A stretch of DNA of 64,000 nucleotides from Chitinophagaceae bacterium (GTDB lineage Bacteria; Bacteroidota; Bacteroidia; Chitinophagales; Chitinophagaceae), in NCBI GenBank assembly GCA_028288585.1, contig JAQBNL010000043.1, forward strand, positions 1 to 64,000, given 5' to 3'. A program made the position numbers and the translations under genes. How positions within the stretch are numbered: the stretch's first letter is position 1; each line of letters opens with the position of its first letter. The notes under the pieces are model-generated. The model saw nothing but the letters and a program-made list of their open reading frames with translations, made no database searches and was not told the origin of the DNA. Of this stretch, positions 1 through 64,000 are shown in pieces.

Positions 1-1107
1 CAATTGGCAAAAGACATCATTTCTTCCATGGAAAATTTAATTGCTGCGGATGATTTTGAAGGATTGAAAAAACTGATCGAAGACAATAAAATAAAATGCT
101 CTATAAGTAAAACCTCTAACTGGACTGATATCCGCCAGTTCAATCTAATGTTCTCAACAGAAATGGGAAGTGTTTCTGAAGAAGCAAATACTATTTATTT
201 ACGCCCTGAAACTGCGCAGGGAATTTTTGTAAATTTTCTCAACGTGCAAAAAACAGGAAGGATGAAAATTCCTTTTGGTATTGCACAAACGGGTAAAGCT
301 TTCAGGAATGAAATTGTTGCAAGGCAATTTATTTTCCGCATGAGAGAATTTGAACAGATGGAAATGCAGTTTTTCATTCGCCCCGGCACACAGATGGAAT
401 GGTATAACTTCTGGAAAGCCGAAAGATTAAAATGGCACCAAAGCATCGGCATACCTGTAGAGAAATTAAAATTCCATGATCATGTAAAGCTTGCTCATTA
501 TGCTGATGCGGCAGTGGATATTGAATTTGAATTCCCATTTGGCTGGAAAGAACTGGAAGGCATTCATTCAAGAACTGATTATGATCTTAGCCGCCACCAG
601 GAATTTTCTAAAAAGAAATTACAGTATTTCGATAATGATATCGATCCTTCTACCAATAAACCTTACGGCAATTATATTCCTTATGTAGTGGAAACATCTG
701 TTGGTCTTGACCGGTTGGTGCTTACTATTTTAAGCAATGCATACGAAGAAGAGAAGTGGAATAAGGAAGATGGAACTGAAGACAGCCGTGTGGTTTTAAA
801 AATTCCTGCAAAGCTTGCTCCTACCAAACTTGCGATATTACCCCTGGTAAAAAAAGATGGCCTTCCTGAAATTGCAAAACAATTGATGAATGAATGTAAA
901 GAGAGCTTTATGTGTTTTTATGAAGAGAAAGATGCTATTGGAAAACGCTACCGGCGTATGGATGCCATCGGCACTCCGTTTTGTGTTACAATAGATCATC
1001 AGACAAAAGAAGATAATACAGTTACTATCCGTTACCGGGATACAATGATGCAGGAAAGAATTGCATTAAGTGATGTGAGAAAAATTGTTACTGAAAAGCT
1101 TGTATAA
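1..1107 (+). CDS. glyS: Glycyl-tRNA synthetase, eukaryote/archaea-type, 3' part only
   Basis: The reading frame is already open at base 1, so the N-terminus lies outside the window. The enzyme charges tRNA-Gly in the cytoplasm. Visible parts: class II motif 2 around bases 303-365 (FRNE, then FRMREFEQMEMQFF), motif 3 with GLDR at about 702-713, and a C-terminal anticodon-binding domain from about 805 (LAPTKLAILPLV). This layout is that of the single-chain homodimeric GlyRS, not the alpha2-beta2 bacterial type. The TTG at base 4 is an in-frame Leu codon, not a start. The gene converges on the cupin gene, with a short hairpin in between. Identification is firm. Confidence 0.97.
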   Translation, partial: QLAKDIISSMENLIAADDFEGLKKLIEDNKIKCSISKTSNWTDIRQFNLMFSTEMGSVSEEANTIYLRPETAQGIFVNFLNVQKTGRMKIPFGIAQTGKAFRNEIVARQFIFRMREFEQMEMQFFIRPGTQMEWYNFWKAERLKWHQSIGIPVEKLKFHDHVKLAHYADAAVDIEFEFPFGWKELEGIHSRTDYDLSRHQEFSKKKLQYFDNDIDPSTNKPYGNYIPYVVETSVGLDRLVLTILSNAYEEEKWNKEDGTEDSRVVLKIPAKLAPTKLAILPLVKKDGLPEIAKQLMNECKESFMCFYEEKDAIGKRYRRMDAIGTPFCVTIDHQTKEDNTVTIRYRDTMMQERIALSDVRKIVTEKLV

Positions 1108-1109
1108 TA

Positions 1110-1124
1110 AAACCTTCAAGGTTT
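1110..1124. terminator. Short palindrome between convergent genes
   Basis: Six-base inverted repeat AAACCT-TCA-AGGTTT lying three bases after the glyS stop and before the end of the convergent cupin gene. There is no clean T-run on either side, so it is at best a weak bidirectional terminator. It may equally be a small intergenic repeat. Confidence 0.3.
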
Positions 1125-1132
1125 AAGAGGGT

Positions 1133-1522
1133 TTATTCCACAACAGTCAACAGGAAGATTGATTTTTTTACTGCCTCAATTTTATACGGAATGTTTGCGT
1201 GAAGAACAAATAGTTCATCTCCCCGAACTTCGATTGGGTTTGCATCAGTATGTAATTTCACTTTTCCATCCAGTACCTGCAGGCTAAAAATATTTTCAGG
1301 ATGCTCTGTGGTCATTTCTGCTTTTTTGTGCATAGCAACCAGGATGATCCGCATTTTATCACTTTTAAAAACGGTTATTGCATTCCGGTCATTTTTATCC
1401 CAGGCTTTTTCCTTTTTTATCTTCTTGATAAATTCGGGGATATTAACTACCACCACAGGTGCATTAACCGGTCGGTCACCTTCGGGGCGGTTTATCGTTG
1501 ATTCATTGTATTTTTCTTCCAT
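1133..1522 (-). CDS. Small cupin-like protein
   Basis: A 129-residue soluble protein with no signal peptide. Residues about 1-45 are polar and charged. Residues about 70-129 read as a single cupin-like beta-barrel: a stretch around HPENIFSLQVLDG, then GDELFVLHANIPYKIEA and a final strand. Such small cupins often bind a metal or a small ligand, but the usual two-histidine plus glutamate metal set is not clear here, so no reaction can be assigned. It starts at ATG 1522 and is followed on the same strand, upstream, by a small membrane-protein gene 39 bases away. Function unknown. Confidence 0.7.
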   Translation of the reverse strand: MEEKYNESTINRPEGDRPVNAPVVVVNIPEFIKKIKKEKAWDKNDRNAITVFKSDKMRIILVAMHKKAEMTTEHPENIFSLQVLDGKVKLHTDANPIEVRGDELFVLHANIPYKIEAVKKSIFLLTVVE

Positions 1523-1561
1523 AAAAATATTTTTCGCGAATTATCCTCTGCAAAGGGTGTG

Positions 1562-1768
1562 CTAAAAATCTTTTTTATCTGACCTTGTTCTTATCCATAA
1601 AAAGAAATTGGTAAGAAATACCCCAATGCCTGCACCGGCAGTTAATAAAATAACAATATGAATTGTCCTGATACATTCACTCCCCGTTAATCTTGAAAAG
1701 TTCCAGAAGCTTAATGCTATTACAAAGAAGGCGATTGCCATTCCTCTTAGTGGTGATCTCTTTTTCAT
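1562..1768 (-). CDS. Small two-helix membrane protein, function unknown
   Basis: A 68-residue protein with a basic N-terminus (MKKRSPLRG), a first hydrophobic helix at about residues 9-26, a short loop with one cysteine, a second helix at about 36-57 and a charged tail (RTRSDKKDF). This suggests a two-pass inner-membrane protein with both ends in the cytoplasm (positive-inside rule). It sits just upstream of the cupin gene on the same strand and could be cotranscribed. I do not recognise the family. The composition and clean start make it likely to be a real gene. Confidence 0.6.
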   Translation of the reverse strand: MKKRSPLRGMAIAFFVIALSFWNFSRLTGSECIRTIHIVILLTAGAGIGVFLTNFFLWIRTRSDKKDF

Positions 1769-1830
1769 ATATTTTATTTTTTAGGCGTATAAAATTTCAT
1801 GCAAAATTTATAAAAAGCAAAATTGAAAAG

Positions 1831-1870
1831 TGCGCCTGGCGTCTTTGCATTCTTTCCATCTTTGCGTGAA
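1831..1870. repeat. Degenerate CTTTGC-type intergenic repeat
   Basis: A spacer of about 100 bases contains three spaced copies of a CTTTGC/CTTTCC word (about 1842-1862) in a phrase ending TTTGCGTGAA. It looks like the degenerate intergenic repeat family often seen in Bacteroidota genomes. That comparison is from memory; here only the local repetition is visible. Confidence 0.35.
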
Positions 1871-1871
1871 T

Positions 1872-2621
1872 CTAACCATATAATTCAAGATGAATTGCTT
1901 TCCTATCGTAACCCAGAGCCATAATTTTTACTTTAGCGTCATCTATCATTGCTTTCCATCCACACAAATAAAATTTAGCCGGCTTAAGTTCCTGCATACC
2001 TTCACATGCCTCGATGTTTTGTGTGCATATCTCTTCATACAGGCTATGCACATAACCCTTGCGACCATCCCAATCCTCACGGCTAAGTGTAGGCATGTAA
2101 GTAAAGCCCCCCAGGTTACTTTGCAGCGATATCATTTCATCATGATATAAAAGATCTTTTTGTGCTCTGCAGCCAAAAAGCAAATACATATTTTGATGAG
2201 GAACATTATGCAGCTGTATATAATTAAGCATGCTCCTGAAAGGTGCAATGCCTGTACCTGTACAGATGAAAAACAGATCTTTGTCAATTGTTTCAGGTAA
2301 TACAAAAACGCCCTGTGGCCCACGAAGTGTAAGCTCACTGCCTTCTTTCACTTCATTAAATAAATAAGTGGTTCCCAGCCCGCCATCCAGCAACACGATC
2401 AGTAATTCAAAAACATTTGTCCCGTCGGGCCAGCTGGCAATGGAGTAGCTGCGCCAGCGTTTATTTTTTTGCTCATGAATGGGAAGGTCGAGTGTAACAA
2501 ATTGCCCTGCTTTAAAATCAAATCTTTCCAGCTCAGGCACCTGTATCCAAAAGCGTTTGGTATTATATGTTTCATCAACAATGCGGATAACCTTTCCTGT
2601 GCGCCATGGTTCTACGGCCAT
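1872..2621 (-). CDS. Ferredoxin/flavodoxin-NADP reductase-like flavoprotein
   Basis: A 249-residue soluble oxidoreductase of the FNR superfamily, expected to pass electrons between NAD(P)H and a small redox protein. Domain order: an FAD-binding beta-barrel with RSYS at residues 57-60 (the RxYS flavin motif), then an NAD(P)-binding fold with CTGTGIAPFRS at about 120-130, and a CGWKAMIDD stretch near the C-terminus. It ends in LELYG, unlike the terminal aromatic residue of many plant-type FNRs. No iron-sulfur domain is fused, so the partner is separate. It is divergent from mfd, with 84 bases between the starts. Exact electron partner unknown. Confidence 0.85.
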   Translation of the reverse strand: MAVEPWRTGKVIRIVDETYNTKRFWIQVPELERFDFKAGQFVTLDLPIHEQKNKRWRSYSIASWPDGTNVFELLIVLLDGGLGTTYLFNEVKEGSELTLRGPQGVFVLPETIDKDLFFICTGTGIAPFRSMLNYIQLHNVPHQNMYLLFGCRAQKDLLYHDEMISLQSNLGGFTYMPTLSREDWDGRKGYVHSLYEEICTQNIEACEGMQELKPAKFYLCGWKAMIDDAKVKIMALGYDRKAIHLELYG

Positions 2622-2689
2622 AAGAGTTAATTTATGGTAAAATACAATGGTAAATGCTAACTACAAAATTCTAATTGCAAATCACGGGT

Positions 2690-2697
2690 TATCTTTG
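2690..2697 (+). promoter_or_regulatory. Bacteroidota -7 element before mfd
   Basis: TATCTTTG matches the TAnnTTTG -7 element used by the Bacteroidota primary sigma factor. It ends 8 bases before the mfd ATG, so the transcript would be leaderless or have a leader of only a few bases. No convincing -33 element is seen at the usual spacing. Confidence 0.55.
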
Positions 2698-2705
2698 CGG
2701 TGAGA

Positions 2706-5700
2706 ATGAACCTGGATGTGTTGTTGAATAGTTATCAAAATGATCACCGCATTTTTACAATAGCGGACAGGATCGGTTTGTCCCAACCGCAAAAACTTCA
2801 CCTTTCAGGATTGCAGGGAAGCGCCTCCCAGTTTATCATCAACGCTGTTTTTAATCACCCTGCGGCATCTAAGATTAATCACCTTGTTATCTTAAGAGAT
2901 GCCGAAGAAGCTGCCTATTTCCACAACACTTTGGAGAATATCAGCAATGCTTTAAACATATTTTATTTTCCATCTTCTTTTAAAACAAAGAAAAATTACA
3001 GGTTGCTAAACAGCAGCCATGTAATGTTGCGTACAGAATGTCTTACTAAATTTTCAACCGCAACAGAAGGAGCAAGAGTAGGTGCAGTTATAACTTATCC
3101 TGAAGCGTTGTTTGAGAAAGTAGTTCTGTCTAAAACACTATCATCAAATATTATTTCTTTTAAGCAGGGAGAAACCATTGATGTTGATGGGATATTGAAA
3201 CGCTTTGTGGAATACGGTTTTGAAAGAACAGACTTTGTATATGAGCCAGGCCAGTTTGCTGTTCGTGGGGGTATATTGGATATTTATTCTTTCGGAAATG
3301 AAAAGCCTTACCGGATAGAATTATTTGGAAACGAAATTGACAGCATACGAATTTTTGATCCGGAGAACCAGTTAAGTGAAAGAAAATTATTGCAGGTAAA
3401 TATTATTCCCAATGTAGAAACGCAATTTGATTCAGGCGAAAAAGTTTCTTTACTGAATTTTCTCCCGGAGAATACTGCTGTATGGACAGAAGATTGGGAT
3501 TTCATAAAAGAAAAAGTTGTTCAGCAGGAAGAAGATCTGGAAACATTTTTAGAGATTGAAAAGATAAATAAGCCACAAGCTTCAGGTCACAAGTTGCAGG
3601 AGGAGTATGATGAGCTAAGTGAAAAAGCAGTAGTTAGAGAAAAAGATTTTGTAAAGGCTGGTGTTTTAGAAGAGCAAATAAAACAAAGGCATGTAATAGA
3701 GTTTGGCAGAAAAAGCCCATCCCTGCAAACCTCCAAAATGGAGCAAAATGTTACTGAAGTCCCTTCCCGAAAGGAAGGGAAAGAAGCCTTAAGCCTTTCA
3801 ACATTAGAAGAATTTTCAAAAGGGAAAGAAACAAACAAACTAAGTTCCCCCTTCGGGGGACAGGGGGCCGTCTCTTTCAACATTAAAGAACAGCCCGCCT
3901 TTAACCGTCAATTCAATCTTTTAATTCAAAACTTAAAAGAATTTGAACAAAAGAAATACAACATCTTTTTATTTGCCGAGAATCCAAAGCAATTAGAAAG
4001 ACTGCACAGCATTTTTGCTGATCTTAAGGCAGAGATACAGTTTACACCAATACCAACTTCTATCCATGAAGGATTTATTGATGATGATCTTAAATTGGTT
4101 TGCTATACTGATCACCAGATATTTCAGCGCTATCATAAATACAAAGTAAAACAGGCATTCAGCAAGAATAAAGCGCTTACTTTAAAAATGCTTCGTGAAT
4201 TGCAGCCGGGAGATTTTGTTACACATATTGATCATGGAGTTGGTGTGTTTAGTGGATTACAAAAGATCGAAGCCAATGGAAAAGTACAGGAAGCCGTAAG
4301 GATTGTTTATAGAGACAATGACCTTCTCTATGTAAATATTTCTTCTTTACATAAAATAAGTAAGTATAGCGGCAAAGAAGGAACAGTGCCTAAAATGAAT
4401 AAGCTTGGCAGCGATGTATGGAATAAATTAAAGGACAAAACAAAGAAGCAGGTAAAGGATATTGCTACAGATCTTATAAAATTATATGCACAAAGAAAAA
4501 GCTTAAAAGGCTTTGCGCATTCTCCTGATAATTATATGCAAACGGAGCTGGAAGCATCTTTTATTTATGAAGATACGCCTGACCAGAATAAAGCTACAAT
4601 TGATGTGAAGCGTGATATGGAGAAACCTTCACCAATGGACAGGCTGGTTTGTGGTGATGTTGGTTTTGGTAAAACAGAGATCGCAATAAGAGCAGCATTT
4701 AAAACCTGTCTGGATGGTAAACAGGCTGCAGTATTGGTTCCTACAACTATCCTTGCTTACCAGCATTACAAAACTTTTGGCGATCGATTAAAAGATTTTC
4801 CTGTAACGGTTGATTATATTAACCGCTTTAAATCATCTAAAGAAAAAAAAGAAACACTTAAAAAATTAGAAGAAGGTAAAATTGATATTATCATCGGCAC
4901 ACATGCTTTGCTAAGTAAAGATGTAAAGTTTAAAGACCTCGGTGTAATGATAATTGATGAAGAACAAAAGTTTGGTGTAACATCAAAAGAAAAATTAAAG
5001 CAGATAAGAACGACTGTAGATTCTCTTACGCTTACGGCAACACCAATACCCAGAACTTTACAGTTTAGTTTAATGGGCGCAAGAGACCTGAGCATTATTA
5101 ATACACCACCACCCAATCGTCAGCCTATACAAACAGAAGTGCATGTATTTGATGCAGACTTTATAAGAGAAGCAATCTATTATGAAACTGAAAGAGGCGG
5201 CCAGGTATTCTTTATTCATAACCGTGTACATGGATTAGCAGAAATGAAGGGATTAATACAAGGCTTGTGTCCTGATCTCAGCATCGCATTTGCCCATGGA
5301 CAAATGGATGGTGATACATTGGAAGAAACTATCCTTGACTTCATGGATAAAAAATATGATGTGCTTGTTTGCACCAATATTGTTGAAAGCGGGGTTGATA
5401 TTCCTAATGTAAATACCATCATTGTAAATAATGCACACCAGTTTGGTTTGAGTGATCTTCACCAGTTAAGAGGAAGGGTTGGAAGAAGTAACCGGAAAGC
5501 ATTCTGTTATTTACTGGCCCCGCCAATGAGTACATTGCCTGCAGACAGCAGGAAGCGTTTATCAACTTTAGAACAATACAGTGACCTTGGCAGCGGTTTC
5601 CAGATAGCAATGCGTGACCTTGACATTCGTGGTGCAGGAAATTTATTGGGAGGCGAGCAAAGTGGTTTTATTGCAGAGATAGGTTTTGAGATGTATCAGA

Positions 5701-6248
5701 AAATTCTTGATGAAGCTATAAGAGAATTAAAACGTAAAGAATTCAAAGAATTATTTAAAGAAGAGATTCAGCAACAGGATGATTTTGTGAAAGATTGTAC
5801 CATTGATACTGATCTTGAGATATTAATTCCTGATGATTATGTAGAAAGCATTACAGAAAGACTGAGCCTGTATTCAAGGCTGGATAATTGTGAGAATGAA
5901 AAAGAATTAAATGATTTTCATGCAGAAATGATCGATCGTTTTGGTCCAATACCACCGCAGGTGGAAGACCTTTTTACCACTGTTCGTTGCCGAAAAATTG
6001 CTGTGGAGCTTGGGTTTGAGAAGATGTTGTTAAAAAACGAGAATTTAAAATGCTTCTTTGTAAGCAATCCTGAATCGCCTTATTTTCAAAGCGAAACTTT
6101 TACGGGCATTTTAAAATTCATTCAAACAAAAACCAATAAAGCCAGGCTAAAGCAGGTTGGCAGGAATGGGATATTAATTGTAGAGAATATAAAAACCATG
6201 ACTGAACTATGGGAATTCTTAAACAGGATGGAAGAAAGTATTGATTAA
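2706..6248 (+). CDS. mfd: Transcription-repair coupling factor Mfd
   Basis: Mfd displaces stalled RNA polymerase and recruits the UvrABC excision machinery. From ATG 2706 it is 1180 residues (GTG 2700 is an alternative), slightly long for the family. Order seen: N-terminal UvrB-like module, the RNA-polymerase-interacting domain with DHGVGVFSG at about residue 507, RecG-like helicase with Walker A GDVGFGKT at about 650, the DEEQ box at about 749, GRVGRSNRK at about 922, and a C-terminal TRCF domain. Residues about 300-400, between the UvrB-like part and the polymerase-binding part, form a low-complexity linker encoded by hairpin-rich DNA (see repeat). All helicase motifs are intact, so it should be functional. 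It converges on the sugar-transferase gene with 7 bases between them. Confidence 0.97.
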   Translation: MNLDVLLNSYQNDHRIFTIADRIGLSQPQKLHLSGLQGSASQFIINAVFNHPAASKINHLVILRDAEEAAYFHNTLENISNALNIFYFPSSFKTKKNYRLLNSSHVMLRTECLTKFSTATEGARVGAVITYPEALFEKVVLSKTLSSNIISFKQGETIDVDGILKRFVEYGFERTDFVYEPGQFAVRGGILDIYSFGNEKPYRIELFGNEIDSIRIFDPENQLSERKLLQVNIIPNVETQFDSGEKVSLLNFLPENTAVWTEDWDFIKEKVVQQEEDLETFLEIEKINKPQASGHKLQEEYDELSEKAVVREKDFVKAGVLEEQIKQRHVIEFGRKSPSLQTSKMEQNVTEVPSRKEGKEALSLSTLEEFSKGKETNKLSSPFGGQGAVSFNIKEQPAFNRQFNLLIQNLKEFEQKKYNIFLFAENPKQLERLHSIFADLKAEIQFTPIPTSIHEGFIDDDLKLVCYTDHQIFQRYHKYKVKQAFSKNKALTLKMLRELQPGDFVTHIDHGVGVFSGLQKIEANGKVQEAVRIVYRDNDLLYVNISSLHKISKYSGKEGTVPKMNKLGSDVWNKLKDKTKKQVKDIATDLIKLYAQRKSLKGFAHSPDNYMQTELEASFIYEDTPDQNKATIDVKRDMEKPSPMDRLVCGDVGFGKTEIAIRAAFKTCLDGKQAAVLVPTTILAYQHYKTFGDRLKDFPVTVDYINRFKSSKEKKETLKKLEEGKIDIIIGTHALLSKDVKFKDLGVMIIDEEQKFGVTSKEKLKQIRTTVDSLTLTATPIPRTLQFSLMGARDLSIINTPPPNRQPIQTEVHVFDADFIREAIYYETERGGQVFFIHNRVHGLAEMKGLIQGLCPDLSIAFAHGQMDGDTLEETILDFMDKKYDVLVCTNIVESGVDIPNVNTIIVNNAHQFGLSDLHQLRGRVGRSNRKAFCYLLAPPMSTLPADSRKRLSTLEQYSDLGSGFQIAMRDLDIRGAGNLLGGEQSGFIAEIGFEMYQKILDEAIRELKRKEFKELFKEEIQQQDDFVKDCTIDTDLEILIPDDYVESITERLSLYSRLDNCENEKELNDFHAEMIDRFGPIPPQVEDLFTTVRCRKIAVELGFEKMLLKNENLKCFFVSNPESPYFQSETFTGILKFIQTKTNKARLKQVGRNGILIVENIKTMTELWEFLNRMEESID
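3731..3860. repeat. Hairpin-rich in-frame insertion inside mfd
   Basis: Three successive perfect inverted repeats lie within 130 bases of coding sequence: CTCCA/TGGAG at 3731-3743, CCCTTCC/GGAAGGG at 3761-3779 with a 5-base loop, and TCCCCC/GGGGGA at 3846-3860 with a TTC loop, followed by a G-rich run. They look like intergenic palindromic repeats rather than codon-driven sequence, and they encode a Ser/Lys/Glu-rich linker in frame. The helicase motifs downstream stay in frame. Confidence 0.7.
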
Positions 6249-6255
6249 ATTTCTC

Positions 6256-6957
6256 CTAACTATGATTAACAATTGGATGATCCTGTATATGTAAACTTGT
6301 TACAAATTCTTTAGCAGGCAGGTCTTTAAAAACTTTATTCTGCAGGGTATTATTAGGAAATAATATTGACCAGGCCGTGAGAAAGATTATCATAAAGTCT
6401 GTGTGAAGTGAAGCATTTTTTTGGTACCACATTTCCAACGCTCCTTTATAGGGAGAGATAGTTGCATACATCGCAACAGGATTATCTGAAGCGGAAATTA
6501 ATTTTTCTTCATCTCTGAAAACCAGTGAACCTATTCCTGTAATTCCCGGCTTAACATTATAAATTCTTTCCTGTATTTTTTCAGGATATAATTTAAAACC
6601 AGATTCCATCAACGGCCTCGGGCCAACAATACTCATATCTCCTTTAAAAACATTAATAATCTGTGGCAGTTCATTGATTTTAGTTATTCTCAAAATTTTT
6701 CCAAACAACGTAACCCGTGGGTCATTGCGTAATGTAATATGACCTGTACCCATATTCACACTGTTCTTTAGCATCGTTGCAAACTTTAGTATATAAAATG
6801 GCTTGTTTTTATATCCAATCCTTCTTTGATAATAAAATACTTCATGTTCCCCGGTAAGTAATAAAATTATTATTGCCAGAATTAAAATGGGAGAGAGGAT
6901 TATTAACGCTAACCCGGCTATTAAAATATCAGCAAGACGTTTAAAAAATGTGTACAA
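6256..6957 (-). CDS. Initiating phospho-sugar transferase (PglC/WcaJ family)
   Basis: A 233-residue bacterial sugar transferase, expected to move a hexose-1-phosphate from a nucleotide sugar to undecaprenyl phosphate and so start the glycan repeat. It has the re-entrant N-terminal hydrophobic helix with LSP at residues 21-23 and the conserved core GDMS (106-109) and VGPRP (111-115). Two usually conserved spots differ. KFRS/TM is KFATM (58-62). The catalytic Asp-Glu pair of the DELPQ motif reads N95-E96. It has only the short PglC-like catalytic part and no WcaJ-type N-terminal membrane region. It lies 12 bases after the aminotransferase gene, in the same transcription unit, and is the only initiating transferase in the locus. 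Confidence 0.9.
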   Translation of the reverse strand: MYTFFKRLADILIAGLALIILSPILILAIIILLLTGEHEVFYYQRRIGYKNKPFYILKFATMLKNSVNMGTGHITLRNDPRVTLFGKILRITKINELPQIINVFKGDMSIVGPRPLMESGFKLYPEKIQERIYNVKPGITGIGSLVFRDEEKLISASDNPVAMYATISPYKGALEMWYQKNASLHTDFMIIFLTAWSILFPNNTLQNKVFKDLPAKEFVTSLHIQDHPIVNHS

Positions 6958-6969
6958 TGCAATTTTAAT

Positions 6970-8106
6970 TTATAAGTTAAATACCTCTTTAATTTTTGAA
7001 ACCACCGCAGCCATTTCATCATTAGTAATGTTGGTGGAGCATGGAATGCTTAAACATTTTTGGTAAATGTAATCAGACCTGTCGTTGTTTGTATAATATA
7101 AATTGTTTTTAAACATTGGCAGCTTATTCATCGGCACCCAAAAAGGCCTGCTTTGCATTTTGTTATCGTTTAATATCTTCAGCACCTGCTTTTGCTTTCC
7201 TGTTATGATCGTTGGCAACCACCAGTTTGGACTTACAGTGTCATCCACTTTTTGGAATGCAATATCGCCAACTCCCTCCAATTCTTTTTTATAAAAATCA
7301 ATGATCTCACGTTTACGCTTTAAGAACTGTGGAAGTAATTCCATTTGCCCCACACCCATAGCTGCTGCTGTATTTACCAGGCGATAATTGTACCCAATTT
7401 CGTCGTGCATATACTCAAATGGATCGCTTTTAGCCTGGGTAGTAAGATGCTTAGCTCTTTTAGCTAAAGCTTCATCATCGGTAATTATCATTCCGCCGCC
7501 GCCGGTAGTTATAATTTTATTTCCATTGTAACTAAACGTGCCCAGCTGGCCAAAGGTTCCTGCATGCTTATTTTTATAATAAGAGCCCAGCCCCTCAGTG
7601 GCATCTTCTATAACAATAAGATTATATTTTTTTGATATTTCCAGCAGCCTGTCCATATCGCACATATTACCCAAAACATGTACAGGCATAATGGCTTTTA
7701 TTTTCCTCCCATCTTTTTTATAAATACTGCTGTCGTTTTTAATCTCTGTTTCTTCGGATAAAAATTTTTCCAAAAGATCAAGATCCATTTGCCATGTATG
7801 CTCATCTATATCTATAAGAATAGGATCAGCATTTGTATATTTTATCGAATTGATACTTGCAACAAAAGTTACATTAGGGGCTATTACATAATCATCTTTC
7901 TGAACACCATTTAATATTAAGCAAATGTGTAAGGCAGTTGTGCCGCTGCTGGTGGCTACTGCATATTTTGCCCCGGCAAATTCAGCAGTCATTTTTTCAA
8001 ATTTTTCAACGTATGCTCCCACACTGCTCACCCAGCCTGTATCAAGGCAATCTTTTACATACTTCCACTCGTTGCCTGAAATATTAGGGCCGGATAATAA
8101 TAACAT
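6970..8106 (-). CDS. PLP-dependent sugar aminotransferase (DegT/LegC-PglE-like)
   Basis: A DegT/DnrJ/EryC1/StrS-family enzyme of 378 residues that should add an amino group to a keto-sugar nucleotide. The Schiff-base lysine is K197 in NGNKIITTGGGG and the ring-binding acidic residue is D168 in IEDAT. The start is placed at ATG 8106, giving MLLLSGPNIS; the frame can be extended to TTG 8133, but that lies in the promoter. TGWVSSVG near the N-terminus resembles LegC/PglE-type 4-aminotransferases. Next to a PglC-like transferase and close to a PglD-like acetyltransferase, it fits synthesis of a 4-amino-4,6-dideoxy sugar. The substrate (UDP- or dTDP-linked) is not determined by the sequence. Confidence 0.88.
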   Translation of the reverse strand: MLLLSGPNISGNEWKYVKDCLDTGWVSSVGAYVEKFEKMTAEFAGAKYAVATSSGTTALHICLILNGVQKDDYVIAPNVTFVASINSIKYTNADPILIDIDEHTWQMDLDLLEKFLSEETEIKNDSSIYKKDGRKIKAIMPVHVLGNMCDMDRLLEISKKYNLIVIEDATEGLGSYYKNKHAGTFGQLGTFSYNGNKIITTGGGGMIITDDEALAKRAKHLTTQAKSDPFEYMHDEIGYNYRLVNTAAAMGVGQMELLPQFLKRKREIIDFYKKELEGVGDIAFQKVDDTVSPNWWLPTIITGKQKQVLKILNDNKMQSRPFWVPMNKLPMFKNNLYYTNNDRSDYIYQKCLSIPCSTNITNDEMAAVVSKIKEVFNL

Positions 8107-8130
8107 AGAATTTATTTGCAGTTTCTTTTG

Positions 8131-8138
8131 CAAACCTA
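8131..8138 (-). promoter_or_regulatory. -7 element for the aminotransferase-sugar transferase unit
   Basis: Read on the minus strand this is TAGGTTTG, a match to TAnnTTTG, 25 bases upstream of the ATG at 8106. It begins right after the T-tract of the terminator that ends the upstream epimerase gene. This suggests the two downstream genes have their own promoter. Confidence 0.55.
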
Positions 8139-8140
8139 TA

Positions 8141-8170
8141 AAAAAAAACGGAGCGTTGTGTAACGCCCCG
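8141..8170 (-). terminator. Rho-independent terminator after the epimerase gene
   Basis: On the minus strand a 9-bp stem (8162-8170 with 8149-8157, one G-U pair) with a 4-base loop is followed by an unbroken run of eight T (8141-8148). This is the clearest intrinsic terminator in the window. It lies 20 bases after the stop of the gene at 8190-9161. Confidence 0.85.
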
Positions 8171-8189
8171 CTATTGTTATAATTTGGTT

Positions 8190-9161
8190 TTATATATTTC
8201 TAAACTTCTGTTCAAAAGTGTCTGTTATAATTCCTGTTTTTACCAGGGCGTAGATCTCCTTTACTCCATCGGGAACCTTTTTTGTAATAGAGTATTTTAA
8301 TTCATTTTTAATTTTATCAAAATTAACCCGATAATCTCTTGGGTCTTCAGTACTGTCAACATAATTCACTTTTACATTTGGGACAATTTTACACACTTCC
8401 TCTATTATCATACCCTTTTGATAATTTTCTGTAGTATCGCCTACATTAAACACATTGGCTCTTACTTTTTCTTCAGGGCTTTCAAGCACTAACACAACTG
8501 ATCTTGCCAAATCCTCTACATGACAATATGGTCTCCAGAATTGCTGTCCCCAGATTTCCTGTTCGCCGTTGATAACTGCATTTCTTGTAAACTCGTTTAC
8601 GGTAAGATCAAACCTGATACGGGGAGAAAATCCATACACGGTGCTGAAGCGCAAAGACGTACTGCAGATATGGGAATTTTTATGTTCTTCCAGTAAAAAT
8701 TTTTCAAACCTCACTTTTAGTTCAGCATATAAAGAAACAGGTTTGAGCTCGGAGGTTTCTGTAACGAAATCATTTGAATCGGCCATCTTGCCATAATTGC
8801 TGCAGGTACTCGCAAATACAAATCTTTTAATGCCTGCCTTTTCAGCCTTTTCGAATAAGCTCACAGATGCATGCCAGTTAGTTTCATTTGCTTCTTCACT
8901 ATATTTTTTACAGGCGGGATCTCCTACAATTGCTGCTAAATGTGCAACAGCATCAATACCCTTTAATGCTTTATCAATATCTTTTTCGTTTCGTATATCT
9001 CCTTTAATAAATTCAAAATTGGGATGAAGCATTACATCATATAATGCATCTCCTCCAAATTTGAGAGAATCCAAAACACGAACCTTAAAATTTTTATGGA
9101 GTAATTGCCTTACAAGAACGGAACCGATATAACCTGCGCCACCTGTAACTAATACCTTCAT
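8190..9161 (-). CDS. NAD-dependent sugar epimerase/dehydratase (extended SDR)
   Basis: A 323-residue extended short-chain dehydrogenase acting on a nucleotide sugar. TGGAGYIG at residues 6-13 is the NAD-binding motif; S118-T119-C120 and Y145-xxx-K149 give the catalytic triad. The length is typical of UDP-sugar epimerases and reductases rather than the longer membrane-bound PglF/CapD 4,6-dehydratases. The substrate cannot be told from sequence. It has its own -7 element at 9180-9187 and a strong terminator directly after the stop, so it appears to be monocistronic, unlike most genes here. Confidence 0.85.
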   Translation of the reverse strand: MKVLVTGGAGYIGSVLVRQLLHKNFKVRVLDSLKFGGDALYDVMLHPNFEFIKGDIRNEKDIDKALKGIDAVAHLAAIVGDPACKKYSEEANETNWHASVSLFEKAEKAGIKRFVFASTCSNYGKMADSNDFVTETSELKPVSLYAELKVRFEKFLLEEHKNSHICSTSLRFSTVYGFSPRIRFDLTVNEFTRNAVINGEQEIWGQQFWRPYCHVEDLARSVVLVLESPEEKVRANVFNVGDTTENYQKGMIIEEVCKIVPNVKVNYVDSTEDPRDYRVNFDKIKNELKYSITKKVPDGVKEIYALVKTGIITDTFEQKFRNI

Positions 9162-9179
9162 TTATAAATAAATTTGGCG

Positions 9180-9187
9180 CAAAGTTA
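9180..9187 (-). promoter_or_regulatory. -7 element before the epimerase gene
   Basis: The minus strand reads TAACTTTG, a TAnnTTTG match, 18 bases before the ATG at 9161. The expected leader is about a dozen bases. It lies between the epimerase start and the stop of the acetyltransferase gene at 9203. Confidence 0.55.
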
Positions 9188-9202
9188 AGGGATAAGTAAT
9201 GC

Positions 9203-9823
9203 TTAATTATATTTTATAAAGCGGGCAGGGTTGCCTACTACTTTTACATTATCGGGTATGTTTTTTACTACAACAGAACCGGCACCAATAATTACATTTT
9301 TGCCAATGGTTATGTTTTCTCTTATTACCGATTTTGCACCCACAAAACTATTTTCGCCCACTTTTACATTGCCGCATAAAACAGCACCCGGCGCAATATG
9401 CGCAAAGTCACCGATTACACATTCATGCTCAATGATAGAATAGGTGTTGCAAATGGCACCAATACCTATTTTTGCGAAAGCATTTATGGTTACGTTAGGT
9501 GATATCATTATTCCATGAGCAGATAAATCCACCGTGTCATCAATTACCGATGTAGCATGAATGGCATTGATGGGTAATAAATTTCTTATAGCAAGATTAT
9601 TGTAAATATCTTTCCTGACAGTGTTATTGCCAATAGCAATAAAGAAATCTTCCTGCGTAAGCGCTTTAAGCCCTACGTCAGATGTTTCCTTTTGAAAATA
9701 TTTAAGAGAAAATGGGTTGAATTTTTTTTCTTCATTATCGCAATAACCGGTAGCTTTTAATCCGATGGATTTAAGTATGCCGTTTATTACGTAAGAATGA
9801 CCGGAGTAGCCAATTAGTATCAT
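9203..9823 (-). CDS. PglD/NeuD-family sugar acetyltransferase
   Basis: A 206-residue acyltransferase. The N-terminal part (about residues 1-85) is the PglD-type nucleotide-sugar-binding domain, starting ILIGYSGHSYVINGI. The rest is a left-handed beta-helix of hexapeptide repeats ending VVGNPARFIKYN. The family N- or O-acetylates nucleotide sugars with acetyl-CoA; PglD acetylates the 4-amino group made by PglE. A PglE-like aminotransferase and a PglC-like transferase nearby support 4-N-acetylation here. Upstream, about 55 bases away, the minus strand has TATCTTTTG, one base too long for a normal -7 element. Confidence 0.87.
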   Translation of the reverse strand: MILIGYSGHSYVINGILKSIGLKATGYCDNEEKKFNPFSLKYFQKETSDVGLKALTQEDFFIAIGNNTVRKDIYNNLAIRNLLPINAIHATSVIDDTVDLSAHGIMISPNVTINAFAKIGIGAICNTYSIIEHECVIGDFAHIAPGAVLCGNVKVGENSFVGAKSVIRENITIGKNVIIGAGSVVVKNIPDNVKVVGNPARFIKYN

Positions 9824-9908
9824 GGTAGTAGGTATTGGATGATATACTTAATAAAAAACGCAGATTGTATTAAGTTATTGTACCGTCAAAAGATAAAATG
9901 TAGAAAAT

Positions 9909-10637
9909 TTATGACAGGTTCGGCTGGGATAGATAAGCCAGGTAACTCCTTGTTTTAATGTCCTGGTCAGAAAGCTTAATAACTTCCTCTCCAACCTGCA
10001 TAAAAGCCCAGGGTTGTATATAATTAGTGGCTTTTATTCTGCGCTCAATTTCTTTTATATCCATATCCGGGGTTAAGCGGCAAAGTTCATCCAGCTCTTT
10101 ACGCAGATAAGGCCTGCGTTTCCATACTTCGCCAGAAACTGGTATATCTTCCCCATTCATAATTAATGAAAAGATATCATAAAACATATTTAATATATGG
10201 CTATAGCAACGCTGTGTTATAGAATACACTGTATCTGTTTGATAAACCGGGAAACGTTTTAAAGCTACAATTTCACCTGTATCAACCTTTGAAACCATGC
10301 GGTGACAGGTAACTCCAAATTCATCCGCCTGGTTGTATACAGCGAAATTGGTACAACCAATGCCGGGGTATTCAGGGGGTCCGGGATGAAAGTTCAGCGC
10401 TGCTAATTTAGCTTTTTGCAAAAGTTTTCCCGGAAGAATCCATTGAGAGAGATATGAAATTATTAAATCACCATTCCAGTTAAGTAATTCCTGCGGGAAA
10501 AGCTGTTGCCTTGTACCGTAAATAATTTTTGCAGAAGGATAATGTGTTACAATAAAATCAGCAGCCTGTTGTGAAAAAAAATCATCGGCTTTGCCTATAA
10601 ATAGAATTCTGAGATGTTTTTGCTTATTTGATTCCAT
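9909..10637 (-). CDS. Sugar N-formyltransferase (formyl_trans_N family)
   Basis: A 242-residue protein related to methionyl-tRNA formyltransferase but lacking its C-terminal tRNA-binding domain, as in sugar N-formyltransferases such as VioF/WbtJ/ArnA-N. The catalytic Asn-His-Asp set is visible: N82 and H84 in NFHPGPP, D119 in VDTGEI. It should use N10-formyltetrahydrofolate to formylate an amino group on a nucleotide sugar, in the cytoplasm. Its gene overlaps the upstream glycosyltransferase gene by 14 bases, which implies translational coupling. The substrate may be a 4-amino-4,6-dideoxy sugar made from the rmlAB product, but that is inference. Confidence 0.85.
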   Translation of the reverse strand: MESNKQKHLRILFIGKADDFFSQQAADFIVTHYPSAKIIYGTRQQLFPQELLNWNGDLIISYLSQWILPGKLLQKAKLAALNFHPGPPEYPGIGCTNFAVYNQADEFGVTCHRMVSKVDTGEIVALKRFPVYQTDTVYSITQRCYSHILNMFYDIFSLIMNGEDIPVSGEVWKRRPYLRKELDELCRLTPDMDIKEIERRIKATNYIQPWAFMQVGEEVIKLSDQDIKTRSYLAYLSQPNLS

Positions 10638-11787
10638 GCTGTTTCAATAAACGATTATAGGTATTTAATATTACTTCGTGAATTCTTTTCCTGTTATATA
10701 ATTGTGTTACTTCTTCAAAAAGGGTATGCGCAATTCTTTCGGTTCTTTCTTTATTCTCAATGGCAAATTTTAGTTTGATATAAAGATCATCTTCATTTTT
10801 TACTTCAAACATTAATCCTGTCTTTTCGTTTTGTATAATGTCTGCATTGCCCGGGATATTTGAACAGATTACCGGAAGATGCATAGCCCCTGCCTGTAAA
10901 ATTACATTTGGAAATCCTTCCCGGTGTGATGGATGTACAAAAATATCAGCCAGCGCCATGTAATATTCAATTGAGTCGCTCCAGCTTATGTGGGTGATGG
11001 CCGGGTTATTAATTATGGTATCAAGTGTCTCTGATGATAAAGGATCTAAATGCGGTTCAAAAGGGCCAACTAAAATAAGCTGCAGAGGATAATGGTGTTG
11101 TAGTTTCTCAAAAACGCTAACCAATTCCTCTATTCCTTTATCTTTTACCATTCTGCCAACACATAATATTTTTAAACCCTTTACTTGGGGTAATGACTCC
11201 TTTATTTTCGTTTTAGTTTCTTCGTTTAAATTTTGCTTTGAAAATTTTTTAAGATCAATCCCATTAGTTGATCCATTATCTATAACGGCCAGTTTTTGTG
11301 CAGTTGCCAGTTTTTGTTCTATAATAAAATTCATCATTGATTTGCTGTTAGGCCAAACTTCTGTAGCGCCAAAGTAAGTTAGCTTTTCGGTAAGCATAAG
11401 AAGCCATCTTTTAAATCCTGTTTCAATTATTAATGGTAATCCGCCTACAGTGTGTATCCTTATTTTTACGCCGAGACTGCTGGCTGCAAGCATCCCCAGC
11501 AATCCTGCTTTGGGAGTGTGCGTATGTACAATATCAGGATGATATTTTTTTATAACACTTCTTAATTTAAAAAAACTTACAATATCCCGGAAAGGCGTTA
11601 TACGTCTTGTCATCGGAACAATGATATGCTTGCAATCTTCTTCTTTTTCCAAATCTTTTACTTCTTTTCCTCCTGCACTTATCATTATTACATTAAACCC
11701 ATTTTCGCTCATAAACTTTGGCTGCCCTGCCAATAATACCTTAAAAGCCATGGGAACTGTAGTTATTCTTATCAGTGTTTTTGGCAT
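10624..11787 (-). CDS. Glycosyltransferase family 4 (PglA/CapM-like)
   Basis: A 387-residue GT-B glycosyltransferase. The HTHTPKAGLLG segment at about residues 90-100 and the following IHTVGGLP resemble PglA-type enzymes that add HexNAc to a lipid-linked di-N-acetyl sugar. The C-terminal donor-binding region has HREGFPNVILQAG, where the second Glu of the usual E-x7-E motif is Gln. It probably adds an early sugar on the cytoplasmic face of the membrane. It lies 10 bases after the AsnB-like gene and overlaps the formyltransferase gene. Confidence 0.88.
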   Translation of the reverse strand: MPKTLIRITTVPMAFKVLLAGQPKFMSENGFNVIMISAGGKEVKDLEKEEDCKHIIVPMTRRITPFRDIVSFFKLRSVIKKYHPDIVHTHTPKAGLLGMLAASSLGVKIRIHTVGGLPLIIETGFKRWLLMLTEKLTYFGATEVWPNSKSMMNFIIEQKLATAQKLAVIDNGSTNGIDLKKFSKQNLNEETKTKIKESLPQVKGLKILCVGRMVKDKGIEELVSVFEKLQHHYPLQLILVGPFEPHLDPLSSETLDTIINNPAITHISWSDSIEYYMALADIFVHPSHREGFPNVILQAGAMHLPVICSNIPGNADIIQNEKTGLMFEVKNEDDLYIKLKFAIENKERTERIAHTLFEEVTQLYNRKRIHEVILNTYNRLLKQHGIK

Positions 11788-11797
11788 TCTTTCCAGA

Positions 11798-13639
11798 TTA
11801 ATTATTGAGGTAAACTTTTTTATACCATACTTCCATGGAAAATATAGTCCATAAAATTTTTGCCCTCTTTTCCTGTGAGACTTTTATTTTATTTTCCAGC
11901 AGGTTATTTATAAACTGCCGTTGTATAAAATTTTTATTTAAAGATGTTGGCGAACTGATATAATCATTCATTATATCTTTCAATTGCCCGTTAACCCAAT
12001 CCTTTAAAGGGATTTCAAACCCCCGCTTGGGCTGGTTTATCAATGCTTCGGGTAAATATTTTTTTGCAAGATTGCGCAATAAATACTTGGTAGTGCTCCC
12101 GTTTATTTTGTATTTATCATTCATGGAGGGCACATATTCTAAAAGTTCTTTTGAAAGAAACGGGCTTCGGCCTTCCAATGAATTTGCCATGGTGGCAATA
12201 TCCATCTTTACCAAGAGATCGCTAAAAAGATTGGTGTCAAAATCCATGTTCATAATCTTTTTTAAACCGGATAGCCTGCTGCCTGCAATCACGTCAAAAT
12301 CCTTTTTTATCGTTTCAAGATAATCATAGTTTGCATTGATGTTATTTTCAAAATCTTCAAAAATATCTACCCCTGCTGATAAATATATTTCTAAATGAGA
12401 TTTTGATGCCAGCGAAGCAAGCCGGTACAAATAATTGTATTTAGATCTTTTGTTATCAGAAGGTGGTAAGAGTTTTTTTATAAAAGATGCACCGTTTTTT
12501 ACCAATAAATTCTTTTTAAAAAAATCGTACTTGGAAAAAGGAACATACCGCCTGTAGCCACCAAATAATTCATCGGCCCCATCGCCGTTAATAATTACAG
12601 TAAGATATTTTTTTGCTTCCCTGCTTACATAATAACTGGGAATGGCAGAGCTGTCAAAAAAAGGCTCTCCATAATTATAAAGAATTTTTTCAAGATCATT
12701 TTCCAGGTTACTGAATGATATATTTATTTCGGTATGATGCGTATTGTATTTACCGGCTACTAATTTTGCCAGCGGTGCCTCATTATATTCTCCATCAAAA
12801 GAAACAGTAAAGGTTTTTAGATTATGATTGTATTCACTTGCGATTGCTGTTGCCAGCCCGCTGTCAATACCGCCGCTTAAAAAACATCCTACTTCAAGAT
12901 CAGATGATTCCAGTCTTCTCTTTACTGATGTATGTAAAAATGTATTAACTGTATCAACAGCTTTTTCAAATGAGTCATTATTTTCTTCTAAATAAAAATT
13001 ATGGATATTCCACCAGCGTGTTTGTTGTATTTGCAATGTTTGGCAATCAATAATAAGAAAACTTCCTGCCTGCAGTTCAGTTACATTTTTATATGGAGTA
13101 AATGGGCCGTAAAAAGTGCCAAGCCTCAGGTAATGATAAAAATTTTCCTCTTCCATCTGTAAGGGCAGCATTCCTTTTAAACAATTTAATTCACTGGCAA
13201 AAACTATTTTTTCAGTATCCTTATAAATGTACAATGGCTTTTTACCGGCACGATCCCTGGCAATAAAAATTGTATTTTTTTCTTTATCATGTATGGCAAA
13301 TACAAACATACCGTCAAGGTGCTGCAGAAATTGAGTGCCAAAGCGCTGGTATAACAGCAGTAAAGTTTCAGTATCAGAGGATGTCTTTCCTTCTATATTA
13401 AATTGTTTACGTACTTCCCGGTGATTATAAATTTCGCCATTAAAAATTATGGTGTATTTATCATCAAGATGCATTGGTTGTTTACCGCCACTAATATCTA
13501 AAATAGAAAGCCGCAAATGAAAAAAATCCACTTTGCCTGATGTATAAGTACCCTGCTCGTCAGGCCCCCGATGACGCATAGTGGCATTTATAGTATCGTG
13601 AGAAAGATTAAAGTTTACTGCACCTGCAATTCCACACAT
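11798..13639 (-). CDS. asnB: Asparagine-synthase-like amidotransferase (paralogue 1)
   Basis: A 613-residue class II glutamine amidotransferase fused to an ATP-pyrophosphatase synthetase domain. Cys2 (MCGIAG) is the glutaminase nucleophile; SGGIDS at 255-260 is the PP-loop. Glutamine-derived ammonia would amidate an AMP-activated carboxylate. Within a polysaccharide locus such proteins are usually proposed to convert uronic acids to uronamides rather than make free asparagine. The length matches the longer AsnB/AsnO type rather than E. coli AsnB (554 residues). It is one of three intact paralogues here (613, 622, 631 residues) with different central and C-terminal sequence. The acceptor is unknown. 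Confidence 0.9.
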   Translation of the reverse strand: MCGIAGAVNFNLSHDTINATMRHRGPDEQGTYTSGKVDFFHLRLSILDISGGKQPMHLDDKYTIIFNGEIYNHREVRKQFNIEGKTSSDTETLLLLYQRFGTQFLQHLDGMFVFAIHDKEKNTIFIARDRAGKKPLYIYKDTEKIVFASELNCLKGMLPLQMEEENFYHYLRLGTFYGPFTPYKNVTELQAGSFLIIDCQTLQIQQTRWWNIHNFYLEENNDSFEKAVDTVNTFLHTSVKRRLESSDLEVGCFLSGGIDSGLATAIASEYNHNLKTFTVSFDGEYNEAPLAKLVAGKYNTHHTEINISFSNLENDLEKILYNYGEPFFDSSAIPSYYVSREAKKYLTVIINGDGADELFGGYRRYVPFSKYDFFKKNLLVKNGASFIKKLLPPSDNKRSKYNYLYRLASLASKSHLEIYLSAGVDIFEDFENNINANYDYLETIKKDFDVIAGSRLSGLKKIMNMDFDTNLFSDLLVKMDIATMANSLEGRSPFLSKELLEYVPSMNDKYKINGSTTKYLLRNLAKKYLPEALINQPKRGFEIPLKDWVNGQLKDIMNDYISSPTSLNKNFIQRQFINNLLENKIKVSQEKRAKILWTIFSMEVWYKKVYLNN

Positions 13640-13689
13640 GTATATTTGATTTCACTAAAGCAAAATAAGTGCATATTCCCCAAAAGGAA

Positions 13690-15090
13690 TCATGATAAAG
13701 ATAACTGCGCAGAGGTTTTTTCATTATGGAAGATTGACTGTTCGCTGGCAGCGACAGGCCTAAGTATAAGTTTATTGACGGCTTTTTGTTTTACTTTATC
13801 ATGTATTAGAAATAAAGAAATAAGGTAAAAAGGCATACATGGTATTTTATATCGTACCAGCGAGCCAAAGTTTAATGTACTGGCGCCCACAAATAATGCA
13901 AAAACGCACGAAAATAAAAAGCAATACATTATTAAAGGGTCACTTGTTATTAATTTAAAGAACTTTAAAAATCCTGCTTTAAAAATAATATACAGCGTAA
14001 ACAACATTAATAACAATGCTTCAATAGAAGAGAGCACGGTTGATGGTTTATGGGACTCCCATAAAAACGGACGGAAAAATGTTGTTGAAATTGCTATGGG
14101 TGCCAGTTTTGCAAGCCCCAATACCGTTCCGTCAAATTCTACCCCTAAAGAAAAATTGGAATTTGCACTGCCTGAATTAACCTGGTTTTCGTAAGCTTTA
14201 TTATACCTTTTAATGCTTTTGGTAACGTCTTTAACTGCAAATTGTCCTAATTCGTCCCCATATGAATTTAATGCCTTTGTAAACCCAAACATACTTCCCA
14301 AAATCAGCGCAGGTGTCAATAAATATTTTAGCGCTATATTATTAACGCTCTGTACATTTTTAAGAATAATGAATAAAATAAAAAACGGCACATAAGATAT
14401 CAGGATATAGACCTTTAGAATAATTAGCAGGTAACTAAACACTATTACTATCAATGCGTTTTTGATTAACCCTTTTTTTCTATAAAATATTTCATAAAGG
14501 CCATAGGTAATCCAGCCGATTGATGCCACACAAATACTGTCTTTTAAAATTCCGGCACTCCAAAAAATAAATGTTGGCAAAAATAAAATGGCTATGGCGA
14601 ATTTTTTATGAAGGCCGGGGTATTGCTCATAAAAGAATAAAAATAATTTCCATGCACCGGTAAATGCTATTAGTGCAAAAACAAGATTTATTACCATGTA
14701 TTTGCCTAAGGTGAAAAAGGAAAACACGGTAACAAGCTTGGTTACTAAAAAATTGTTGGGAGATTTAAAGTAGCCTGCATTAAGAGGATTTCTTAATAAT
14801 GTTTCATCAAAATTTTTTCCTTCCGAAAATAATATATCGATATTATTAAAATCTTTTAAAATTAAATGATAAATATTTACACCTTCCTGGTGGTACAGCC
14901 CGGTAGAATCTCCCGGCGAAATGTATGCATTAAAAATTGTGAAAGCTATGCAGGCTAATACTTTTACCCAAAAACCCTGTTTATGATATTTTTTTAAGAG
15001 GGGGTCTTTATAATTCCGCCTGAGCATGCTGAATATAAATGCAAACAAGGCGAGGTAAAAGGGAAATATTACAAAATCACTATAGCCCAT
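13690..15090 (-). CDS. Polytopic membrane protein, candidate Wzy polymerase
   Basis: A 466-residue protein with roughly ten or more hydrophobic segments and no recognised enzymatic motif. It is clearly homologous along its length to the plus-strand protein at 29699-31036. Shared landmarks are an N-terminal YSDFVIFPFYL, FWSAGILKDS in the middle, FRPFLWES, and NFGSLVRYKIPCMPFY near the C-terminus. Size, membrane topology and position are what is expected of an O-unit polymerase (Wzy), which is rarely recognisable by sequence. It could also be a membrane glycosyltransferase. The start ATG 15090 is 11 bases after the GT2 gene end. Function is inference. Confidence 0.6.
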   Translation of the reverse strand: MGYSDFVIFPFYLALFAFIFSMLRRNYKDPLLKKYHKQGFWVKVLACIAFTIFNAYISPGDSTGLYHQEGVNIYHLILKDFNNIDILFSEGKNFDETLLRNPLNAGYFKSPNNFLVTKLVTVFSFFTLGKYMVINLVFALIAFTGAWKLFLFFYEQYPGLHKKFAIAILFLPTFIFWSAGILKDSICVASIGWITYGLYEIFYRKKGLIKNALIVIVFSYLLIILKVYILISYVPFFILFIILKNVQSVNNIALKYLLTPALILGSMFGFTKALNSYGDELGQFAVKDVTKSIKRYNKAYENQVNSGSANSNFSLGVEFDGTVLGLAKLAPIAISTTFFRPFLWESHKPSTVLSSIEALLLMLFTLYIIFKAGFLKFFKLITSDPLIMYCFLFSCVFALFVGASTLNFGSLVRYKIPCMPFYLISLFLIHDKVKQKAVNKLILRPVAASEQSIFHNEKTSAQLSLS

Positions 15091-15101
15091 TGCATTGTAT
15101 A

Positions 15102-16094
15102 TTAGGCTTTTTCAAATTGTTGTAAGGTTGGCGTTTGCCCGTGTATTAAACTATTAAAGGCGTTTGGATAAGCGCTTATATCAGCACTTAATTCCTTCGT
15201 TTTAGTTTTTAGGCGTTCTAAAATATTTGCAGGGGTAGCACTAAAATTATTTTGCAATGCATCTTTTGCGGGCCAGAGTATAAAGCGTATTTTTTTTATC
15301 TTATCAGTTTTTTGAAAAACCAGTGTGATAAAAGCAAAGACAAGTAAAAACCCTGCATACATCAAATATGCAAATGGAGTAACCGCCGGAAACTTACTGC
15401 GGTGTACATGAAACCTGTTGCGGATATAATAATACATTTTCCAGCCTGTTTTATAATCCCATTCCTGTTTATATGAAAATGAGGTTGCCGGATGATAATG
15501 TATACTGTCAGTTATTGTACAAAAAGGGATCGCATTCTTTTTTATGATCCTGTAATAATATTCGGTTTCATCGCCCCATAAAAATAACCTGGGATTTGGA
15601 AAGCCTACCCGTTCTACAATTTTCCTGTGCAGCAATGTTCCGTTAAAAGGATGTGCAATATTATGTATCACTTTGCTTTTAACTTCATCAATATTTTTGT
15701 AGTGGAGCGTTTTCCATACAAAGGTTTTTTTATCATCTTTATTTATTACCGCACAATTTCTAAGCAATAATTCTTCAGTATCATCTTCTAAAAGTTTTTC
15801 CAGCGCATCTTCCTTCGGGGATCCATCGTCATCCATCAGCCATATCCAGTTATATCCTCTCTCGTATGCTGTTTTAATGCCGGTATAAAACCCACCTGCG
15901 GACCCTACATTTTCCTGTGAGATATGGTCAAGATTTTTTTGTTTTTTTAGCCAGGCTGAAGTTTCGTCGGTACTGCCGTTATTGATAACGAGGATACCAT
16001 CAACTTTGCGGGTTTGATTTTTTAAGGCCGTAATGCAGTCTGAAAGCAATTTATGGCGGTTAAAAGTAACAATTACAGCGATGACCTTGTCCAT
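15102..16094 (-). CDS. Glycosyltransferase family 2, GlfT-like
   Basis: A 330-residue GT-A glycosyltransferase. The N-terminal AVIVTFNRHKLL and NNGSTDET are the nucleotide-binding strand pattern; LMDDDGSPKED carries the DxD metal site; LFLWGDETEYYYRI holds the probable catalytic Asp/Glu. WxDDDG followed by WGDE is reminiscent of galactofuranosyltransferases such as GlfT. A UDP-galactopyranose mutase gene two genes further upstream in the run supports UDP-Galf as donor. A hydrophobic segment at about residues 245-265 may anchor it to the membrane. Donor assignment is inference; the family is firm. Confidence 0.88.
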   Translation of the reverse strand: MDKVIAVIVTFNRHKLLSDCITALKNQTRKVDGILVINNGSTDETSAWLKKQKNLDHISQENVGSAGGFYTGIKTAYERGYNWIWLMDDDGSPKEDALEKLLEDDTEELLLRNCAVINKDDKKTFVWKTLHYKNIDEVKSKVIHNIAHPFNGTLLHRKIVERVGFPNPRLFLWGDETEYYYRIIKKNAIPFCTITDSIHYHPATSFSYKQEWDYKTGWKMYYYIRNRFHVHRSKFPAVTPFAYLMYAGFLLVFAFITLVFQKTDKIKKIRFILWPAKDALQNNFSATPANILERLKTKTKELSADISAYPNAFNSLIHGQTPTLQQFEKA

Positions 16095-16184
16095 TGGAAC
16101 TCAAATTGTTTGGGTGATTTGGATAAGGTATTAACGCTGAATAATTGGCTATTATTGTAAAAGTGTACAATTAAGGTATTAGCC

Positions 16185-16955
16185 TTATTTTTTGCCCTTT
16201 AAAAGCCTCTGATATAAATATTGCCATATCGTTGGGTGATACCACAAAAAACTTTTATTTGTATTGGTTTCAGTAATTATAGTGCCGTTAAAAGCATTTT
16301 TCAATGCCTTTTTTACATATGGAATCCCTTCAGCTAGTTGAAGCAATGGATAGGTTACAAAATTGTCTTTCTCAGTAACAGTTATCCTTTTTTGGTATAT
16401 TATTTTTCCTGTATCAATACCTGTATCAACAAAATGTACAGTTACACCACAATTTTCTTTATCATTATTTACTAATGCCCAGTACCCGCCATGCACTCCC
16501 CTGTATTGGGGAGTGATACCTGCATGTATATTTATAAACCTTGCTGGTATACTGTTAAGTATGTGTGCAGAAATAATCCTGGTTCCGTTTACCAGCACTA
16601 TATCAGGGTGTATCTTTTGCAAACTATCCCGACATTCTTTATCATTAACCGATTTTACATGAATAATTTTTTCTCCGGGCAAAGCCGAATCATCCAGGTT
16701 ATATTTTAATAAGATCTCTTTTTTTCTTTTTTTAGATCCGATCTCTAATATTTTTGGGACAAAAAGCTGAAATAATATTTGACCGGCAACCTTCCATAAC
16801 CCAAGCTTTTTTACCCGCTTTTTTAAAAACTCTTTTTTGCTTACAGGCTCTTCTAAAATAATGGCTTCTATCGCAAATTCATTTTTTAAAGCATTGTAAA
16901 GAATATTAGTAGAAGCTCCTTTACCTGCTACCATCACTATCTTTTTATCTTTCAT
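16185..16955 (-). CDS. Formyltransferase-family protein (second type)
   Basis: A 256-residue protein with the formyl_trans_N core in its C-terminal half: N142 and H144 in INIHAGITPQYRG and VDTGIDTG at 177-183 give the Asn-His-Asp catalytic set. The N-terminal half starts with a Rossmann-like MVAGKGASTN and a basic stretch. It is not closely similar to the formyltransferase at 9909-10637, so the two probably act on different sugars. The gene overlaps the upstream polysaccharide deacetylase gene by 11 bases, suggesting coupled production. Deacetylation followed by N-formylation is a possible pathway but is inferred only from this arrangement. Confidence 0.78.
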   Translation of the reverse strand: MKDKKIVMVAGKGASTNILYNALKNEFAIEAIILEEPVSKKEFLKKRVKKLGLWKVAGQILFQLFVPKILEIGSKKRKKEILLKYNLDDSALPGEKIIHVKSVNDKECRDSLQKIHPDIVLVNGTRIISAHILNSIPARFINIHAGITPQYRGVHGGYWALVNNDKENCGVTVHFVDTGIDTGKIIYQKRITVTEKDNFVTYPLLQLAEGIPYVKKALKNAFNGTIITETNTNKSFLWYHPTIWQYLYQRLLKGKK

Positions 16956-17931
16956 TTGTAGGCTTTACTAATTCTGCTAACCGGGCCATAGAGAGACTTG
17001 TAAATTCATATTGATTGGATAGTTTTTTATAGTGAATTAATATCTTCTCAAGAAATTCAAGATTTTTTTCAATATTAATTCCAAAATTATGCGGGTGCCA
17101 CCAAAGATGATACATTAATTTATTCCTGGCGGCATGTGTCATGCTGCTTGTAATTCTTTTTAAGCGAAGGGTATCCAAAGAAGCCAGTTTTTTTGAGTAA
17201 GGTCTTAAAAAACGACTGGCCGGAATATTTACCGGTTCTGTAGCAATCATATCTTTTTCGCTGTAGCAATTGTAACCGCTTAAATTAAAATAAGCATCAA
17301 TAAGTCTGAAAGGCCGCCTGAAAGCAGTTGTTCTGCCATGATTTTTTGATGAAAATAATTTTGATTTTTCATTCCCTCTAAACGAAGTAATTCCTTCCTG
17401 CTTGCAGATATTTAGATAGGCCTGGTTATATTGGTTGCGGGGAAATACAAAGCTCTTTAAAGAAATATCTTTTTTTGCTGCAATTCTTTTGGCGGCATCC
17501 AGATCGGCCTGGAAATCCTCTATCGTTTGCCCGTCTTCCAAACAGTAATAATGAGAAAAAGTATGGCAACCTATTTCCTGTTTATATTGTTGTATTTGCT
17601 GAATAAGTGAAGGGGCAAAATGAAACGGATCTTCTTTTTCATTATCTCCTACATCATTAAAATGTCCCTGATAAGGTGATAGGATAGTATTCCTATACGC
17701 TGGAATTTTACCCGGTAACCCATTTAATAATTCCTCTTTATTATCAAAAAATAAAAACCCCACTGTAGCAAAAGTTGCACTGATATTGTATTTTAAAAAC
17801 AGTTCAAGCATGGCAGGAATAGCTTTACGTACCCCGAGAAGATTGTCTTTATACTGGGCAATCTGTATTATATCCCGCACTCCCCAGTAAATTTCAAAAT
17901 CAAGAGAGATCACAAAATGCCCTGTCTCCAT
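16945..17931 (-). CDS. Polysaccharide deacetylase family protein
   Basis: A 328-residue NodB/CE4-type protein without a signal peptide, so it is probably cytoplasmic. Catalytic landmarks: D11 and E13 in SLDFEIYWG, and the metal-binding H123 and H127 in CHTFSHYYC. It should remove an N-acetyl or other acyl group from a sugar precursor or lipid-linked oligosaccharide. Being cytoplasmic, it is more likely to act on a biosynthetic intermediate than on finished polymer. The start ATG 17931 lies 32 bases after glf, and the 3' end overlaps the formyltransferase gene. Confidence 0.85.
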   Translation of the reverse strand: METGHFVISLDFEIYWGVRDIIQIAQYKDNLLGVRKAIPAMLELFLKYNISATFATVGFLFFDNKEELLNGLPGKIPAYRNTILSPYQGHFNDVGDNEKEDPFHFAPSLIQQIQQYKQEIGCHTFSHYYCLEDGQTIEDFQADLDAAKRIAAKKDISLKSFVFPRNQYNQAYLNICKQEGITSFRGNEKSKLFSSKNHGRTTAFRRPFRLIDAYFNLSGYNCYSEKDMIATEPVNIPASRFLRPYSKKLASLDTLRLKRITSSMTHAARNKLMYHLWWHPHNFGINIEKNLEFLEKILIHYKKLSNQYEFTSLSMARLAELVKPTNER

Positions 17932-17963
17932 TTGTGTTTACTTTTTTGAATGATGAATGCAAA

Positions 17964-19121
17964 TTACTCTTCTGCATTTGGAAAAACCGGCGGCTTTTTA
18001 CCTGCCTTTAATGCTTCAATAAATGTTTTAGAATATCCAAGAGCCTCACCAATTACATGATGCATATCCATATATCTATACGTTGCCAATCTGCCAAGGA
18101 AAGATATGCCATCAAGTCCAGTAGCATCCTTACGGTATTTCAATAACAACTCTTTATCCTGCTGCAGTCTTTTTGGATAATAAGGAATATCGTCTTCCCC
18201 GGTTTCTTTGCTGTATTCTTTAAAATAAACTGTCTTGTCATGATTTTCCCAGGGAGTAAAATGTTTATGTTCTGCAATCCTGGTATAAGGCACTTCTTCA
18301 TCACAATAATTTATTTGTGTTACGCCCTGGTGATCGCCCTTCTCTGTAAATTTTTCAAAAGTTACGGTACGGTATCCCAACCTGCCATATTTAAAATTAA
18401 AATAAGCATCAACGGGGCCGGTATAAATTACATGATCATATGCTGCAGTATCAATTGATGGATCAAACTTTTTATTTAATTCGACTTTAATTTTTGGATT
18501 ATCAATTAGTTTTTCAAAAAGCGCAGTATATCCATCTACAGGGATACCGGTATAAATATTATTATGATAGTTGTCATCATAATTAAACCGTACAGGAATT
18601 CTTTTTAAAATTGAGGCGGGTAATTCTGCCGGCTCACATCCCCATTGTTTTTTTGTATAACCATAAAAAAAAGCATAATACAATTGCTTGCCTATAAACC
18701 GCAGTGCCTGCTCCTCAAAATTTTTAGGCTCAGAGATGGTTTTATCACCAAGCGTCTCAAGAAAATCTTTCGCTTCTGCAGGGGTAAAAGTTTTATCAAA
18801 AATTTGATTGATGGTTTGCAGGTTAACTGGAAGAGAATATATCTTTCCTTTGCTCATTGCTTTTACCCTGTGTACGTATGGTCTAAATTCTATAAAACTG
18901 TTTACAAAATCCCATATTTCCTTTTTATCAGTGTTAAAAATATGTGGCCCGTATTTATGTACCATGATGCCTGTTTCCGAATCCCTTTCGGTATAACAGT
19001 TACCCCCTATATGATTTCTTTCGTCCCATATATCAATTGCACAATCTAAATTATTGATGAGCCTGTTCGCTAATACAGTTCCTGAAAAACCAGCGCCAAT
19101 AATTAAAAACCGGTATGGCAA
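17964..19121 (-). CDS. glf: UDP-galactopyranose mutase
   Basis: A 385-residue flavoenzyme that interconverts UDP-Galp and UDP-Galf, supplying galactofuranose. The FAD-binding IIGAGFSG starts at residue 7; KYGPHIFNTD, TGPVDAYFNF and the C-terminal LGRLATYRYMDM are typical UGM segments, and the length is normal. Translation must start at TTG 19121: an in-frame TAA lies two codons upstream and the FAD fold begins at once, with no ATG available. The gene heads the run glf-deacetylase-formyltransferase-GT2 and is divergent from the methyltransferase at 19228. Confidence 0.96.
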   Translation of the reverse strand: MPYRFLIIGAGFSGTVLANRLINNLDCAIDIWDERNHIGGNCYTERDSETGIMVHKYGPHIFNTDKKEIWDFVNSFIEFRPYVHRVKAMSKGKIYSLPVNLQTINQIFDKTFTPAEAKDFLETLGDKTISEPKNFEEQALRFIGKQLYYAFFYGYTKKQWGCEPAELPASILKRIPVRFNYDDNYHNNIYTGIPVDGYTALFEKLIDNPKIKVELNKKFDPSIDTAAYDHVIYTGPVDAYFNFKYGRLGYRTVTFEKFTEKGDHQGVTQINYCDEEVPYTRIAEHKHFTPWENHDKTVYFKEYSKETGEDDIPYYPKRLQQDKELLLKYRKDATGLDGISFLGRLATYRYMDMHHVIGEALGYSKTFIEALKAGKKPPVFPNAEE

Positions 19122-19207
19122 ATTTTATATTTTTTATACGTGTGCTAAAATAAAGAATATAATGCATGTTTATGGCTGCGTAGCAAAGAGATAAATAATT
19201 TGTAGCC

Positions 19208-19215
19208 TACATTTG
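19208..19215 (+). promoter_or_regulatory. -7 element before the plus-strand methyltransferase
   Basis: TACATTTG matches TAnnTTTG and ends 12 bases before ATG 19228. It supports that ATG as the start, with a leader of only a few bases, over the upstream in-frame TTG at 19213, which lies within the element. Confidence 0.55.
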
Positions 19216-19227
19216 CTGCTATACAAT

Positions 19228-20130
19228 ATGAAAAATAATTACAACAAAATTCCGGAGCAAATAATAAAATCAAAAAGAAGAGACATAGCTGTTTTTTCAA
19301 CAGAAGGTACTAACATAGATCATTCAGTAGTTGAGGCATTTGGAGATGAATGGCTCAAATTTCAAAACTATACTGATGAGACTATAGATATTTTTGTAAA
19401 AGAATATTTTGATATTTTGGATGATACCATGGTTAATAAAAATACCTATGCAATTGATATTGGCTGCGGAACAGGCCGGTGGACAAAGTATTTAAGTACC
19501 CAGGCAGGATTTATAGAAGCGATTGACCCAAGTAATGCAGTGTTTGCTGCTGACAATTTGTTGGGCGACATAACCAATGTGAGACTTTCAAAAGCATCTG
19601 TTGAAACCATCCCTTTTGATGATGAAACTTTTGACTTTGCCATGAGTGTGGGCGTACTGCATCATATACCTAACACGCAACAGGCGATGACGGATTGTAT
19701 AAAAAAGGTTAAGAAGGGAGGTTATTTTTATTGCTACTTATATTATAATCTTGATAACAGGGGTTTTGCTTTTAAATTATTATTTAAGGCCAGCGATTTA
19801 ATTCGTAAAATGGTAAGTAGCCTGCCTGCCAAAATAAAGAAAGTTATTTGTGATATTTTGGCCGCTGTAATTTACCTGCCTATGGTATTGCTGGTAAGAT
19901 TTTTTTATTTTATCGGGCTTAAAAAGATTGGTGCTAAAATGCCGCTAAGCCCGTATAAAAATAAATCCTTTTTTGTTTTACGAAATGATGCGCTGGACCG
20001 CTTTGGAACTAAATTAGAACAGCGCTTCTCCAGGGAAGAAGTTATAGAGATGATGAAAAATGCGGGGCTGGATAATATTATTGTTGGCCATACAGCGCCA
20101 TTTTATCGTGCTGTCGGCAGAAAAAATTAA
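19228..20130 (+). CDS. Class I SAM-dependent methyltransferase
   Basis: A 300-residue methyltransferase. Motif I is IDIGCGTGRWTKYL at about residues 75-88, followed by an acidic EAIDPS and GVLHHIP in the post-motif region, the pattern of small-molecule and sugar methyltransferases. A hydrophobic stretch at about 205-235 (AAVIYLPMVLLVRFFYFIGL) is unusual and may attach it to the membrane. It is one of only two plus-strand genes inside the polysaccharide locus. Its stop codon overlaps that of the convergent glycosyltransferase gene within a TTAA tetranucleotide. The acceptor sugar is unknown. Confidence 0.85.
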   Translation: MKNNYNKIPEQIIKSKRRDIAVFSTEGTNIDHSVVEAFGDEWLKFQNYTDETIDIFVKEYFDILDDTMVNKNTYAIDIGCGTGRWTKYLSTQAGFIEAIDPSNAVFAADNLLGDITNVRLSKASVETIPFDDETFDFAMSVGVLHHIPNTQQAMTDCIKKVKKGGYFYCYLYYNLDNRGFAFKLLFKASDLIRKMVSSLPAKIKKVICDILAAVIYLPMVLLVRFFYFIGLKKIGAKMPLSPYKNKSFFVLRNDALDRFGTKLEQRFSREEVIEMMKNAGLDNIIVGHTAPFYRAVGRKN

Positions 20131-21371
20131 CTGTCCTCCAATATGCTCTTATATACCTTCAGGTATGTTTGAATTGCCTTCTCAAGATTATAATATTCTT
20201 TTGCTCCCTGTATAATTTCTTGTTTGTTGAAAATTTTTCCTCCTGCAATTAATTCCGCAGCTTTTTCATATGCTATAGGGTTTAAAGTTTTTAGCACAAT
20301 ACCGGCGTTATATTTTGTTGTTATTTCTTCTACATCTCCCACGCCAGCATTAGTTATAACAGGCATGCCCATGGCCATTATTTCGCCATGTTTTGTTGGT
20401 GAAGAAGATATTTTGGAATAGCATGGCTTAATAAAAAACAAGGAATAATTGCTGAAAGATAACAGCACCGGAACTTCATGACGGGCTCCTTTTTTTACCA
20501 TTATTCTGTCAGCCGGGATATTATATTTTTTAGCGGTATCTATAATTACTTCATGCCGGTGCGGCGAGATAAATAAAAATTTTGTTTTTGGTATTTTGGT
20601 AAGCAGGGTTTTGCAAAACTGCATCATCTCCTCTGTAAGATACCAGCCGCCTATCGATCCGAGATAACTCACAATAAGATCTTCATCACTGATCTTTAAT
20701 TCGATTTTAAGCCGTTCTTTTAGTGTTGCATCAATATTGCCGGGATTAAACAAATCCATATCCACGCTGCATGGAATTACTTCAATGGGTATGGGCTGAT
20801 TAGAGATGTTCTTCCAACTATGCATTTCAGTTTTAGCATGATAAGTAAGGCAGGTTGTATAATCGGATTTTTCAAGGCATTCATATTCATGCTTCTTAAA
20901 AAAAGTATATATTTTTTTAAATACCGGGTTTTTCAAATTCCACATACCGCCATCCACTCTCTCATCTGCCCAAAATCCTCTTACGTCATTCAAAAATTTT
21001 ATCCCGTATTTTTTCTTCAGCCATAGCGCAACTAATGTAGGAACGCCCGGCCTTGTGTGCACCATATCAAACCTTTCTTTTTTGTGCAGGTTTTTAGCCT
21101 TTTTTTTAAGCTGATAAAAATCAAAGATTGAAGAAAGTACAGGAGGATTTTTATGATATGGAACAGATACCCATTTGATGGGATAGGGCGCAATGAGTTT
21201 TTCAACGTAGTCTTTATTTTTTTTATAAAGGGCAGGTTTGTCACAGCTTAAAATTGTGAACTCGTAATTATATTTCGTTAAGCCGGCGAGGTAGGGAATT
21301 ACCTGGCTTTGTCCTAAAGGGTCAGTTAACCCGTCATAGGAAATGAATAATATTTTTTTCTTTTCTGCCAT
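20127..21371 (-). CDS. Glycosyltransferase family 4-like
   Basis: A GT-B glycosyltransferase of 414 residues from ATG 21371 (the frame also permits TTG 21383). The N-terminal ILFISYDGLTDPLGQSQV is a common opening for this subfamily; the C-terminal half has YLGSIGGWY and the donor-site SPTKHGEIMAMGMPV instead of a classical E-x7-E. It probably adds one sugar of the repeat on the cytoplasmic membrane face. It starts 9 bases after the AsnB-like gene and ends in a 4-base convergent overlap with the methyltransferase gene. Donor and linkage unknown. Confidence 0.87.
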   Translation of the reverse strand: MAEKKKILFISYDGLTDPLGQSQVIPYLAGLTKYNYEFTILSCDKPALYKKNKDYVEKLIAPYPIKWVSVPYHKNPPVLSSIFDFYQLKKKAKNLHKKERFDMVHTRPGVPTLVALWLKKKYGIKFLNDVRGFWADERVDGGMWNLKNPVFKKIYTFFKKHEYECLEKSDYTTCLTYHAKTEMHSWKNISNQPIPIEVIPCSVDMDLFNPGNIDATLKERLKIELKISDEDLIVSYLGSIGGWYLTEEMMQFCKTLLTKIPKTKFLFISPHRHEVIIDTAKKYNIPADRIMVKKGARHEVPVLLSFSNYSLFFIKPCYSKISSSPTKHGEIMAMGMPVITNAGVGDVEEITTKYNAGIVLKTLNPIAYEKAAELIAGGKIFNKQEIIQGAKEYYNLEKAIQTYLKVYKSILEDS

Positions 21372-21379
21372 GCGTAATT

Positions 21380-23248
21380 TCAATTTTCCTCAAGCCACCA
21401 GTGTAAAACAATTATTACCCAAAGGCGGTTAAATAAATAATCTTTGCCCTTAAAATATTGCTCTCTTATTTTTTTTACTTCTGCATAATGCAATATGTTA
21501 TATTTTGTTATTACTTCTTCGGAAGTGTATTTATCAACGAGATACTTAAGATCCGTTTTTAACCATTTGACCAAAGGGATGCTGAAGCCCCATTTTTTTC
21601 TCGCAAAAATTTGTTTTGGTAAATGATCGTATAGCATCTCTTTAAGCAGGTATTTCATCGTGCCGTTTTTTATCTTCAGATCAGCACTAAGATTAAATGC
21701 AAATTCCGCTATCCGGAAATCCAGTAAAGGCACTCTTGTTTCAAGCGAATAGCGCATGCTTGCCCTGTCAATTTTTACCAGCAGATCATCTTTTAAATAA
21801 TAATTAAAATCCCATAAGGCCTGGTTCTCTTCATTACTTAATTTTCTTTTTAATTCTGCCGGATTATTTATTCCATCAAATGAAAATTGTTTATTTACCA
21901 AAAGATCTTCCAGTTCCTGCTCCCTGAAAAAATATTGTTCCTGCGAAAAAATGTGGGTTATTATATTTTGCTTAGATGGATAAGAATATAAATTTCCGGC
22001 ACGCTGGTATTTATTGTTCATTAGTTTAGAAGCGCCAAATAAAGGCCATCTTATTAATGGCATTAATGGGTTGGACAATCTTTTAGCCCATAGATACATA
22101 CCATATCCCATAAATAACTCATCGCCCCCATCGCCGCTTAATGCAACTTTTACATGCTGCCTTGCCAGTTTGCTAACCATCATTGTGGGGAATGCAGATG
22201 AATCGGCAAATGGTTCATCGTAAGCAGGTAAAAGCTCATTTATCAGGTTGAGTACCTGCCTTTCTTTTACATGAAATTCGTGGTGTGCTGTATTAAGATG
22301 CGAAGCTACCTGTGTTGCATATTTTGATTCATTGTATTTTCCATCGTCAATAGCGATACTATAAGTATTTACTTTTTGTGCGCTGACTTTTGAAGCGACA
22401 GCCGTTACCAAACTGCTGTCAACACCTCCGCTTAAAAATGTGCCTATAGGAACATCACTTACCAATTGTTTTTCAACTGAATCGTATACTAAATATGACA
22501 AGGTCTTTTTTGCCTCGGCCTCATTCTTTACAGGTTCCATTTCAATTTTGGATTCCAGGTTCCAAAATGGTTTTATTTGCGAGGGGATATCATTGAAATT
22601 TATCTGTGTTGTATCGATTTGCAAATAATGTGCTGCCGGAAATTTTTCAACCTGGTTATAAATTGTAAAAGGCTGGGGAATGAATCCCAGGTGTAAAAAA
22701 TAAGGAATGGCTGACGTGTTGATTGAAAGCTTATCTCCCCTGAGTGCTTTAATTAATTTTATTTCCGAAGAAAAAATAAGATCAGTTTCATCATGATAAA
22801 TAAATAACGGTTTTATACCTGCATGATCTCTGCAAAGAGTAAGTTTTTTTTTAACTGTATCATAAATGGCAAAAGCAAACATGCCATTGAGCCATTTAAA
22901 GCATTCTGTTCCATACTGTGCAAATAACTCAAGTATTACTTCAGTATCGGATGTGGTTTTTAGAGAGACGCCCCTGTCAGCAAGCTTCTCCCTGATTTCC
23001 TTAAAATTATAAACTTCTCCGTTATAGATGATTGTATACCTTCTGTTAGCGGAGAACATGGGCTGGTTGGCCGACGGTGAAAGGTCTAAAATAGAAAGCC
23101 TGCGATGTGCCAGCCCGATTTTTTCATCTTCCGAAAAATAAGATCCTTCAGCGTCAGGGCCACGGTATTGAATAACACAGCTTGCCTGTATCAGCTCGGC
23201 CTTTTTGATGGAATTGTTCAATGATATATAGCCGGCTATTCCGCACAT
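21380..23248 (-). CDS. asnB: Asparagine-synthase-like amidotransferase (paralogue 2)
   Basis: A 622-residue class II amidotransferase/synthetase. Cys2 in MCGIAGYIS, SGGVDS at about 273-278, and SGDGGDELFMGYG and the YSLETRVPLLD acceptor-site region are intact, so it should be active. It follows a GT4 gene with a one-base overlap and precedes another GT4, so it is embedded among glycan-assembly genes rather than amino-acid genes. Probable role: amidation of a sugar carboxylate; true asparagine synthesis cannot be excluded from sequence alone. Confidence 0.9.
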   Translation of the reverse strand: MCGIAGYISLNNSIKKAELIQASCVIQYRGPDAEGSYFSEDEKIGLAHRRLSILDLSPSANQPMFSANRRYTIIYNGEVYNFKEIREKLADRGVSLKTTSDTEVILELFAQYGTECFKWLNGMFAFAIYDTVKKKLTLCRDHAGIKPLFIYHDETDLIFSSEIKLIKALRGDKLSINTSAIPYFLHLGFIPQPFTIYNQVEKFPAAHYLQIDTTQINFNDIPSQIKPFWNLESKIEMEPVKNEAEAKKTLSYLVYDSVEKQLVSDVPIGTFLSGGVDSSLVTAVASKVSAQKVNTYSIAIDDGKYNESKYATQVASHLNTAHHEFHVKERQVLNLINELLPAYDEPFADSSAFPTMMVSKLARQHVKVALSGDGGDELFMGYGMYLWAKRLSNPLMPLIRWPLFGASKLMNNKYQRAGNLYSYPSKQNIITHIFSQEQYFFREQELEDLLVNKQFSFDGINNPAELKRKLSNEENQALWDFNYYLKDDLLVKIDRASMRYSLETRVPLLDFRIAEFAFNLSADLKIKNGTMKYLLKEMLYDHLPKQIFARKKWGFSIPLVKWLKTDLKYLVDKYTSEEVITKYNILHYAEVKKIREQYFKGKDYLFNRLWVIIVLHWWLEEN

Positions 23249-24342
23249 TACTTTTTGGGATTACTATTAAACGTCAATACATCAGTATATATTTTTCTTA
23301 ATCCTTCCATGTGTTGTTGCAGTGTAAAATTATTTACGGCTCTTTTATGTGCCTTTTCTCCAAGACTGTTTAAATAGTTTATATCTGGCGCAAGTGTTTT
23401 AAGTTTTTCTGTAAAATCTTTCACATTATCCAGGTTAAAATAAACAGCTGTGTCTTCGCATTGCTCCCTGAACGATTTTATATCACTTACCAGTAACGGC
23501 ATCCGCATGGCCATTGCCTCAAGCACGCTTAATGAAAATCCTTCGAAGGTTGATGACATTACAAACAAGTCGTATCGGTTAATTATCTTTTCAATATTTC
23601 TTACTTCTCCCTTTAAATTTATATTAAGTTTATTATCATTAATTATTGTTTCCATTTCCTTTCGCAAGGCTCCTTCTCCATAAATATCCAGTTGAAATTT
23701 GTTATTATCTAAAAGGGTAAATGCCTCTAATAAATATTTGTGATTTTTTGCTTTTAGTAAGTTACCTACTGTTATAAGACGGAAAATATTTTCAGGCTGA
23801 TTTTTCTCAGAAGCATTATTACTGTTGAAAACCCTTACATCTACAAACGTATGTAACACATAAGCTTTATAAGGCTTTACTTTTAATAATTGAAAGTATT
23901 CGTTTAAAACGCCCTGGGAAACAGTAATGATAACGCATTGATGCATCCGGTACGATATCTTATCAAGCAGTTTTATATACCATTTTTTATAGTCAGATGC
24001 TGTAGCGATTGATGTGTGAATAGTAGTTACTAAAGGAATATTTTTTGGTGTAGCCACTCGTGCTAAAATGGTTGGCCAAAATAAATGTGAATGAATAATA
24101 TCTACATTATTATCTTTTATTATTTTTTTTAATTGTGGTATGGCGAATGGGAGCAGGAAGATAGAGCCTACGTTAAGGCAATAATATTTATCTGATGTTA
24201 ATTCGGATTCAAAATGATTTTCAGGAAACAGCGTTACTACAATATTATTATAATCAGTTAGTTCTTTAACAACGGTTACCAACATTGTTTCGGCACCGCC
24301 CCTGCCGAGGTTAAAAATAATATGAAGTATGGTTTTTTTCAT
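23248..24342 (-). CDS. Glycosyltransferase family 4
   Basis: A 364-residue GT-B enzyme. The glycine-rich acceptor loop NLGRGGAETM is at about residues 11-20; IHSHLFWPT follows at about 83; the donor-site motif TFEGFSLSVLEAMAM has both Glu residues of E-x7-E. It is predicted to transfer a sugar from a nucleotide donor with retention. It is translationally coupled to the AsnB-like gene by a one-base overlap, and 36 bases separate it from the FkbM methyltransferase gene upstream. Confidence 0.9.
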   Translation of the reverse strand: MKKTILHIIFNLGRGGAETMLVTVVKELTDYNNIVVTLFPENHFESELTSDKYYCLNVGSIFLLPFAIPQLKKIIKDNNVDIIHSHLFWPTILARVATPKNIPLVTTIHTSIATASDYKKWYIKLLDKISYRMHQCVIITVSQGVLNEYFQLLKVKPYKAYVLHTFVDVRVFNSNNASEKNQPENIFRLITVGNLLKAKNHKYLLEAFTLLDNNKFQLDIYGEGALRKEMETIINDNKLNINLKGEVRNIEKIINRYDLFVMSSTFEGFSLSVLEAMAMRMPLLVSDIKSFREQCEDTAVYFNLDNVKDFTEKLKTLAPDINYLNSLGEKAHKRAVNNFTLQQHMEGLRKIYTDVLTFNSNPKK

Positions 24343-24378
24343 TTTTTACGAAATGCTGCAAATAATTTATGACGGTAT

Positions 24379-25161
24379 TTATATGGATCCATTTTCATTA
24401 ACGGCTGCCTCATTGACAATAATTGTATTTTCACCTAACTGGTAATAACTATAATTATTCAATGTTTCAGAAATGGCTTTAAAAAAAGGCATCGCTGTTC
24501 CTTTACTGATGGAATCATGTAATTCTATTACAATCACCTTTACCATTGGTAGCCAGCTGGCATAACCCGACGAGAACAGTTCACGCTCTGCCGTTTCTAT
24601 ATCCAATTTTAAGATGTCAATTTTATCCAGTTTAAAAGTCTGCATAATCTCATCTATTGTTACAGAAGATATTGAACCAATTGTATTTTTTTCAATTTCT
24701 TCAGTTATCATTCCCCATTTTCCATAATTATATTTATCAGTTATTTTAAGGATGGCTTTCTTATTCCAAATACCAACATTTAAAGTGTGAATGTTGTTGT
24801 AAGGCCGCAGGTTAATATTTAATTGCTCAAAATTTTCTTTATCAGGCTCAATAGCAATTATGGTGGCACCGGGGAACATGCTTTTAAAAGCAATACTTGC
24901 AAGGCCAATGTTAGCGCCTCCGTCAATTATCACTTCAGGTTTCAGGGGATAATTAAAAAGGTATTGATTATGAACAATAGCCTGGTAAAAGGTTTCATAA
25001 TCGGATGACCCTTTTCTTAATGAGAAGGGGTAAGCGATGCCTGGTATTCTTATATTTTGCTGGCTTCCTAATTTAAGTTTCAAAAATAAAAAAGGCCCTC
25101 TTATGATTCCGAAACGATGAACGAATCTGAAAAACTCTGATAAGGTTTGTTTAATATCCAT
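24379..25161 (-). CDS. FkbM-family methyltransferase
   Basis: A 260-residue class I methyltransferase. VIIDGGANIGLASI at about residues 78-91 is the SAM-binding motif of the FkbM family, followed by IAIEPDKENF, DILKLDIETAE and IELHD. Members O-methylate sugars or polyketides. Placed between GT4 and GT25 genes, it probably methylates a residue of the polysaccharide. It is 2 bases downstream of the GT25 gene, so very likely cotranscribed. Confidence 0.87.
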   Translation of the reverse strand: MDIKQTLSEFFRFVHRFGIIRGPFLFLKLKLGSQQNIRIPGIAYPFSLRKGSSDYETFYQAIVHNQYLFNYPLKPEVIIDGGANIGLASIAFKSMFPGATIIAIEPDKENFEQLNINLRPYNNIHTLNVGIWNKKAILKITDKYNYGKWGMITEEIEKNTIGSISSVTIDEIMQTFKLDKIDILKLDIETAERELFSSGYASWLPMVKVIVIELHDSISKGTAMPFFKAISETLNNYSYYQLGENTIIVNEAAVNENGSI

Positions 25162-25163
25162 GC

Positions 25164-25967
25164 TTAATTTTTCCTTAGATCGGTTGGTATTTCATTTGTG
25201 ATAATACATTGCCTGGTTCTGCTGATATATTTTTTTCTTCTCCATTTAAGAAAATTATAGACAGGAAAAATCCTGTGTTTTTCCAAAAAGGTTATTGTTT
25301 TTCTAAATAAGCTTCCACCTTTTAGGTAAGGGCTGATCGTGGTTGGCTCATACGAGTTCGTCATTACGTAAGGATAAACGATCCTTACGCCATTTATTAT
25401 TTTCCTGTCATAAAAACTTTTCCAGTCGTCTGGGAAAGATGAAAAAGGCTTTAGGTTTTCTAAAAGTGATTTTGCCGTTTCATATTTTATCATGTAACCA
25501 CCGGTTGACCTTAAGGCAACAGCTGAAACTACCTGGTAAAGGTTAAAATTTTTGTTGATGGGAAGTACAGTAGAACCTGCAAGCGGAATCTTATAATACG
25601 ACTGGTAAAAAAACAGGATCACTTCATCATTTCTTATTTGGGCAGATACCTTATCTGCAATCTCTGCAAAGTTCTTATCCAGTATCATATCATCTTCTAA
25701 AATAATAGCTACATCAATCTTTTCATCAACAATTTTTTTGTAAAGTAAATAATGAGATATTGCACAACCCGCTGCTCCTGGTGTGAAATAACCGGGCCGG
25801 TTTCTGAAATAATTCTCCTCATAATAGCCCGCCATCTCCTTTTCTGATAAATCCATCCCTTTCACAGCCTCGAAGATCTCAAAAGGAATATTGAGTTTAT
25901 TTAACTGGTCTTCCATTATCTTTCTCCTTTGTAAAGAGGATTTCAAATTGATAACAAAATATTTCAT
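25164..25967 (-). CDS. Glycosyltransferase family 25
   Basis: A 267-residue GT25-type (LPS biosynthesis) glycosyltransferase. The N-terminal YFVINLKSSLQRRKIM is characteristic, with GAAGCAISHYLLY in the middle and the metal-binding IILEDDMIL at about residues 88-96. GT25 enzymes usually add galactose or glucose to LPS. The lysine/arginine-rich C-terminus may contact the membrane. The gene is followed 2 bases later by the FkbM methyltransferase, so the added sugar may be the one that is methylated (inference). Confidence 0.87.
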   Translation of the reverse strand: MKYFVINLKSSLQRRKIMEDQLNKLNIPFEIFEAVKGMDLSEKEMAGYYEENYFRNRPGYFTPGAAGCAISHYLLYKKIVDEKIDVAIILEDDMILDKNFAEIADKVSAQIRNDEVILFFYQSYYKIPLAGSTVLPINKNFNLYQVVSAVALRSTGGYMIKYETAKSLLENLKPFSSFPDDWKSFYDRKIINGVRIVYPYVMTNSYEPTTISPYLKGGSLFRKTITFLEKHRIFPVYNFLKWRRKKYISRTRQCIITNEIPTDLRKN

Positions 25968-26010
25968 CTTACTATTAGATTATGAATTTATCATTTTTAA
26001 AAAAAATAGG

Positions 26011-27303
26011 TTAATTAAATGTTTTTTGTAAAATATTTCTTTTTATCCTGCCTGCACAAAACTTTAATTTATACAATGGAACAAGAACAGGATGCGGCAT
26101 TGGGTTGCTGGACGGTTTAAATTCTGCCGGGTATACCAAAGATCTTAATTCCATAATTGCCGGTATTTCTATGGGCTGTATCACATTCTTTTCGCTATAT
26201 AATTTTTTAAAAAAATCCAGCCATCTTTTATTACAGCTTTCATCAGAATATTCTGCAATAATTTTTTTTCTTGCTGCCTCAGATATTTTATTCCAAAGAG
26301 CAGGGTGTGTTTTTATATTTCTTATTGTATTTATAAAGTCATCGCCCCTGTCATTCACTAAAAATCCTGTTTCATTTTGTATAATTAATTCCGTCATCCC
26401 GCTTCTTATATTTGAACAAACCGGTACCAGGCCGCATGCCATTGCTTCCATTAGTGAAATAGGAAGGCCTTCATAATCTGAAAGTAAAATGAATACATGG
26501 TTTTTTAGTAACTGAGCTTGTACTTCACCTGTTTCTAAATTTCCGCCATATTGAACAGGCAGCCCTTTTCCCTCATTATTTAAAATATCTAACACATTCT
26601 GCAGGTCCTGTCCGCTGCCATATAAAATACATTCGGTACCTGGTATTTCTTTTGCCGCCCGGCACATTGCCTTTGCTACTTCTGAAATTCTTTTTTGGTA
26701 ATCTGCCATCCTGCCTATATAAATAAGCTTTAGCGTATCGTTTTCTTTTAACGCGGCTATTTCTTCAGGAAGAGGTGCTCCATAAGGAAGGCATTCAACT
26801 TTTACATTATAGGGTTGTTGATCGCTAATTATACCTGTAAGTAATTTGGAAACGCCAACCATTGCAGAAACTTTATTTTCTTCCTTTCCTGTTGCAAATA
26901 CATCTATTAGTTTTAGATGGTGTTCATCATCATTATGCAAAATGCAAAGTGTAGGTATACCACTTTGTTTTACCCATTTGGCTGCATAACATGCTACAGG
27001 AAAAAAATTGGGAATAAAAATATCCGGTGGATTTGAACGGATATCTTCTAATATTTCAATAATCTTTTCTTCATTAAAATGTTCCCAATAAATGAGTTTA
27101 CAGGCGAAGCCTTGGTTTGTAAAATATTGGTATGCAGGCAATTTTTTTGTGTGTGCAGCAAAAAAGATGATCCTTGTTTCCACACCATTTCCCCTCAGGT
27201 ACGGTAAAAGCCTTTTCATCCAGGATGTAGGTCCATCAATGTTTACAGGGGAATCATATGCGCAAATGGTAATCTTCAGGTTATGCAGTTTTAAGTTTGG
27301 CAA
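26011..27303 (-). CDS. Glycosyltransferase family 4
   Basis: A 430-residue GT-B enzyme with IYIGRMADYQKR at the hinge and donor-site DYEGLPISLMEAMAC with an intact E-x7-E. DGPTSWMKRLLPYL near the N-terminus forms the acceptor side. No ATG exists near the N-terminus: the start is TTG 27303, with an in-frame TAA four codons further upstream, so the gene overlaps the end of the flippase gene by 23 bases. This overlap suggests translational coupling. Sugar specificity unknown. Confidence 0.87.
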   Translation of the reverse strand: MPNLKLHNLKITICAYDSPVNIDGPTSWMKRLLPYLRGNGVETRIIFFAAHTKKLPAYQYFTNQGFACKLIYWEHFNEEKIIEILEDIRSNPPDIFIPNFFPVACYAAKWVKQSGIPTLCILHNDDEHHLKLIDVFATGKEENKVSAMVGVSKLLTGIISDQQPYNVKVECLPYGAPLPEEIAALKENDTLKLIYIGRMADYQKRISEVAKAMCRAAKEIPGTECILYGSGQDLQNVLDILNNEGKGLPVQYGGNLETGEVQAQLLKNHVFILLSDYEGLPISLMEAMACGLVPVCSNIRSGMTELIIQNETGFLVNDRGDDFINTIRNIKTHPALWNKISEAARKKIIAEYSDESCNKRWLDFFKKLYSEKNVIQPIEIPAIMELRSLVYPAEFKPSSNPMPHPVLVPLYKLKFCAGRIKRNILQKTFN

Positions 27304-28561
27304 TATGTTTTTTTACAAAAAACAGGGTTAAAATAAATGTAATGCAATAGCTTAAAAATATAGCTGCAGCAGTACCTTTTACGCCCATCTGATCTGTAAA
27401 AAAATAGATAATGGGAATAGTTATTATCATACTCAGTACTGACAGCTGCAGCATTTTTCTTTTCTCTTTATAGTATAATAAAAATGTATGGAAGAAAGAT
27501 GTGATTGTCCAGATAAAATATCCAAGGACTATTAAATAAAAATAACTTACAGCGCCATAATACCTGCTGTTGATAAAAAATTTGTATACAAAGGGTATAG
27601 TTATTATTACCAGCACAGTGGCAATAATCATAACTTTTGCATAAGTAAAAAACTGCTGTTTAATTATTTTGTAATCAGGATTAGTTTTGGAAAGCGCTTC
27701 GTAAACTGTTGGCCCCAGGTAATTTAAATAAGCCAGGGAAAACATGTTTATTATACTGGCAAAAACGCATGCAACACCATAAATTCCTACCACCTCGTTA
27801 GTTGTAAAATGAGCAAGAAAAAATTTATCGGACGTATTCAGTGCGAAAATACTTACCTGCATTAAAACAATCGGGATGGCATATACCAATTCTGACTTTA
27901 TATATTGTTTAAATACTTTTCCGGATAAATACCCCTTTTTATAAAAATAGTAAAATGCATACACGCCCATGATGCTATATGAGACCGTTATACCTACTAA
28001 ACGGCCTTTCCAGTGCATTGCAAAAAATACTACTAATACAACGGAAAGGCCTATTTCTAAAATAATCCTGGCTATACCTGCCAAAGCAAATTTTTTAAGC
28101 TCACCGTTTACGCGGATTAATAAAACTAACTGCTCATATATATAATTGAGAAAAGTAATTAGCGGAATAAGAATGGCAAAAAAATATGGAAAGCCATACT
28201 TTACTTTAAAATATTCCCTGAATAAACTAAAGCCTATAACAGACAATATTAATATTACAACCGGAATTATAAGGGTAGTAGTAAAGAAATTTTGAAATTC
28301 ATTTTTCTTTAGCTTATAAAAATCTGTGCTGGTAGATTGAAGAATGCCAAAGGATAAAAAGGGAGTTAAAAAAACTACCGAGCTGGCAAACAGATTTAAT
28401 AAACCGTTTTCAGCAGGCTCAATAAATTTTGGATTGGTATAAATAAATAAAAGTAAAAACGATATGCCTTTAGATAAAAATATAATTGATGTGTATACAC
28501 CAACTGATCGCAACACAGGATGTTGTTTAACTGATGTTTTAAGATTTGTAATGAACAACAT
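27281..28561 (-). CDS. Wzx-type polysaccharide flippase (first)
   Basis: A 426-residue, highly hydrophobic protein with about 12 predicted membrane helices, in the MATE-like/MOP polysaccharide-transport family. It should flip the undecaprenyl-linked repeat unit across the inner membrane. The N-terminal segment IFLSKGISFLLLFIYT resembles flippase helix 1. It is somewhat short but has all helices. A second flippase lies at 39878-41332. Start ATG 28561, 25 bases after the methyltransferase gene. Confidence 0.85.
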   Translation of the reverse strand: MLFITNLKTSVKQHPVLRSVGVYTSIIFLSKGISFLLLFIYTNPKFIEPAENGLLNLFASSVVFLTPFLSFGILQSTSTDFYKLKKNEFQNFFTTTLIIPVVILILSVIGFSLFREYFKVKYGFPYFFAILIPLITFLNYIYEQLVLLIRVNGELKKFALAGIARIILEIGLSVVLVVFFAMHWKGRLVGITVSYSIMGVYAFYYFYKKGYLSGKVFKQYIKSELVYAIPIVLMQVSIFALNTSDKFFLAHFTTNEVVGIYGVACVFASIINMFSLAYLNYLGPTVYEALSKTNPDYKIIKQQFFTYAKVMIIATVLVIITIPFVYKFFINSRYYGAVSYFYLIVLGYFIWTITSFFHTFLLYYKEKRKMLQLSVLSMIITIPIIYFFTDQMGVKGTAAAIFLSYCITFILTLFFVKKHIAKLKTA

Positions 28562-28586
28562 CAGTTATTTTTATTTATAACCATAA

Positions 28587-29546
28587 TTATTTTTTAATCC
28601 CTTTTACCATTGAAGCTTTTCCATTGTCATAACTTATCTCTCCTCCCCAAACTTCTTTCATATTATATTTTTTAAACCATTTAACAATAGTGCTAATTTT
28701 TTGCGGCTGATCGTATTGTGGTGAAAACATATCAAAAGTATCCAGCACACATAGCGCCCTCAGTTGTGGATAGGGCAGACTTTTTGGCATTGTGCCATCA
28801 ATATCGCACAATGGTAAAAAACGATTTAATTTATTCAATTTCATTTTTGAAAAAAATACTGATGTCTTTATCAACCAGTCAATATTCTTATCTATTTTTT
28901 TATATAACTTTTCATGATCCATTTTTTTGGTTAAGGGGCGCAGTAAATATTTTGCCTGCAATTTAGTCCACCAGCCTTTTATGGGGTAAAAGTCAATAAT
29001 TACCTCACCGCCTGGTTTTGCCATATTAATTAATGACTGTACCGATCTTTCAATATCAGGCGTATGCTGTAAAACGCCCATGCAAATCACCTTATCAAAT
29101 TGTGCCGGTGCAAACGGCAATTCATATATGCTTGCCTGGAATAATTTTAACCTCGTAGTAGGGCCATTGTTTTTATAATTGGCCTCAACAGCATTGGAAT
29201 AATCAACGCTGTATAGATCGGCATTCGTAAAATCCAATATTATTTGCGTAAACCTTCCTGCACCGGAGCCAACCTCCAGTACAGTTTTTCCTGAAAGGTC
29301 TTCCTTATCCCATCCGGTTTCTGCAAAAAACCTGTTTTTGGAAATATCCAGGTTAGCTGATTTGTCAATTTGTATCTCAGCAAATTTATTCCATTGAAAT
29401 CCGAAATTTTCAGTGTAATTGTTATCGGGAACAATGCGGTAAGCGCCATTCACTAATGGGAACACCAGCTTATTATTATCTTTTAAACCATCACCAGCTT
29501 CTATAACAGGATGTTGAGTAAAGGGATCTATCAGTTCAATACTCAT
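28587..29546 (-). CDS. Class I SAM methyltransferase with Trm112-like N-terminus
   Basis: A 319-residue protein. Residues about 1-50 resemble the short Trm112-type domain often fused to sugar methyltransferases (FPLVNGAYRIV, then NYTENFGFQWNKF), but without zinc-binding cysteines. Motif I is VLEVGSGAGRFTQ at about residues 90-102, followed by YSVDYS and MGVLQHTPD. It probably methylates a sugar of the polysaccharide. It starts 152 bases from the divergent plus-strand membrane-protein gene and 25 bases before the flippase gene. Confidence 0.83.
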   Translation of the reverse strand: MSIELIDPFTQHPVIEAGDGLKDNNKLVFPLVNGAYRIVPDNNYTENFGFQWNKFAEIQIDKSANLDISKNRFFAETGWDKEDLSGKTVLEVGSGAGRFTQIILDFTNADLYSVDYSNAVEANYKNNGPTTRLKLFQASIYELPFAPAQFDKVICMGVLQHTPDIERSVQSLINMAKPGGEVIIDFYPIKGWWTKLQAKYLLRPLTKKMDHEKLYKKIDKNIDWLIKTSVFFSKMKLNKLNRFLPLCDIDGTMPKSLPYPQLRALCVLDTFDMFSPQYDQPQKISTIVKWFKKYNMKEVWGGEISYDNGKASMVKGIKK

Positions 29547-29698
29547 TAGGCAATTCGCTTTGGGAAGACATAAAAATACAGTATCATTTTGGATGTATAA
29601 ATTTTCTATAGTAACCGGGCTAAAGAATGCAATATATTACGTTGAATAGCGTAATTTATTGTATAACTAATATTACATGCTTTTTCTTACCATTGCAT

Positions 29699-31036
29699 AT
29701 GCAGCAGATAATAACCCCATATGATTTTGTACTGCTGCCCGTTTATCTTTTTATTTTTTATTTGATTGTAAGAAAAAAGTCAAAAAAATATGAGAAGACA
29801 GGGTTAAAGAGAATATTTATTACAGCATTTGTGTTAAGGATGGCTGGGGCTATTTTTTATTCATTGTTATTACAATATTATTATGGCTATGGCGATTCGT
29901 TCGGGTTTTACCGGGGTGGTAATGTTATATCTGATATGATACAACAGGATATCACATCAGTTAAATATTTATTTGCTTCAGGAAAAGAGATTGTTGCTGC
30001 GGCAAAAGCTATGGGTTTTGGGGATGAAGTGCCGGTGAGTATGCCCAATGATTCCAATGCGTTTATAATGAAGCTGTCAGCCGTGCTATCTTTTTTCACC
30101 TTTAATAAATACATGGTTATCTCAATATGCTTTGGTTTCTTTTCATTTATTGGGATATGGAAACTGTTTTATGCTTTTTACCAGTTAAACGAAAAAAAGA
30201 ATGTAAAACTGCTTGCATTTTTTGTGTTGTATTTTCCTTCATTATGGTTTTGGGGCAGTGGTTTATTAAAAGAGCCGGTGTGTGTGGGAGTTTTGGGGCT
30301 CATTGTTTATTTAGTTTATAAAAATTTTGTAGAAAAGAAGTTTTCGGTATTGGATATGCTGATGCTGATATTCTTTCTTTTTATTTTAACTGTGGTAAAA
30401 AGTTATATCAGTGCTATCCTGCTGATAAGCTTTTCTGTGATATTAATTTATAAAGCTATAGTGAAGGTTAGAATCATGATCCTTCGCATTGTTGTCGTTG
30501 TCTTATTATTATTTTCTTTAACAGCAACGCTGATTGCCATAGATGTTTCGCAGTATATAAAATATTTTGTAGATAATTCCTTTGGGCAGATACAGCAATT
30601 GCAGAAATCTTACCAAAGTACAGGAGAAACAGATGATGGAGGGAGTAAAGGAACTTTCGTTATTTCAGAAATGGATGTTTCAATGCAAGGCATATTAGCA
30701 AGCGGGCCGGCCGTAATTGGCACATGCCTGTTTCGCCCTTTTATTTGGGAATCAAAAAAGGTTATAATATTTTTCTCTTCGCTGGAAGCATTACTAACGC
30801 TGCTGGCAACCATATATATACTTTTTAAAACCAGGGTTTACAGGTTTTTCCTATATGTTTTTAGCAGCCCGCTTTTACTATTCTGTTTTATTTTTTCTAT
30901 TTTATTTGCGTTGGTTGTAGGCTATACCACTTTTAATTTTGGAACGCTGATAAGATATAAAATAGTTCTTTTACCGTTTTACTTTTTTTTACTGATACAG
31001 ATTTACAGAAAAAACAAAGAACATTATTTAGTTTGA
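29699..31036 (+). CDS. Polytopic membrane protein, paralogue of 13690-15090
   Basis: A 445-residue membrane protein with about ten or more hydrophobic segments. It is homologous to the minus-strand protein at 13690-15090: YDFVLLPVYL at the N-terminus, FWGSGLLKEP, FRPFIWES and NFGTLIRYKIVLLPFY. The alignment supports ATG 29699 as the start rather than the in-frame ATG 29627; a near-match to the -7 element (TACCATTG, 29688-29695) lies just before it. Best guess is a second Wzy-type polymerase or membrane glycosyltransferase. It is a plus-strand island in a minus-strand locus. Confidence 0.6.
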   Translation: MQQIITPYDFVLLPVYLFIFYLIVRKKSKKYEKTGLKRIFITAFVLRMAGAIFYSLLLQYYYGYGDSFGFYRGGNVISDMIQQDITSVKYLFASGKEIVAAAKAMGFGDEVPVSMPNDSNAFIMKLSAVLSFFTFNKYMVISICFGFFSFIGIWKLFYAFYQLNEKKNVKLLAFFVLYFPSLWFWGSGLLKEPVCVGVLGLIVYLVYKNFVEKKFSVLDMLMLIFFLFILTVVKSYISAILLISFSVILIYKAIVKVRIMILRIVVVVLLLFSLTATLIAIDVSQYIKYFVDNSFGQIQQLQKSYQSTGETDDGGSKGTFVISEMDVSMQGILASGPAVIGTCLFRPFIWESKKVIIFFSSLEALLTLLATIYILFKTRVYRFFLYVFSSPLLLFCFIFSILFALVVGYTTFNFGTLIRYKIVLLPFYFFLLIQIYRKNKEHYLV

Positions 31037-31076
31037 AAAGTAGGGATATTATAACTTTCTTCTTACAAATAATATT

Positions 31077-32201
31077 TCATGCCGTTAAAATTCTTTTGTA
31101 AAAAGAGGTATAAGAAGTATACATGGCCTCTGAAGTAAAATGGTTAGTTACATATTTATTTTGAATTTCTGCGAGTTTATAGCGCTCTTTCGGATTTTGT
31201 AAAAGAAAAATAATTTTTTTTGCTACTTCAGTTATATCTGTATCTGACCATATCCAATCATTTTTTGCTTTGTAGTTTTCGATCATTTGAATTCCGACTA
31301 CAGGCACATTACACATAGCAGCTTCTATCATTGAAATCCCTACCGCTTCGCCAACGCTTAAGGAAATATACATGTCCAGATTATAAATAACCTCCATAGG
31401 CTCGTTAACTAACCCTATTAAATGAAAATTTTTAGATAGTCCGGCCTCCTGAACTAGCCTGTTTATTTCATCATACTCTTCGCCACTTCCTCCCAGGATA
31501 AAATGTGCCCTCTTTCCTAGCACTTTATAAATTTCATAAAATACAGGTACATATAGCCAGGGTTTTCTATCTGTTCTGAGCATGCTTATTGTACCAATTA
31601 AATATTCATAATTTTCTGAAATGCCAGTTTGGTTAAGCAATTTATCTTTTAACTCAGCATCATCTTTTATTTGAAAAACTGATATTCCATTAGGGATAAA
31701 TTCAATTTTAAGATGAGGATGTTTTAATATAAAACTATCCCAATAAGGATCTTTTGCCATCAAAACCATACCATCCAGCTGTGACGCTATACGGGAGTGA
31801 AACCACCTGTTAAATTTGGAAACCGGCATTCCAACAGCATGATTGGTTTCTAAGATGAGTGGGGTTTTATTTCTTAGAATTTTTTTCAACAGTATGCTTG
31901 TTACCGCTCCAAAAACAGCTCCAAACGTTAAATGACAATGCAACACATCCCAGCCGCGAATCCATTTCCGGTGGGTTAATATCCAGAGTATACTTTTTAA
32001 ATATGCAAACCGTTTTGCAGATGAAATAAATTTTATAGAAACATCAGGATGGATTTTGTTTTGCAGATAATGCGGATCTTCCGGCCACCCGGCAAGTATT
32101 GTAACAGCATCACCATTTTTTACCGCCTCGTTTGCCAGTTCTACAGCTACACGTTCTCCACCGCCTTTGGCCAATCCTGATAAAACATGAATTATTTTCA
32201 A
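31077..32201 (-). CDS. Glycosyltransferase family 4
   Basis: A 374-residue GT-B enzyme beginning KIIHVLSGLAKGGGERV, the glycine-rich acceptor loop. The donor site is SVGEAVGISMIEAAMC with both Glu residues. Translation must begin at TTG 32201: an in-frame TAA is the codon directly before it and the fold starts immediately. It converges with the plus-strand membrane-protein gene, 40 bases between ends, and lies 81 bases downstream of another GT4 gene. Confidence 0.88.
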   Translation of the reverse strand: MKIIHVLSGLAKGGGERVAVELANEAVKNGDAVTILAGWPEDPHYLQNKIHPDVSIKFISSAKRFAYLKSILWILTHRKWIRGWDVLHCHLTFGAVFGAVTSILLKKILRNKTPLILETNHAVGMPVSKFNRWFHSRIASQLDGMVLMAKDPYWDSFILKHPHLKIEFIPNGISVFQIKDDAELKDKLLNQTGISENYEYLIGTISMLRTDRKPWLYVPVFYEIYKVLGKRAHFILGGSGEEYDEINRLVQEAGLSKNFHLIGLVNEPMEVIYNLDMYISLSVGEAVGISMIEAAMCNVPVVGIQMIENYKAKNDWIWSDTDITEVAKKIIFLLQNPKERYKLAEIQNKYVTNHFTSEAMYTSYTSFYKRILTA

Positions 32202-32282
32202 TTATATTGCTTTAAAATATTTTAAAGAGATAGTGCTACATTCAAAATCCCTGCTAATTTATCTACACATATATTCCCAATG

Positions 32283-33530
32283 TTAAAATCGCTTCAATAA
32301 AGCTTCATATTCAGCTATTTCATGAAGATTTGATTTTTTGGGATCTAATATTTCAATAGCTTTTTTTCTTAATGCCCCGCCCATCTTTTTTGCAAATGTT
32401 TTATCAGTTAAAAACCGTTCTGTTGCTTCGCTTAATTTTTTTTGTTGGGGGTGTGGAACTAAAAGTCCGGTTATTTCATTTTCAATAATCTCACTTTGCC
32501 AATCTATATCATAAGCTGCAATAGGCACACTTCCCAGCGCAGCTTCAGAAAGTGCTCTGCCTGTATGAGGGGATAATACAACGGCTGCCAACGGTATTAT
32601 TCTTGAAAGCCATTCCTGGTTTTGATTGCCTGCAAATACAACTTCATTTTTAACGCCATAGGTAACAGACAATTCTTTTAATTTGACCAGCATAGTTCCA
32701 TCGCCTACAAATAATGCTTTAACATCATGGTTACCTTTTCTTACATCTGCCAAAACCTGTATTACATGATCCGGATGTTTTACTTTTTCTAATCTGCCGA
32801 TATAAAGCAGAAACCCGAATGCTTTTATACCCAGTTCATTTAATAAACTTATTCCTTCTTTTCTATTTTCTGGTTCAATAAAATGGCCTTCATAAAGCAG
32901 ATTTCCATAACGAAAAATAGTACTGTATTTTTTTCTGGCGCCATTCGCCAGTGCAAAGTTTAAATTATCCTGGTTAGCGCCTGCTACAAGATCAGCACGG
33001 GATAAAACAAATCGTTCAATTTTTTTTTCAATTTTCCTGTTAAAGAATATTCGTTTTTGAATAGGCTGCCCTGTTGTTTCAAATACTTTGTCATGGTTTC
33101 CTCCAACTCTTACTACTAATGGAATTTTACACCATCTGGATAGTAACCATCCCAGCAGCCCGAGATATAACATATCACCTACCCGTATAATGGAAATATT
33201 TTCTTTTTTGATCAAATTTTTTAAAGAAAAGAATAAACCAACCTGGCCAAACAGAAAGTTTAAGGGGCTGATCCATTTTAACCATGCATACCTCCCTATT
33301 TTTCCTTCAATAAAAGTGTGTGAAGGTGTAAGTGAATGCCATACAGGCTTTCCAAACTTTGAAGTCCATTCCGGAGAAGTTACAAGTGTAGCGAATGGGT
33401 GTACAGACCAAACATGATTAAAATATCCATTAAGATCACGGCAGGTTACAGCTTGAATAAGTCCACGTTTTTGTATGGCTTCTAATGAGTAAGAAGTATC
33501 TAATACTAATAATTTTTTTTCTTTAACCAT
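32283..33530 (-). CDS. Glycosyltransferase family 4-like
   Basis: A 415-residue GT-B-type enzyme. The hinge YIGRLEKVKHPDHVIQVL at about residues 240-257 and the donor-site region VLSPHTGRALSEAALG identify it, though the first Glu of E-x7-E is absent, as in several capsule glycosyltransferases. A hydrophobic stretch at about residues 89-105 suggests contact with the membrane. Position among GTs and sugar-nucleotide genes places it in repeat-unit assembly. Donor unknown. Confidence 0.85.
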   Translation of the reverse strand: MVKEKKLLVLDTSYSLEAIQKRGLIQAVTCRDLNGYFNHVWSVHPFATLVTSPEWTSKFGKPVWHSLTPSHTFIEGKIGRYAWLKWISPLNFLFGQVGLFFSLKNLIKKENISIIRVGDMLYLGLLGWLLSRWCKIPLVVRVGGNHDKVFETTGQPIQKRIFFNRKIEKKIERFVLSRADLVAGANQDNLNFALANGARKKYSTIFRYGNLLYEGHFIEPENRKEGISLLNELGIKAFGFLLYIGRLEKVKHPDHVIQVLADVRKGNHDVKALFVGDGTMLVKLKELSVTYGVKNEVVFAGNQNQEWLSRIIPLAAVVLSPHTGRALSEAALGSVPIAAYDIDWQSEIIENEITGLLVPHPQQKKLSEATERFLTDKTFAKKMGGALRKKAIEILDPKKSNLHEIAEYEALLKRF

Positions 33531-33597
33531 CAGCCTGCTCTAAAAGAAGAATTGTTTAATTTAATTGTAAAAGTAATAAAGCAGAAATGTATTGCTC

Positions 33598-34707
33598 TTA
33601 GTAATTATTGAGACAATCAATAACAAAAGATACTTCATCATCTGTAAGCTCAGCATACATAGGAAGCGACAGGCAATGTTGGGCAAGGTATTCAGCATTA
33701 GGAAAATCCCCTTCCTTATAATTTAAATCTTTATACGCTTTTTGAAGGTGACAGGGAACGGGATAATGCAATGCAGGATAAATATTGTTTTGATTCAGAT
33801 ATTTAATAAGCTTATCACGATCTTCTGTTGTTACTACAAATAAATGATATACTGACTTTGCCCAACCGGGCTGCGCCTGCATTGTTATTTTAGTATTGGT
33901 TATTTCCTGCTGATATCTATTTGCAATGTTTCTCCTTTTGCTATTCCATTCGGGAAGGTATTTTAATTTTACGCTTAATGAAGCAGCTTCCAAACCACCC
34001 ATCCTCATATTAAATCCAATTTCATCATGATAATAACGAACCATTGATCCATGATTTCTTAAGCTTTGTAAATGTTTGTAATAGGTTTCGTTATTGGTTG
34101 TAATACCGCCGGCTTCGCCACAGGCACCTAAGTTTTTTCCAGGATAAAAACTAAAACAAGCCATTTCCCCAAAACATCCAATCACAATCCCTTTATAGGC
34201 TGCACCCTGTGCCTGTGCCGCATCCTCCACTAAAAAAAGATCATGTTCACTGCAAATCTCTTTTACCGCATCAATATCAAATGGCTGACCATATAAATGA
34301 ACACCAATAATTGCTTTTGTTTTAGCAGTTATCTTTTCTTTTATTCTTGCTGGATCTATTTGCCAAGTATCATTTGTACAATCCACAAAAACAGGTGTGG
34401 CGCCGGTATAAGATACTCCCCATGCCGTTGCAATAAATGTATCTGCCGGTATAATAACTTCATCACCTGGGCCTATACCTAATGCCAGTAGCGCCAGGTG
34501 CAAAGCTGATGTGCCATTATTAACACCTATTGCATACTGTGTGTTACAAAATTTTGCAAAATGGTTTTCAAATTCCGCTACAAAATGCCCTCCGGAGAAT
34601 GCGGTTTGATCATAAACTTTTTCAAATGCCTCAAAAATTTCTTTTTTTATTTCCCGGTGTTGCTTGTTTAAATCAAGACATGGAATTTTATTCTCACTTG
34701 TTAACAT
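33598..34707 (-). CDS. Sugar aminotransferase (WbpE/WlbC/FdtB-like DegT family)
   Basis: A 369-residue PLP enzyme. The Schiff-base lysine is K191 in YPGKNLGACG, and VEDAAQAQGA carries the ring-binding Asp. YPGKNLGACGEAG is typical of 3-aminotransferases such as WbpE/WlbC (3-oxo-GlcNAcA) and FdtB/QdtB (3-oxo-6-deoxyhexose). It lies 12 bases after a hexapeptide acetyltransferase gene and near a Gfo/Idh/MocA oxidoreductase gene. These three are the oxidation, amination and acetylation steps of a 3-acetamido sugar. Whether the donor is UDP- or dTDP-linked is open. Confidence 0.88.
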   Translation of the reverse strand: MLTSENKIPCLDLNKQHREIKKEIFEAFEKVYDQTAFSGGHFVAEFENHFAKFCNTQYAIGVNNGTSALHLALLALGIGPGDEVIIPADTFIATAWGVSYTGATPVFVDCTNDTWQIDPARIKEKITAKTKAIIGVHLYGQPFDIDAVKEICSEHDLFLVEDAAQAQGAAYKGIVIGCFGEMACFSFYPGKNLGACGEAGGITTNNETYYKHLQSLRNHGSMVRYYHDEIGFNMRMGGLEAASLSVKLKYLPEWNSKRRNIANRYQQEITNTKITMQAQPGWAKSVYHLFVVTTEDRDKLIKYLNQNNIYPALHYPVPCHLQKAYKDLNYKEGDFPNAEYLAQHCLSLPMYAELTDDEVSFVIDCLNNY

Positions 34708-34719
34708 GGGTAAAATATC

Positions 34720-35211
34720 TTAATCAATATATTTAATAATGCGGGCTGGATTTCCGGCTATAACAGCTTTTTGGGGCACATCTTTAGTAACCACTGAACC
34801 TGCGCCTACTATAGCTTTTTCACCAACAGTGATACCACATAAAATAGTTACACTTGAGCCAATGGAAGCCCCTTCTTTTATATAAGTTTCTACACAAGTC
34901 CAATCAGCCTCTGTTTGCATAGTATTATCTTTATTAGTAGCCCTGGGAAATTTATCGTTGATAAAAGTTACATTATGACCAATGAAAACATTATCGGCTA
35001 TGTGAACACCTTCACAAATAAAACTGTGGCTGGATATTTTACAGTTTTGCCCAATGATAACTCCTTTTTGAATTTCCACAAAAGATCCTACTTTGGTATT
35101 ATCGCCAATACTACAGCCATAGGCATTAACGAAATTGAAGATTTTTACATTTTTACCCACCTGTACATCCTTCAGGCTTTGTCTTTCTGTTTGAATATTT
35201 AATATTTCCAT
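34720..35211 (-). CDS. Hexapeptide-repeat N-acetyltransferase (WbpD/FdtC-like)
   Basis: A 163-residue left-handed beta-helix acyltransferase, IKYID at the end following the usual AGNPARI. The coil GSFVEIQKGVIIG, the histidine in SSHSFICEGVHIADNVFIG, and the loop around FINDKFPR match acetyl-CoA-dependent sugar 3-N-acetyltransferases. With the adjacent aminotransferase and oxidoreductase it completes a three-gene 3-acetamido-sugar set with spacers of 12 and 8 bases. It lacks an N-terminal nucleotide-sugar domain, in contrast to the PglD-like protein. Confidence 0.86.
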   Translation of the reverse strand: MEILNIQTERQSLKDVQVGKNVKIFNFVNAYGCSIGDNTKVGSFVEIQKGVIIGQNCKISSHSFICEGVHIADNVFIGHNVTFINDKFPRATNKDNTMQTEADWTCVETYIKEGASIGSSVTILCGITVGEKAIVGAGSVVTKDVPQKAVIAGNPARIIKYID

Positions 35212-35219
35212 TATTTATA

Positions 35220-36227
35220 TTAGCTGAGTTTTACTTCTACTCCATTATTTTTTATAGATTTTTCTGCAGCTTCTAACATTTTTATTATATCCAGTCCTAT
35301 TATGTAAGATGACCTTGGTAATTTACTTTCACGGATGCTTGTAATAAAATCGCTGGCAACTGAAGCAAGGGCTTCTTTATTATTTATTTTGGGTACGTAA
35401 ATATCACCCACCCTGTAATCTACTAAAATTTGTTTTTTATCTTCATCGGTTTTTAATTGGTAAGCCGTATCATATACTTTTATTTTTTCGGTTGGCTCCA
35501 CATCGTTGTAAACAATCATTTTTTTATCGCCTCCAATCATCATCATTCTTACTTTCACTGGGCTGCTCCATGAACAATTTAGATGTGCAATAAAACCTGA
35601 TGTATAATTTATCGTCATATAGGCAATATTCTCTACCCCGTTATCAGTATGGCTTATACCTGTTGCATTAATGCTATATGGCGTTGCATTGTATAAGTAG
35701 CGTAAAATAGAAAGATCATGAGGTGCCAGGTCCCAAAGCACATTTATGTCCGGCTGAAACAATCCTAAATTTATACGTGTAGAGTCCAGGTATTTAATGT
35801 TCCCTAAAATATCATTATCAATAATTTCTTTTATTTTCTCAACCGCGCCGGTATATAAAAAGGTATGGTCTACCATCAATACCAAATTCTTTTGGAGAGA
35901 TAATTCGATTAATTTTTCACATTCCATTACAGAAGAAGCCATTGGCTTTTCAATAAGAACATGTTTGCCATTTGTAAGGGCTTTTTGAGCCAGGGAGAAA
36001 TGAGAGTTTATGGGAGTGGCTATAATAACGGCATCAATTTCCGGATCATTAATTATTTCATCGGCATCCTGTACAGCTTTTATGGAGGGATATAATTTTT
36101 TGAGATCTTCTAAACGGTTGGGCCGGGAATCTGCAACGGTTTTAATATTGCATTCTTGTTGACTAAAAAAATTACGGACTAAATTAGGACCCCAGTAACC
36201 ATAGCCTATTATACCAACATGAATCAT
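35220..36227 (-). CDS. Gfo/Idh/MocA-family sugar oxidoreductase
   Basis: A 335-residue NAD(P)-dependent dehydrogenase. GYGYWGPNLVRNF at about residues 8-20 is the Rossmann motif and IEKPMASS at about 93-100 carries the conserved EKP lysine. Members oxidise a ring hydroxyl; the WbpB/WlbA branch makes the 3-oxo sugar that the neighbouring aminotransferase would use. It is first in the 36227-33598 run of three. A second, more WlbA-like member is at 50688-51710, so the two likely act on different sugars or rings. Confidence 0.87.
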   Translation of the reverse strand: MIHVGIIGYGYWGPNLVRNFFSQQECNIKTVADSRPNRLEDLKKLYPSIKAVQDADEIINDPEIDAVIIATPINSHFSLAQKALTNGKHVLIEKPMASSVMECEKLIELSLQKNLVLMVDHTFLYTGAVEKIKEIIDNDILGNIKYLDSTRINLGLFQPDINVLWDLAPHDLSILRYLYNATPYSINATGISHTDNGVENIAYMTINYTSGFIAHLNCSWSSPVKVRMMMIGGDKKMIVYNDVEPTEKIKVYDTAYQLKTDEDKKQILVDYRVGDIYVPKINNKEALASVASDFITSIRESKLPRSSYIIGLDIIKMLEAAEKSIKNNGVEVKLS

Positions 36228-36330
36228 AAATTTTTTGGAAAGTTAAATAAAGTTAACCTCTTTGCAATTTATAGACCATTCGTACTATACAAAGAATAAG
36301 ACAGTAGGGTATTAGCATCATATCAACAGG

Positions 36331-37407
36331 TTAAATTTCATTGGCAACTTTAATTCTGCGAAGCGAATTTAGCCTGGCAATTATAGGCTTCTCAACAAAT
36401 TTATAGAATAAAATACTTGCATAACAGATAATACAGACAATTAAAATAATTATACAATTAATAAATAAATTATTTGTCATATTTAATTTTGAAAATATTT
36501 TAAAAGAAGCAGCAAGCACGGGAAGATGAATAAGATAAAGAGAATATGAGGCTTCTCCCAGCAATAAAAAAATATTATGCACTTTAATTTTTTTATTTAA
36601 TTCGTATTTAACGAGACCTGTAATAATAAAAAATGAAGGAATTCCAAACAGGATAACACGGTTAAAAGTATTAGGGACGAGATAATAATTGAGGTTAAAA
36701 AATACAGCGCTCATTAAAAAAAGAATACTACCCGTAATAATTAATGGCATAGCTATTTTGTTAGAAATTTTAGAAATAAGAACTCCCACCAGAACTCCCA
36801 TAAAAAACTCTACGTTCATGGGATAAGTTACAAGGCTTAGTAAGCTATTATCATTTTCAAAATTATATCCCATCACAGGTAATAAAATTATAATAGCTGC
36901 ATATAGCATTGCTATATAAAACGACCATTTTTTTTGAGGGATAAAGAATGCTAATGAAAATAACAGGTAGAAAAATAGCTCATAACTAAGCGTCCAGCTA
37001 ACGCCATTTACCATAACATGGCCTGGTAATAATAAATAAGTAGAAATGATATTTATAAAATCAAAACTGAAATGGGTTCTGTAGAAAGAAGGTAGTAATA
37101 CCTGTAATAATAAAAATAGGGAAATAATGATCCAATATGTAGGATATATTCTTACCACTCTTCTCCTGATGAAGAAGTTAAAATGATCAGATTTTCCGAT
37201 AAATTTGAAATTGGTATATGTAATAATGAAACCACTTAGTACAAAAAAAATATCAACCCCTGCCCCTCCAAATAAAAAAACATCTCCAAGAAAACGTTGC
37301 TGCAATATTTCAGTTGAATTTCGGGAACAATGTAGTAATACTACCAAAAGACTTGCAATACCACGAAGCACTTGTATTAACTGGAGATTTTTATTGGTGT
37401 TTGGCAT
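36331..37407 (-). CDS. AT3-family membrane acyltransferase (OafA-like)
   Basis: A 358-residue integral membrane protein with about ten helices. The N-terminal VLRGIASLLVVLLHC has the conserved Arg and His of the acyltransferase-3 family, FFVLSGFIITY follows at about residues 53-63, and SYSLYLIHLPVL near the C-terminus is also typical. These proteins O-acetylate surface sugars, taking acetyl groups across the membrane. It starts just downstream of the SGNH gene (12 bases), so an O-acetylation block of three genes is present. Confidence 0.88.
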   Translation of the reverse strand: MPNTNKNLQLIQVLRGIASLLVVLLHCSRNSTEILQQRFLGDVFLFGGAGVDIFFVLSGFIITYTNFKFIGKSDHFNFFIRRRVVRIYPTYWIIISLFLLLQVLLPSFYRTHFSFDFINIISTYLLLPGHVMVNGVSWTLSYELFFYLLFSLAFFIPQKKWSFYIAMLYAAIIILLPVMGYNFENDNSLLSLVTYPMNVEFFMGVLVGVLISKISNKIAMPLIITGSILFLMSAVFFNLNYYLVPNTFNRVILFGIPSFFIITGLVKYELNKKIKVHNIFLLLGEASYSLYLIHLPVLAASFKIFSKLNMTNNLFINCIIILIVCIICYASILFYKFVEKPIIARLNSLRRIKVANEI

Positions 37408-37419
37408 AGCCTTATAAGG

Positions 37420-38367
37420 TTATCTGGTAGATTTTTGCATAACATATTGTTTAAGATCATTAGCTACCTGTATTGAGTAAGCCCTTGCTCCCTTTATATT
37501 TAAATGCCAGGAGTTATAAAAATATCCTGTATCCGTTACCAAAGCTATATTAGTATAATCAAAATAACTGGCACTGTATTTTATAGCTAATATTTTCACG
37601 TATTCTAATATTGTTTTATAATTTTTTACAAATAATGCCGGAGAATATTTTTTTTGGTACGGAGCAATTACCAGCATTAATTTAATATGTTTTTCTGCGC
37701 ATAGCTTCATTAATTTTTTTAATAAGTAGTACCCATCTTCATTATAGTTCTCTACGGCCGATACTAATGTGCCGGAATCAGGAATTGAAAAGCCCGGTTG
37801 AATATGCGGGAAAAATCCTTTTTCTGAATTTTTAAACCGGCTCAGAAGCCCTCTGATGGCTGCATATTTTACATAATCATCATAAGCAGTTACATCCAGA
37901 AATTTTGCTTTATGCATTGTATTAGCACTGCCGTTGTTAGTGTATACAAAAATATTTTCTGCACTCTCATATGGATAATAGTAAGCGTCTTTATAAGGAT
38001 CGATTTGTGGCTTAAACATATTATAATCGATATTTAAAATAACGTATGAAAGATTAGGCTGATTATTTAAGGTTGTTGAGATAAGGTTATAGCATGTTTT
38101 AATAGTTGCGGCATTCAAGCCAGCATTGTAAGAATTTAAATGTGTGATAGAGTCAATAATATCAGGATCGATGTTAGTAAGTATTCTTGAAGAACCCGCC
38201 AGCAAAATATTTATATGGGTATTCGTGTCAAGGAGATAATTTATTTTGCCATAAAAATCTACCGGCGATCTTCTCAATCCTTTGTTTATGATATATGAAA
38301 CGCTGCCTGTTATTATTAAAGGCATTATTATTACAGTAGCAAGATATTTGAAAAGCTTCGTCCTCAA
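37420..38367 (-). CDS. SGNH-like partner of MBOAT acyltransferase
   Basis: A 315-residue protein with one N-terminal membrane anchor (about residues 8-27) and a probably periplasmic SGNH/AlgX/AlgJ-like domain. LLAGSSR at about 55-61 holds the candidate nucleophile serine, and H288 in NSWHLN is the candidate catalytic His; three residues before it is Asn rather than the usual Asp. Next to the MBOAT gene it would take an acyl group and place it on a sugar hydroxyl. Its TTG 38367 start overlaps the MBOAT stop in TTGA; ATG 38325 (residue 15) is an alternative that shortens the anchor. Confidence 0.75.
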   Translation of the reverse strand: MRTKLFKYLATVIIMPLIITGSVSYIINKGLRRSPVDFYGKINYLLDTNTHINILLAGSSRILTNIDPDIIDSITHLNSYNAGLNAATIKTCYNLISTTLNNQPNLSYVILNIDYNMFKPQIDPYKDAYYYPYESAENIFVYTNNGSANTMHKAKFLDVTAYDDYVKYAAIRGLLSRFKNSEKGFFPHIQPGFSIPDSGTLVSAVENYNEDGYYLLKKLMKLCAEKHIKLMLVIAPYQKKYSPALFVKNYKTILEYVKILAIKYSASYFDYTNIALVTDTGYFYNSWHLNIKGARAYSIQVANDLKQYVMQKSTR

Positions 38368-39782
38368 AATTGAAAATATATAAATGATAATTTTTGAAAA
38401 ATACCTAATATAAGTATTATCGTCATAATCGTAATTCCAAAAACAATACTTCTTTTAAATTGTTCTGAAAGTTTTGCAAATATTATCTTATCTGCGAATG
38501 TGTGCTCAGCAATAAATAAAAATGTTATCAATAAAAATGACAATATGTAACTGAATTTTGAAAATATAATTTCATCCTGTAATGGCCCCCAATTACCGCT
38601 GAATATTTTTTTAATTATATAAAAACTGTCGTTTACTGATGAGCTTCTGAAAAAGATCCACGCGAATGTTACCAGCAAAAATGTGGTGGTTACCTGTAAA
38701 AAAGTATGGAAGAATTTTTTTTTCTTTACATGCAATAATTTATTGAACCAGGCTCGTCCATTTTTTGTGATAATTGAAAACACGAGATAAAATCCATGCA
38801 GAGCTCCCCATATAATAAATGTCCAGTTTGCACCATGCCAAAACCCGCTGATAAGAAAAACAATGAACAGATTGATATACCATCTTGGAATACTTACCCT
38901 GTTACCTCCAAGCGAAATATATAAATAGTCCCTGAACCATGTGGATAAAGAGATATGCCATCTTTTCCAAAATTCATCAATGCTTTTTGCTTCATAAGGT
39001 TTATTAAAATTTGTCATGAGTTTAAAACCCATAGCTTTTGCAGCACCTATCGCAATACTTGAGTATCCTGAAAAGTCGCAATATATTTGTACGCTGAAGA
39101 AAATAGTAGCGAGCAAAAGCATAGTACCATTATAATTTTGGGGCTGCTTATACACAGTATTAACCAAAATAGCAAGCCTGTCAGCAATCACAACTTTTTT
39201 AAACATTCCCCAGAGCATCATTTTAAAACCTATAAAAAAATCATTTGCATTAAAATCATGTTTTTCATAAAGCTGGTGTAACATATGCTGGGGCCGTTCA
39301 ATTGGTCCGGCTACTAATTGCGGATAAAACATTACATACAAAGCATAAATGCCAAAATGTTTTTCTGCCTTTTGGTTTCCGCGATATACTTCAATAGTAT
39401 AGCTCATTGCCTGAAAGGTGTGAAAAGAAAGGCCAATAGGCAAGAGAATTTTAAGAAAAGAAAAATGAAATCCTAAAGCATTTATATTGTCTACAAAAAA
39501 ATTATAGTATTTAAATACGGCAAGCACACCAATGTTTGCAATAAGGCTTAAAACCAGGAACAACTTTCTCCTCGTTCCGTTAGCATTTTCGATCCATACG
39601 CCTGCAAAATAATCCACAACTATAGTGCCTCCTAAAATAAGGATGTACACCGGAATGAATGCCATATAAAAATAACAGCTTGCTGCAAGCAGGTGAAACC
39701 ATCTGTATTTGTGAGGTAAGAAAAAGTATACAGATGTAACTATAATGAAAAATATAATAAACTCCAGGGAATTAAATAACAT
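38364..39782 (-). CDS. MBOAT family O-acyltransferase (AlgI/DltB-like)
   Basis: A 472-residue polytopic membrane protein. GFWHGANWTF contains the invariant catalytic H316, and FWKRWHISLSTWFRDYLYI at about 271-289 is the conserved AlgI/DltB segment. It moves an acyl group, normally acetyl, from a cytoplasmic donor across the membrane for transfer by the partner SGNH protein encoded next (4-base overlap). It heads a block MBOAT-SGNH-AT3 and has a good -7 element 28 bases upstream. Confidence 0.94.
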   Translation of the reverse strand: MLFNSLEFIIFFIIVTSVYFFLPHKYRWFHLLAASCYFYMAFIPVYILILGGTIVVDYFAGVWIENANGTRRKLFLVLSLIANIGVLAVFKYYNFFVDNINALGFHFSFLKILLPIGLSFHTFQAMSYTIEVYRGNQKAEKHFGIYALYVMFYPQLVAGPIERPQHMLHQLYEKHDFNANDFFIGFKMMLWGMFKKVVIADRLAILVNTVYKQPQNYNGTMLLLATIFFSVQIYCDFSGYSSIAIGAAKAMGFKLMTNFNKPYEAKSIDEFWKRWHISLSTWFRDYLYISLGGNRVSIPRWYINLFIVFLISGFWHGANWTFIIWGALHGFYLVFSIITKNGRAWFNKLLHVKKKKFFHTFLQVTTTFLLVTFAWIFFRSSSVNDSFYIIKKIFSGNWGPLQDEIIFSKFSYILSFLLITFLFIAEHTFADKIIFAKLSEQFKRSIVFGITIMTIILILGIFQKLSFIYFQF

Positions 39783-39810
39783 CGATATTACAGCAGTTAA
39801 TGAATCTGTG

Positions 39811-39818
39811 CAAAGCTA
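39811..39818 (-). promoter_or_regulatory. -7 element before the MBOAT block
   Basis: The minus strand reads TAGCTTTG, a TAnnTTTG match, 28 bases before the ATG at 39782. It lies in the 95-base spacer after the flippase gene and would give the O-acetylation block its own promoter. Confidence 0.5.
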
Positions 39819-39877
39819 ATTTAAAAATGAAAGGAGTTATAGGTAGGGTAAGAAAACAATTAATTAAATTGAGAAAA

Positions 39878-41332
39878 TCATGAATTATTATTCTTCCAAT
39901 ACCTGTTCATCACGGCCTTTAATTCAGCATTAAAAAACAAGCGGATCAATGATATAAACAGCACAGTGCAGATAATTAATTTGATTGCTGCATCTAAATA
40001 CACATTAGCACCCAGCTTTATAAATCCAAAAGGAAAACTCAATAGTAAGCCGAGTACAAAAACAAGGATATCTTTTATAAAATTATAGGTAACATGATAA
40101 TAGCGGGCAGATAGTATATAACCCAGCCCAACCAAAACAAGGTTAGCAATTAATTGTGAAGCCGCAGCAGCATATACGGTAAACATTTTTATGAATATAA
40201 AGTTGAACAGCGCCATTGCTGCCAGGGCTATGGCAATTAATATTACCAATAAATATGTTTTTTTAGAATAGTTGATTCCTATTAAAGAAAAACTAATTAG
40301 GCCATATCCAAAATTTGCAAAAAGCATAAAAGGCAAAAAGTATGCAGCAGCCACATAACTTTGCTTACCCATAATAATTATTAAGGGAATGCTGCAACTC
40401 ATTATTGCAAGGCTTATACCCACCATGCCTATAATATATAAAGATTGTATTTTGCTAAAAACTCTTTTAGCTTCCGGCTTATCCCACATAGTGTATACCA
40501 TAGGGTTAAATGCAAAATCAAATGCCGTTACAGCAAGCAGAATAATAATAGATAGTTTTTGGCAAAAACTATACATAGCAAAATCATTATCGTTAATATA
40601 CTGTCTTAAAAAATACCTGTCAAGCGACATACGTACAATACCTAAAACAAAAACAATCATAAACGGAACCCCAAATGCTGATAATTTTTTTATTAGTGCT
40701 ACAGAAATTTTTGCTGTAAAATATTTTCCTGAAACAGCAAGGCAGTATAGTACCATTCCCCATTGAACAAAGAGATTAATTTGTACAATTAAATGAATAT
40801 TAAGTGTACCTGACAATTTAAGATATAACAGCAGTAATAAATTAAGTGCAGCAAGGCCAAAGGTAAGAACAACAAATTTACGCTTTTGGAAAGTCCATTT
40901 AAACCAGCTGGTAAAATAGCTTGTAAGTGCAGATGCCGGTATCCAGAACAATGTGAGAATAAAATCATTGTGATAGGCAGCATCCGTTCCTGAATATTTT
41001 TCAAGAGTATGCATACTAACGATAAATAGAGGTAAAAGAATAAAAGATAGAATTATTTGGACAAAAAGAGCGTTGGTGAAAATTTTTTTTCTATTATCCG
41101 TATCTTTTACATCATAAAAAAATCTGGCTGCTGCTGAATCCATTCCAAAAAGAACCAGCCCGGCTAAAATAGCAGTACTTGCCTGAATCATATTCCAGTT
41201 AGAGAAATCAGGATCGCTTACGCTCTTTACAACTAAGGGAAGCGTAATAAGTTGCAAGGATTTTGAAACTGCATTGCCTACCCCATAAAACGCTGTATCT
41301 TTTATTAAAAATTTTAAAGTGCTTTTTAGCAT
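39878..41332 (-). CDS. Wzx-type polysaccharide flippase (second)
   Basis: A 484-residue membrane protein with about 14 helices of the MOP/oligosaccharide-flippase superfamily. The N-terminus FYGVGNAVSKSLQLITLPLV is typical of Wzx. It exports a lipid-linked repeat unit. It is not closely similar to the flippase at 27281-28561 and is longer. Start ATG 41332 is 12 bases after the GT4 gene, so it belongs to the run from 51710 down to this point. Confidence 0.87.
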   Translation of the reverse strand: MLKSTLKFLIKDTAFYGVGNAVSKSLQLITLPLVVKSVSDPDFSNWNMIQASTAILAGLVLFGMDSAAARFFYDVKDTDNRKKIFTNALFVQIILSFILLPLFIVSMHTLEKYSGTDAAYHNDFILTLFWIPASALTSYFTSWFKWTFQKRKFVVLTFGLAALNLLLLLYLKLSGTLNIHLIVQINLFVQWGMVLYCLAVSGKYFTAKISVALIKKLSAFGVPFMIVFVLGIVRMSLDRYFLRQYINDNDFAMYSFCQKLSIIILLAVTAFDFAFNPMVYTMWDKPEAKRVFSKIQSLYIIGMVGISLAIMSCSIPLIIIMGKQSYVAAAYFLPFMLFANFGYGLISFSLIGINYSKKTYLLVILIAIALAAMALFNFIFIKMFTVYAAAASQLIANLVLVGLGYILSARYYHVTYNFIKDILVFVLGLLLSFPFGFIKLGANVYLDAAIKLIICTVLFISLIRLFFNAELKAVMNRYWKNNNS

Positions 41333-41344
41333 TAAACCGGGTTT

Positions 41345-42568
41345 TTACTTAAGCAATTGCTGCAATTGGGTAATATACTTGGTTGAAACATTTGCCGGGG
41401 AGTGATATTGAAGTATCCATTCCCTTCCTTTTTCTCCAAGCTCTCTGGAATATTCATGATCTATATACAATTTGTAAATAATATCGCACACAGCCTCAGG
41501 AGTGTTAACAGAAATAACAGGATGCCATTCATAAAGCTGTTTCATAACTTTCTCATCAATATTACAAATTACAGGTTTACTGCAGGCCATTCCTTCTAAT
41601 ACAATTGAGCCGAACCATCCAATACCAAATTCATCAACCACAAGATTGGACATTGAATACAGATCAACCATTTCGGATTTTGTAAATCCTTCATTAGTTT
41701 CTCCTTTTATCCAGACAATATTTTCTTCTATGCCCAGATCAGTAATAATTTTTTTTGCAATGTCCTTATCATTTGAATGGGCTCTGTCCGGCATCATGAT
41801 ACAGACATCTTTTAACTGTGGATATTTTTTTAAAAAAAGCGCAAGTCCGTAAAACAGTATTTCATTTTGTTTCCATTGCCCGGAAGCCATGAGGGCCTCA
41901 TTTTTTCTGATCATCATTCTGGATGGATGAAAAATAAGGAACTTAAATGGCGCTAACTGATATTGAATTGTTTTATTTATTCTGCTTAAATAGTCTGGTT
42001 TGTACCTGATAATCCCGGTATCAATTATTACGGGAAAGTATACATTTTTGATACGCCCTGGTTTTACTTTTATTTTATTTAAAGCATTTACATAAGGCGA
42101 AAAGGGCTGTGTCCATATTTCATCTGCATGTTTTATACCCCTGCGTTGGTAATACCCCAGGATATATGCAGTGAGTTTATGTTTTATACTTTTATATAAG
42201 AAAGAAAATTTTACAGGAAATGGAATTCTTGTAACATCTCCTCCTGTTACATAAAAAACAGTTTTGCCTTTTAAAAAAGGAGTAAGGATAATTCCGATGT
42301 GAGAAAGAATAACTATATCATACTTATTCAATTCCCTGATAAATGTTTTGTCTTTTTTTTTTATAAATAAAAGAGGGCTGAATTTTTTATCCTGTTGTAT
42401 CCAGTCAGGGTAATTATCTTTTAATTCAGGATTATCACTTTCTGGTTTATTTTGAATATCTAGTGGGTCCTCCAGGTAAAGATGAACATCCAGGTTTGGA
42501 TCAGCACGTAACGCCTTAGCAATGTTGTACATATTATTACAGATATTTCCAAACAACGCAATCTTCAT
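41345..42568 (-). CDS. Glycosyltransferase, GT4-like
   Basis: A 407-residue GT-B-like protein. The N-terminal ALFGNICNNMYNIAKAL is the acceptor-side fold; FHPSRMMIRKNEALM at about 216-230 and the donor-site DEFGIGWFGSIVLEGMAC at about 317-334 identify the GT4 pattern, although the first Glu of E-x7-E is replaced. It follows the HisF-like gene by 14 bases, so the sugar it transfers may be the amidinated one (inference). Confidence 0.82.
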   Translation of the reverse strand: MKIALFGNICNNMYNIAKALRADPNLDVHLYLEDPLDIQNKPESDNPELKDNYPDWIQQDKKFSPLLFIKKKDKTFIRELNKYDIVILSHIGIILTPFLKGKTVFYVTGGDVTRIPFPVKFSFLYKSIKHKLTAYILGYYQRRGIKHADEIWTQPFSPYVNALNKIKVKPGRIKNVYFPVIIDTGIIRYKPDYLSRINKTIQYQLAPFKFLIFHPSRMMIRKNEALMASGQWKQNEILFYGLALFLKKYPQLKDVCIMMPDRAHSNDKDIAKKIITDLGIEENIVWIKGETNEGFTKSEMVDLYSMSNLVVDEFGIGWFGSIVLEGMACSKPVICNIDEKVMKQLYEWHPVISVNTPEAVCDIIYKLYIDHEYSRELGEKGREWILQYHSPANVSTKYITQLQQLLK

Positions 42569-42582
42569 TATTTTAAAATTTT

Positions 42583-43347
42583 TTACCTATAAATTAATTC
42601 ATTAAGTTTTTCTTTATCAGGAAAATTTACCAATACTCCCATTCCTTTTTTTTGATATACCAACATACTGCCTAATGCAACAGCAGATGCATTGCCTTTT
42701 TTAATTACTTCTGCTATATGCTCTATGCTCCCTGCGCCACCATTTGCAATAACAGGAATACCAACTACTGAAGCAATTTTTTTGGTGAGCTCAATATCAA
42801 AACCACTCCATGTACCTTCCCTGTCTATTGAAGTTAATAATATTTCACCGGCGCCTAATTGTTCCAGTTCGGCAGCCCATTTAACTGGGTCAATATTCAA
42901 TTTCTCAGTACCATCATTTATATAAACCTGGTATGTACCCCAGATATTTTTTTTTACATCAATGGATGCAACAACAGCCTGTGCTCCAAAATGCTCAGAG
43001 AGTTTTGTAATCAAGCCGGGATTTTTCGCCGCCGCAGTATTAATTACAATCTTCTCAAAACCTATAGAAAGAATTTGTTTTGCAGTTTCCACATTATCAA
43101 TGCCGCCACCATACGACAAAGGCATAAAGCATTCATCAGCTATCTGGTGAAGTATCTCAATGTTTGGCCGGCGTTTTTCTTTGGTTGCTCTAATATCAAG
43201 AAAACATAATTCATCTACTTCCAGCTCGTTAAAAATTCTTACTGTATTTATATAATCGCCGATGTAACCATATTTATCAAACTTTACAGTTTTTACAAGG
43301 CTTCCGTTAATGAGTTGTAAACAGGGGATTATCCGGGTTTTTAGCAT
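42583..43347 (-). CDS. hisF: HisF-like ammonia-channel subunit of sugar amidination
   Basis: A 254-residue TIM-barrel homologue of imidazole-glycerol-phosphate synthase HisF. At the position of the first catalytic Asp (PCLD in histidine-pathway enzymes) it has Q11 in IIPCLQLINGS, while the second, Asp in ASIDVKK, is kept. GGAGS and GGGI phosphate loops remain. This argues against histidine synthesis. In P. aeruginosa O5 and other loci a HisH/HisF pair supplies ammonia to the adjacent WbpG-type amidotransferase, which converts an N-acetyl to an acetamidino group. Gene spacing of 2 bases to hisH supports that. Confidence 0.9.
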   Translation of the reverse strand: MLKTRIIPCLQLINGSLVKTVKFDKYGYIGDYINTVRIFNELEVDELCFLDIRATKEKRRPNIEILHQIADECFMPLSYGGGIDNVETAKQILSIGFEKIVINTAAAKNPGLITKLSEHFGAQAVVASIDVKKNIWGTYQVYINDGTEKLNIDPVKWAAELEQLGAGEILLTSIDREGTWSGFDIELTKKIASVVGIPVIANGGAGSIEHIAEVIKKGNASAVALGSMLVYQKKGMGVLVNFPDKEKLNELIYR

Positions 43348-43349
43348 AT

Positions 43350-43961
43350 TTATATTCTTGCAAAATTTTCCAGTAAGCGCATACCAAACTTATGGCTTTT
43401 TTCAGGGTGAAACTGCGCTCCATAAATATTTTCATGCTGAATGATAGAGTGAAACTCAATTCCATGATGTGTGGTGGTTAAAACATCTTCAGGATTGTCT
43501 GCTTTTACATAATAAGAATGGACAAAATAAAATTTTGTTTCATCACTAAAATTTTCGGTGAGTTTGCCTGGTTTTACGGGATGAACAATATTCCACCCCA
43601 TGTGCGGAACTTTTAATAAGGAACCTTCGGGAAAATTAAATTTTAAAGTTTGCGCCTGTATCCATCCTAAACCCGGCAATAATCCTTCTTCACTTGATCG
43701 TGTCAGTAACTGCATTCCCAGGCAAATGCCCAGTACCGGGATTTTATCCTCTAATACTTTTTTATCTAAAATATTTCTCAAACCGCTTTCTTCTATCCTT
43801 TGCATGGCAGCGCCAAAGGCTCCAACGCCTGGCAATAATAATTTTTGAGCTTTTTCAATTCTATTTATATCCCCTGTAATTTCTGTGGGTATACCAATAC
43901 GTTTAAACATATTCTGCACTGACCCTAAATTTCCCATCCCATAATTTACAATGGTTATCAT
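43350..43961 (-). CDS. hisH: HisH-like glutaminase of sugar amidination
   Basis: A 203-residue class I glutamine amidotransferase subunit. The triad is C80 in GICLGMQLL, H185 and E187 in FHPEKSHKFG. It should release ammonia from glutamine and pass it through the HisF-like barrel. Its partners are the HisF-like gene 2 bases downstream and the WbpG-like gene 4 bases upstream, so it belongs to the acetamidino-sugar module rather than to a his operon, no other his gene being present. Confidence 0.93.
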   Translation of the reverse strand: MITIVNYGMGNLGSVQNMFKRIGIPTEITGDINRIEKAQKLLLPGVGAFGAAMQRIEESGLRNILDKKVLEDKIPVLGICLGMQLLTRSSEEGLLPGLGWIQAQTLKFNFPEGSLLKVPHMGWNIVHPVKPGKLTENFSDETKFYFVHSYYVKADNPEDVLTTTHHGIEFHSIIQHENIYGAQFHPEKSHKFGMRLLENFARI

Positions 43962-43965
43962 TCTT

Positions 43966-45156
43966 TTATTTTACGGGGAAACAATATTTCATATAAAAGC
44001 TTTTTGGAACCAGGTGAGCTTTATACATCATATAAAAAAATGGCTGCAGCAATTCAAAACGTTTTTTGTAAGTAGGATAGTCTGTCCAGTATTTAGGAGG
44101 AAGATTCATTATTCTTTCAAATTCATCATTACTTAAGCCTATTCTTTTTTTAAAATATTCCAAGAGTTCGGGTTCCATATATGGAGGATGCTCAAAATAT
44201 TCTTTCAATGCATCTTCCCTGTTTAGTTGACCGGCACGTACTGCGGCCGATAAAGTATTGTTCCTGTAATCTATATTAAATTTTTTTGGAAAATAATAGC
44301 TGTGATTAAAAGCAGTCATCCTGTTCTCCAGGTGATGCCCGCCATAATATTGCCAGCCAAATTCTTTTTCAAGAAATATTTTTGCATCTTCTTTGGTATA
44401 TTGGATATACCAGAACGGCCTGATCTTTTTTATTCGTTTTACTGCGATCCATTTTATAAATCTCCAGAAAGGCATATTTGGAAAAGTTTTCATTTTTAGC
44501 CTGCCGAACATTTTATGAATAGAAGCAATATATTTTCCATCAAAATAATTTTTGCCAAGAGGAGTAATGCCTTCTGCCATAAATGAATGCCCTTCTAAAA
44601 TATATTTTACGCCATATTTAGATGCCGCTCTGTATAAAATTTCAGTTAATGCAAGATCCGTTGGAGCATCTATTTCCGGCACACCTGCCAAAAAAAATGA
44701 CCTGTAAATATCATCCATCTCCTTATTGTCAACTACATGCGTATATAGATCAACATTAAGTTTGGTTAATACTTTACGAATATTTTCTGTAGCAATAGCA
44801 GTATTCCATGTATTGTCATAATGTACAGCCAATGGTCTTAGCCCTTTTTGCAGCGCCATGTAAACCATATAAGAAGAATCGGTGCCGCCGCTTACTCCAA
44901 TAACACAATCATATTTTTTTCCTTTGCCCGCTTTTTTTATGAGTTGAATTATATCTTCAAATGTTTTTTGTCCTTTAGGTTTTCCTGTGCCATATTCTTC
45001 AATAAGATTGTCAATCATATGGCAATAATTGCAGATTCCGTTTTCATCAAAAGTGATTGATGGCACCGTTTCATCATAAATACACCGGGTGCATATCTGC
45101 CGTCCCTTGTAAGATTGCTTATTGTTTAATACTTCGTTTATTACTGCAGACTGCAT
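43966..45156 (-). CDS. N-acetyl sugar amidotransferase (WbpG/WbuX/PseA family)
   Basis: A 396-residue ATP-dependent enzyme that turns an N-acetyl group into an acetamidino group. Two CxxC pairs (C22/C25 and C42/C45) form a zinc site; the PP-loop SGGTDS is at 89-94. The start is ATG 45156, 2 bases after the methyltransferase gene; TTG 45189 would overlap that gene. It acts with HisH and HisF-like partners encoded directly after it. The likely substrate is a di-N-acetylated sugar nucleotide such as a WbpB/D/E-type product, but this is inferred. Confidence 0.92.
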   Translation of the reverse strand: MQSAVINEVLNNKQSYKGRQICTRCIYDETVPSITFDENGICNYCHMIDNLIEEYGTGKPKGQKTFEDIIQLIKKAGKGKKYDCVIGVSGGTDSSYMVYMALQKGLRPLAVHYDNTWNTAIATENIRKVLTKLNVDLYTHVVDNKEMDDIYRSFFLAGVPEIDAPTDLALTEILYRAASKYGVKYILEGHSFMAEGITPLGKNYFDGKYIASIHKMFGRLKMKTFPNMPFWRFIKWIAVKRIKKIRPFWYIQYTKEDAKIFLEKEFGWQYYGGHHLENRMTAFNHSYYFPKKFNIDYRNNTLSAAVRAGQLNREDALKEYFEHPPYMEPELLEYFKKRIGLSNDEFERIMNLPPKYWTDYPTYKKRFELLQPFFYMMYKAHLVPKSFYMKYCFPVK

Positions 45157-45158
45157 TA

Positions 45159-46121
45159 TTATTTTTTTAAAAACCGTCCTGAATAACAAGCCTCCTCTTC
45201 GTGAAAATAATTTACTTCAAGTAGATTATCTGATACCATTTTAAGAAATTCTTCTTTTGAAAAGCGTTTTGCATTACTGGGGGCATACCAGTCATAGTTA
45301 GTGCTTTTGCTTAATTCAAAACCCCATTCTTCCTTCCAGAAACATTTTAAGAAGTTCCAATAAATGAACCGCTGAATATCATATTTGCCACCTTTAATAC
45401 CAAGCAATGGAATATCGGGTGCATCAAAAGTTACATTTAATTCACTAAGCCGCTTACCAAGCTCTGTTAATTGTTCTGAAAATTTCCACATTTCTTCATT
45501 TGGTATAGTATGCGTGGCTTTACGAAAATAATCATCCACTAATTCTCTTGGCAAAGCTTTTTTGGAATATACATAACAGGCAAATTCACCGTTTAGGCTT
45601 GTAATGGCAGCAAGATGTTGAAATGTTTTTTCCGGTACTTCGGTATGCATGATAACCTGGTCACATACCGTAAAATCTATGCTGTTGTTTTTTAGATGCG
45701 TGTTTGCAATATCAGTTTTACAGAAGTACAGGTTTGAATAATTTTTAAAATTTTTTGCTGCAATAAATATTGCTTCAGAAATATCAATGCCAATTACAAT
45801 TGCATGCGGCGCTAATTTAGCCAGCCAGGCTGCTTTATACCCAAGACCGCAGCCGGTATCAACAATTAGCTTTTTGTTTTTTAGATATTGAATAAGGGCA
45901 TTTTCAGATGTAAATCCGTATAGAGATAAAAACCATTTAAGTTGAAATTCGTATAATTTTTCTATGTCTTTATATTCTTCTGCTTCTGTCCACTTTTCAG
46001 TAAAAATTTGCTGTGTTTGCGATTGATTATCAGCATAAGTATCGGTAAGTAAAAGTTCAATAATATTATCTTTTACATTTACAGGAATATAAAAAAGCTC
46101 CTTTATAAAATCCTCTGTCAT
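45159..46121 (-). CDS. Class I SAM-dependent methyltransferase
   Basis: A 320-residue methyltransferase with motif I IVDTGCGLGYKAAWLA at about residues 89-104, IGIDISEA, and VCDQVIMHTEVPE. The N-terminal 80 residues and the C-terminal tail (WYAPSNAKRFSKEEF) are not part of the core fold and may recognise the substrate. Located between the acyltransferase and the WbpG-like gene with spacers of 6 and 2 bases, it probably acts on the same sugar. The methyl acceptor is unknown. Confidence 0.83.
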   Translation of the reverse strand: MTEDFIKELFYIPVNVKDNIIELLLTDTYADNQSQTQQIFTEKWTEAEEYKDIEKLYEFQLKWFLSLYGFTSENALIQYLKNKKLIVDTGCGLGYKAAWLAKLAPHAIVIGIDISEAIFIAAKNFKNYSNLYFCKTDIANTHLKNNSIDFTVCDQVIMHTEVPEKTFQHLAAITSLNGEFACYVYSKKALPRELVDDYFRKATHTIPNEEMWKFSEQLTELGKRLSELNVTFDAPDIPLLGIKGGKYDIQRFIYWNFLKCFWKEEWGFELSKSTNYDWYAPSNAKRFSKEEFLKMVSDNLLEVNYFHEEEACYSGRFLKK

Positions 46122-46127
46122 TTTTTA

Positions 46128-46673
46128 TTATTGAATTATTTTGGCAGGTGATCCGGCAATCTTACTTCCCTGCGGAAAAGAATCTTTTACAAGGCTGTTT
46201 GCCCCAACAATTATATTGTCTTGTAACGTAACCCCTTTTGCAATGATAGTATTGGGGCCGATGTAACAATTATTGCCAATGGTTGTAGAAGCGTATTCAT
46301 ATTTTTCCTTACCTCCGCTAATTGCCCATTGCACACTGTCGTGAGAATAAATTTGTACACCTGCTGATATACTACAGTTGCTCCCAATTTGCAGCCCTCC
46401 AGACCCATCTAAAACTGTAAAAGGGCCAACCCATGTATTTATACCAACTGTAACCTTGCCAAAAATGCAGCAGGAATCATACACTGAAGTACCTTCACCA
46501 AAGCCTAGAAATTTTGCTCTTTCCCACCTGTCAAACATAAGATCAGCAAAGGGTAATGAGCGATCTAATTCTGCTATAAAATTTTTATCAAAATGATTTT
46601 TAAGCTTTTGAAGAAGAATATAAAATTCCTTTACATCAGCTGGTAAGTTTTCTATTTGTTTTTTTCTATCCAA
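46128..46673 (-). CDS. Hexapeptide-repeat acyltransferase
   Basis: A 181-residue left-handed beta-helix protein. Residues about 1-60 form a helical lead-in; hexapeptide coils follow (IGSNCSISAGVQIYSHDSV, IGNNCYIGPNTIIAKGV) with an active-site His in IYSHDS. It ends AGSPAKIIQ. Probably an O- or N-acetyltransferase for a sugar. The only canonical start is TTG 46673, 4 bases after the AsnB-like stop; no ATG occurs until far into the domain. Confidence 0.82.
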   Translation of the reverse strand: MDRKKQIENLPADVKEFYILLQKLKNHFDKNFIAELDRSLPFADLMFDRWERAKFLGFGEGTSVYDSCCIFGKVTVGINTWVGPFTVLDGSGGLQIGSNCSISAGVQIYSHDSVQWAISGGKEKYEYASTTIGNNCYIGPNTIIAKGVTLQDNIIVGANSLVKDSFPQGSKIAGSPAKIIQ

Positions 46674-46677
46674 AATG

Positions 46678-48573
46678 CTAATTATATTTTTCTCCCTTTA
46701 AAAATATCCTGCACCACCATTCAAAACACATCAGCGACCAAAGTAAAAGCCTGTGATTTATTTTATGATCAATATGCTCCTCAATTATTTTTTTTACATA
46801 AGCAGGATTAATAAATTCTGCTGATGCGATATTTTCCCCCAGTAATAATTCTTTTACATACGCTGCATTTTCGCCCCTGTACCAGCTTTCATCAGGCGCT
46901 GAAAAACCCTGCTTTTTCCTGTTAATAATTTTTTCAGGAATAAAGTGCATCATGGCTTTGCGTAATACATTTTTGCCGTCATCATATTCAGTATATAATT
47001 TTTTCTTGTCCCTGAATTCATTTTCATCAACCCTCATCATTTTTTCAAAATTACCCAACTTATGCTTTACCGGTATTTTCTGTGCAAAAGCAACCAGGTC
47101 ATTATCCATAAATGGAAATCTTTCTTCAAGGCCATTGGCCATAGAAAGTTTATCACCTACCAGGAATAATCCGGGTAAAAAAGTTTTTATTTCGAAATAC
47201 AATGAGTTGTTTACATGCTGTTCAGCCGAATCGTATTTTAATGAGTGATTAAATGTAAAAACCCTTTCAAATATCTTCCTCGGCTCTTCAAGATTATGGA
47301 TCTTTGATATTACTGCCGGAGTAAATAATTCGCTTTTACTGTTATCCGGAACCAGCCTTTGCCAGAAATTATAATATTGTTCAAAATAGTCTTTTTGATC
47401 CAGGGATTTGGAAACCCTGTAATAACGCCATGGATAGCCACCATATAATTCATCGCCCCCTGTTCCCTGCAAACAAACTTTTACAAATTTTGAAGCAAGC
47501 CTGGAAATATAATAATTAGGGTAGCTCATCCCAACTTTTAAATCTTCTAAATGATAAACTACTCTTGGTAATGACCATTTAAGATCGCCGGCATTAATTA
47601 CCTGTTCAAAGTGTTCTGTTTTACAATGATTGGCCATTAATTCTGCATCTCTCCGTTCATCATAATTTGCTTCTACGCCTGAAACCTCACTCATATCAAA
47701 TCCACATGTAAATGTGCTAAGCCGGTTAACGTGCTGCGAAGCGATAGCTGTAATAGAACCGCTGTCCATACCACCTGAAAGATAGGAGCCCACAGGCACA
47801 TCTGAAACCATTTGCCGGGCAACTGCTTTTTTAAAAAGCCTTTCTGTTTCATCAACAGCATCTTCAAACGTCATAGTGTTATCGGTCTCCGTAAAATTAT
47901 AATCCCACCATGATTTATGATGTACCTCCCTGGTAGATGTATTAATGGTTATTGTATTGGCAGGGGGCAACATATATACCCCTTTAAATAAGGTTTGAAA
48001 AGTAAAAAGGTTTTGGAAAGTAAAATACTCATTCAGTGCATCAAAATTCAATTCAGTTTTAAAATCAGGATGCTGCAGGATAGCTTTGATTTCTGAAGCA
48101 AACGCTATCACCTTTCCATTAAACCAATAATATAACGGCTTTATTCCATAGCGGTCACGTGTAAGATGCAAAGTTTTTTCCTGCTTATTCCATGCAGCAA
48201 TGGCAAACATGCCATCCATCTTTTCAAAGAAGGAAATACCGTAGGCTGCCAGTCCTTCTACAATAACTTCAGTATCTGATGTTGAAGAAAATGAATGGCC
48301 CTTGGATAAAAGCTCCTGTTTTAATTCTATATAATTATAAATACATCCATTAAAAATAATAACCCAGTTACCACTTTTGGAATGCATTGGTTGTGCGCCT
48401 TTATCGGAAATATCAAGAATAGCAAGACGTCTATGGGCAAACGAAATATTATCCTCAACAAAATAGCCTTCACCATCCGGGCCACGGTGTGCGATAGCGT
48501 CACCCATTTTTTTTACAGTTTCAATAGATGCTGCCTCTTGCGAAATATTAAACACGCCTGCTATACCACACAT
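46678..48573 (-). CDS. asnB: Asparagine-synthase-like amidotransferase (paralogue 3)
   Basis: A 631-residue class II amidotransferase/synthetase. Cys2 in MCGIAGVFN, SGGMDS at 266-271 and LQGTGGDELYGGY are present, so both active sites look intact. It sits tightly between a sugar aminotransferase gene (1 base) and the acyltransferase-methyltransferase-WbpG-HisH-HisF run. This is the strongest context among the three paralogues for amidation of a uronic-acid carboxylate on the same amino sugar that is amidinated. The substrate is not proven by sequence. Confidence 0.9.
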   Translation of the reverse strand: MCGIAGVFNISQEAASIETVKKMGDAIAHRGPDGEGYFVEDNISFAHRRLAILDISDKGAQPMHSKSGNWVIIFNGCIYNYIELKQELLSKGHSFSSTSDTEVIVEGLAAYGISFFEKMDGMFAIAAWNKQEKTLHLTRDRYGIKPLYYWFNGKVIAFASEIKAILQHPDFKTELNFDALNEYFTFQNLFTFQTLFKGVYMLPPANTITINTSTREVHHKSWWDYNFTETDNTMTFEDAVDETERLFKKAVARQMVSDVPVGSYLSGGMDSGSITAIASQHVNRLSTFTCGFDMSEVSGVEANYDERRDAELMANHCKTEHFEQVINAGDLKWSLPRVVYHLEDLKVGMSYPNYYISRLASKFVKVCLQGTGGDELYGGYPWRYYRVSKSLDQKDYFEQYYNFWQRLVPDNSKSELFTPAVISKIHNLEEPRKIFERVFTFNHSLKYDSAEQHVNNSLYFEIKTFLPGLFLVGDKLSMANGLEERFPFMDNDLVAFAQKIPVKHKLGNFEKMMRVDENEFRDKKKLYTEYDDGKNVLRKAMMHFIPEKIINRKKQGFSAPDESWYRGENAAYVKELLLGENIASAEFINPAYVKKIIEEHIDHKINHRLLLWSLMCFEWWCRIFLKGEKYN

Positions 48574-48574
48574 A

Positions 48575-49714
48575 TTAAAAAGATTTTAGAGCGCTGATAA
48601 TATAATCAAAATCTTCTTTCACCATTTTGTTATGCAAAGGGATGCTCATACTATATTGATCCGCTGCATAAGCATTAGGAAAATCATGGGGCTTTAAATT
48701 AAAAGTATTTGCGTAAGCACCCAACATATGAACGGCATGTGTGCCGGGCCGGGTGGCAATTCCTTTTTGCTGCAGTACTTCCATTATATCATTTCTTTTT
48801 AAAGGCGATTTCTCCTCATCAATAAAAAGAACATACGATTGCCAGCCATGCTTATAATCATCCGGAACAATTGGTGTATGAAGCCATGATATATCTTTCA
48901 AATTCTCTGAATAATAATCGGCCCACTTTTGTCTCTCATCAATAAATTGGTCCAATTTTTTTATTTGCACAGTACCTAATGCGCCTTGCAGATCGGTCAT
49001 ACGATAATTGTATCCCACAATATCAAATGCGGAAAGGATATATGGTTTGGGTCCATGATGTCTTTGTTCTTCTGAAATGGAAGCGCCATGATTTCTTAAT
49101 TTATCAAGATGCGTTGCAATGGCGTCATCATCAGTAGTGAGCATTCCCCCTTCACCGGTAGTAATTGATTTACGGGGATGGAACGAAAAACACCCGATAT
49201 CTCCCAAACTGCCAGCTGGCTTCCCTCTTAAAGATGCACCGGCGGCGCATGCACCGTCTTCGATAATTTTAAGTGTGGGATAATTTTGTTGTATGAAATC
49301 TACATCAGCACATAAACCAAAAAGATGAACAGGAATAATAGCTTTAGTTTTTGCTGTGATTTTATTTTTTATCTGTGTAACATCAATATTAAAAGTTACC
49401 GGATCAATATCAATAAAAACAGGTGTGGCATTACAGTACATTACAGCATTTGCGGTGGCCACCCATGTGAATGCAGGAACAATAACTTCATCGCCTTTTT
49501 TAACTCCACATGCTAACAAAGCAAGATGAAGTGCGGTAGTGCAATTTGAAACGGCCAGGGCATGTTTTACATTATGACGTTCGGCAAAAAGTTTCTCAAA
49601 CTCTTTAACCTTTGGCCCTTGTGTTATCCACCCGCTTTCGATAGGTGCTTTTAGTGCCTCCCATTCCTCATTTCCCATACTCGGTATTGAAATAGGGATA
49701 TATCTTTTTTCCAT
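48575..49714 (-). CDS. Sugar aminotransferase (DegT/perosamine-synthase-like)
   Basis: A 379-residue PLP enzyme with the Schiff-base lysine K182 in FHPRKSITTGEGGM and the ring-binding Asp in IEDGACAAGA (about 151-160). FHPRK and the following HGAS segment resemble perosamine synthases and PseC/ArnB-type 4-aminotransferases. Overlaps the epimerase gene by one base (TAATG) and ends one base before the AsnB-like gene. It is the third aminotransferase of the locus. Confidence 0.88.
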   Translation of the reverse strand: MEKRYIPISIPSMGNEEWEALKAPIESGWITQGPKVKEFEKLFAERHNVKHALAVSNCTTALHLALLACGVKKGDEVIVPAFTWVATANAVMYCNATPVFIDIDPVTFNIDVTQIKNKITAKTKAIIPVHLFGLCADVDFIQQNYPTLKIIEDGACAAGASLRGKPAGSLGDIGCFSFHPRKSITTGEGGMLTTDDDAIATHLDKLRNHGASISEEQRHHGPKPYILSAFDIVGYNYRMTDLQGALGTVQIKKLDQFIDERQKWADYYSENLKDISWLHTPIVPDDYKHGWQSYVLFIDEEKSPLKRNDIMEVLQQKGIATRPGTHAVHMLGAYANTFNLKPHDFPNAYAADQYSMSIPLHNKMVKEDFDYIISALKSF

Positions 49715-50688
49715 TAATTTTCTTTTTTCCTGTCACGCCATTCAATCAATTTCAGCAATCCTTCTTCCAGGGTGTATTTATATTGAAAGCCCAGCTCTTC
49801 TTTTGCTTTTACAGCGGAGCCAATTCGATTTTGAACAAGTGCTCTTGCATCATCAGCGCTGTATGGCTTGTAAACAACTTTTAGATCAGATTTTTTTAAC
49901 CTTAAAATAGTATCACAAAGTTCTTTTATAGAAGTTTGTACCTGTGTACCTGCGTTATAAAAACCAAAAGGCACATCACTTTTTAAAGCAGCCACGTTGC
50001 ATCTTGCCGCATCTTCTACATAAATAAAATCGTATGCCTGGCTTCCATCGCCATTAATCACGGGTGTTTCATTTGCATCTATCTTGTTCAGCATTATTGG
50101 GACTACACCTGTGTATGCAGCTGTTTGATCCTGTCCCGGCCCATAAACATTCATATAGCGTAAGCCAATTATATTTAAACCATAGCGGTCATTAAAAGCT
50201 GTAGCCATTGCTTCCCCTGCAATTTTAGTGGCGCCATAAAAATTTTTATTTTTAAAAGGATGATCTTCGGTCATAGGTATTTCCACTGCATCTCCATACA
50301 CAGAAGCGGAAGAAGACCATATAAGTTTTTTGATTTTATTATTTACACAGGCTTCCAGCACGTTAAAAGTGCCTGCTATATTTACGTCAAAGGCTGTACG
50401 GGGGAAATCCTTACAATGCAGCAGCCACATTGCAGCCAGACAAAAAACATAATCTATATTTTTCATGGCAATATCTAAAACATCAGTCTCTCTTATATCT
50501 CCGCCGAGTGAAAAAATTTTACATCTTTCATCCAATAATACATCTGCAATATTTTCCATTTTACCCCGTGTAAAATTATCGTAGATGATTACTTCCGATA
50601 CATTTTCCTTAAGTAATTCTTTTACAACAAAACTGCCTATAAATCCTGCACCCCCAATTACCAGGCATCTTGAATTATTAATATTCAT
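49714..50688 (-). CDS. NAD-dependent sugar epimerase/dehydratase
   Basis: A 324-residue extended [14 protein letters not shown] at about residues 12-22 is the NAD motif; SSSASVYGD and YGATKIAGEA carry the catalytic Ser and Tyr-xxx-Lys; RYMNVYGPGQ is typical of GalE/WbpP-like enzymes. It should epimerise or dehydrate a nucleotide sugar feeding the neighbouring aminotransferase. It overlaps genes on both sides by one base, so is translated as part of one polycistronic run. Confidence 0.87.
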   Translation of the reverse strand: MNINNSRCLVIGGAGFIGSFVVKELLKENVSEVIIYDNFTRGKMENIADVLLDERCKIFSLGGDIRETDVLDIAMKNIDYVFCLAAMWLLHCKDFPRTAFDVNIAGTFNVLEACVNNKIKKLIWSSSASVYGDAVEIPMTEDHPFKNKNFYGATKIAGEAMATAFNDRYGLNIIGLRYMNVYGPGQDQTAAYTGVVPIMLNKIDANETPVINGDGSQAYDFIYVEDAARCNVAALKSDVPFGFYNAGTQVQTSIKELCDTILRLKKSDLKVVYKPYSADDARALVQNRIGSAVKAKEELGFQYKYTLEEGLLKLIEWRDRKKEN

Positions 50689-51710
50689 TAATCAGTTTTT
50701 ATATTGGCATTATATATTCTTTCAATTATATCTACCACTTTTAAGCCTTCAAAACCATTTGTGGTAATAGCAGCTCTTTGTTTTAAAACGTCTATTATAT
50801 TTTTAATTACATAGTGATGATTAGCTGCGCTGCCCTTGTAGGTACCATAATCATTTCCGGGATTTGTAGGGTGCAGATCTGGCATTGTATAGTTTTTTAC
50901 ATGACAATATTCAACAGTATCCATATACTGTCCGCCAATTTTTACACTGCCATTTTCTGCGATAATAGTCATGCTGCTTTCAAAATTTTTATCCCATACC
51001 GAAGTGGAGTAATTGATACAGCCAATTCCCCCATTTATAAAATCAAAATTTACCAAACCACTATCTTCAAATTCGGTTAAATGATGATGATTAAAGTTGC
51101 ATAGTTTGCTTTTGATGTTTTGCACATCTCCAAAAACCCAATACATTATATCAATAAAATGAGAGAACTGGGTAAATAATGTTCCTCCATCTAATTGTTT
51201 ATTTCCGTGCCAGCTTCCGGGCTGGTAATATCTTTCATCCCGGTTCCAGTAACAGTTTATCTGGACCATAAAAATTTTTCCAAGTATATTTTCAGTTATG
51301 ATTTTTTTTAACCAAGCAGAAGGTGGAGAGTATCGGTTTTGCATCACTGTAAAAATATGTTTATCCACATCACGGGCCTTATTTATAAGCGACTCTGCAT
51401 CCTGCTTTTTTAACGCCAATGGTTTCTCTATTACCACATGTAAATTTTTATCTAAACATTGCATTGCCTGTGCTGCATGTAATCCATTTGGAGTAGCGAT
51501 ATTAATTACGTCAACTTCGATGTTACTCTTTAAAAAATCATTTAAAGAAGTAAAGAAAGGAAGGCTAAAATTATTTAATCCAAGCTGTTCTTTTGGTTTA
51601 ATATCGATTAATGCTGATAATTCAGCCTCCTCACTTTTGCAAATCATTTCAACATGTCTTTTGCCAATATGACCTGCGCCTATCACTGCAAATTTTATCT
51701 TTTTATCCAA
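50688..51710 (-). CDS. WbpB/WlbA-like UDP-HexNAc-uronate 3-dehydrogenase
   Basis: A 340-residue Gfo/Idh/MocA enzyme. AVIGAGHIGKRH starts at residue 8 and VIEKPLAL holds the conserved Lys. The middle region, QNRYSPPSAWLKK, INCYWNRDERYY and LDGGTLFTQFSHFID, closely follows the WlbA/WbpB pattern, which oxidises C3 of UDP-GlcNAcA. The start is TTG 51710: an in-frame TAG lies four codons upstream and the Rossmann strand begins at once. With the WbpD-like acetyltransferase at 53786 and a WbpE-like aminotransferase it covers the 3-acetamido-uronate pathway, but no WbpA dehydrogenase is in the window. Confidence 0.86.
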   Translation of the reverse strand: MDKKIKFAVIGAGHIGKRHVEMICKSEEAELSALIDIKPKEQLGLNNFSLPFFTSLNDFLKSNIEVDVINIATPNGLHAAQAMQCLDKNLHVVIEKPLALKKQDAESLINKARDVDKHIFTVMQNRYSPPSAWLKKIITENILGKIFMVQINCYWNRDERYYQPGSWHGNKQLDGGTLFTQFSHFIDIMYWVFGDVQNIKSKLCNFNHHHLTEFEDSGLVNFDFINGGIGCINYSTSVWDKNFESSMTIIAENGSVKIGGQYMDTVEYCHVKNYTMPDLHPTNPGNDYGTYKGSAANHHYVIKNIIDVLKQRAAITTNGFEGLKVVDIIERIYNANIKTD

Positions 51711-51753
51711 ATTAAGAATCTATTTAAATACCGGAAAAATAAAATAGTAGGGA

Positions 51754-51761
51754 CAAATTTA
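51754..51761 (-). promoter_or_regulatory. -7 element before the 51710-39878 run
   Basis: The minus strand reads TAAATTTG, a TAnnTTTG match, 43 bases before the TTG at 51710. It sits in the 152-base spacer downstream of rmlA, the largest gap inside this half of the locus, and could drive the long run of closely spaced genes below it. Confidence 0.45.
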
Positions 51762-51862
51762 CATTTTAATTCCTCCATTTGCAATTGAGAAGTAACCTTT
51801 TAGGAAGTAAAAATGAATTCCTGGTACAAGATTGAAAACCTATCTTAGAAGATGAGGTGAAA

Positions 51863-52723
51863 TTATCCTGCAACCATTTTTAAATACTCACCATAACCGC
51901 TCTTTTTTAAACTTTCGGCCAGGTAAAGCAACGCTTCTTTATTTATATATTTCATCCTGTAAGCAATCTCTTCAGGACAGCCTATTTTAAAACCCTGTCG
52001 TTTTTCTATCACTCTTACATATTCAGATGCATCGTGCAGGGAATCAAAAGTTCCTGTATCAAGCCATGCCACCCCCCTGTCTAAAACGCCAACTTTTAAT
52101 TTTTTATTTTCAAGATAAATCCTGTTTACATCTGTTATTTCATATTCACCCCGGGGGCTGGGTGCAATATTTTTTGCAATTTCTACAACCTCATTATTAT
52201 AGAAATACAGGCCCGGAACTGCATAATGAGATTTTGGGTTTGCCGGTTTTTCTTCAATACTGATTGCATTGAAATCTTTGTCAAATTCAACAACGCCATA
52301 TCGTTCAGGATCGCTTACCTGGTAAGCGAATATCACAGCACCTTCAGGATTGGCAGACTTTTGTAATAATCCTGTTAATCCGCTGCCATAAAAAATATTG
52401 TCTCCCAAAATCAATGCTATCGAATCTTTGCCAATAAAACTTTCGCCAATTACAAATGCCTGCGCCAAACCATTAGGCACTTCCTGGACAGCATATTGTA
52501 AAATGCAGCCCCATTGTGAGCCATCGCCTAAAAGCTTTTTAAATTGAGATTGATCTTCAGGTGTGGTTATTATTAAGATCTCTTTTATGCCTGCAAGCAT
52601 TAATGTACTTAGTGGGTAATAGATCATGGGCTTATCATAAATAGGCATTAATTGCTTACTGATACCCATTGTGATAGGATACAATCTTGTGCCCGATCCT
52701 CCTGCTAAAATTATCCCTTTCAT
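51863..52723 (-). CDS. rmlA: Glucose-1-phosphate thymidylyltransferase
   Basis: A 286-residue nucleotidyltransferase making dTDP-glucose from dTTP and glucose-1-phosphate. The N-terminal [16 protein letters not shown] is the nucleotide-binding motif, [16 protein letters not shown] follows, and the normal length for RmlA is about 290. Followed upstream by rmlB with a one-base TAATG overlap, so the two are translationally coupled. rmlC and rmlD are absent from the window, so the dTDP-4-keto-6-deoxyglucose may go to amino sugars rather than rhamnose. Confidence 0.97.
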
Positions 52724-53778
52724 TATCGTTTATCGTATTGCGTTTCGTAATAGTTTTGATAATTGCCGGTGGTTACATGCTGCAGCCATTCTTTATTGTT
52801 AAGGTACCAGTCAATGGTTTTGGATAAGCCTTCTTCAAATTGTAATGAGGGTTTCCATCCTAACTCTTCTTTTAATTTTGTTGCATCGATAGCATACCGC
52901 ATATCATGGCCTGCCCTGTCTTTTACGAATGTTATCAGCTTTTCCGATTCTCCTTTTTCTCTTCCCAGCTTTTCATCCATCTGCTTGCAAAGCTCTTTAA
53001 TAATATCAATATTCTTCCATTCGTTGTGTCCGCCGATGTTATATGTTTCCCCGGCCTTCCCCTTATGAAAAATTACATCAATTGCTTTTACATGATCTTC
53101 TACAAAAAGCCAGTCTCTCACATTCTCTCCTTTGCCATAAATGGGTAAGGGTTTTTGGTTTAAAATATTATTGATGCAAAGGGGAATTAATTTTTCAGGA
53201 AAATGATACGGCCCATAATTGTTAGAGCAATTGGAAATAATAACTGGCAATTTATAAGTATGATAAAAAGCTCTTACAAAATGATCAGAAGACGCCTTGG
53301 AAGCTGAATAGGGGCTGCGTGGGTCATACGAAGTTTCTTCAGTAAAAAATCCTTCTTCACCTAATGAGCCATACACTTCATCAGTAGAAATATGATAAAA
53401 TAATTTGCCCTGCAACTCATCTTCCCAAAAGTCTTTTGCAGTTTGCAGCAAAGTAACTGTTCCCAGAACATTTGTTTTTACAAAAGCTAAGGGATCGGAG
53501 ATCGAACGGTCAACATGGCTTTCTGCGGCACAATGTAATACACCGGTAAACTTATATTCTTCAAAAAGCTTTTTTACAAACTCAATATCTGTTATATCAC
53601 CTTTTACAAATTTGTAATTGGGTTTGTTTTCAACGTCTTTTAAATTTTCAAGATTGCCGGCATAGGTTAGCTTATCAAGATTTACAATTTTATAATCGGG
53701 GTATTTAGTTACAAATAATCTTGTAAGATGGGAACCTATAAATCCTGCTCCTCCTGTTATTAAAATCGTATGATTCAT
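52723..53778 (-). CDS. rmlB: dTDP-glucose 4,6-dehydratase
   Basis: A 351-residue extended [14 protein letters not shown] at about residues 7-17 binds NAD; STDEVYG carries the Thr/Asp/Glu catalytic set and [10 protein letters not shown] the Tyr-xxx-Lys. It converts dTDP-glucose to dTDP-4-keto-6-deoxyglucose, the branch point for rhamnose and for 3- or 4-amino-6-deoxy sugars. It is 7 bases downstream of the WbpD-like acetyltransferase gene and overlaps rmlA by one base. Confidence 0.97.
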
Positions 53779-53785
53779 TTCACTA

Positions 53786-54361
53786 TTATATTTTATTTAC
53801 CCTGTTATCTTTTAAAATATACTTTTCCCCGCTTTCTCTGCAAACAGCTTTTCCTTCTTCATCAAATTTTAATTTTATTCCGTATTCACTTACCCAGCCG
53901 GTTTGCCTTGCGGGGTTACCGATAACCAATGCATACGGAGGTACTTCTTTGGTAACTACAGCACCTGCGCCAATAAAGGCATACTCACCAATATTATTGC
54001 CGCAAACAATAGTTGCATTTGCACCGATAGAAGCTCCCTTCTTAACCAGGGTTCTTTTATATTCATGCTTTCTAACTATAGCGCTGCGTGGGTTTATAAC
54101 ATTTGTAAAAACCATGGAAGGTCCAAGAAAAACATCGTCCTCACATATCACTCCCTCATAAAGTGAAACATTGTTCTGAACCTTTACGTTTTTACCAAGC
54201 TTTACTCCTGAAGAAACCACTACATTTTGCCCTATGTTGCAATTATCACCGATGGTACTGTCAGGCATAATATGGCTGAAATGCCAGATCTTAACCCCCG
54301 ATCCGATTTCACTTCCCTCATCTATAACTGCAGTGGGGTGTGCAAAATAATTTTCACTCAT
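53786..54361 (-). CDS. WbpD/WlbB-like sugar N-acetyltransferase
   Basis: A 191-residue left-handed beta-helix acetyltransferase. HPTAVIDEGSEIG, KIWHFSHI, QNNVSLYEGV, and GPSMVFTNVINPRS follow the WbpD/WlbB pattern that acetylates the 3-amino group of UDP-GlcNAc3NA. The C-terminal 25 residues (YGIKLKFDEEGKAVCRESGEKY) form a small extra domain. It is the first gene of the minus-strand locus, 125 bases from the divergent ABC-F gene. No match to the -7 element is seen before its start. Confidence 0.9.
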   Translation of the reverse strand: MSENYFAHPTAVIDEGSEIGSGVKIWHFSHIMPDSTIGDNCNIGQNVVVSSGVKLGKNVKVQNNVSLYEGVICEDDVFLGPSMVFTNVINPRSAIVRKHEYKRTLVKKGASIGANATIVCGNNIGEYAFIGAGAVVTKEVPPYALVIGNPARQTGWVSEYGIKLKFDEEGKAVCRESGEKYILKDNRVNKI

Positions 54362-54473
54362 ATATCACTTTCTAAATCTGCAATAATAAGAAATATCGGG
54401 GGAGGAAGTTAGAGAATAGCCATCAATATCCTATTAATCCATATAATCCTGAAAAATGGTGGTTCAGACAAAT

Positions 54474-54481
54474 TACCTTTG
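54474..54481 (+). promoter_or_regulatory. -7 element before the ABC-F gene
   Basis: TACCTTTG matches TAnnTTTG and ends 5 bases before ATG 54487, so the mRNA would start at or next to the start codon. No Shine-Dalgarno sequence is present, consistent with a leaderless transcript. Confidence 0.6.
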
Positions 54482-54486
54482 CGCCC

Positions 54487-56376
54487 ATGCATTATGCTTC
54501 AGTTGAGAATATCAGTAAATCCTTTGGGATAAGAACGCTTTTTAAAAACATTAGCTTTTATGTGGAAGAAGGCGATAAAATTGCTTTTGTAGCCAGAAAC
54601 GGTACAGGAAAATCTACCTTATTAAAAATTATTGCCGGCTTAGATACACCTGATGATGGTACTGTTTGGGTTCATAAAGATGTAAAGGTTATCATGCTTC
54701 AGCAGGATACGGCTTTTGATAATGCAAAATCCATCTGGGATAATGTTTTGCGGATGGATAATCCCATTGTAAAAGTGGTTAAGGAATATGAAATATACCT
54801 GGAAGATGGAGGACATGATGAAGATAAACTGCATAAACTGATTGACCAGCTTAGTGAACTGAATGCATGGAATTTTGAAAGTGATCTTAAACAGATATTA
54901 GGAAAGCTTAATCTCCATCATTTGAATGAGCCTGTAAAAAATTTAAGTGGAGGCCAAAGAAAAAGGGTTGCACTTGCCCAGGCACTCATAGAATCTCAAT
55001 TACATGAGGGAAGATGTTTGCTTATATTGGATGAACCAACAAACCATCTTGATGTTGAGATGATAGAGTGGCTGGAGAATTTTCTTTCTTCTCAAAAAAG
55101 CACTTTGCTGCTGGTAACGCATGACCGTTATTTTTTAGATACCGTTTGCAATGAGATTATCGAAATGGATGATGAAAAACTTTATGTATACAAAGGAGAC
55201 TATGATTATTTTCTTGAGCAAAAATCGTTGCGACAGGAAGTACAGTTAAGTGAATTGCAAAAAGATAAAAATATTTTTAGAAAAGAACTGGAGTGGATGC
55301 GCAAACAGCCAAAGGCACGTACCACAAAATCAAAAAGCAGGCAGGATGCATTTGTTGATATACAGGATCGGGTAAACCAGCAAAAAGACGTTACAGAAGT
55401 TTCTCTGCAGGTAAAGATGACAAGGCTTGGCGGCAAAGTGCTTGAGATGAAGAAAATTTATAAAAGCTATGGGGACAAACCTATAATAAAAGGCTTTGAT
55501 TACACTTTTAAAAGAGGAGAACGTATTGGCATTGTAGGTAAGAACGGAATTGGTAAATCTACTTTTTTAAAGATTGCTTTGGGAACTGAACCGCCGGATA
55601 GCGGAAAGATAAATCATGGCGATACCGTAGTGTTTGGCAATTTTGCACAGGAAGGATTGCAATACAAAGAAGATAAAAGAGCCATTGAATATGTAAAAGA
55701 TTTTGCCGAATTCTTTCCCCTGGCCGATGGCAGCAAGATCAGCGCTTCACAGTTCATGGAAAAGTTTGGCTTTAATGCACAGCAACAATTTACTCCTTTA
55801 AGTAAATTAAGTGGCGGAGAAAAGAGAAGATTGCATCTTTTGAGCGTATTGTTTCTAAATCCAAATTTTTTAATTCTTGATGAACCTACCAATGATCTCG
55901 ATCTGCAGACATTAAGAACGCTGGAAGAATTTTTAAAAGATTTTCCAGGTTGCATTTTAATTGTAAGCCATGATCGTTATTTTATGGATAGAGTGGTAGA
56001 TCATCTTTTTGCATTTGAAGGCGAAGGTGTGATAAAAGATTTTCCCGGCAATTATTCGGAGTATAGAGAGTGGAAAGAAAAAGAGGTGCAGGCCGAAAGC
56101 AATAAGCCACAGGCCTCAAAGCCGAAAGAGATCATTCAGCAGGTTACTGCAAAAGACGAAAAGAAATCATTTTCTTTTAAAGAGAAACATGAGTTTGAAA
56201 AGTTAGAACAGGAAATGCCTTCGCTGCAAAAAGAAAAAGTCAGTCTTGAAGAAAAAATGAATGCCGGCGATCTTTCTTATAATGAATTACAAAAAGCATC
56301 CGAAAGAATTAACGAGATAATTAAACTTCTTGATGAAAAAGAAATGCGGTGGCTTGAACTGAGTGAGAGAATTTGA
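54487..56376 (+). CDS. ABC-F family ATPase (Uup-like)
   Basis: A 629-residue soluble protein with two ABC ATPase domains. Domain 1 has ARNGTGKST at about residues 36-44, signature LSGGQRKRVALAQA at about 155-168 and DEPTNHLD at about 182-189. Domain 2 has GKNGIGKST, LSGGEKRRLHLL and DEPTNDLD. Between them is the charged interdomain linker (RKQPKARTTKSKSRQD), and the C-terminus has a lysine/glutamate-rich coiled coil. Layout and length are as in Uup, a ribosome-associated factor. There is no membrane domain, so it is not an exporter. It overlaps the alternative start of the next gene. Confidence 0.93.
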   Translation: MHYASVENISKSFGIRTLFKNISFYVEEGDKIAFVARNGTGKSTLLKIIAGLDTPDDGTVWVHKDVKVIMLQQDTAFDNAKSIWDNVLRMDNPIVKVVKEYEIYLEDGGHDEDKLHKLIDQLSELNAWNFESDLKQILGKLNLHHLNEPVKNLSGGQRKRVALAQALIESQLHEGRCLLILDEPTNHLDVEMIEWLENFLSSQKSTLLLVTHDRYFLDTVCNEIIEMDDEKLYVYKGDYDYFLEQKSLRQEVQLSELQKDKNIFRKELEWMRKQPKARTTKSKSRQDAFVDIQDRVNQQKDVTEVSLQVKMTRLGGKVLEMKKIYKSYGDKPIIKGFDYTFKRGERIGIVGKNGIGKSTFLKIALGTEPPDSGKINHGDTVVFGNFAQEGLQYKEDKRAIEYVKDFAEFFPLADGSKISASQFMEKFGFNAQQQFTPLSKLSGGEKRRLHLLSVLFLNPNFLILDEPTNDLDLQTLRTLEEFLKDFPGCILIVSHDRYFMDRVVDHLFAFEGEGVIKDFPGNYSEYREWKEKEVQAESNKPQASKPKEIIQQVTAKDEKKSFSFKEKHEFEKLEQEMPSLQKEKVSLEEKMNAGDLSYNELQKASERINEIIKLLDEKEMRWLELSERI

Positions 56377-56402
56377 GTAACTTTCTTTTCTCAAACTGCT
56401 TT

Positions 56403-57578
56403 ATGAAAGAAAGATTTTATTCACTCGATGTTTTTCGTGGAGCTACCGTAGCATTAATGATACTGGTAAATAATCCGGGTTCATGGAGTCATATTTATTC
56501 TCCACTTGAACATGCACCATGGCATGGGGCCACACCAACTGATCTTGTTTTTCCTTTCTTTTTATTTGCTGTGGGTAATGCATTGGCTTTTGTAATGCCG
56601 AGGTTAGAGGCTGCAGGTGAAGGTGTTTTCTGGAGAAAAATTATCAAAAGAACCTTTCTTATTTTCTTTATTGGTTTGATGCTTAACTGGTTTCCATTTA
56701 TAAAGTGGGACCATGATCATATTGTATTTAAACCGTGGCAGTATATTGATGCTAATGGAAATGCACAGGGAGTAAGGATCCTGGGCGTATTACAAAGAAT
56801 TGCTTTGTCGTATTTTTTTGCTTCTGTGATCATTCATTTTTTTAAGATAAGGGGAGCCTTTGTTGCTGCTGCTGTGATATTACTTGGTTATTGGTTCTTA
56901 TGCGTCGCTGGTAATCCTTCTGATCCTTTTAGCTTGCAGGGTTGGTTTGGAACAGCTGTAGATAAAAAAATATTGGGAGATGCTCATATGTATAAGGGTG
57001 AAGGCGTTGTTTTTGATCCCGAAGGTTTAATGAGTTTATTTGGCGCCATTGTGCAGGTGATATTTGGATATTTTGTTGGCGCATATATTATTGCCAAAGG
57101 CAAAACGTATGAAATGGTAAGCGGGCTATTTGTTGCCGGTTGTGTATTGGTATTTGCCGGCTTTTGCTGGGATATGGTTTTCCCCATCAACAAAAAAATA
57201 TGGACAAGCTCTTACACCATTTATACAACAGGCTTAGCATTACTTACGTTATCGGTTCTTATCTATATAATTGAATTTAAGAACTGGCGTGGCTGGTGGA
57301 GCAGGTTCTTTGATGTATTTGGTAAAAATCCTTTGTTCATTTTTGTTTTGAGCGGTATGTTACCAAGGTTGCTGGCACTTATCAGGATACCGAATGGTAC
57401 AAGCCCCGAAGGCAAACCTGTATACACATCACCTTTACCATGGTTCTATGATCATATCTGCAAACCTGTCTCTTCCAATCTTAATAACGGCTCCTTATTG
57501 TATGCCATCTGTATGATACTTTTTATGTGGCTGATCGTTTGGTGGATGGATAAGAAGAAAATATATGTGAAGGTGTAA
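56403..57578 (+). CDS. HGSNAT/NagX-like membrane acyltransferase (DUF5009)
   Basis: A 391-residue inner-membrane protein with about ten helices. ERFYSLDVFRGATVALMILVNN and HGATPTDLVFPFFLFAVG at the N-terminus are hallmarks of the heparan-alpha-glucosaminide N-acetyltransferase-like family. The start is ATG 56403; the frame can be extended to TTG 56373, overlapping the ABC-F stop. It may transfer acetyl groups to amino sugars across the membrane. It is probably cotranscribed with the ABC-F gene, with no obvious functional link. Confidence 0.85.
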   Translation: MKERFYSLDVFRGATVALMILVNNPGSWSHIYSPLEHAPWHGATPTDLVFPFFLFAVGNALAFVMPRLEAAGEGVFWRKIIKRTFLIFFIGLMLNWFPFIKWDHDHIVFKPWQYIDANGNAQGVRILGVLQRIALSYFFASVIIHFFKIRGAFVAAAVILLGYWFLCVAGNPSDPFSLQGWFGTAVDKKILGDAHMYKGEGVVFDPEGLMSLFGAIVQVIFGYFVGAYIIAKGKTYEMVSGLFVAGCVLVFAGFCWDMVFPINKKIWTSSYTIYTTGLALLTLSVLIYIIEFKNWRGWWSRFFDVFGKNPLFIFVLSGMLPRLLALIRIPNGTSPEGKPVYTSPLPWFYDHICKPVSSNLNNGSLLYAICMILFMWLIVWWMDKKKIYVKV

Positions 57579-57579
57579 T

Positions 57580-58737
57580 TCAGATATTTATTGCGTGAGT
57601 CCCGTCTTCAATTTCCACTTCAATTACTTCGGCCTCTATATTAAATTTTTGTTTATAGGCTGCAGTTGCACCTGCTAAAAAACCCTGTACGCTTTCTTTC
57701 TTCACAATGTTGATGGTGCAGCCTCCAAAGCCGCCACCCATCATTCTTGCACCGATCACATCTTTATTTTCTTTAGCTTTTTCCACAAGAAAATCCAATT
57801 CTTTGCAACTTACTTCATACAATTTGCTTAGGCCCTCATGTGTTTCAAACATCAGTTTCCCAAACTCAATTAAATTATTTTGTTGAAGGAGTTTCGCTGC
57901 TTCCTGTGTTCTGATAATTTCTTCAACAACATATTTACAGCGGTCATAAACTTTTTCTCCCATCTTATTTTTAGAAGTGATCAGTTCATCCGGGCTTTTT
58001 ATATCTCTGAAAGAATTAATTCCCAGTTCTTTTTTTAATATCTCCAGCCCTTCTTCACATTGCTTTCTTCTTACATTATATTCCGATGAAGCAAGTGAAT
58101 GGTGCACTTTTGTATTGATCAAAGCAATTTCATAACCTTCCAACTTCAAAGGAAAATACTGGTGTTCTATACTTCTGCAATCCAGTAAAATAACATTGGC
58201 TTTTTTGCCAAACATATTGGCATACTGATCCATTATACCTGTCTTCACCCCGGGAAAATTATGTTCTGCACGCTGGCACAATAAAGCGAGTTCTTTGCGG
58301 CTAAAGCCAAATTTAAAAATCTCATTTATGCCAAAGGCAAGCCCACCCTCTACTGCAGCAGATGAAGAAATGCCTGCACCATTTGCGATATTTCCTCCAA
58401 ATACACAATCAAATCCTTTTATTTCCAGCCCTTTTATCAAAAACTCATTTACCACGCTAAGCACATAATTTTTCCAGCCTGTCATTTTTTTTACATCCCG
58501 TATGTTGACCGTTAGCTTTTCATCAAAATCAACTGCATGAAAATTTATTTCATTAGTATTGTTTAAAGCGATTGCATAATAGATGCCTTTGTCAATAGCA
58601 GCCGGCATTACAAAGCCATCATTATAATCTACATGTTCGCCAATAAAATTTATTCTTCCCGGCGAATAATATAAATGCGGTGCTGAAGAATAATTAGCTT
58701 TAAAAATATCACTGACCTTTGAAGCAATTGTATTCAT
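57580..58737 (-). CDS. galK: Galactokinase
   Basis: A 385-residue GHMP kinase that phosphorylates galactose at C1. GRINFIGEHVDYNDG at about residues 28-42 is the galactokinase signature, GISSSAAVEGG the ATP-binding loop, and MMGGGFGGCTINIV near the C-terminus the third GHMP motif. It follows galM by 4 bases and ends one base from the convergent acyltransferase gene. With the aldose 1-epimerase it forms a short galactose-use run. Confidence 0.95.
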   Translation of the reverse strand: MNTIASKVSDIFKANYSSAPHLYYSPGRINFIGEHVDYNDGFVMPAAIDKGIYYAIALNNTNEINFHAVDFDEKLTVNIRDVKKMTGWKNYVLSVVNEFLIKGLEIKGFDCVFGGNIANGAGISSSAAVEGGLAFGINEIFKFGFSRKELALLCQRAEHNFPGVKTGIMDQYANMFGKKANVILLDCRSIEHQYFPLKLEGYEIALINTKVHHSLASSEYNVRRKQCEEGLEILKKELGINSFRDIKSPDELITSKNKMGEKVYDRCKYVVEEIIRTQEAAKLLQQNNLIEFGKLMFETHEGLSKLYEVSCKELDFLVEKAKENKDVIGARMMGGGFGGCTINIVKKESVQGFLAGATAAYKQKFNIEAEVIEVEIEDGTHAINI

Positions 58738-58741
58738 GTAT

Positions 58742-59695
58742 CTAAATTAATAAAGAGATCTTGTAAGAACATTCAAAAGTTGTCGATTCGCCGGGGGATA
58801 ATGTTTTTAATCCCATCCCATTATTAAAAGCATCCGGTGCCCCACTTATATTTTCAATAGCAATACTGTTCCTGTGTGGCGGTGTATAGAATTGCAGGTA
58901 GGGATAAGATTCATCCGCATGAATTTCTATCCCGATTTTTTTTCCGGGATCCTGTAACAAACATATTGGCTGGCCTTCGGAAAAATTTAAGGTAAAGCAA
59001 TTATCCAAAGAAGTATTGCCCAGTTCTTTTAATGTATCAAATTCTTTATAGGGAATTAATTTACCTGTAGGTATAAGTTCTTCATTAAATTCTACCATTT
59101 CAAATGATCTGAATTGTAATTTAAGATCATCGATCTTTGCGTCAAGCTTAAAGTAAGGATGCCATCCATCCTGTACCGGTATTGAGCCTGGGTCTTTATT
59201 AACAACCTGTGTAAATACATTTAACCTGTTATGTTTTTCCAGTTCATACGTTACAATACAATCATAATTAAAAGGATAGCCGGGGTCAGTTGCCCTGTAT
59301 TCGTGTATCATAGAAACTGCAGCACTGTTTTCATTTGACTGATGACCAAAAGCTTTAAAAGGCTGGTCGTACAACATTCCATGTAATGCATTATTCCTGT
59401 CATAATATTTTTCGATAGTAAATTCTTTTCCTTCAAAACGGTATTTGCCTTTATTTATCCTGCAAACAAACGGAGAGAGCTTGGTACCCAAAAAACCTTT
59501 GGAGGTTACATTCTTTTTAAAATCTTCTGCATTCTCATAGCTTTCAATAACATTCAGTTCTCCATCATGCATAATTGTAAAAGCGTGAAGTATAGCCGAG
59601 CAGGATGGAATAATTTCTGCAAACGTCCCGTTGCTTTCGTCTTTTAAAATGATCTTATCAAAACCGTTTTCTGTTTTTGTATCTATGGAGAACAT
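58742..59695 (-). CDS. Aldose 1-epimerase family protein
   Basis: A 317-residue galactose-mutarotase-like protein. NALHGMLYDQPFKAF at about residues 97-111 carries the catalytic His of the GalM fold, DGWHPYFKLD the second His, and the C-terminal PGESTTFECSYKI closes the barrel. Probably interconverts sugar anomers before GalK. It is 2 bases downstream of the topoisomerase gene and 4 bases upstream of galK. Confidence 0.85.
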   Translation of the reverse strand: MFSIDTKTENGFDKIILKDESNGTFAEIIPSCSAILHAFTIMHDGELNVIESYENAEDFKKNVTSKGFLGTKLSPFVCRINKGKYRFEGKEFTIEKYYDRNNALHGMLYDQPFKAFGHQSNENSAAVSMIHEYRATDPGYPFNYDCIVTYELEKHNRLNVFTQVVNKDPGSIPVQDGWHPYFKLDAKIDDLKLQFRSFEMVEFNEELIPTGKLIPYKEFDTLKELGNTSLDNCFTLNFSEGQPICLLQDPGKKIGIEIHADESYPYLQFYTPPHRNSIAIENISGAPDAFNNGMGLKTLSPGESTTFECSYKISLLI

Positions 59696-59697
59696 CT

Positions 59698-60792
59698 TTA
59701 GTTGGTTTCTAAAATTTTCATAACTACTTTTTCTTCTGGCGTAAGATCCGCTTTATTATCATCCTTCAATATATCATCCAGGTCTGCTGTATATTTTTCA
59801 AGGTCATTACTTTCATATAAAGATAAAATAAGCGGGTGAACATAATATTTTTTACAAACTGTCCTTGTATTTCCCAGGTGATCTGAAACAATGTCCAGCG
59901 CTTCAACAATTCTTTTTTTGGTTTCAGTAGCTGTATCACAACAGCCAATAGACTTCAATGCAAGCAAGGCCTGCACAGTACCAGCCCATGTTCTGAAATC
60001 CTTTGCAGTAAAGTCGCTTCCCCCACTTATCTTTTTAATATATTCATTCACCATTCCTGAATCAATTGAATGTCTTTCTCCATTCTCATCAAAATACTGG
60101 AACAGTTCTTTGCCCGGTATATCCCGGCATTGTTTTACAATTTTGGAAAGCTTATTGTTTTTAATGCTGATGTCGTGCAGAACTCCTTTTTTTCCTTTAA
60201 AAGAAAATTTAAGTTTATTTCCCTCAATTTTTACATGCTTGTCTTTTAGCGTTGTAAGGCCATAAGAACCATATAGCTTTTCATAAAAGTTATTTCCTAC
60301 CCGTATGTTGGTTCGTTCCATTAAGCTAACTACGGCGGCCAATACTTTTTCCTGGCCAAGCGTGGGTAAGGAAAGATCTTTTTCTAATTGTAAACGGATA
60401 GTTGGCAAAACTTTCCCAAACTCATGAAGGCGGTAAAATTTTGTTTGGTTCCTGAACTTATTCCAGTCAGCATGATATTTATATTGCTTTCTTCCTTTTG
60501 CATCCAGCCCGGTTGCCTGCAGGTGGCCATTTTCTTTTGAACATATCCAAACGTTTGTCCATGCAGGGGGGAGCACCAAATGCTTTATACGTAACAGTTC
60601 TTCATCATCTTCAATCTCTTTGTCTTTAAAAAAGTATTGAAATTTTTCTCCGTTCTTAACCCGTGTAATTCCGGGTTCAGTATCACTTATATAAACAAGA
60701 TTGATTGCCTTTGCAGTTTTTTCGGGATCGCTGCCAATACTTTTTATTTTTTTAGTGGTGATCTTTATCTCTTCGCCGGTTTCAGTTACCAT
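59698..60792 (-). CDS. DNA topoisomerase IB (poxvirus-type)
   Basis: A 364-residue type IB topoisomerase that nicks and reseals one strand to relax supercoils. The N-terminal part matches the bacterial/poxviral core (WKAER-like KYHADWNKFRNQTKF), AKDFRTWAGTVQAL contains one catalytic Arg, and the active tyrosine is in VCKKYYVHPLIL near the C-terminus. Size is typical. It is in a tight run SDR (12 bases), this gene, galM (2 bases), galK (4 bases), an odd setting for a topoisomerase. Confidence 0.93.
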   Translation of the reverse strand: MVTETGEEIKITTKKIKSIGSDPEKTAKAINLVYISDTEPGITRVKNGEKFQYFFKDKEIEDDEELLRIKHLVLPPAWTNVWICSKENGHLQATGLDAKGRKQYKYHADWNKFRNQTKFYRLHEFGKVLPTIRLQLEKDLSLPTLGQEKVLAAVVSLMERTNIRVGNNFYEKLYGSYGLTTLKDKHVKIEGNKLKFSFKGKKGVLHDISIKNNKLSKIVKQCRDIPGKELFQYFDENGERHSIDSGMVNEYIKKISGGSDFTAKDFRTWAGTVQALLALKSIGCCDTATETKKRIVEALDIVSDHLGNTRTVCKKYYVHPLILSLYESNDLEKYTADLDDILKDDNKADLTPEEKVVMKILETN

Positions 60793-60804
60793 TATAATTT
60801 TTAA

Positions 60805-61671
60805 TTAACCGTTTACAATTTCTCCGCCATTGGGATGTAATACCTGTCCTGTAATATAAGTTGAATCATCGCATGCAAGAAATAAAAAGGAGGGAGCAAC
60901 TTCAACAGGTTCGCCAGCACGTTTCATTGGCGCATCACTGCCATGTTTGGCAACTTTATCAGGAGCCATAGTGGAAACGATCAGCGGTGTCCAGATAGGA
61001 CCGGGTGCAACAGCGTTTACCCTTATTCCCTTTTCAATTAAATTTTGTGCAAGGCTCCGGGTAAAACCTACTATTGCCGACTTTGTTGACGCATAATCTA
61101 TAAGATTACTACTGCCCCTGTATGCTGTTACAGAAGTTGTATTAATAATTGCACTGCCTTTGGGCATATTGGGTATTGCAGCTTTTGTTATCCAGAAGAA
61201 TGAAAAAATATTTGTTTCAAAAGTTTTCAGCAATTGTTTGGTCGAAATTTCTTCCAGGCTTTTGCTCTCCCAATGTACAGCTGCGTTGTTTACTAAAATA
61301 TCAATTCTTCCAAATTGTTTTACGGCTTTTGCAATAGCCTTTATACAAAAACTTTCTTTGCTTATATCGCCGGCAATCAGGAAACATTTTCTTCCATATT
61401 TTTCAATACTGTTTTTTGTTTCTTCTGCATCTTTATCTTCATTAAGGTAAACAATTGCAATATCAGCTCCCTCTTTTGCAAATAATACCGCTACGGCTTT
61501 GCCAATACCGCTATCGCCTCCCGTAATAAAAGCAATTTTATTGACCAGCTTACCGCAGCCCTTTACTACCGGGTTATCGAATACCGGCCTTGGGATCATC
61601 CTGTTTTCCTCCCCCGGCTTTTCCTGCTTTTGAGGTGGCCTTAAGGGTTTTTTTGGATTGCTCTTTTGCAT
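60805..61671 (-). CDS. SDR family oxidoreductase, glucose-dehydrogenase-like
   Basis: A 288-residue classical short-chain dehydrogenase with a proline- and lysine-rich N-terminal extension. ITGGDSGIGKAVAV at about residues 49-62 binds NAD(P); NNAA follows; YASTKSAIVGFTRS has the Tyr-xxx-Lys; VAPGPIWTPLI is typical. It belongs to the YhdF/YghA-like group, usually stress-associated. It lies 40 bases downstream of a small acidic-protein gene and 12 bases upstream of the topoisomerase gene. Substrate unknown. Confidence 0.88.
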   Translation of the reverse strand: MQKSNPKKPLRPPQKQEKPGEENRMIPRPVFDNPVVKGCGKLVNKIAFITGGDSGIGKAVAVLFAKEGADIAIVYLNEDKDAEETKNSIEKYGRKCFLIAGDISKESFCIKAIAKAVKQFGRIDILVNNAAVHWESKSLEEISTKQLLKTFETNIFSFFWITKAAIPNMPKGSAIINTTSVTAYRGSSNLIDYASTKSAIVGFTRSLAQNLIEKGIRVNAVAPGPIWTPLIVSTMAPDKVAKHGSDAPMKRAGEPVEVAPSFLFLACDDSTYITGQVLHPNGGEIVNG

Positions 61672-61711
61672 GTTTTATTATTTAGGTAGAGGAAATAATT
61701 CTACATAGAGC

Positions 61712-61891
61712 TCAGGGAATTCCAATGGTTTCAGAACCTTCTGTTTTTTCATTTCCATCCTTTAATTCATCTGTACCCTCATCTTTCGTGTTATCCTGAA
61801 CATCTGCATCAGCATTTTTTAAAATTTCCTCATCATCGTTCGGATTATTTTCTTTCACATTTTTCTTCTCTATAATTTTCTTCTCTGTCAT
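61712..61891 (-). CDS. Small acidic, probably disordered protein
   Basis: A 59-residue frame from ATG 61891 to TGA, on the same strand as and 40 bases upstream of the SDR gene. About half the residues are Asp, Glu, Lys or Asn, starting MTEKKIIEKKNVKENNP, with no hydrophobic segment and no cysteine. It looks like a small intrinsically disordered protein. It fills an otherwise empty 300-base gap, which supports it, but composition alone cannot prove expression. Confidence 0.5.
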   Translation of the reverse strand: MTEKKIIEKKNVKENNPNDDEEILKNADADVQDNTKDEGTDELKDGNEKTEGSETIGIP

Positions 61892-62030
61892 AAATATTTA
61901 ATAACTGAATGAAAGAAAATTATATGCCAAGAAAGACAGGTTGTAATTAAGTGGCATAATAGATGTTAAGATGTGAATGGCGTTGCAGCATTTGAAGTTA
62001 ATTTTTAGCTTTACAAAAAATCTATATCGT

Positions 62031-62420
62031 ATGACTATTTTTTCCAAAATTATCCGGGGGGAAATTCCCAGTTATAAAATTGCCGAGAATGAAAAATTCT
62101 TTGCATTCTTAGATGTGTATCCCCTGGTGGAAGGGCATACATTGGTAGTACCCAAAATTGAGGTAGATAAATTTTTTGATATCCCTGATGAATATCTCAG
62201 TGAAATGCTCCTGTTTGCCAAACCTATTGCAAAGGCAATTGAAAATGCATTTAATTGTGATCGCTGCGGGATGAGTGTTATAGGCCTGGAGGTGCCGCAT
62301 GCGCACATGCATCTTGTGCCTATCAATTATGCAGATGATCTGAATTTTACCCGTCCCAAACTTAAAGTTTCACTGGAGGAATTAAAAGCAGCTGAACAAA
62401 AAATATTGGAGTATTTATAA
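62031..62420 (+). CDS. HIT family protein
   Basis: A 129-residue histidine-triad hydrolase. IFSKIIRGEIP opens the fold; the triad PHAHMHLVPI is at about residues 87-96. HIT proteins hydrolyse nucleoside phosphoramidates or dinucleoside polyphosphates. The start is ATG 62031; an in-frame ATG 61977 would add an 18-residue tail not seen in the family. Confidence 0.93.
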   Translation: MTIFSKIIRGEIPSYKIAENEKFFAFLDVYPLVEGHTLVVPKIEVDKFFDIPDEYLSEMLLFAKPIAKAIENAFNCDRCGMSVIGLEVPHAHMHLVPINYADDLNFTRPKLKVSLEELKAAEQKILEYL

Positions 62421-62510
62421 TATCATAAGAGCGGAGAAAGAGAAGCAGAGATTTCCAGATGATCTCAGCGAAAACTCCATTAACTCTGTTCTCAGCGGTA
62501 TAAGTTTTAA
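62421..62510. repeat. Degenerate intergenic repeat downstream of the HIT gene
   Basis: The 90-base spacer contains GAGCGGAGAAAGAGAAGCAG and then CTCCATTAACTCTGTTCTCA, with CTCAGCG occurring twice (about 62463 and 62491). It resembles decayed CTCCGTTAACTC-type intergenic repeats common in Bacteroidota, from memory. It is the space between convergent HIT and ruvC genes; no clear terminator is visible. Confidence 0.35.
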
Positions 62511-63095
62511 TTATTTTACTCTTCCGGGATTTTTTACAAGAAAATCTTTCCATCCGTTTATTTTTTTTGATGCCCCTTGTAATAAAACATTATCCTGGAA
62601 GTGATGACATACGGCCACAGCCAATGCATCAGTAGCATCTAAATATTTCGGATCATCATTAAAATTTAAAATGCGCTGCAGCATTTTCATTACCTGTAGT
62701 TTATCCGCATTACCATTGCCTGTAATGGATTGTTTTATTTTTCTTGGAGAATATTCAGTAACGGGCAGGCCTGATTGCATGGCTGCAGCAATAGCTACGC
62801 CCTGTGCCCTGCCTAACTTTAGCATACTCTGAACATTCTTACCAAAGAACGGGGCCTCAATTGCCAGTTCATCAGGGGTATGAATTTTTACCAGGTCACA
62901 AACTTTATAATGTATCAGCCGCAGCCTTTCGTATGCATCTTTTTTTGCAGAAAGTTTTAATACATCCATTTCCATCAATACAATATTATTACCGGTAACT
63001 TTTATTATACCGAACCCCATCAGTAATGTTCCGGGATCAATACCTAAAATGATTTTTGATGGTTTATGCAAAGCGAAGATTATTTTTGAACACAT
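62511..63095 (-). CDS. ruvC: Holliday junction endonuclease RuvC
   Basis: A 194-residue resolvase that cuts Holliday junctions after RuvAB branch migration. ILGIDPGT near the N-terminus has the first catalytic Asp, LAIEAPFF the Glu, and DATDALAVAVCHH the C-terminal Asp pair. The start is placed at ATG 63095; a longer frame from ATG 63131 adds a hydrophobic tail not expected in RuvC and would run into the neighbour gene. The start overlaps that of the divergent membrane-protein gene. Confidence 0.95.
   Translation of the reverse strand: MCSKIIFALHKPSKIILGIDPGTLLMGFGIIKVTGNNIVLMEMDVLKLSAKKDAYERLRLIHYKVCDLVKIHTPDELAIEAPFFGKNVQSMLKLGRAQGVAIAAAMQSGLPVTEYSPRKIKQSITGNGNADKLQVMKMLQRILNFNDDPKYLDATDALAVAVCHHFQDNVLLQGASKKINGWKDFLVKNPGRVK
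63081..63088 (+). promoter_or_regulatory. -7 element inside the start of ruvC
   Basis: TATTTTTG matches TAnnTTTG and lies within the first codons of the divergent ruvC. It ends 5 bases before ATG 63094 and 14 before ATG 63103, the two candidate starts of the plus-strand gene. Confidence 0.45.
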
Positions 63096-63102
63096 GTTCA
63101 GG

Positions 63103-64000
63103 ATGAACAAAAATATCAAAATATTCCTCAACTATGTACTTGGTCCGCTGCTTGGTGTATGGTTATTTTATTCTTTGTATAAGCAGGTAAAAGTACAGCC
63201 ACATCTTTATGAGTCATTAATATTAATTAAGCAGGCTCCTTTTGGTGAGCAGGCCTGGAAGTTTTGGTTAGTGATAATACTTGCCTTTGCTAACTGGGGG
63301 CTCGAAGCAAAAAAGTGGCAGGTACTTATGAGAAATCTTCAGCCATTGAATTATTTTACTGCACTTAAAGGCGTATTATCGGGAGTAACCTTTTCCTTAA
63401 ACACGCCTAACCGCATAGGCGAATATGGCGGAAGAGTTCTTTATGTACAAGAGGGAAACAGGCTCAAATCAGTTTCATTATCAATTGCAGGAAGTATTTG
63501 CCAGCTTACCATTACTGTATTAATGGGCTGCGGAGGATTAATTTTTCTTTTGCATACTGAACATGCAAATGGAAATACTATTATGGGCCTTTCATATTTT
63601 TGGCTAAAGGTTTTATTATGCTTATCTGTTTTTGCTACGCTCATTCTTTTATTATTTCTTTTTCGCCTGTCATGGATAATAAGATTGTTTGAGAAAATTC
63701 CGGCCATTTCAAAATATGTTCAATACGTGAGCGTTCTTGATGAGTTTACTCCCAAATTATTGTTAAGGTTACTTCTTCTGTCGCTACTTCGCTACCTGGT
63801 TTTCGTCATACAGTACATATTGCTGCTGCAGGTGCTGCAGGTGGAGGTTAGCTGGGAGCAGGGGTTTTGGCTGATAGCGATTTTATATTTAGTAATGGCA
63901 ATTGTTCCATCATTTGCAATTGCAGATCTTGGTATAAGAGGGAAATTCAGTACAGAACTTTTAAGTTTGTACAGTACAAATATTGTTGGTATTCTGGGAA
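63103..64000 (+). CDS. YbhN/UPF0104-like membrane protein, 5' part only
   Basis: An open frame of 299 codons runs from ATG 63103 (in-frame ATG 63094 is also possible) to the window edge with no stop. The protein has about seven hydrophobic segments. LNTPNRIGEYGGRV at about residues 100-113 and AIADLGIRG at about 273-281 are features of the lysylphosphatidylglycerol-synthase transmembrane/flippase-like family, whose function is mostly unknown. The true C-terminus is outside the window. Confidence 0.8.
   Translation, partial: MNKNIKIFLNYVLGPLLGVWLFYSLYKQVKVQPHLYESLILIKQAPFGEQAWKFWLVIILAFANWGLEAKKWQVLMRNLQPLNYFTALKGVLSGVTFSLNTPNRIGEYGGRVLYVQEGNRLKSVSLSIAGSICQLTITVLMGCGGLIFLLHTEHANGNTIMGLSYFWLKVLLCLSVFATLILLLFLFRLSWIIRLFEKIPAISKYVQYVSVLDEFTPKLLLRLLLLSLLRYLVFVIQYILLLQVLQVEVSWEQGFWLIAILYLVMAIVPSFAIADLGIRGKFSTELLSLYSTNIVGILG

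Follow-up and report, generated by a model that had tools for sequence, protein, structure and literature searches.

In this Chitinophagaceae bacterium, the gene for the transcription-repair coupling factor Mfd contains a short stretch crowded with GC-rich hairpins, which raises the question of whether a palindromic element entered the coding sequence and, if so, what kind of element it is and what moved it. A sequence-only reading of the window (the whole 64-kb stretch of DNA analysed) had proposed such an insertion, tolerated between protein domains. Its presence in four of 29 mfd loci and its DNA copies elsewhere bear this out, and the element proved to go beyond that reading: further genes carry it in frame as well, and there are longer forms, sharing its ends, that code for a DUF559 nuclease.

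A discrete insertion in the linker of an intact Mfd

The features of the locus are as follows.
2700..6248, + strand: mfd (transcription-repair coupling factor), the host gene, from its open reading frame and Pfam domains; 1182 aa, intact
3713..3869, + strand: inserted element of ~157 bp, both tags included (about residues 338-390), from its absence in 25 of 29 mfd loci, the alignment and copies elsewhere
3713..3731, + strand: left tag with the module AAGCCCATCCC...CAAACC, conserved across the 16 left modules aligned
3753..3780, + strand: left hairpin module (8-bp stem at 3760-3780), from the left-module alignment and the hairpin count
3781..3839, + strand: variable spacer of ~60 nt; the full-length form in metH of genome G031 has 404 nt with the DUF559 nuclease here
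3840..3868, + strand: right hairpin module, encoding LSSPFGGQGA; 40.2 bits to the right-end model R1, its sole match in the window

The mfd frame is open, and all five Pfam domains were found in the 1182-aa product (UvrB_inter at residues 152-238, the CarD/RID domain CarD_TRCF_RID at 501-557, DEAD, Helicase_C and TRCF), in agreement with the earlier view of an otherwise intact Mfd. The linker encoded by the insert stretch sits between the UvrB_inter part and the part towards the RID domain, a position that we take to be near the D1b-D3 linker of the E. coli Mfd structure. Residues 245-455 stay unaligned when Mfd is aligned to 6x26.

Three perfect GC-rich inverted repeats had been described at this place. 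Two of them, at 3760-3780 (8-bp stem, CGAAA loop) and 3846-3860 (6-bp stem, TTC loop), are perfect and GC-rich as stated, whereas the third, a CTCC/GGAG repeat at 3731-3743, has a 4-bp stem and falls below our hairpin threshold (stem of at least 5 bp, at least 4 G/C, loop of 3-8 nt). The latter has no counterpart in the aligned related left modules; being weak and not shared, it was discarded as a part of the element. The other two make up half of the four hairpins above threshold in mfd, and dinucleotide-keeping shuffles of 3731-3860 (n = 500) contain 0.12 hairpins on average, so that two are unexpected by chance. When 3700-3890 was folded as single-stranded DNA, the z-score was -2.4 (2 of 200 shuffles fold equally well). 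At gathering thresholds, Rfam returned no match within the window. The sole other strong GC-rich hairpin of the window lies at 16494-16515 (8-bp stem CACTCCCC, loop TGTATT).

Mfd is present in 58 of the 59 genomes searched. Thirty mfd loci were fetched, including that of the window, and fixed anchors allowed a length measurement in 29 of them (L029 is without the upstream anchor). The inter-anchor length is 147-171 nt in four loci (the window, G009, G015 and G019) and 18-84 nt in the 25 loci without the insert. Among the latter is the close relative G010, whose Mfd is 94% identical over residues 389-1182 and 92% identical over residues 2-340, and whose 33-nt linker keeps a YFSK motif, as do many insert-free loci. 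As the earlier reading had anticipated, alignment with relatives leaves about 40 residues extra in the window's Mfd relative to G010 and 24 other measured loci. The stretch had been correctly located at 3731-3860, its extent too narrowly: the unit, with boundaries placed by eye from conserved modules, runs from about 3713 to 3869. The mfd insert is a discrete insertion in a linker of an intact protein.

The dN/dS ratio is 0.25-0.98 inside the insert vs 0.03-0.05 over the remaining gene, and synonymous divergence among the same four loci is 0.28-0.58 inside vs 0.67-1.55 outside; the lower value inside could mean that the DNA itself is constrained, or that the insert is younger or has recombined. 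The four insert bearers form no tidy clade, three segments of mfd yield different trees, and the G019 gene looks mosaic. At the same place in mfd, genome G003 carries an unrelated low-complexity repeat of CTCACAACTC / TCACCACTCACAACTC type (L027), showing that the Mfd linker tolerates unrelated insertions.

Architecture, dispersed copies and reading frame of the element

Searching the genome for DNA copies, as had been suggested, returned 15 matches to 3711-3890 at E<=1 (self included), the better ones spanning one or both hairpins and two showing the same multi-part order. Across copies, this order is left tag, about 25 nt, left hairpin, variable spacer and right hairpin, and it recurs in the genus both between genes and in frame in metH. 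With the copy on contig C38 of this genome as query, matches were found in six of 20 genus genomes, including 19 places in G009; the single 19-nt match in G010 may be due to chance. Two near-identical contig-end loci of this genome (L003 and L004, on C38 and C4) differ mainly in the inter-hairpin spacer and are possibly strain variants in which the spacer was replaced.

Right ends also occur alone, or as outward inverted pairs. Model R1, built on 35 right ends, describes sequence only because RNAalifold found no common fold among them; it matches in 35 of 294 family genomes (at most 24 candidates were scored per genome, so high per-genome counts are lower bounds). In Cnuella takakiae (G266), a variant right end occurs 98 times within three mismatches, compared to 0 for the reversed-pattern control. 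Thirty-eight neighbouring ends lie closer than 700 nt, where random placement would give 1.1, and all but one of these (37/38) are outward inverted pairs, 20 of them spaced 116-145 nt. Exact matches in named genomes comprise 27 stretches, from Cnuella, Flaviaesturariibacter, Ferruginibacter, Terrimonas, Chitinophagaceae, Chitinophagales or Sphingobacteriales records. A constant target-site duplication was not found among 20 elements: one carries a long direct repeat, and in the rest direct repeats do not exceed 7 nt. The single case is an intergenic copy (L055, G015:C299) flanked by a 30-bp direct repeat.

The ends are translated in a preferred frame. Taking 36 right ends from 29 loci, we counted 17 forward ORFs (100 aa or longer) that overlap an end: 14 in the LSSPFGGQGA frame, two in the second and one in the third, the last being a 112-aa ORF that is probably spurious. 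All eight clearly gene-internal right ends (four in mfd, four in metH) use the LSSPFGGQGA frame; the palindromic repeat thus lies in one frame within unrelated conserved genes. In N-terminal cases, the frame hinges on the translation start chosen. Reversed right ends are located at the 3' end of an ORF in L002, L008, L073 and L006, and in L002 the end supplies the stop codon. The translated peptides are of low complexity, with SPSxQTS...APSRxEGE at the left end and LSSPFGGQGA at the right end.

Nuclease-bearing counterparts of the element

Full-length counterparts that bear a nuclease occupy another gene, metH. At one metH site, G009 and G015 carry the short form, whereas G003 and G031 carry a form with a DUF559 domain. 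In G031, the left and right modules are 404 nt apart, compared to 47-60 nt in six short copies, such that a short derivative has the ends of a full form, as in MITEs. In the MetH of G003, the DUF559 domain lies in frame between the left-module and right-module peptides; the left module there was recognised only by eye and by BLAST-like resemblance, the left-module regular expression giving no match at this locus. Cnuella has DUF559 at the same metH site with its ends arranged differently. This one metH site was occupied recurrently in three genera (G003, G031 and Cnuella), and a single IcmF site likewise in four genomes (G009, G010, G015 and G080).

The DUF559 family (PF04480) matches a full-length relative with 118 bits (gathering cut-off 20.6). 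It was found in all 11 genomes picked for ends or kinship (48 matches, 24 in long frames, i.e., at least 250 aa from stop to stop) and in 126 of 296 genomes of the phylum, where 45 of the 150 matches listed are in long frames. We scanned 29 proteins with Pfam, comprising 27 of 30 fetched long frames and the MetH proteins of G003 and G009. The DUF559 domain is embedded in, or sits between, the host domains of MetH, LeuS (five loci), AcsA (this genome, G000:C89), IcmF, AroC, HsdR (four loci), HsdM and one type ISP restriction protein. In ArgB (two), TrpA and CinA it comes ahead of the host domain, and in one frame it comes after a GATase_5 domain (PurL-like); in another frame a DNA methylase domain is the sole neighbour, and L233 has no other family at 1e-8. 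No intein family was detected by Pfam in the 29 proteins. One HsdR (L252) has two nuclease domains, GIY-YIG and DUF559 (residues 251-317 and 443-547), between HSDR_N and the ATPase domain. Among the matches listed from 394 family genomes, no full-length nuclease copy was found in mfd, the longest listed Mfd frame being 1235 aa.

The catalytic E, D, E, D and H columns are kept in 30 of 30 embedded DUF559 copies. For IcmF, dN/dS is 0.06-0.12 in the nuclease and 0.05-0.08 in the host part, and for AroC 0.21 vs 0.08; in the ArgB and LeuS pairs, the nuclease part is too diverged. Four loci (L203, L209, L218 and L223, of which L218 and L223 were named IcmF by resemblance only) have DUF559 at a similar IcmF-type position in four genomes of two genera, with purifying selection in the three compared, making the IcmF nuclease an old, perhaps domesticated insert. 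A solved relative is 3hrl, an 'Endonuclease-Like Protein', and a DUF559-containing Vsr-like protein is described in PMC12907096.

Hairpins are usual near DUF559 domains embedded across Bacteroidota and surround most of the nuclease copies examined. Comparing the left flank with the reverse complement of the right flank at 57 DUF559 loci (three of 60 had flanks too short), 39 exceed the 95th percentile of controls that include some element-bearing loci (Mann-Whitney 2e-22), and the remaining 18 do not. Under a stricter first control set, only three of the 57 exceed the 99th percentile: terminal inverted similarity is moderate, and its support comes from the shift of the whole distribution in the 39/57 comparison. 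At the same 57 loci, nuclease identity correlates with end similarity once same-host pairs are excluded (rho 0.305, a value reached in 0 of 300 permutations), a figure inflated by some stand-alone pairs with common neighbourhoods; for embedded copies alone, rho is 0.206 (reached in 2 of 300). Several other families have DUF559 genes amid arrays of longer palindromic repeats, and G033 has DUF559 with no match to the right end.

Origin of the mfd insert and its significance

We consider it likely that the mfd insert is a non-autonomous, nuclease-less copy of a palindrome-ended, in-frame, non-spliced element encoding a DUF559 (Vsr-like) endonuclease. Such an element would enter host genes in frame at tolerant linkers, where its tag-plus-hairpin ends would be translated as low-complexity linkers, with no sign of splicing, and in the full form the nuclease would remain as an extra domain of the host protein. 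The DUF559 nuclease may cut or nick the target and/or recognise the ends, thereby moving both forms. The short form would have arisen by internal deletion; in the mfd copy, the nuclease is missing and the left and right modules are joined by ~60 nt that add a spacer peptide to the linker. These observations suggest a gene parasite that is retained in the protein as an additional segment rather than being spliced out.

The main remaining rival, which we regard as unlikely, is that the palindromes form an independent REPIN/MITE-like family serving as landing sites for DUF559 genes, the 'full' copies being nucleases in older short elements. Ends far outnumber DUF559 genes in Cnuella (98 ends vs four DUF559 matches), some DUF559 genes lie within the longer repeat arrays, and at two metH loci the short form alone is present, all in favour of this explanation. 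However, end types differ between DUF559 copies of different host genes and end similarity follows nuclease similarity; moreover, nuclease-bearing copies occupy the same metH site in three genera, with one end type in G003 and G031 and another in Cnuella.

Mobilisation by a RAYT-type tyrosine (Y1) transposase, as for classical REPs, is improbable. The outward inverted pairs of tag-plus-hairpin ends are REPIN-like and Y1_Tnp genes are present in these genomes, but none of 45 Y1_Tnp loci (31 + 14) has the right end within the fetched flanks, which yielded only a single weak resemblance to the left tag (L102) and two short stretches resembling a tag (L020 and L096). The RAYT-like genes of this genome (L019, L020 and L022) adjoin other palindromes, e.g., TGTCCTGAGTTTGTAACTCAGGACA near L019, indicating that several repeat families coexist here.

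Two separate palindrome insertions around a native piece of linker, with no single composite element, are very improbable: the window copy has FSK in its spacer, as in the G010 linker, and right ends can stand alone, but the other three mfd copies lack this resemblance and the same order with similar spacing is found at metH and between genes. An ordinary fast-evolving linker with chance palindromes, which would fit the rapid evolution of the insert and the 18-84 nt range of insert-free linkers, is refuted by the dispersed DNA copies, with their common frame and order.

Inteins and intron-borne homing endonucleases also place a nuclease domain inside conserved genes. As with these, one site is used repeatedly here (metH, three genera); unlike in inteins, no splicing domain was recognised in the 29 proteins scanned and the nuclease appears to remain in the host protein. 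The nearest precedents are Rickettsia palindromic elements and the REP/RAYT system. The former, together with intragenic GTAG/CGTC REPs, are likewise short in-frame palindromes in conserved, often repair, genes whose extra peptide is tolerated (PMC3733652, PMC10969869). They belong to other sequence families and another phylum, and the accessible parts of these papers report no same-ended long DUF559 forms of the kind found here. Similar to REP-associated tyrosine transposases and their REPINs/BIMEs, an enzyme gene lies within inverted tag-plus-hairpin ends and many shorter inverted pairs are enzyme-less (PMC2817692), whereas the enzyme here is a PD-(D/E)XK Vsr-like nuclease (DUF559) rather than a Y1 HUH transposase, and in-frame insertion inside genes is common. 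Bacterial MITEs and RU/ERIC-type repeats with ORFs are likewise short repeats that have no enzyme of their own and give genes additional translated peptides (PMC2759123); the elements described here differ in having no constant target duplication and hairpins with a tag as ends. In the open-licence literature, we found no paper on a DUF559-palindrome element, and none of the papers found there that name DUF559 is about mobile inserts, judging by their titles.

A broader reading, to which we give an even chance, is that Bacteroidota harbour a class of selfish elements, spread across the phylum, whose DUF559 nucleases would fill the role that RAYT has for REPs, each nuclease lineage having its own tag-plus-hairpin ends. 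Members would home, in frame and without splicing, to set positions in housekeeping and restriction genes, and the mfd insert would be one of the nuclease-less 'coding MITEs' that they shed. If so, host proteins such as MetH, LeuS and acetyl-CoA synthetase would carry an active nuclease domain, or the scar of one, as a permanent feature. The likely origin of the mfd insert from a DUF559 element, if true, would offer a candidate mobilising enzyme for the G/C-hairpin repeats of Bacteroidota, explain why low-complexity linkers such as LSSPFGGQGA turn up repeatedly in housekeeping proteins, and suggest a role for DUF559, a large family still named 'unknown function'. It would also add, besides inteins and introns, another lifestyle for nuclease genes in conserved genes, that of being translated and tolerated, and it makes testable whether a scar-bearing repair factor works normally.
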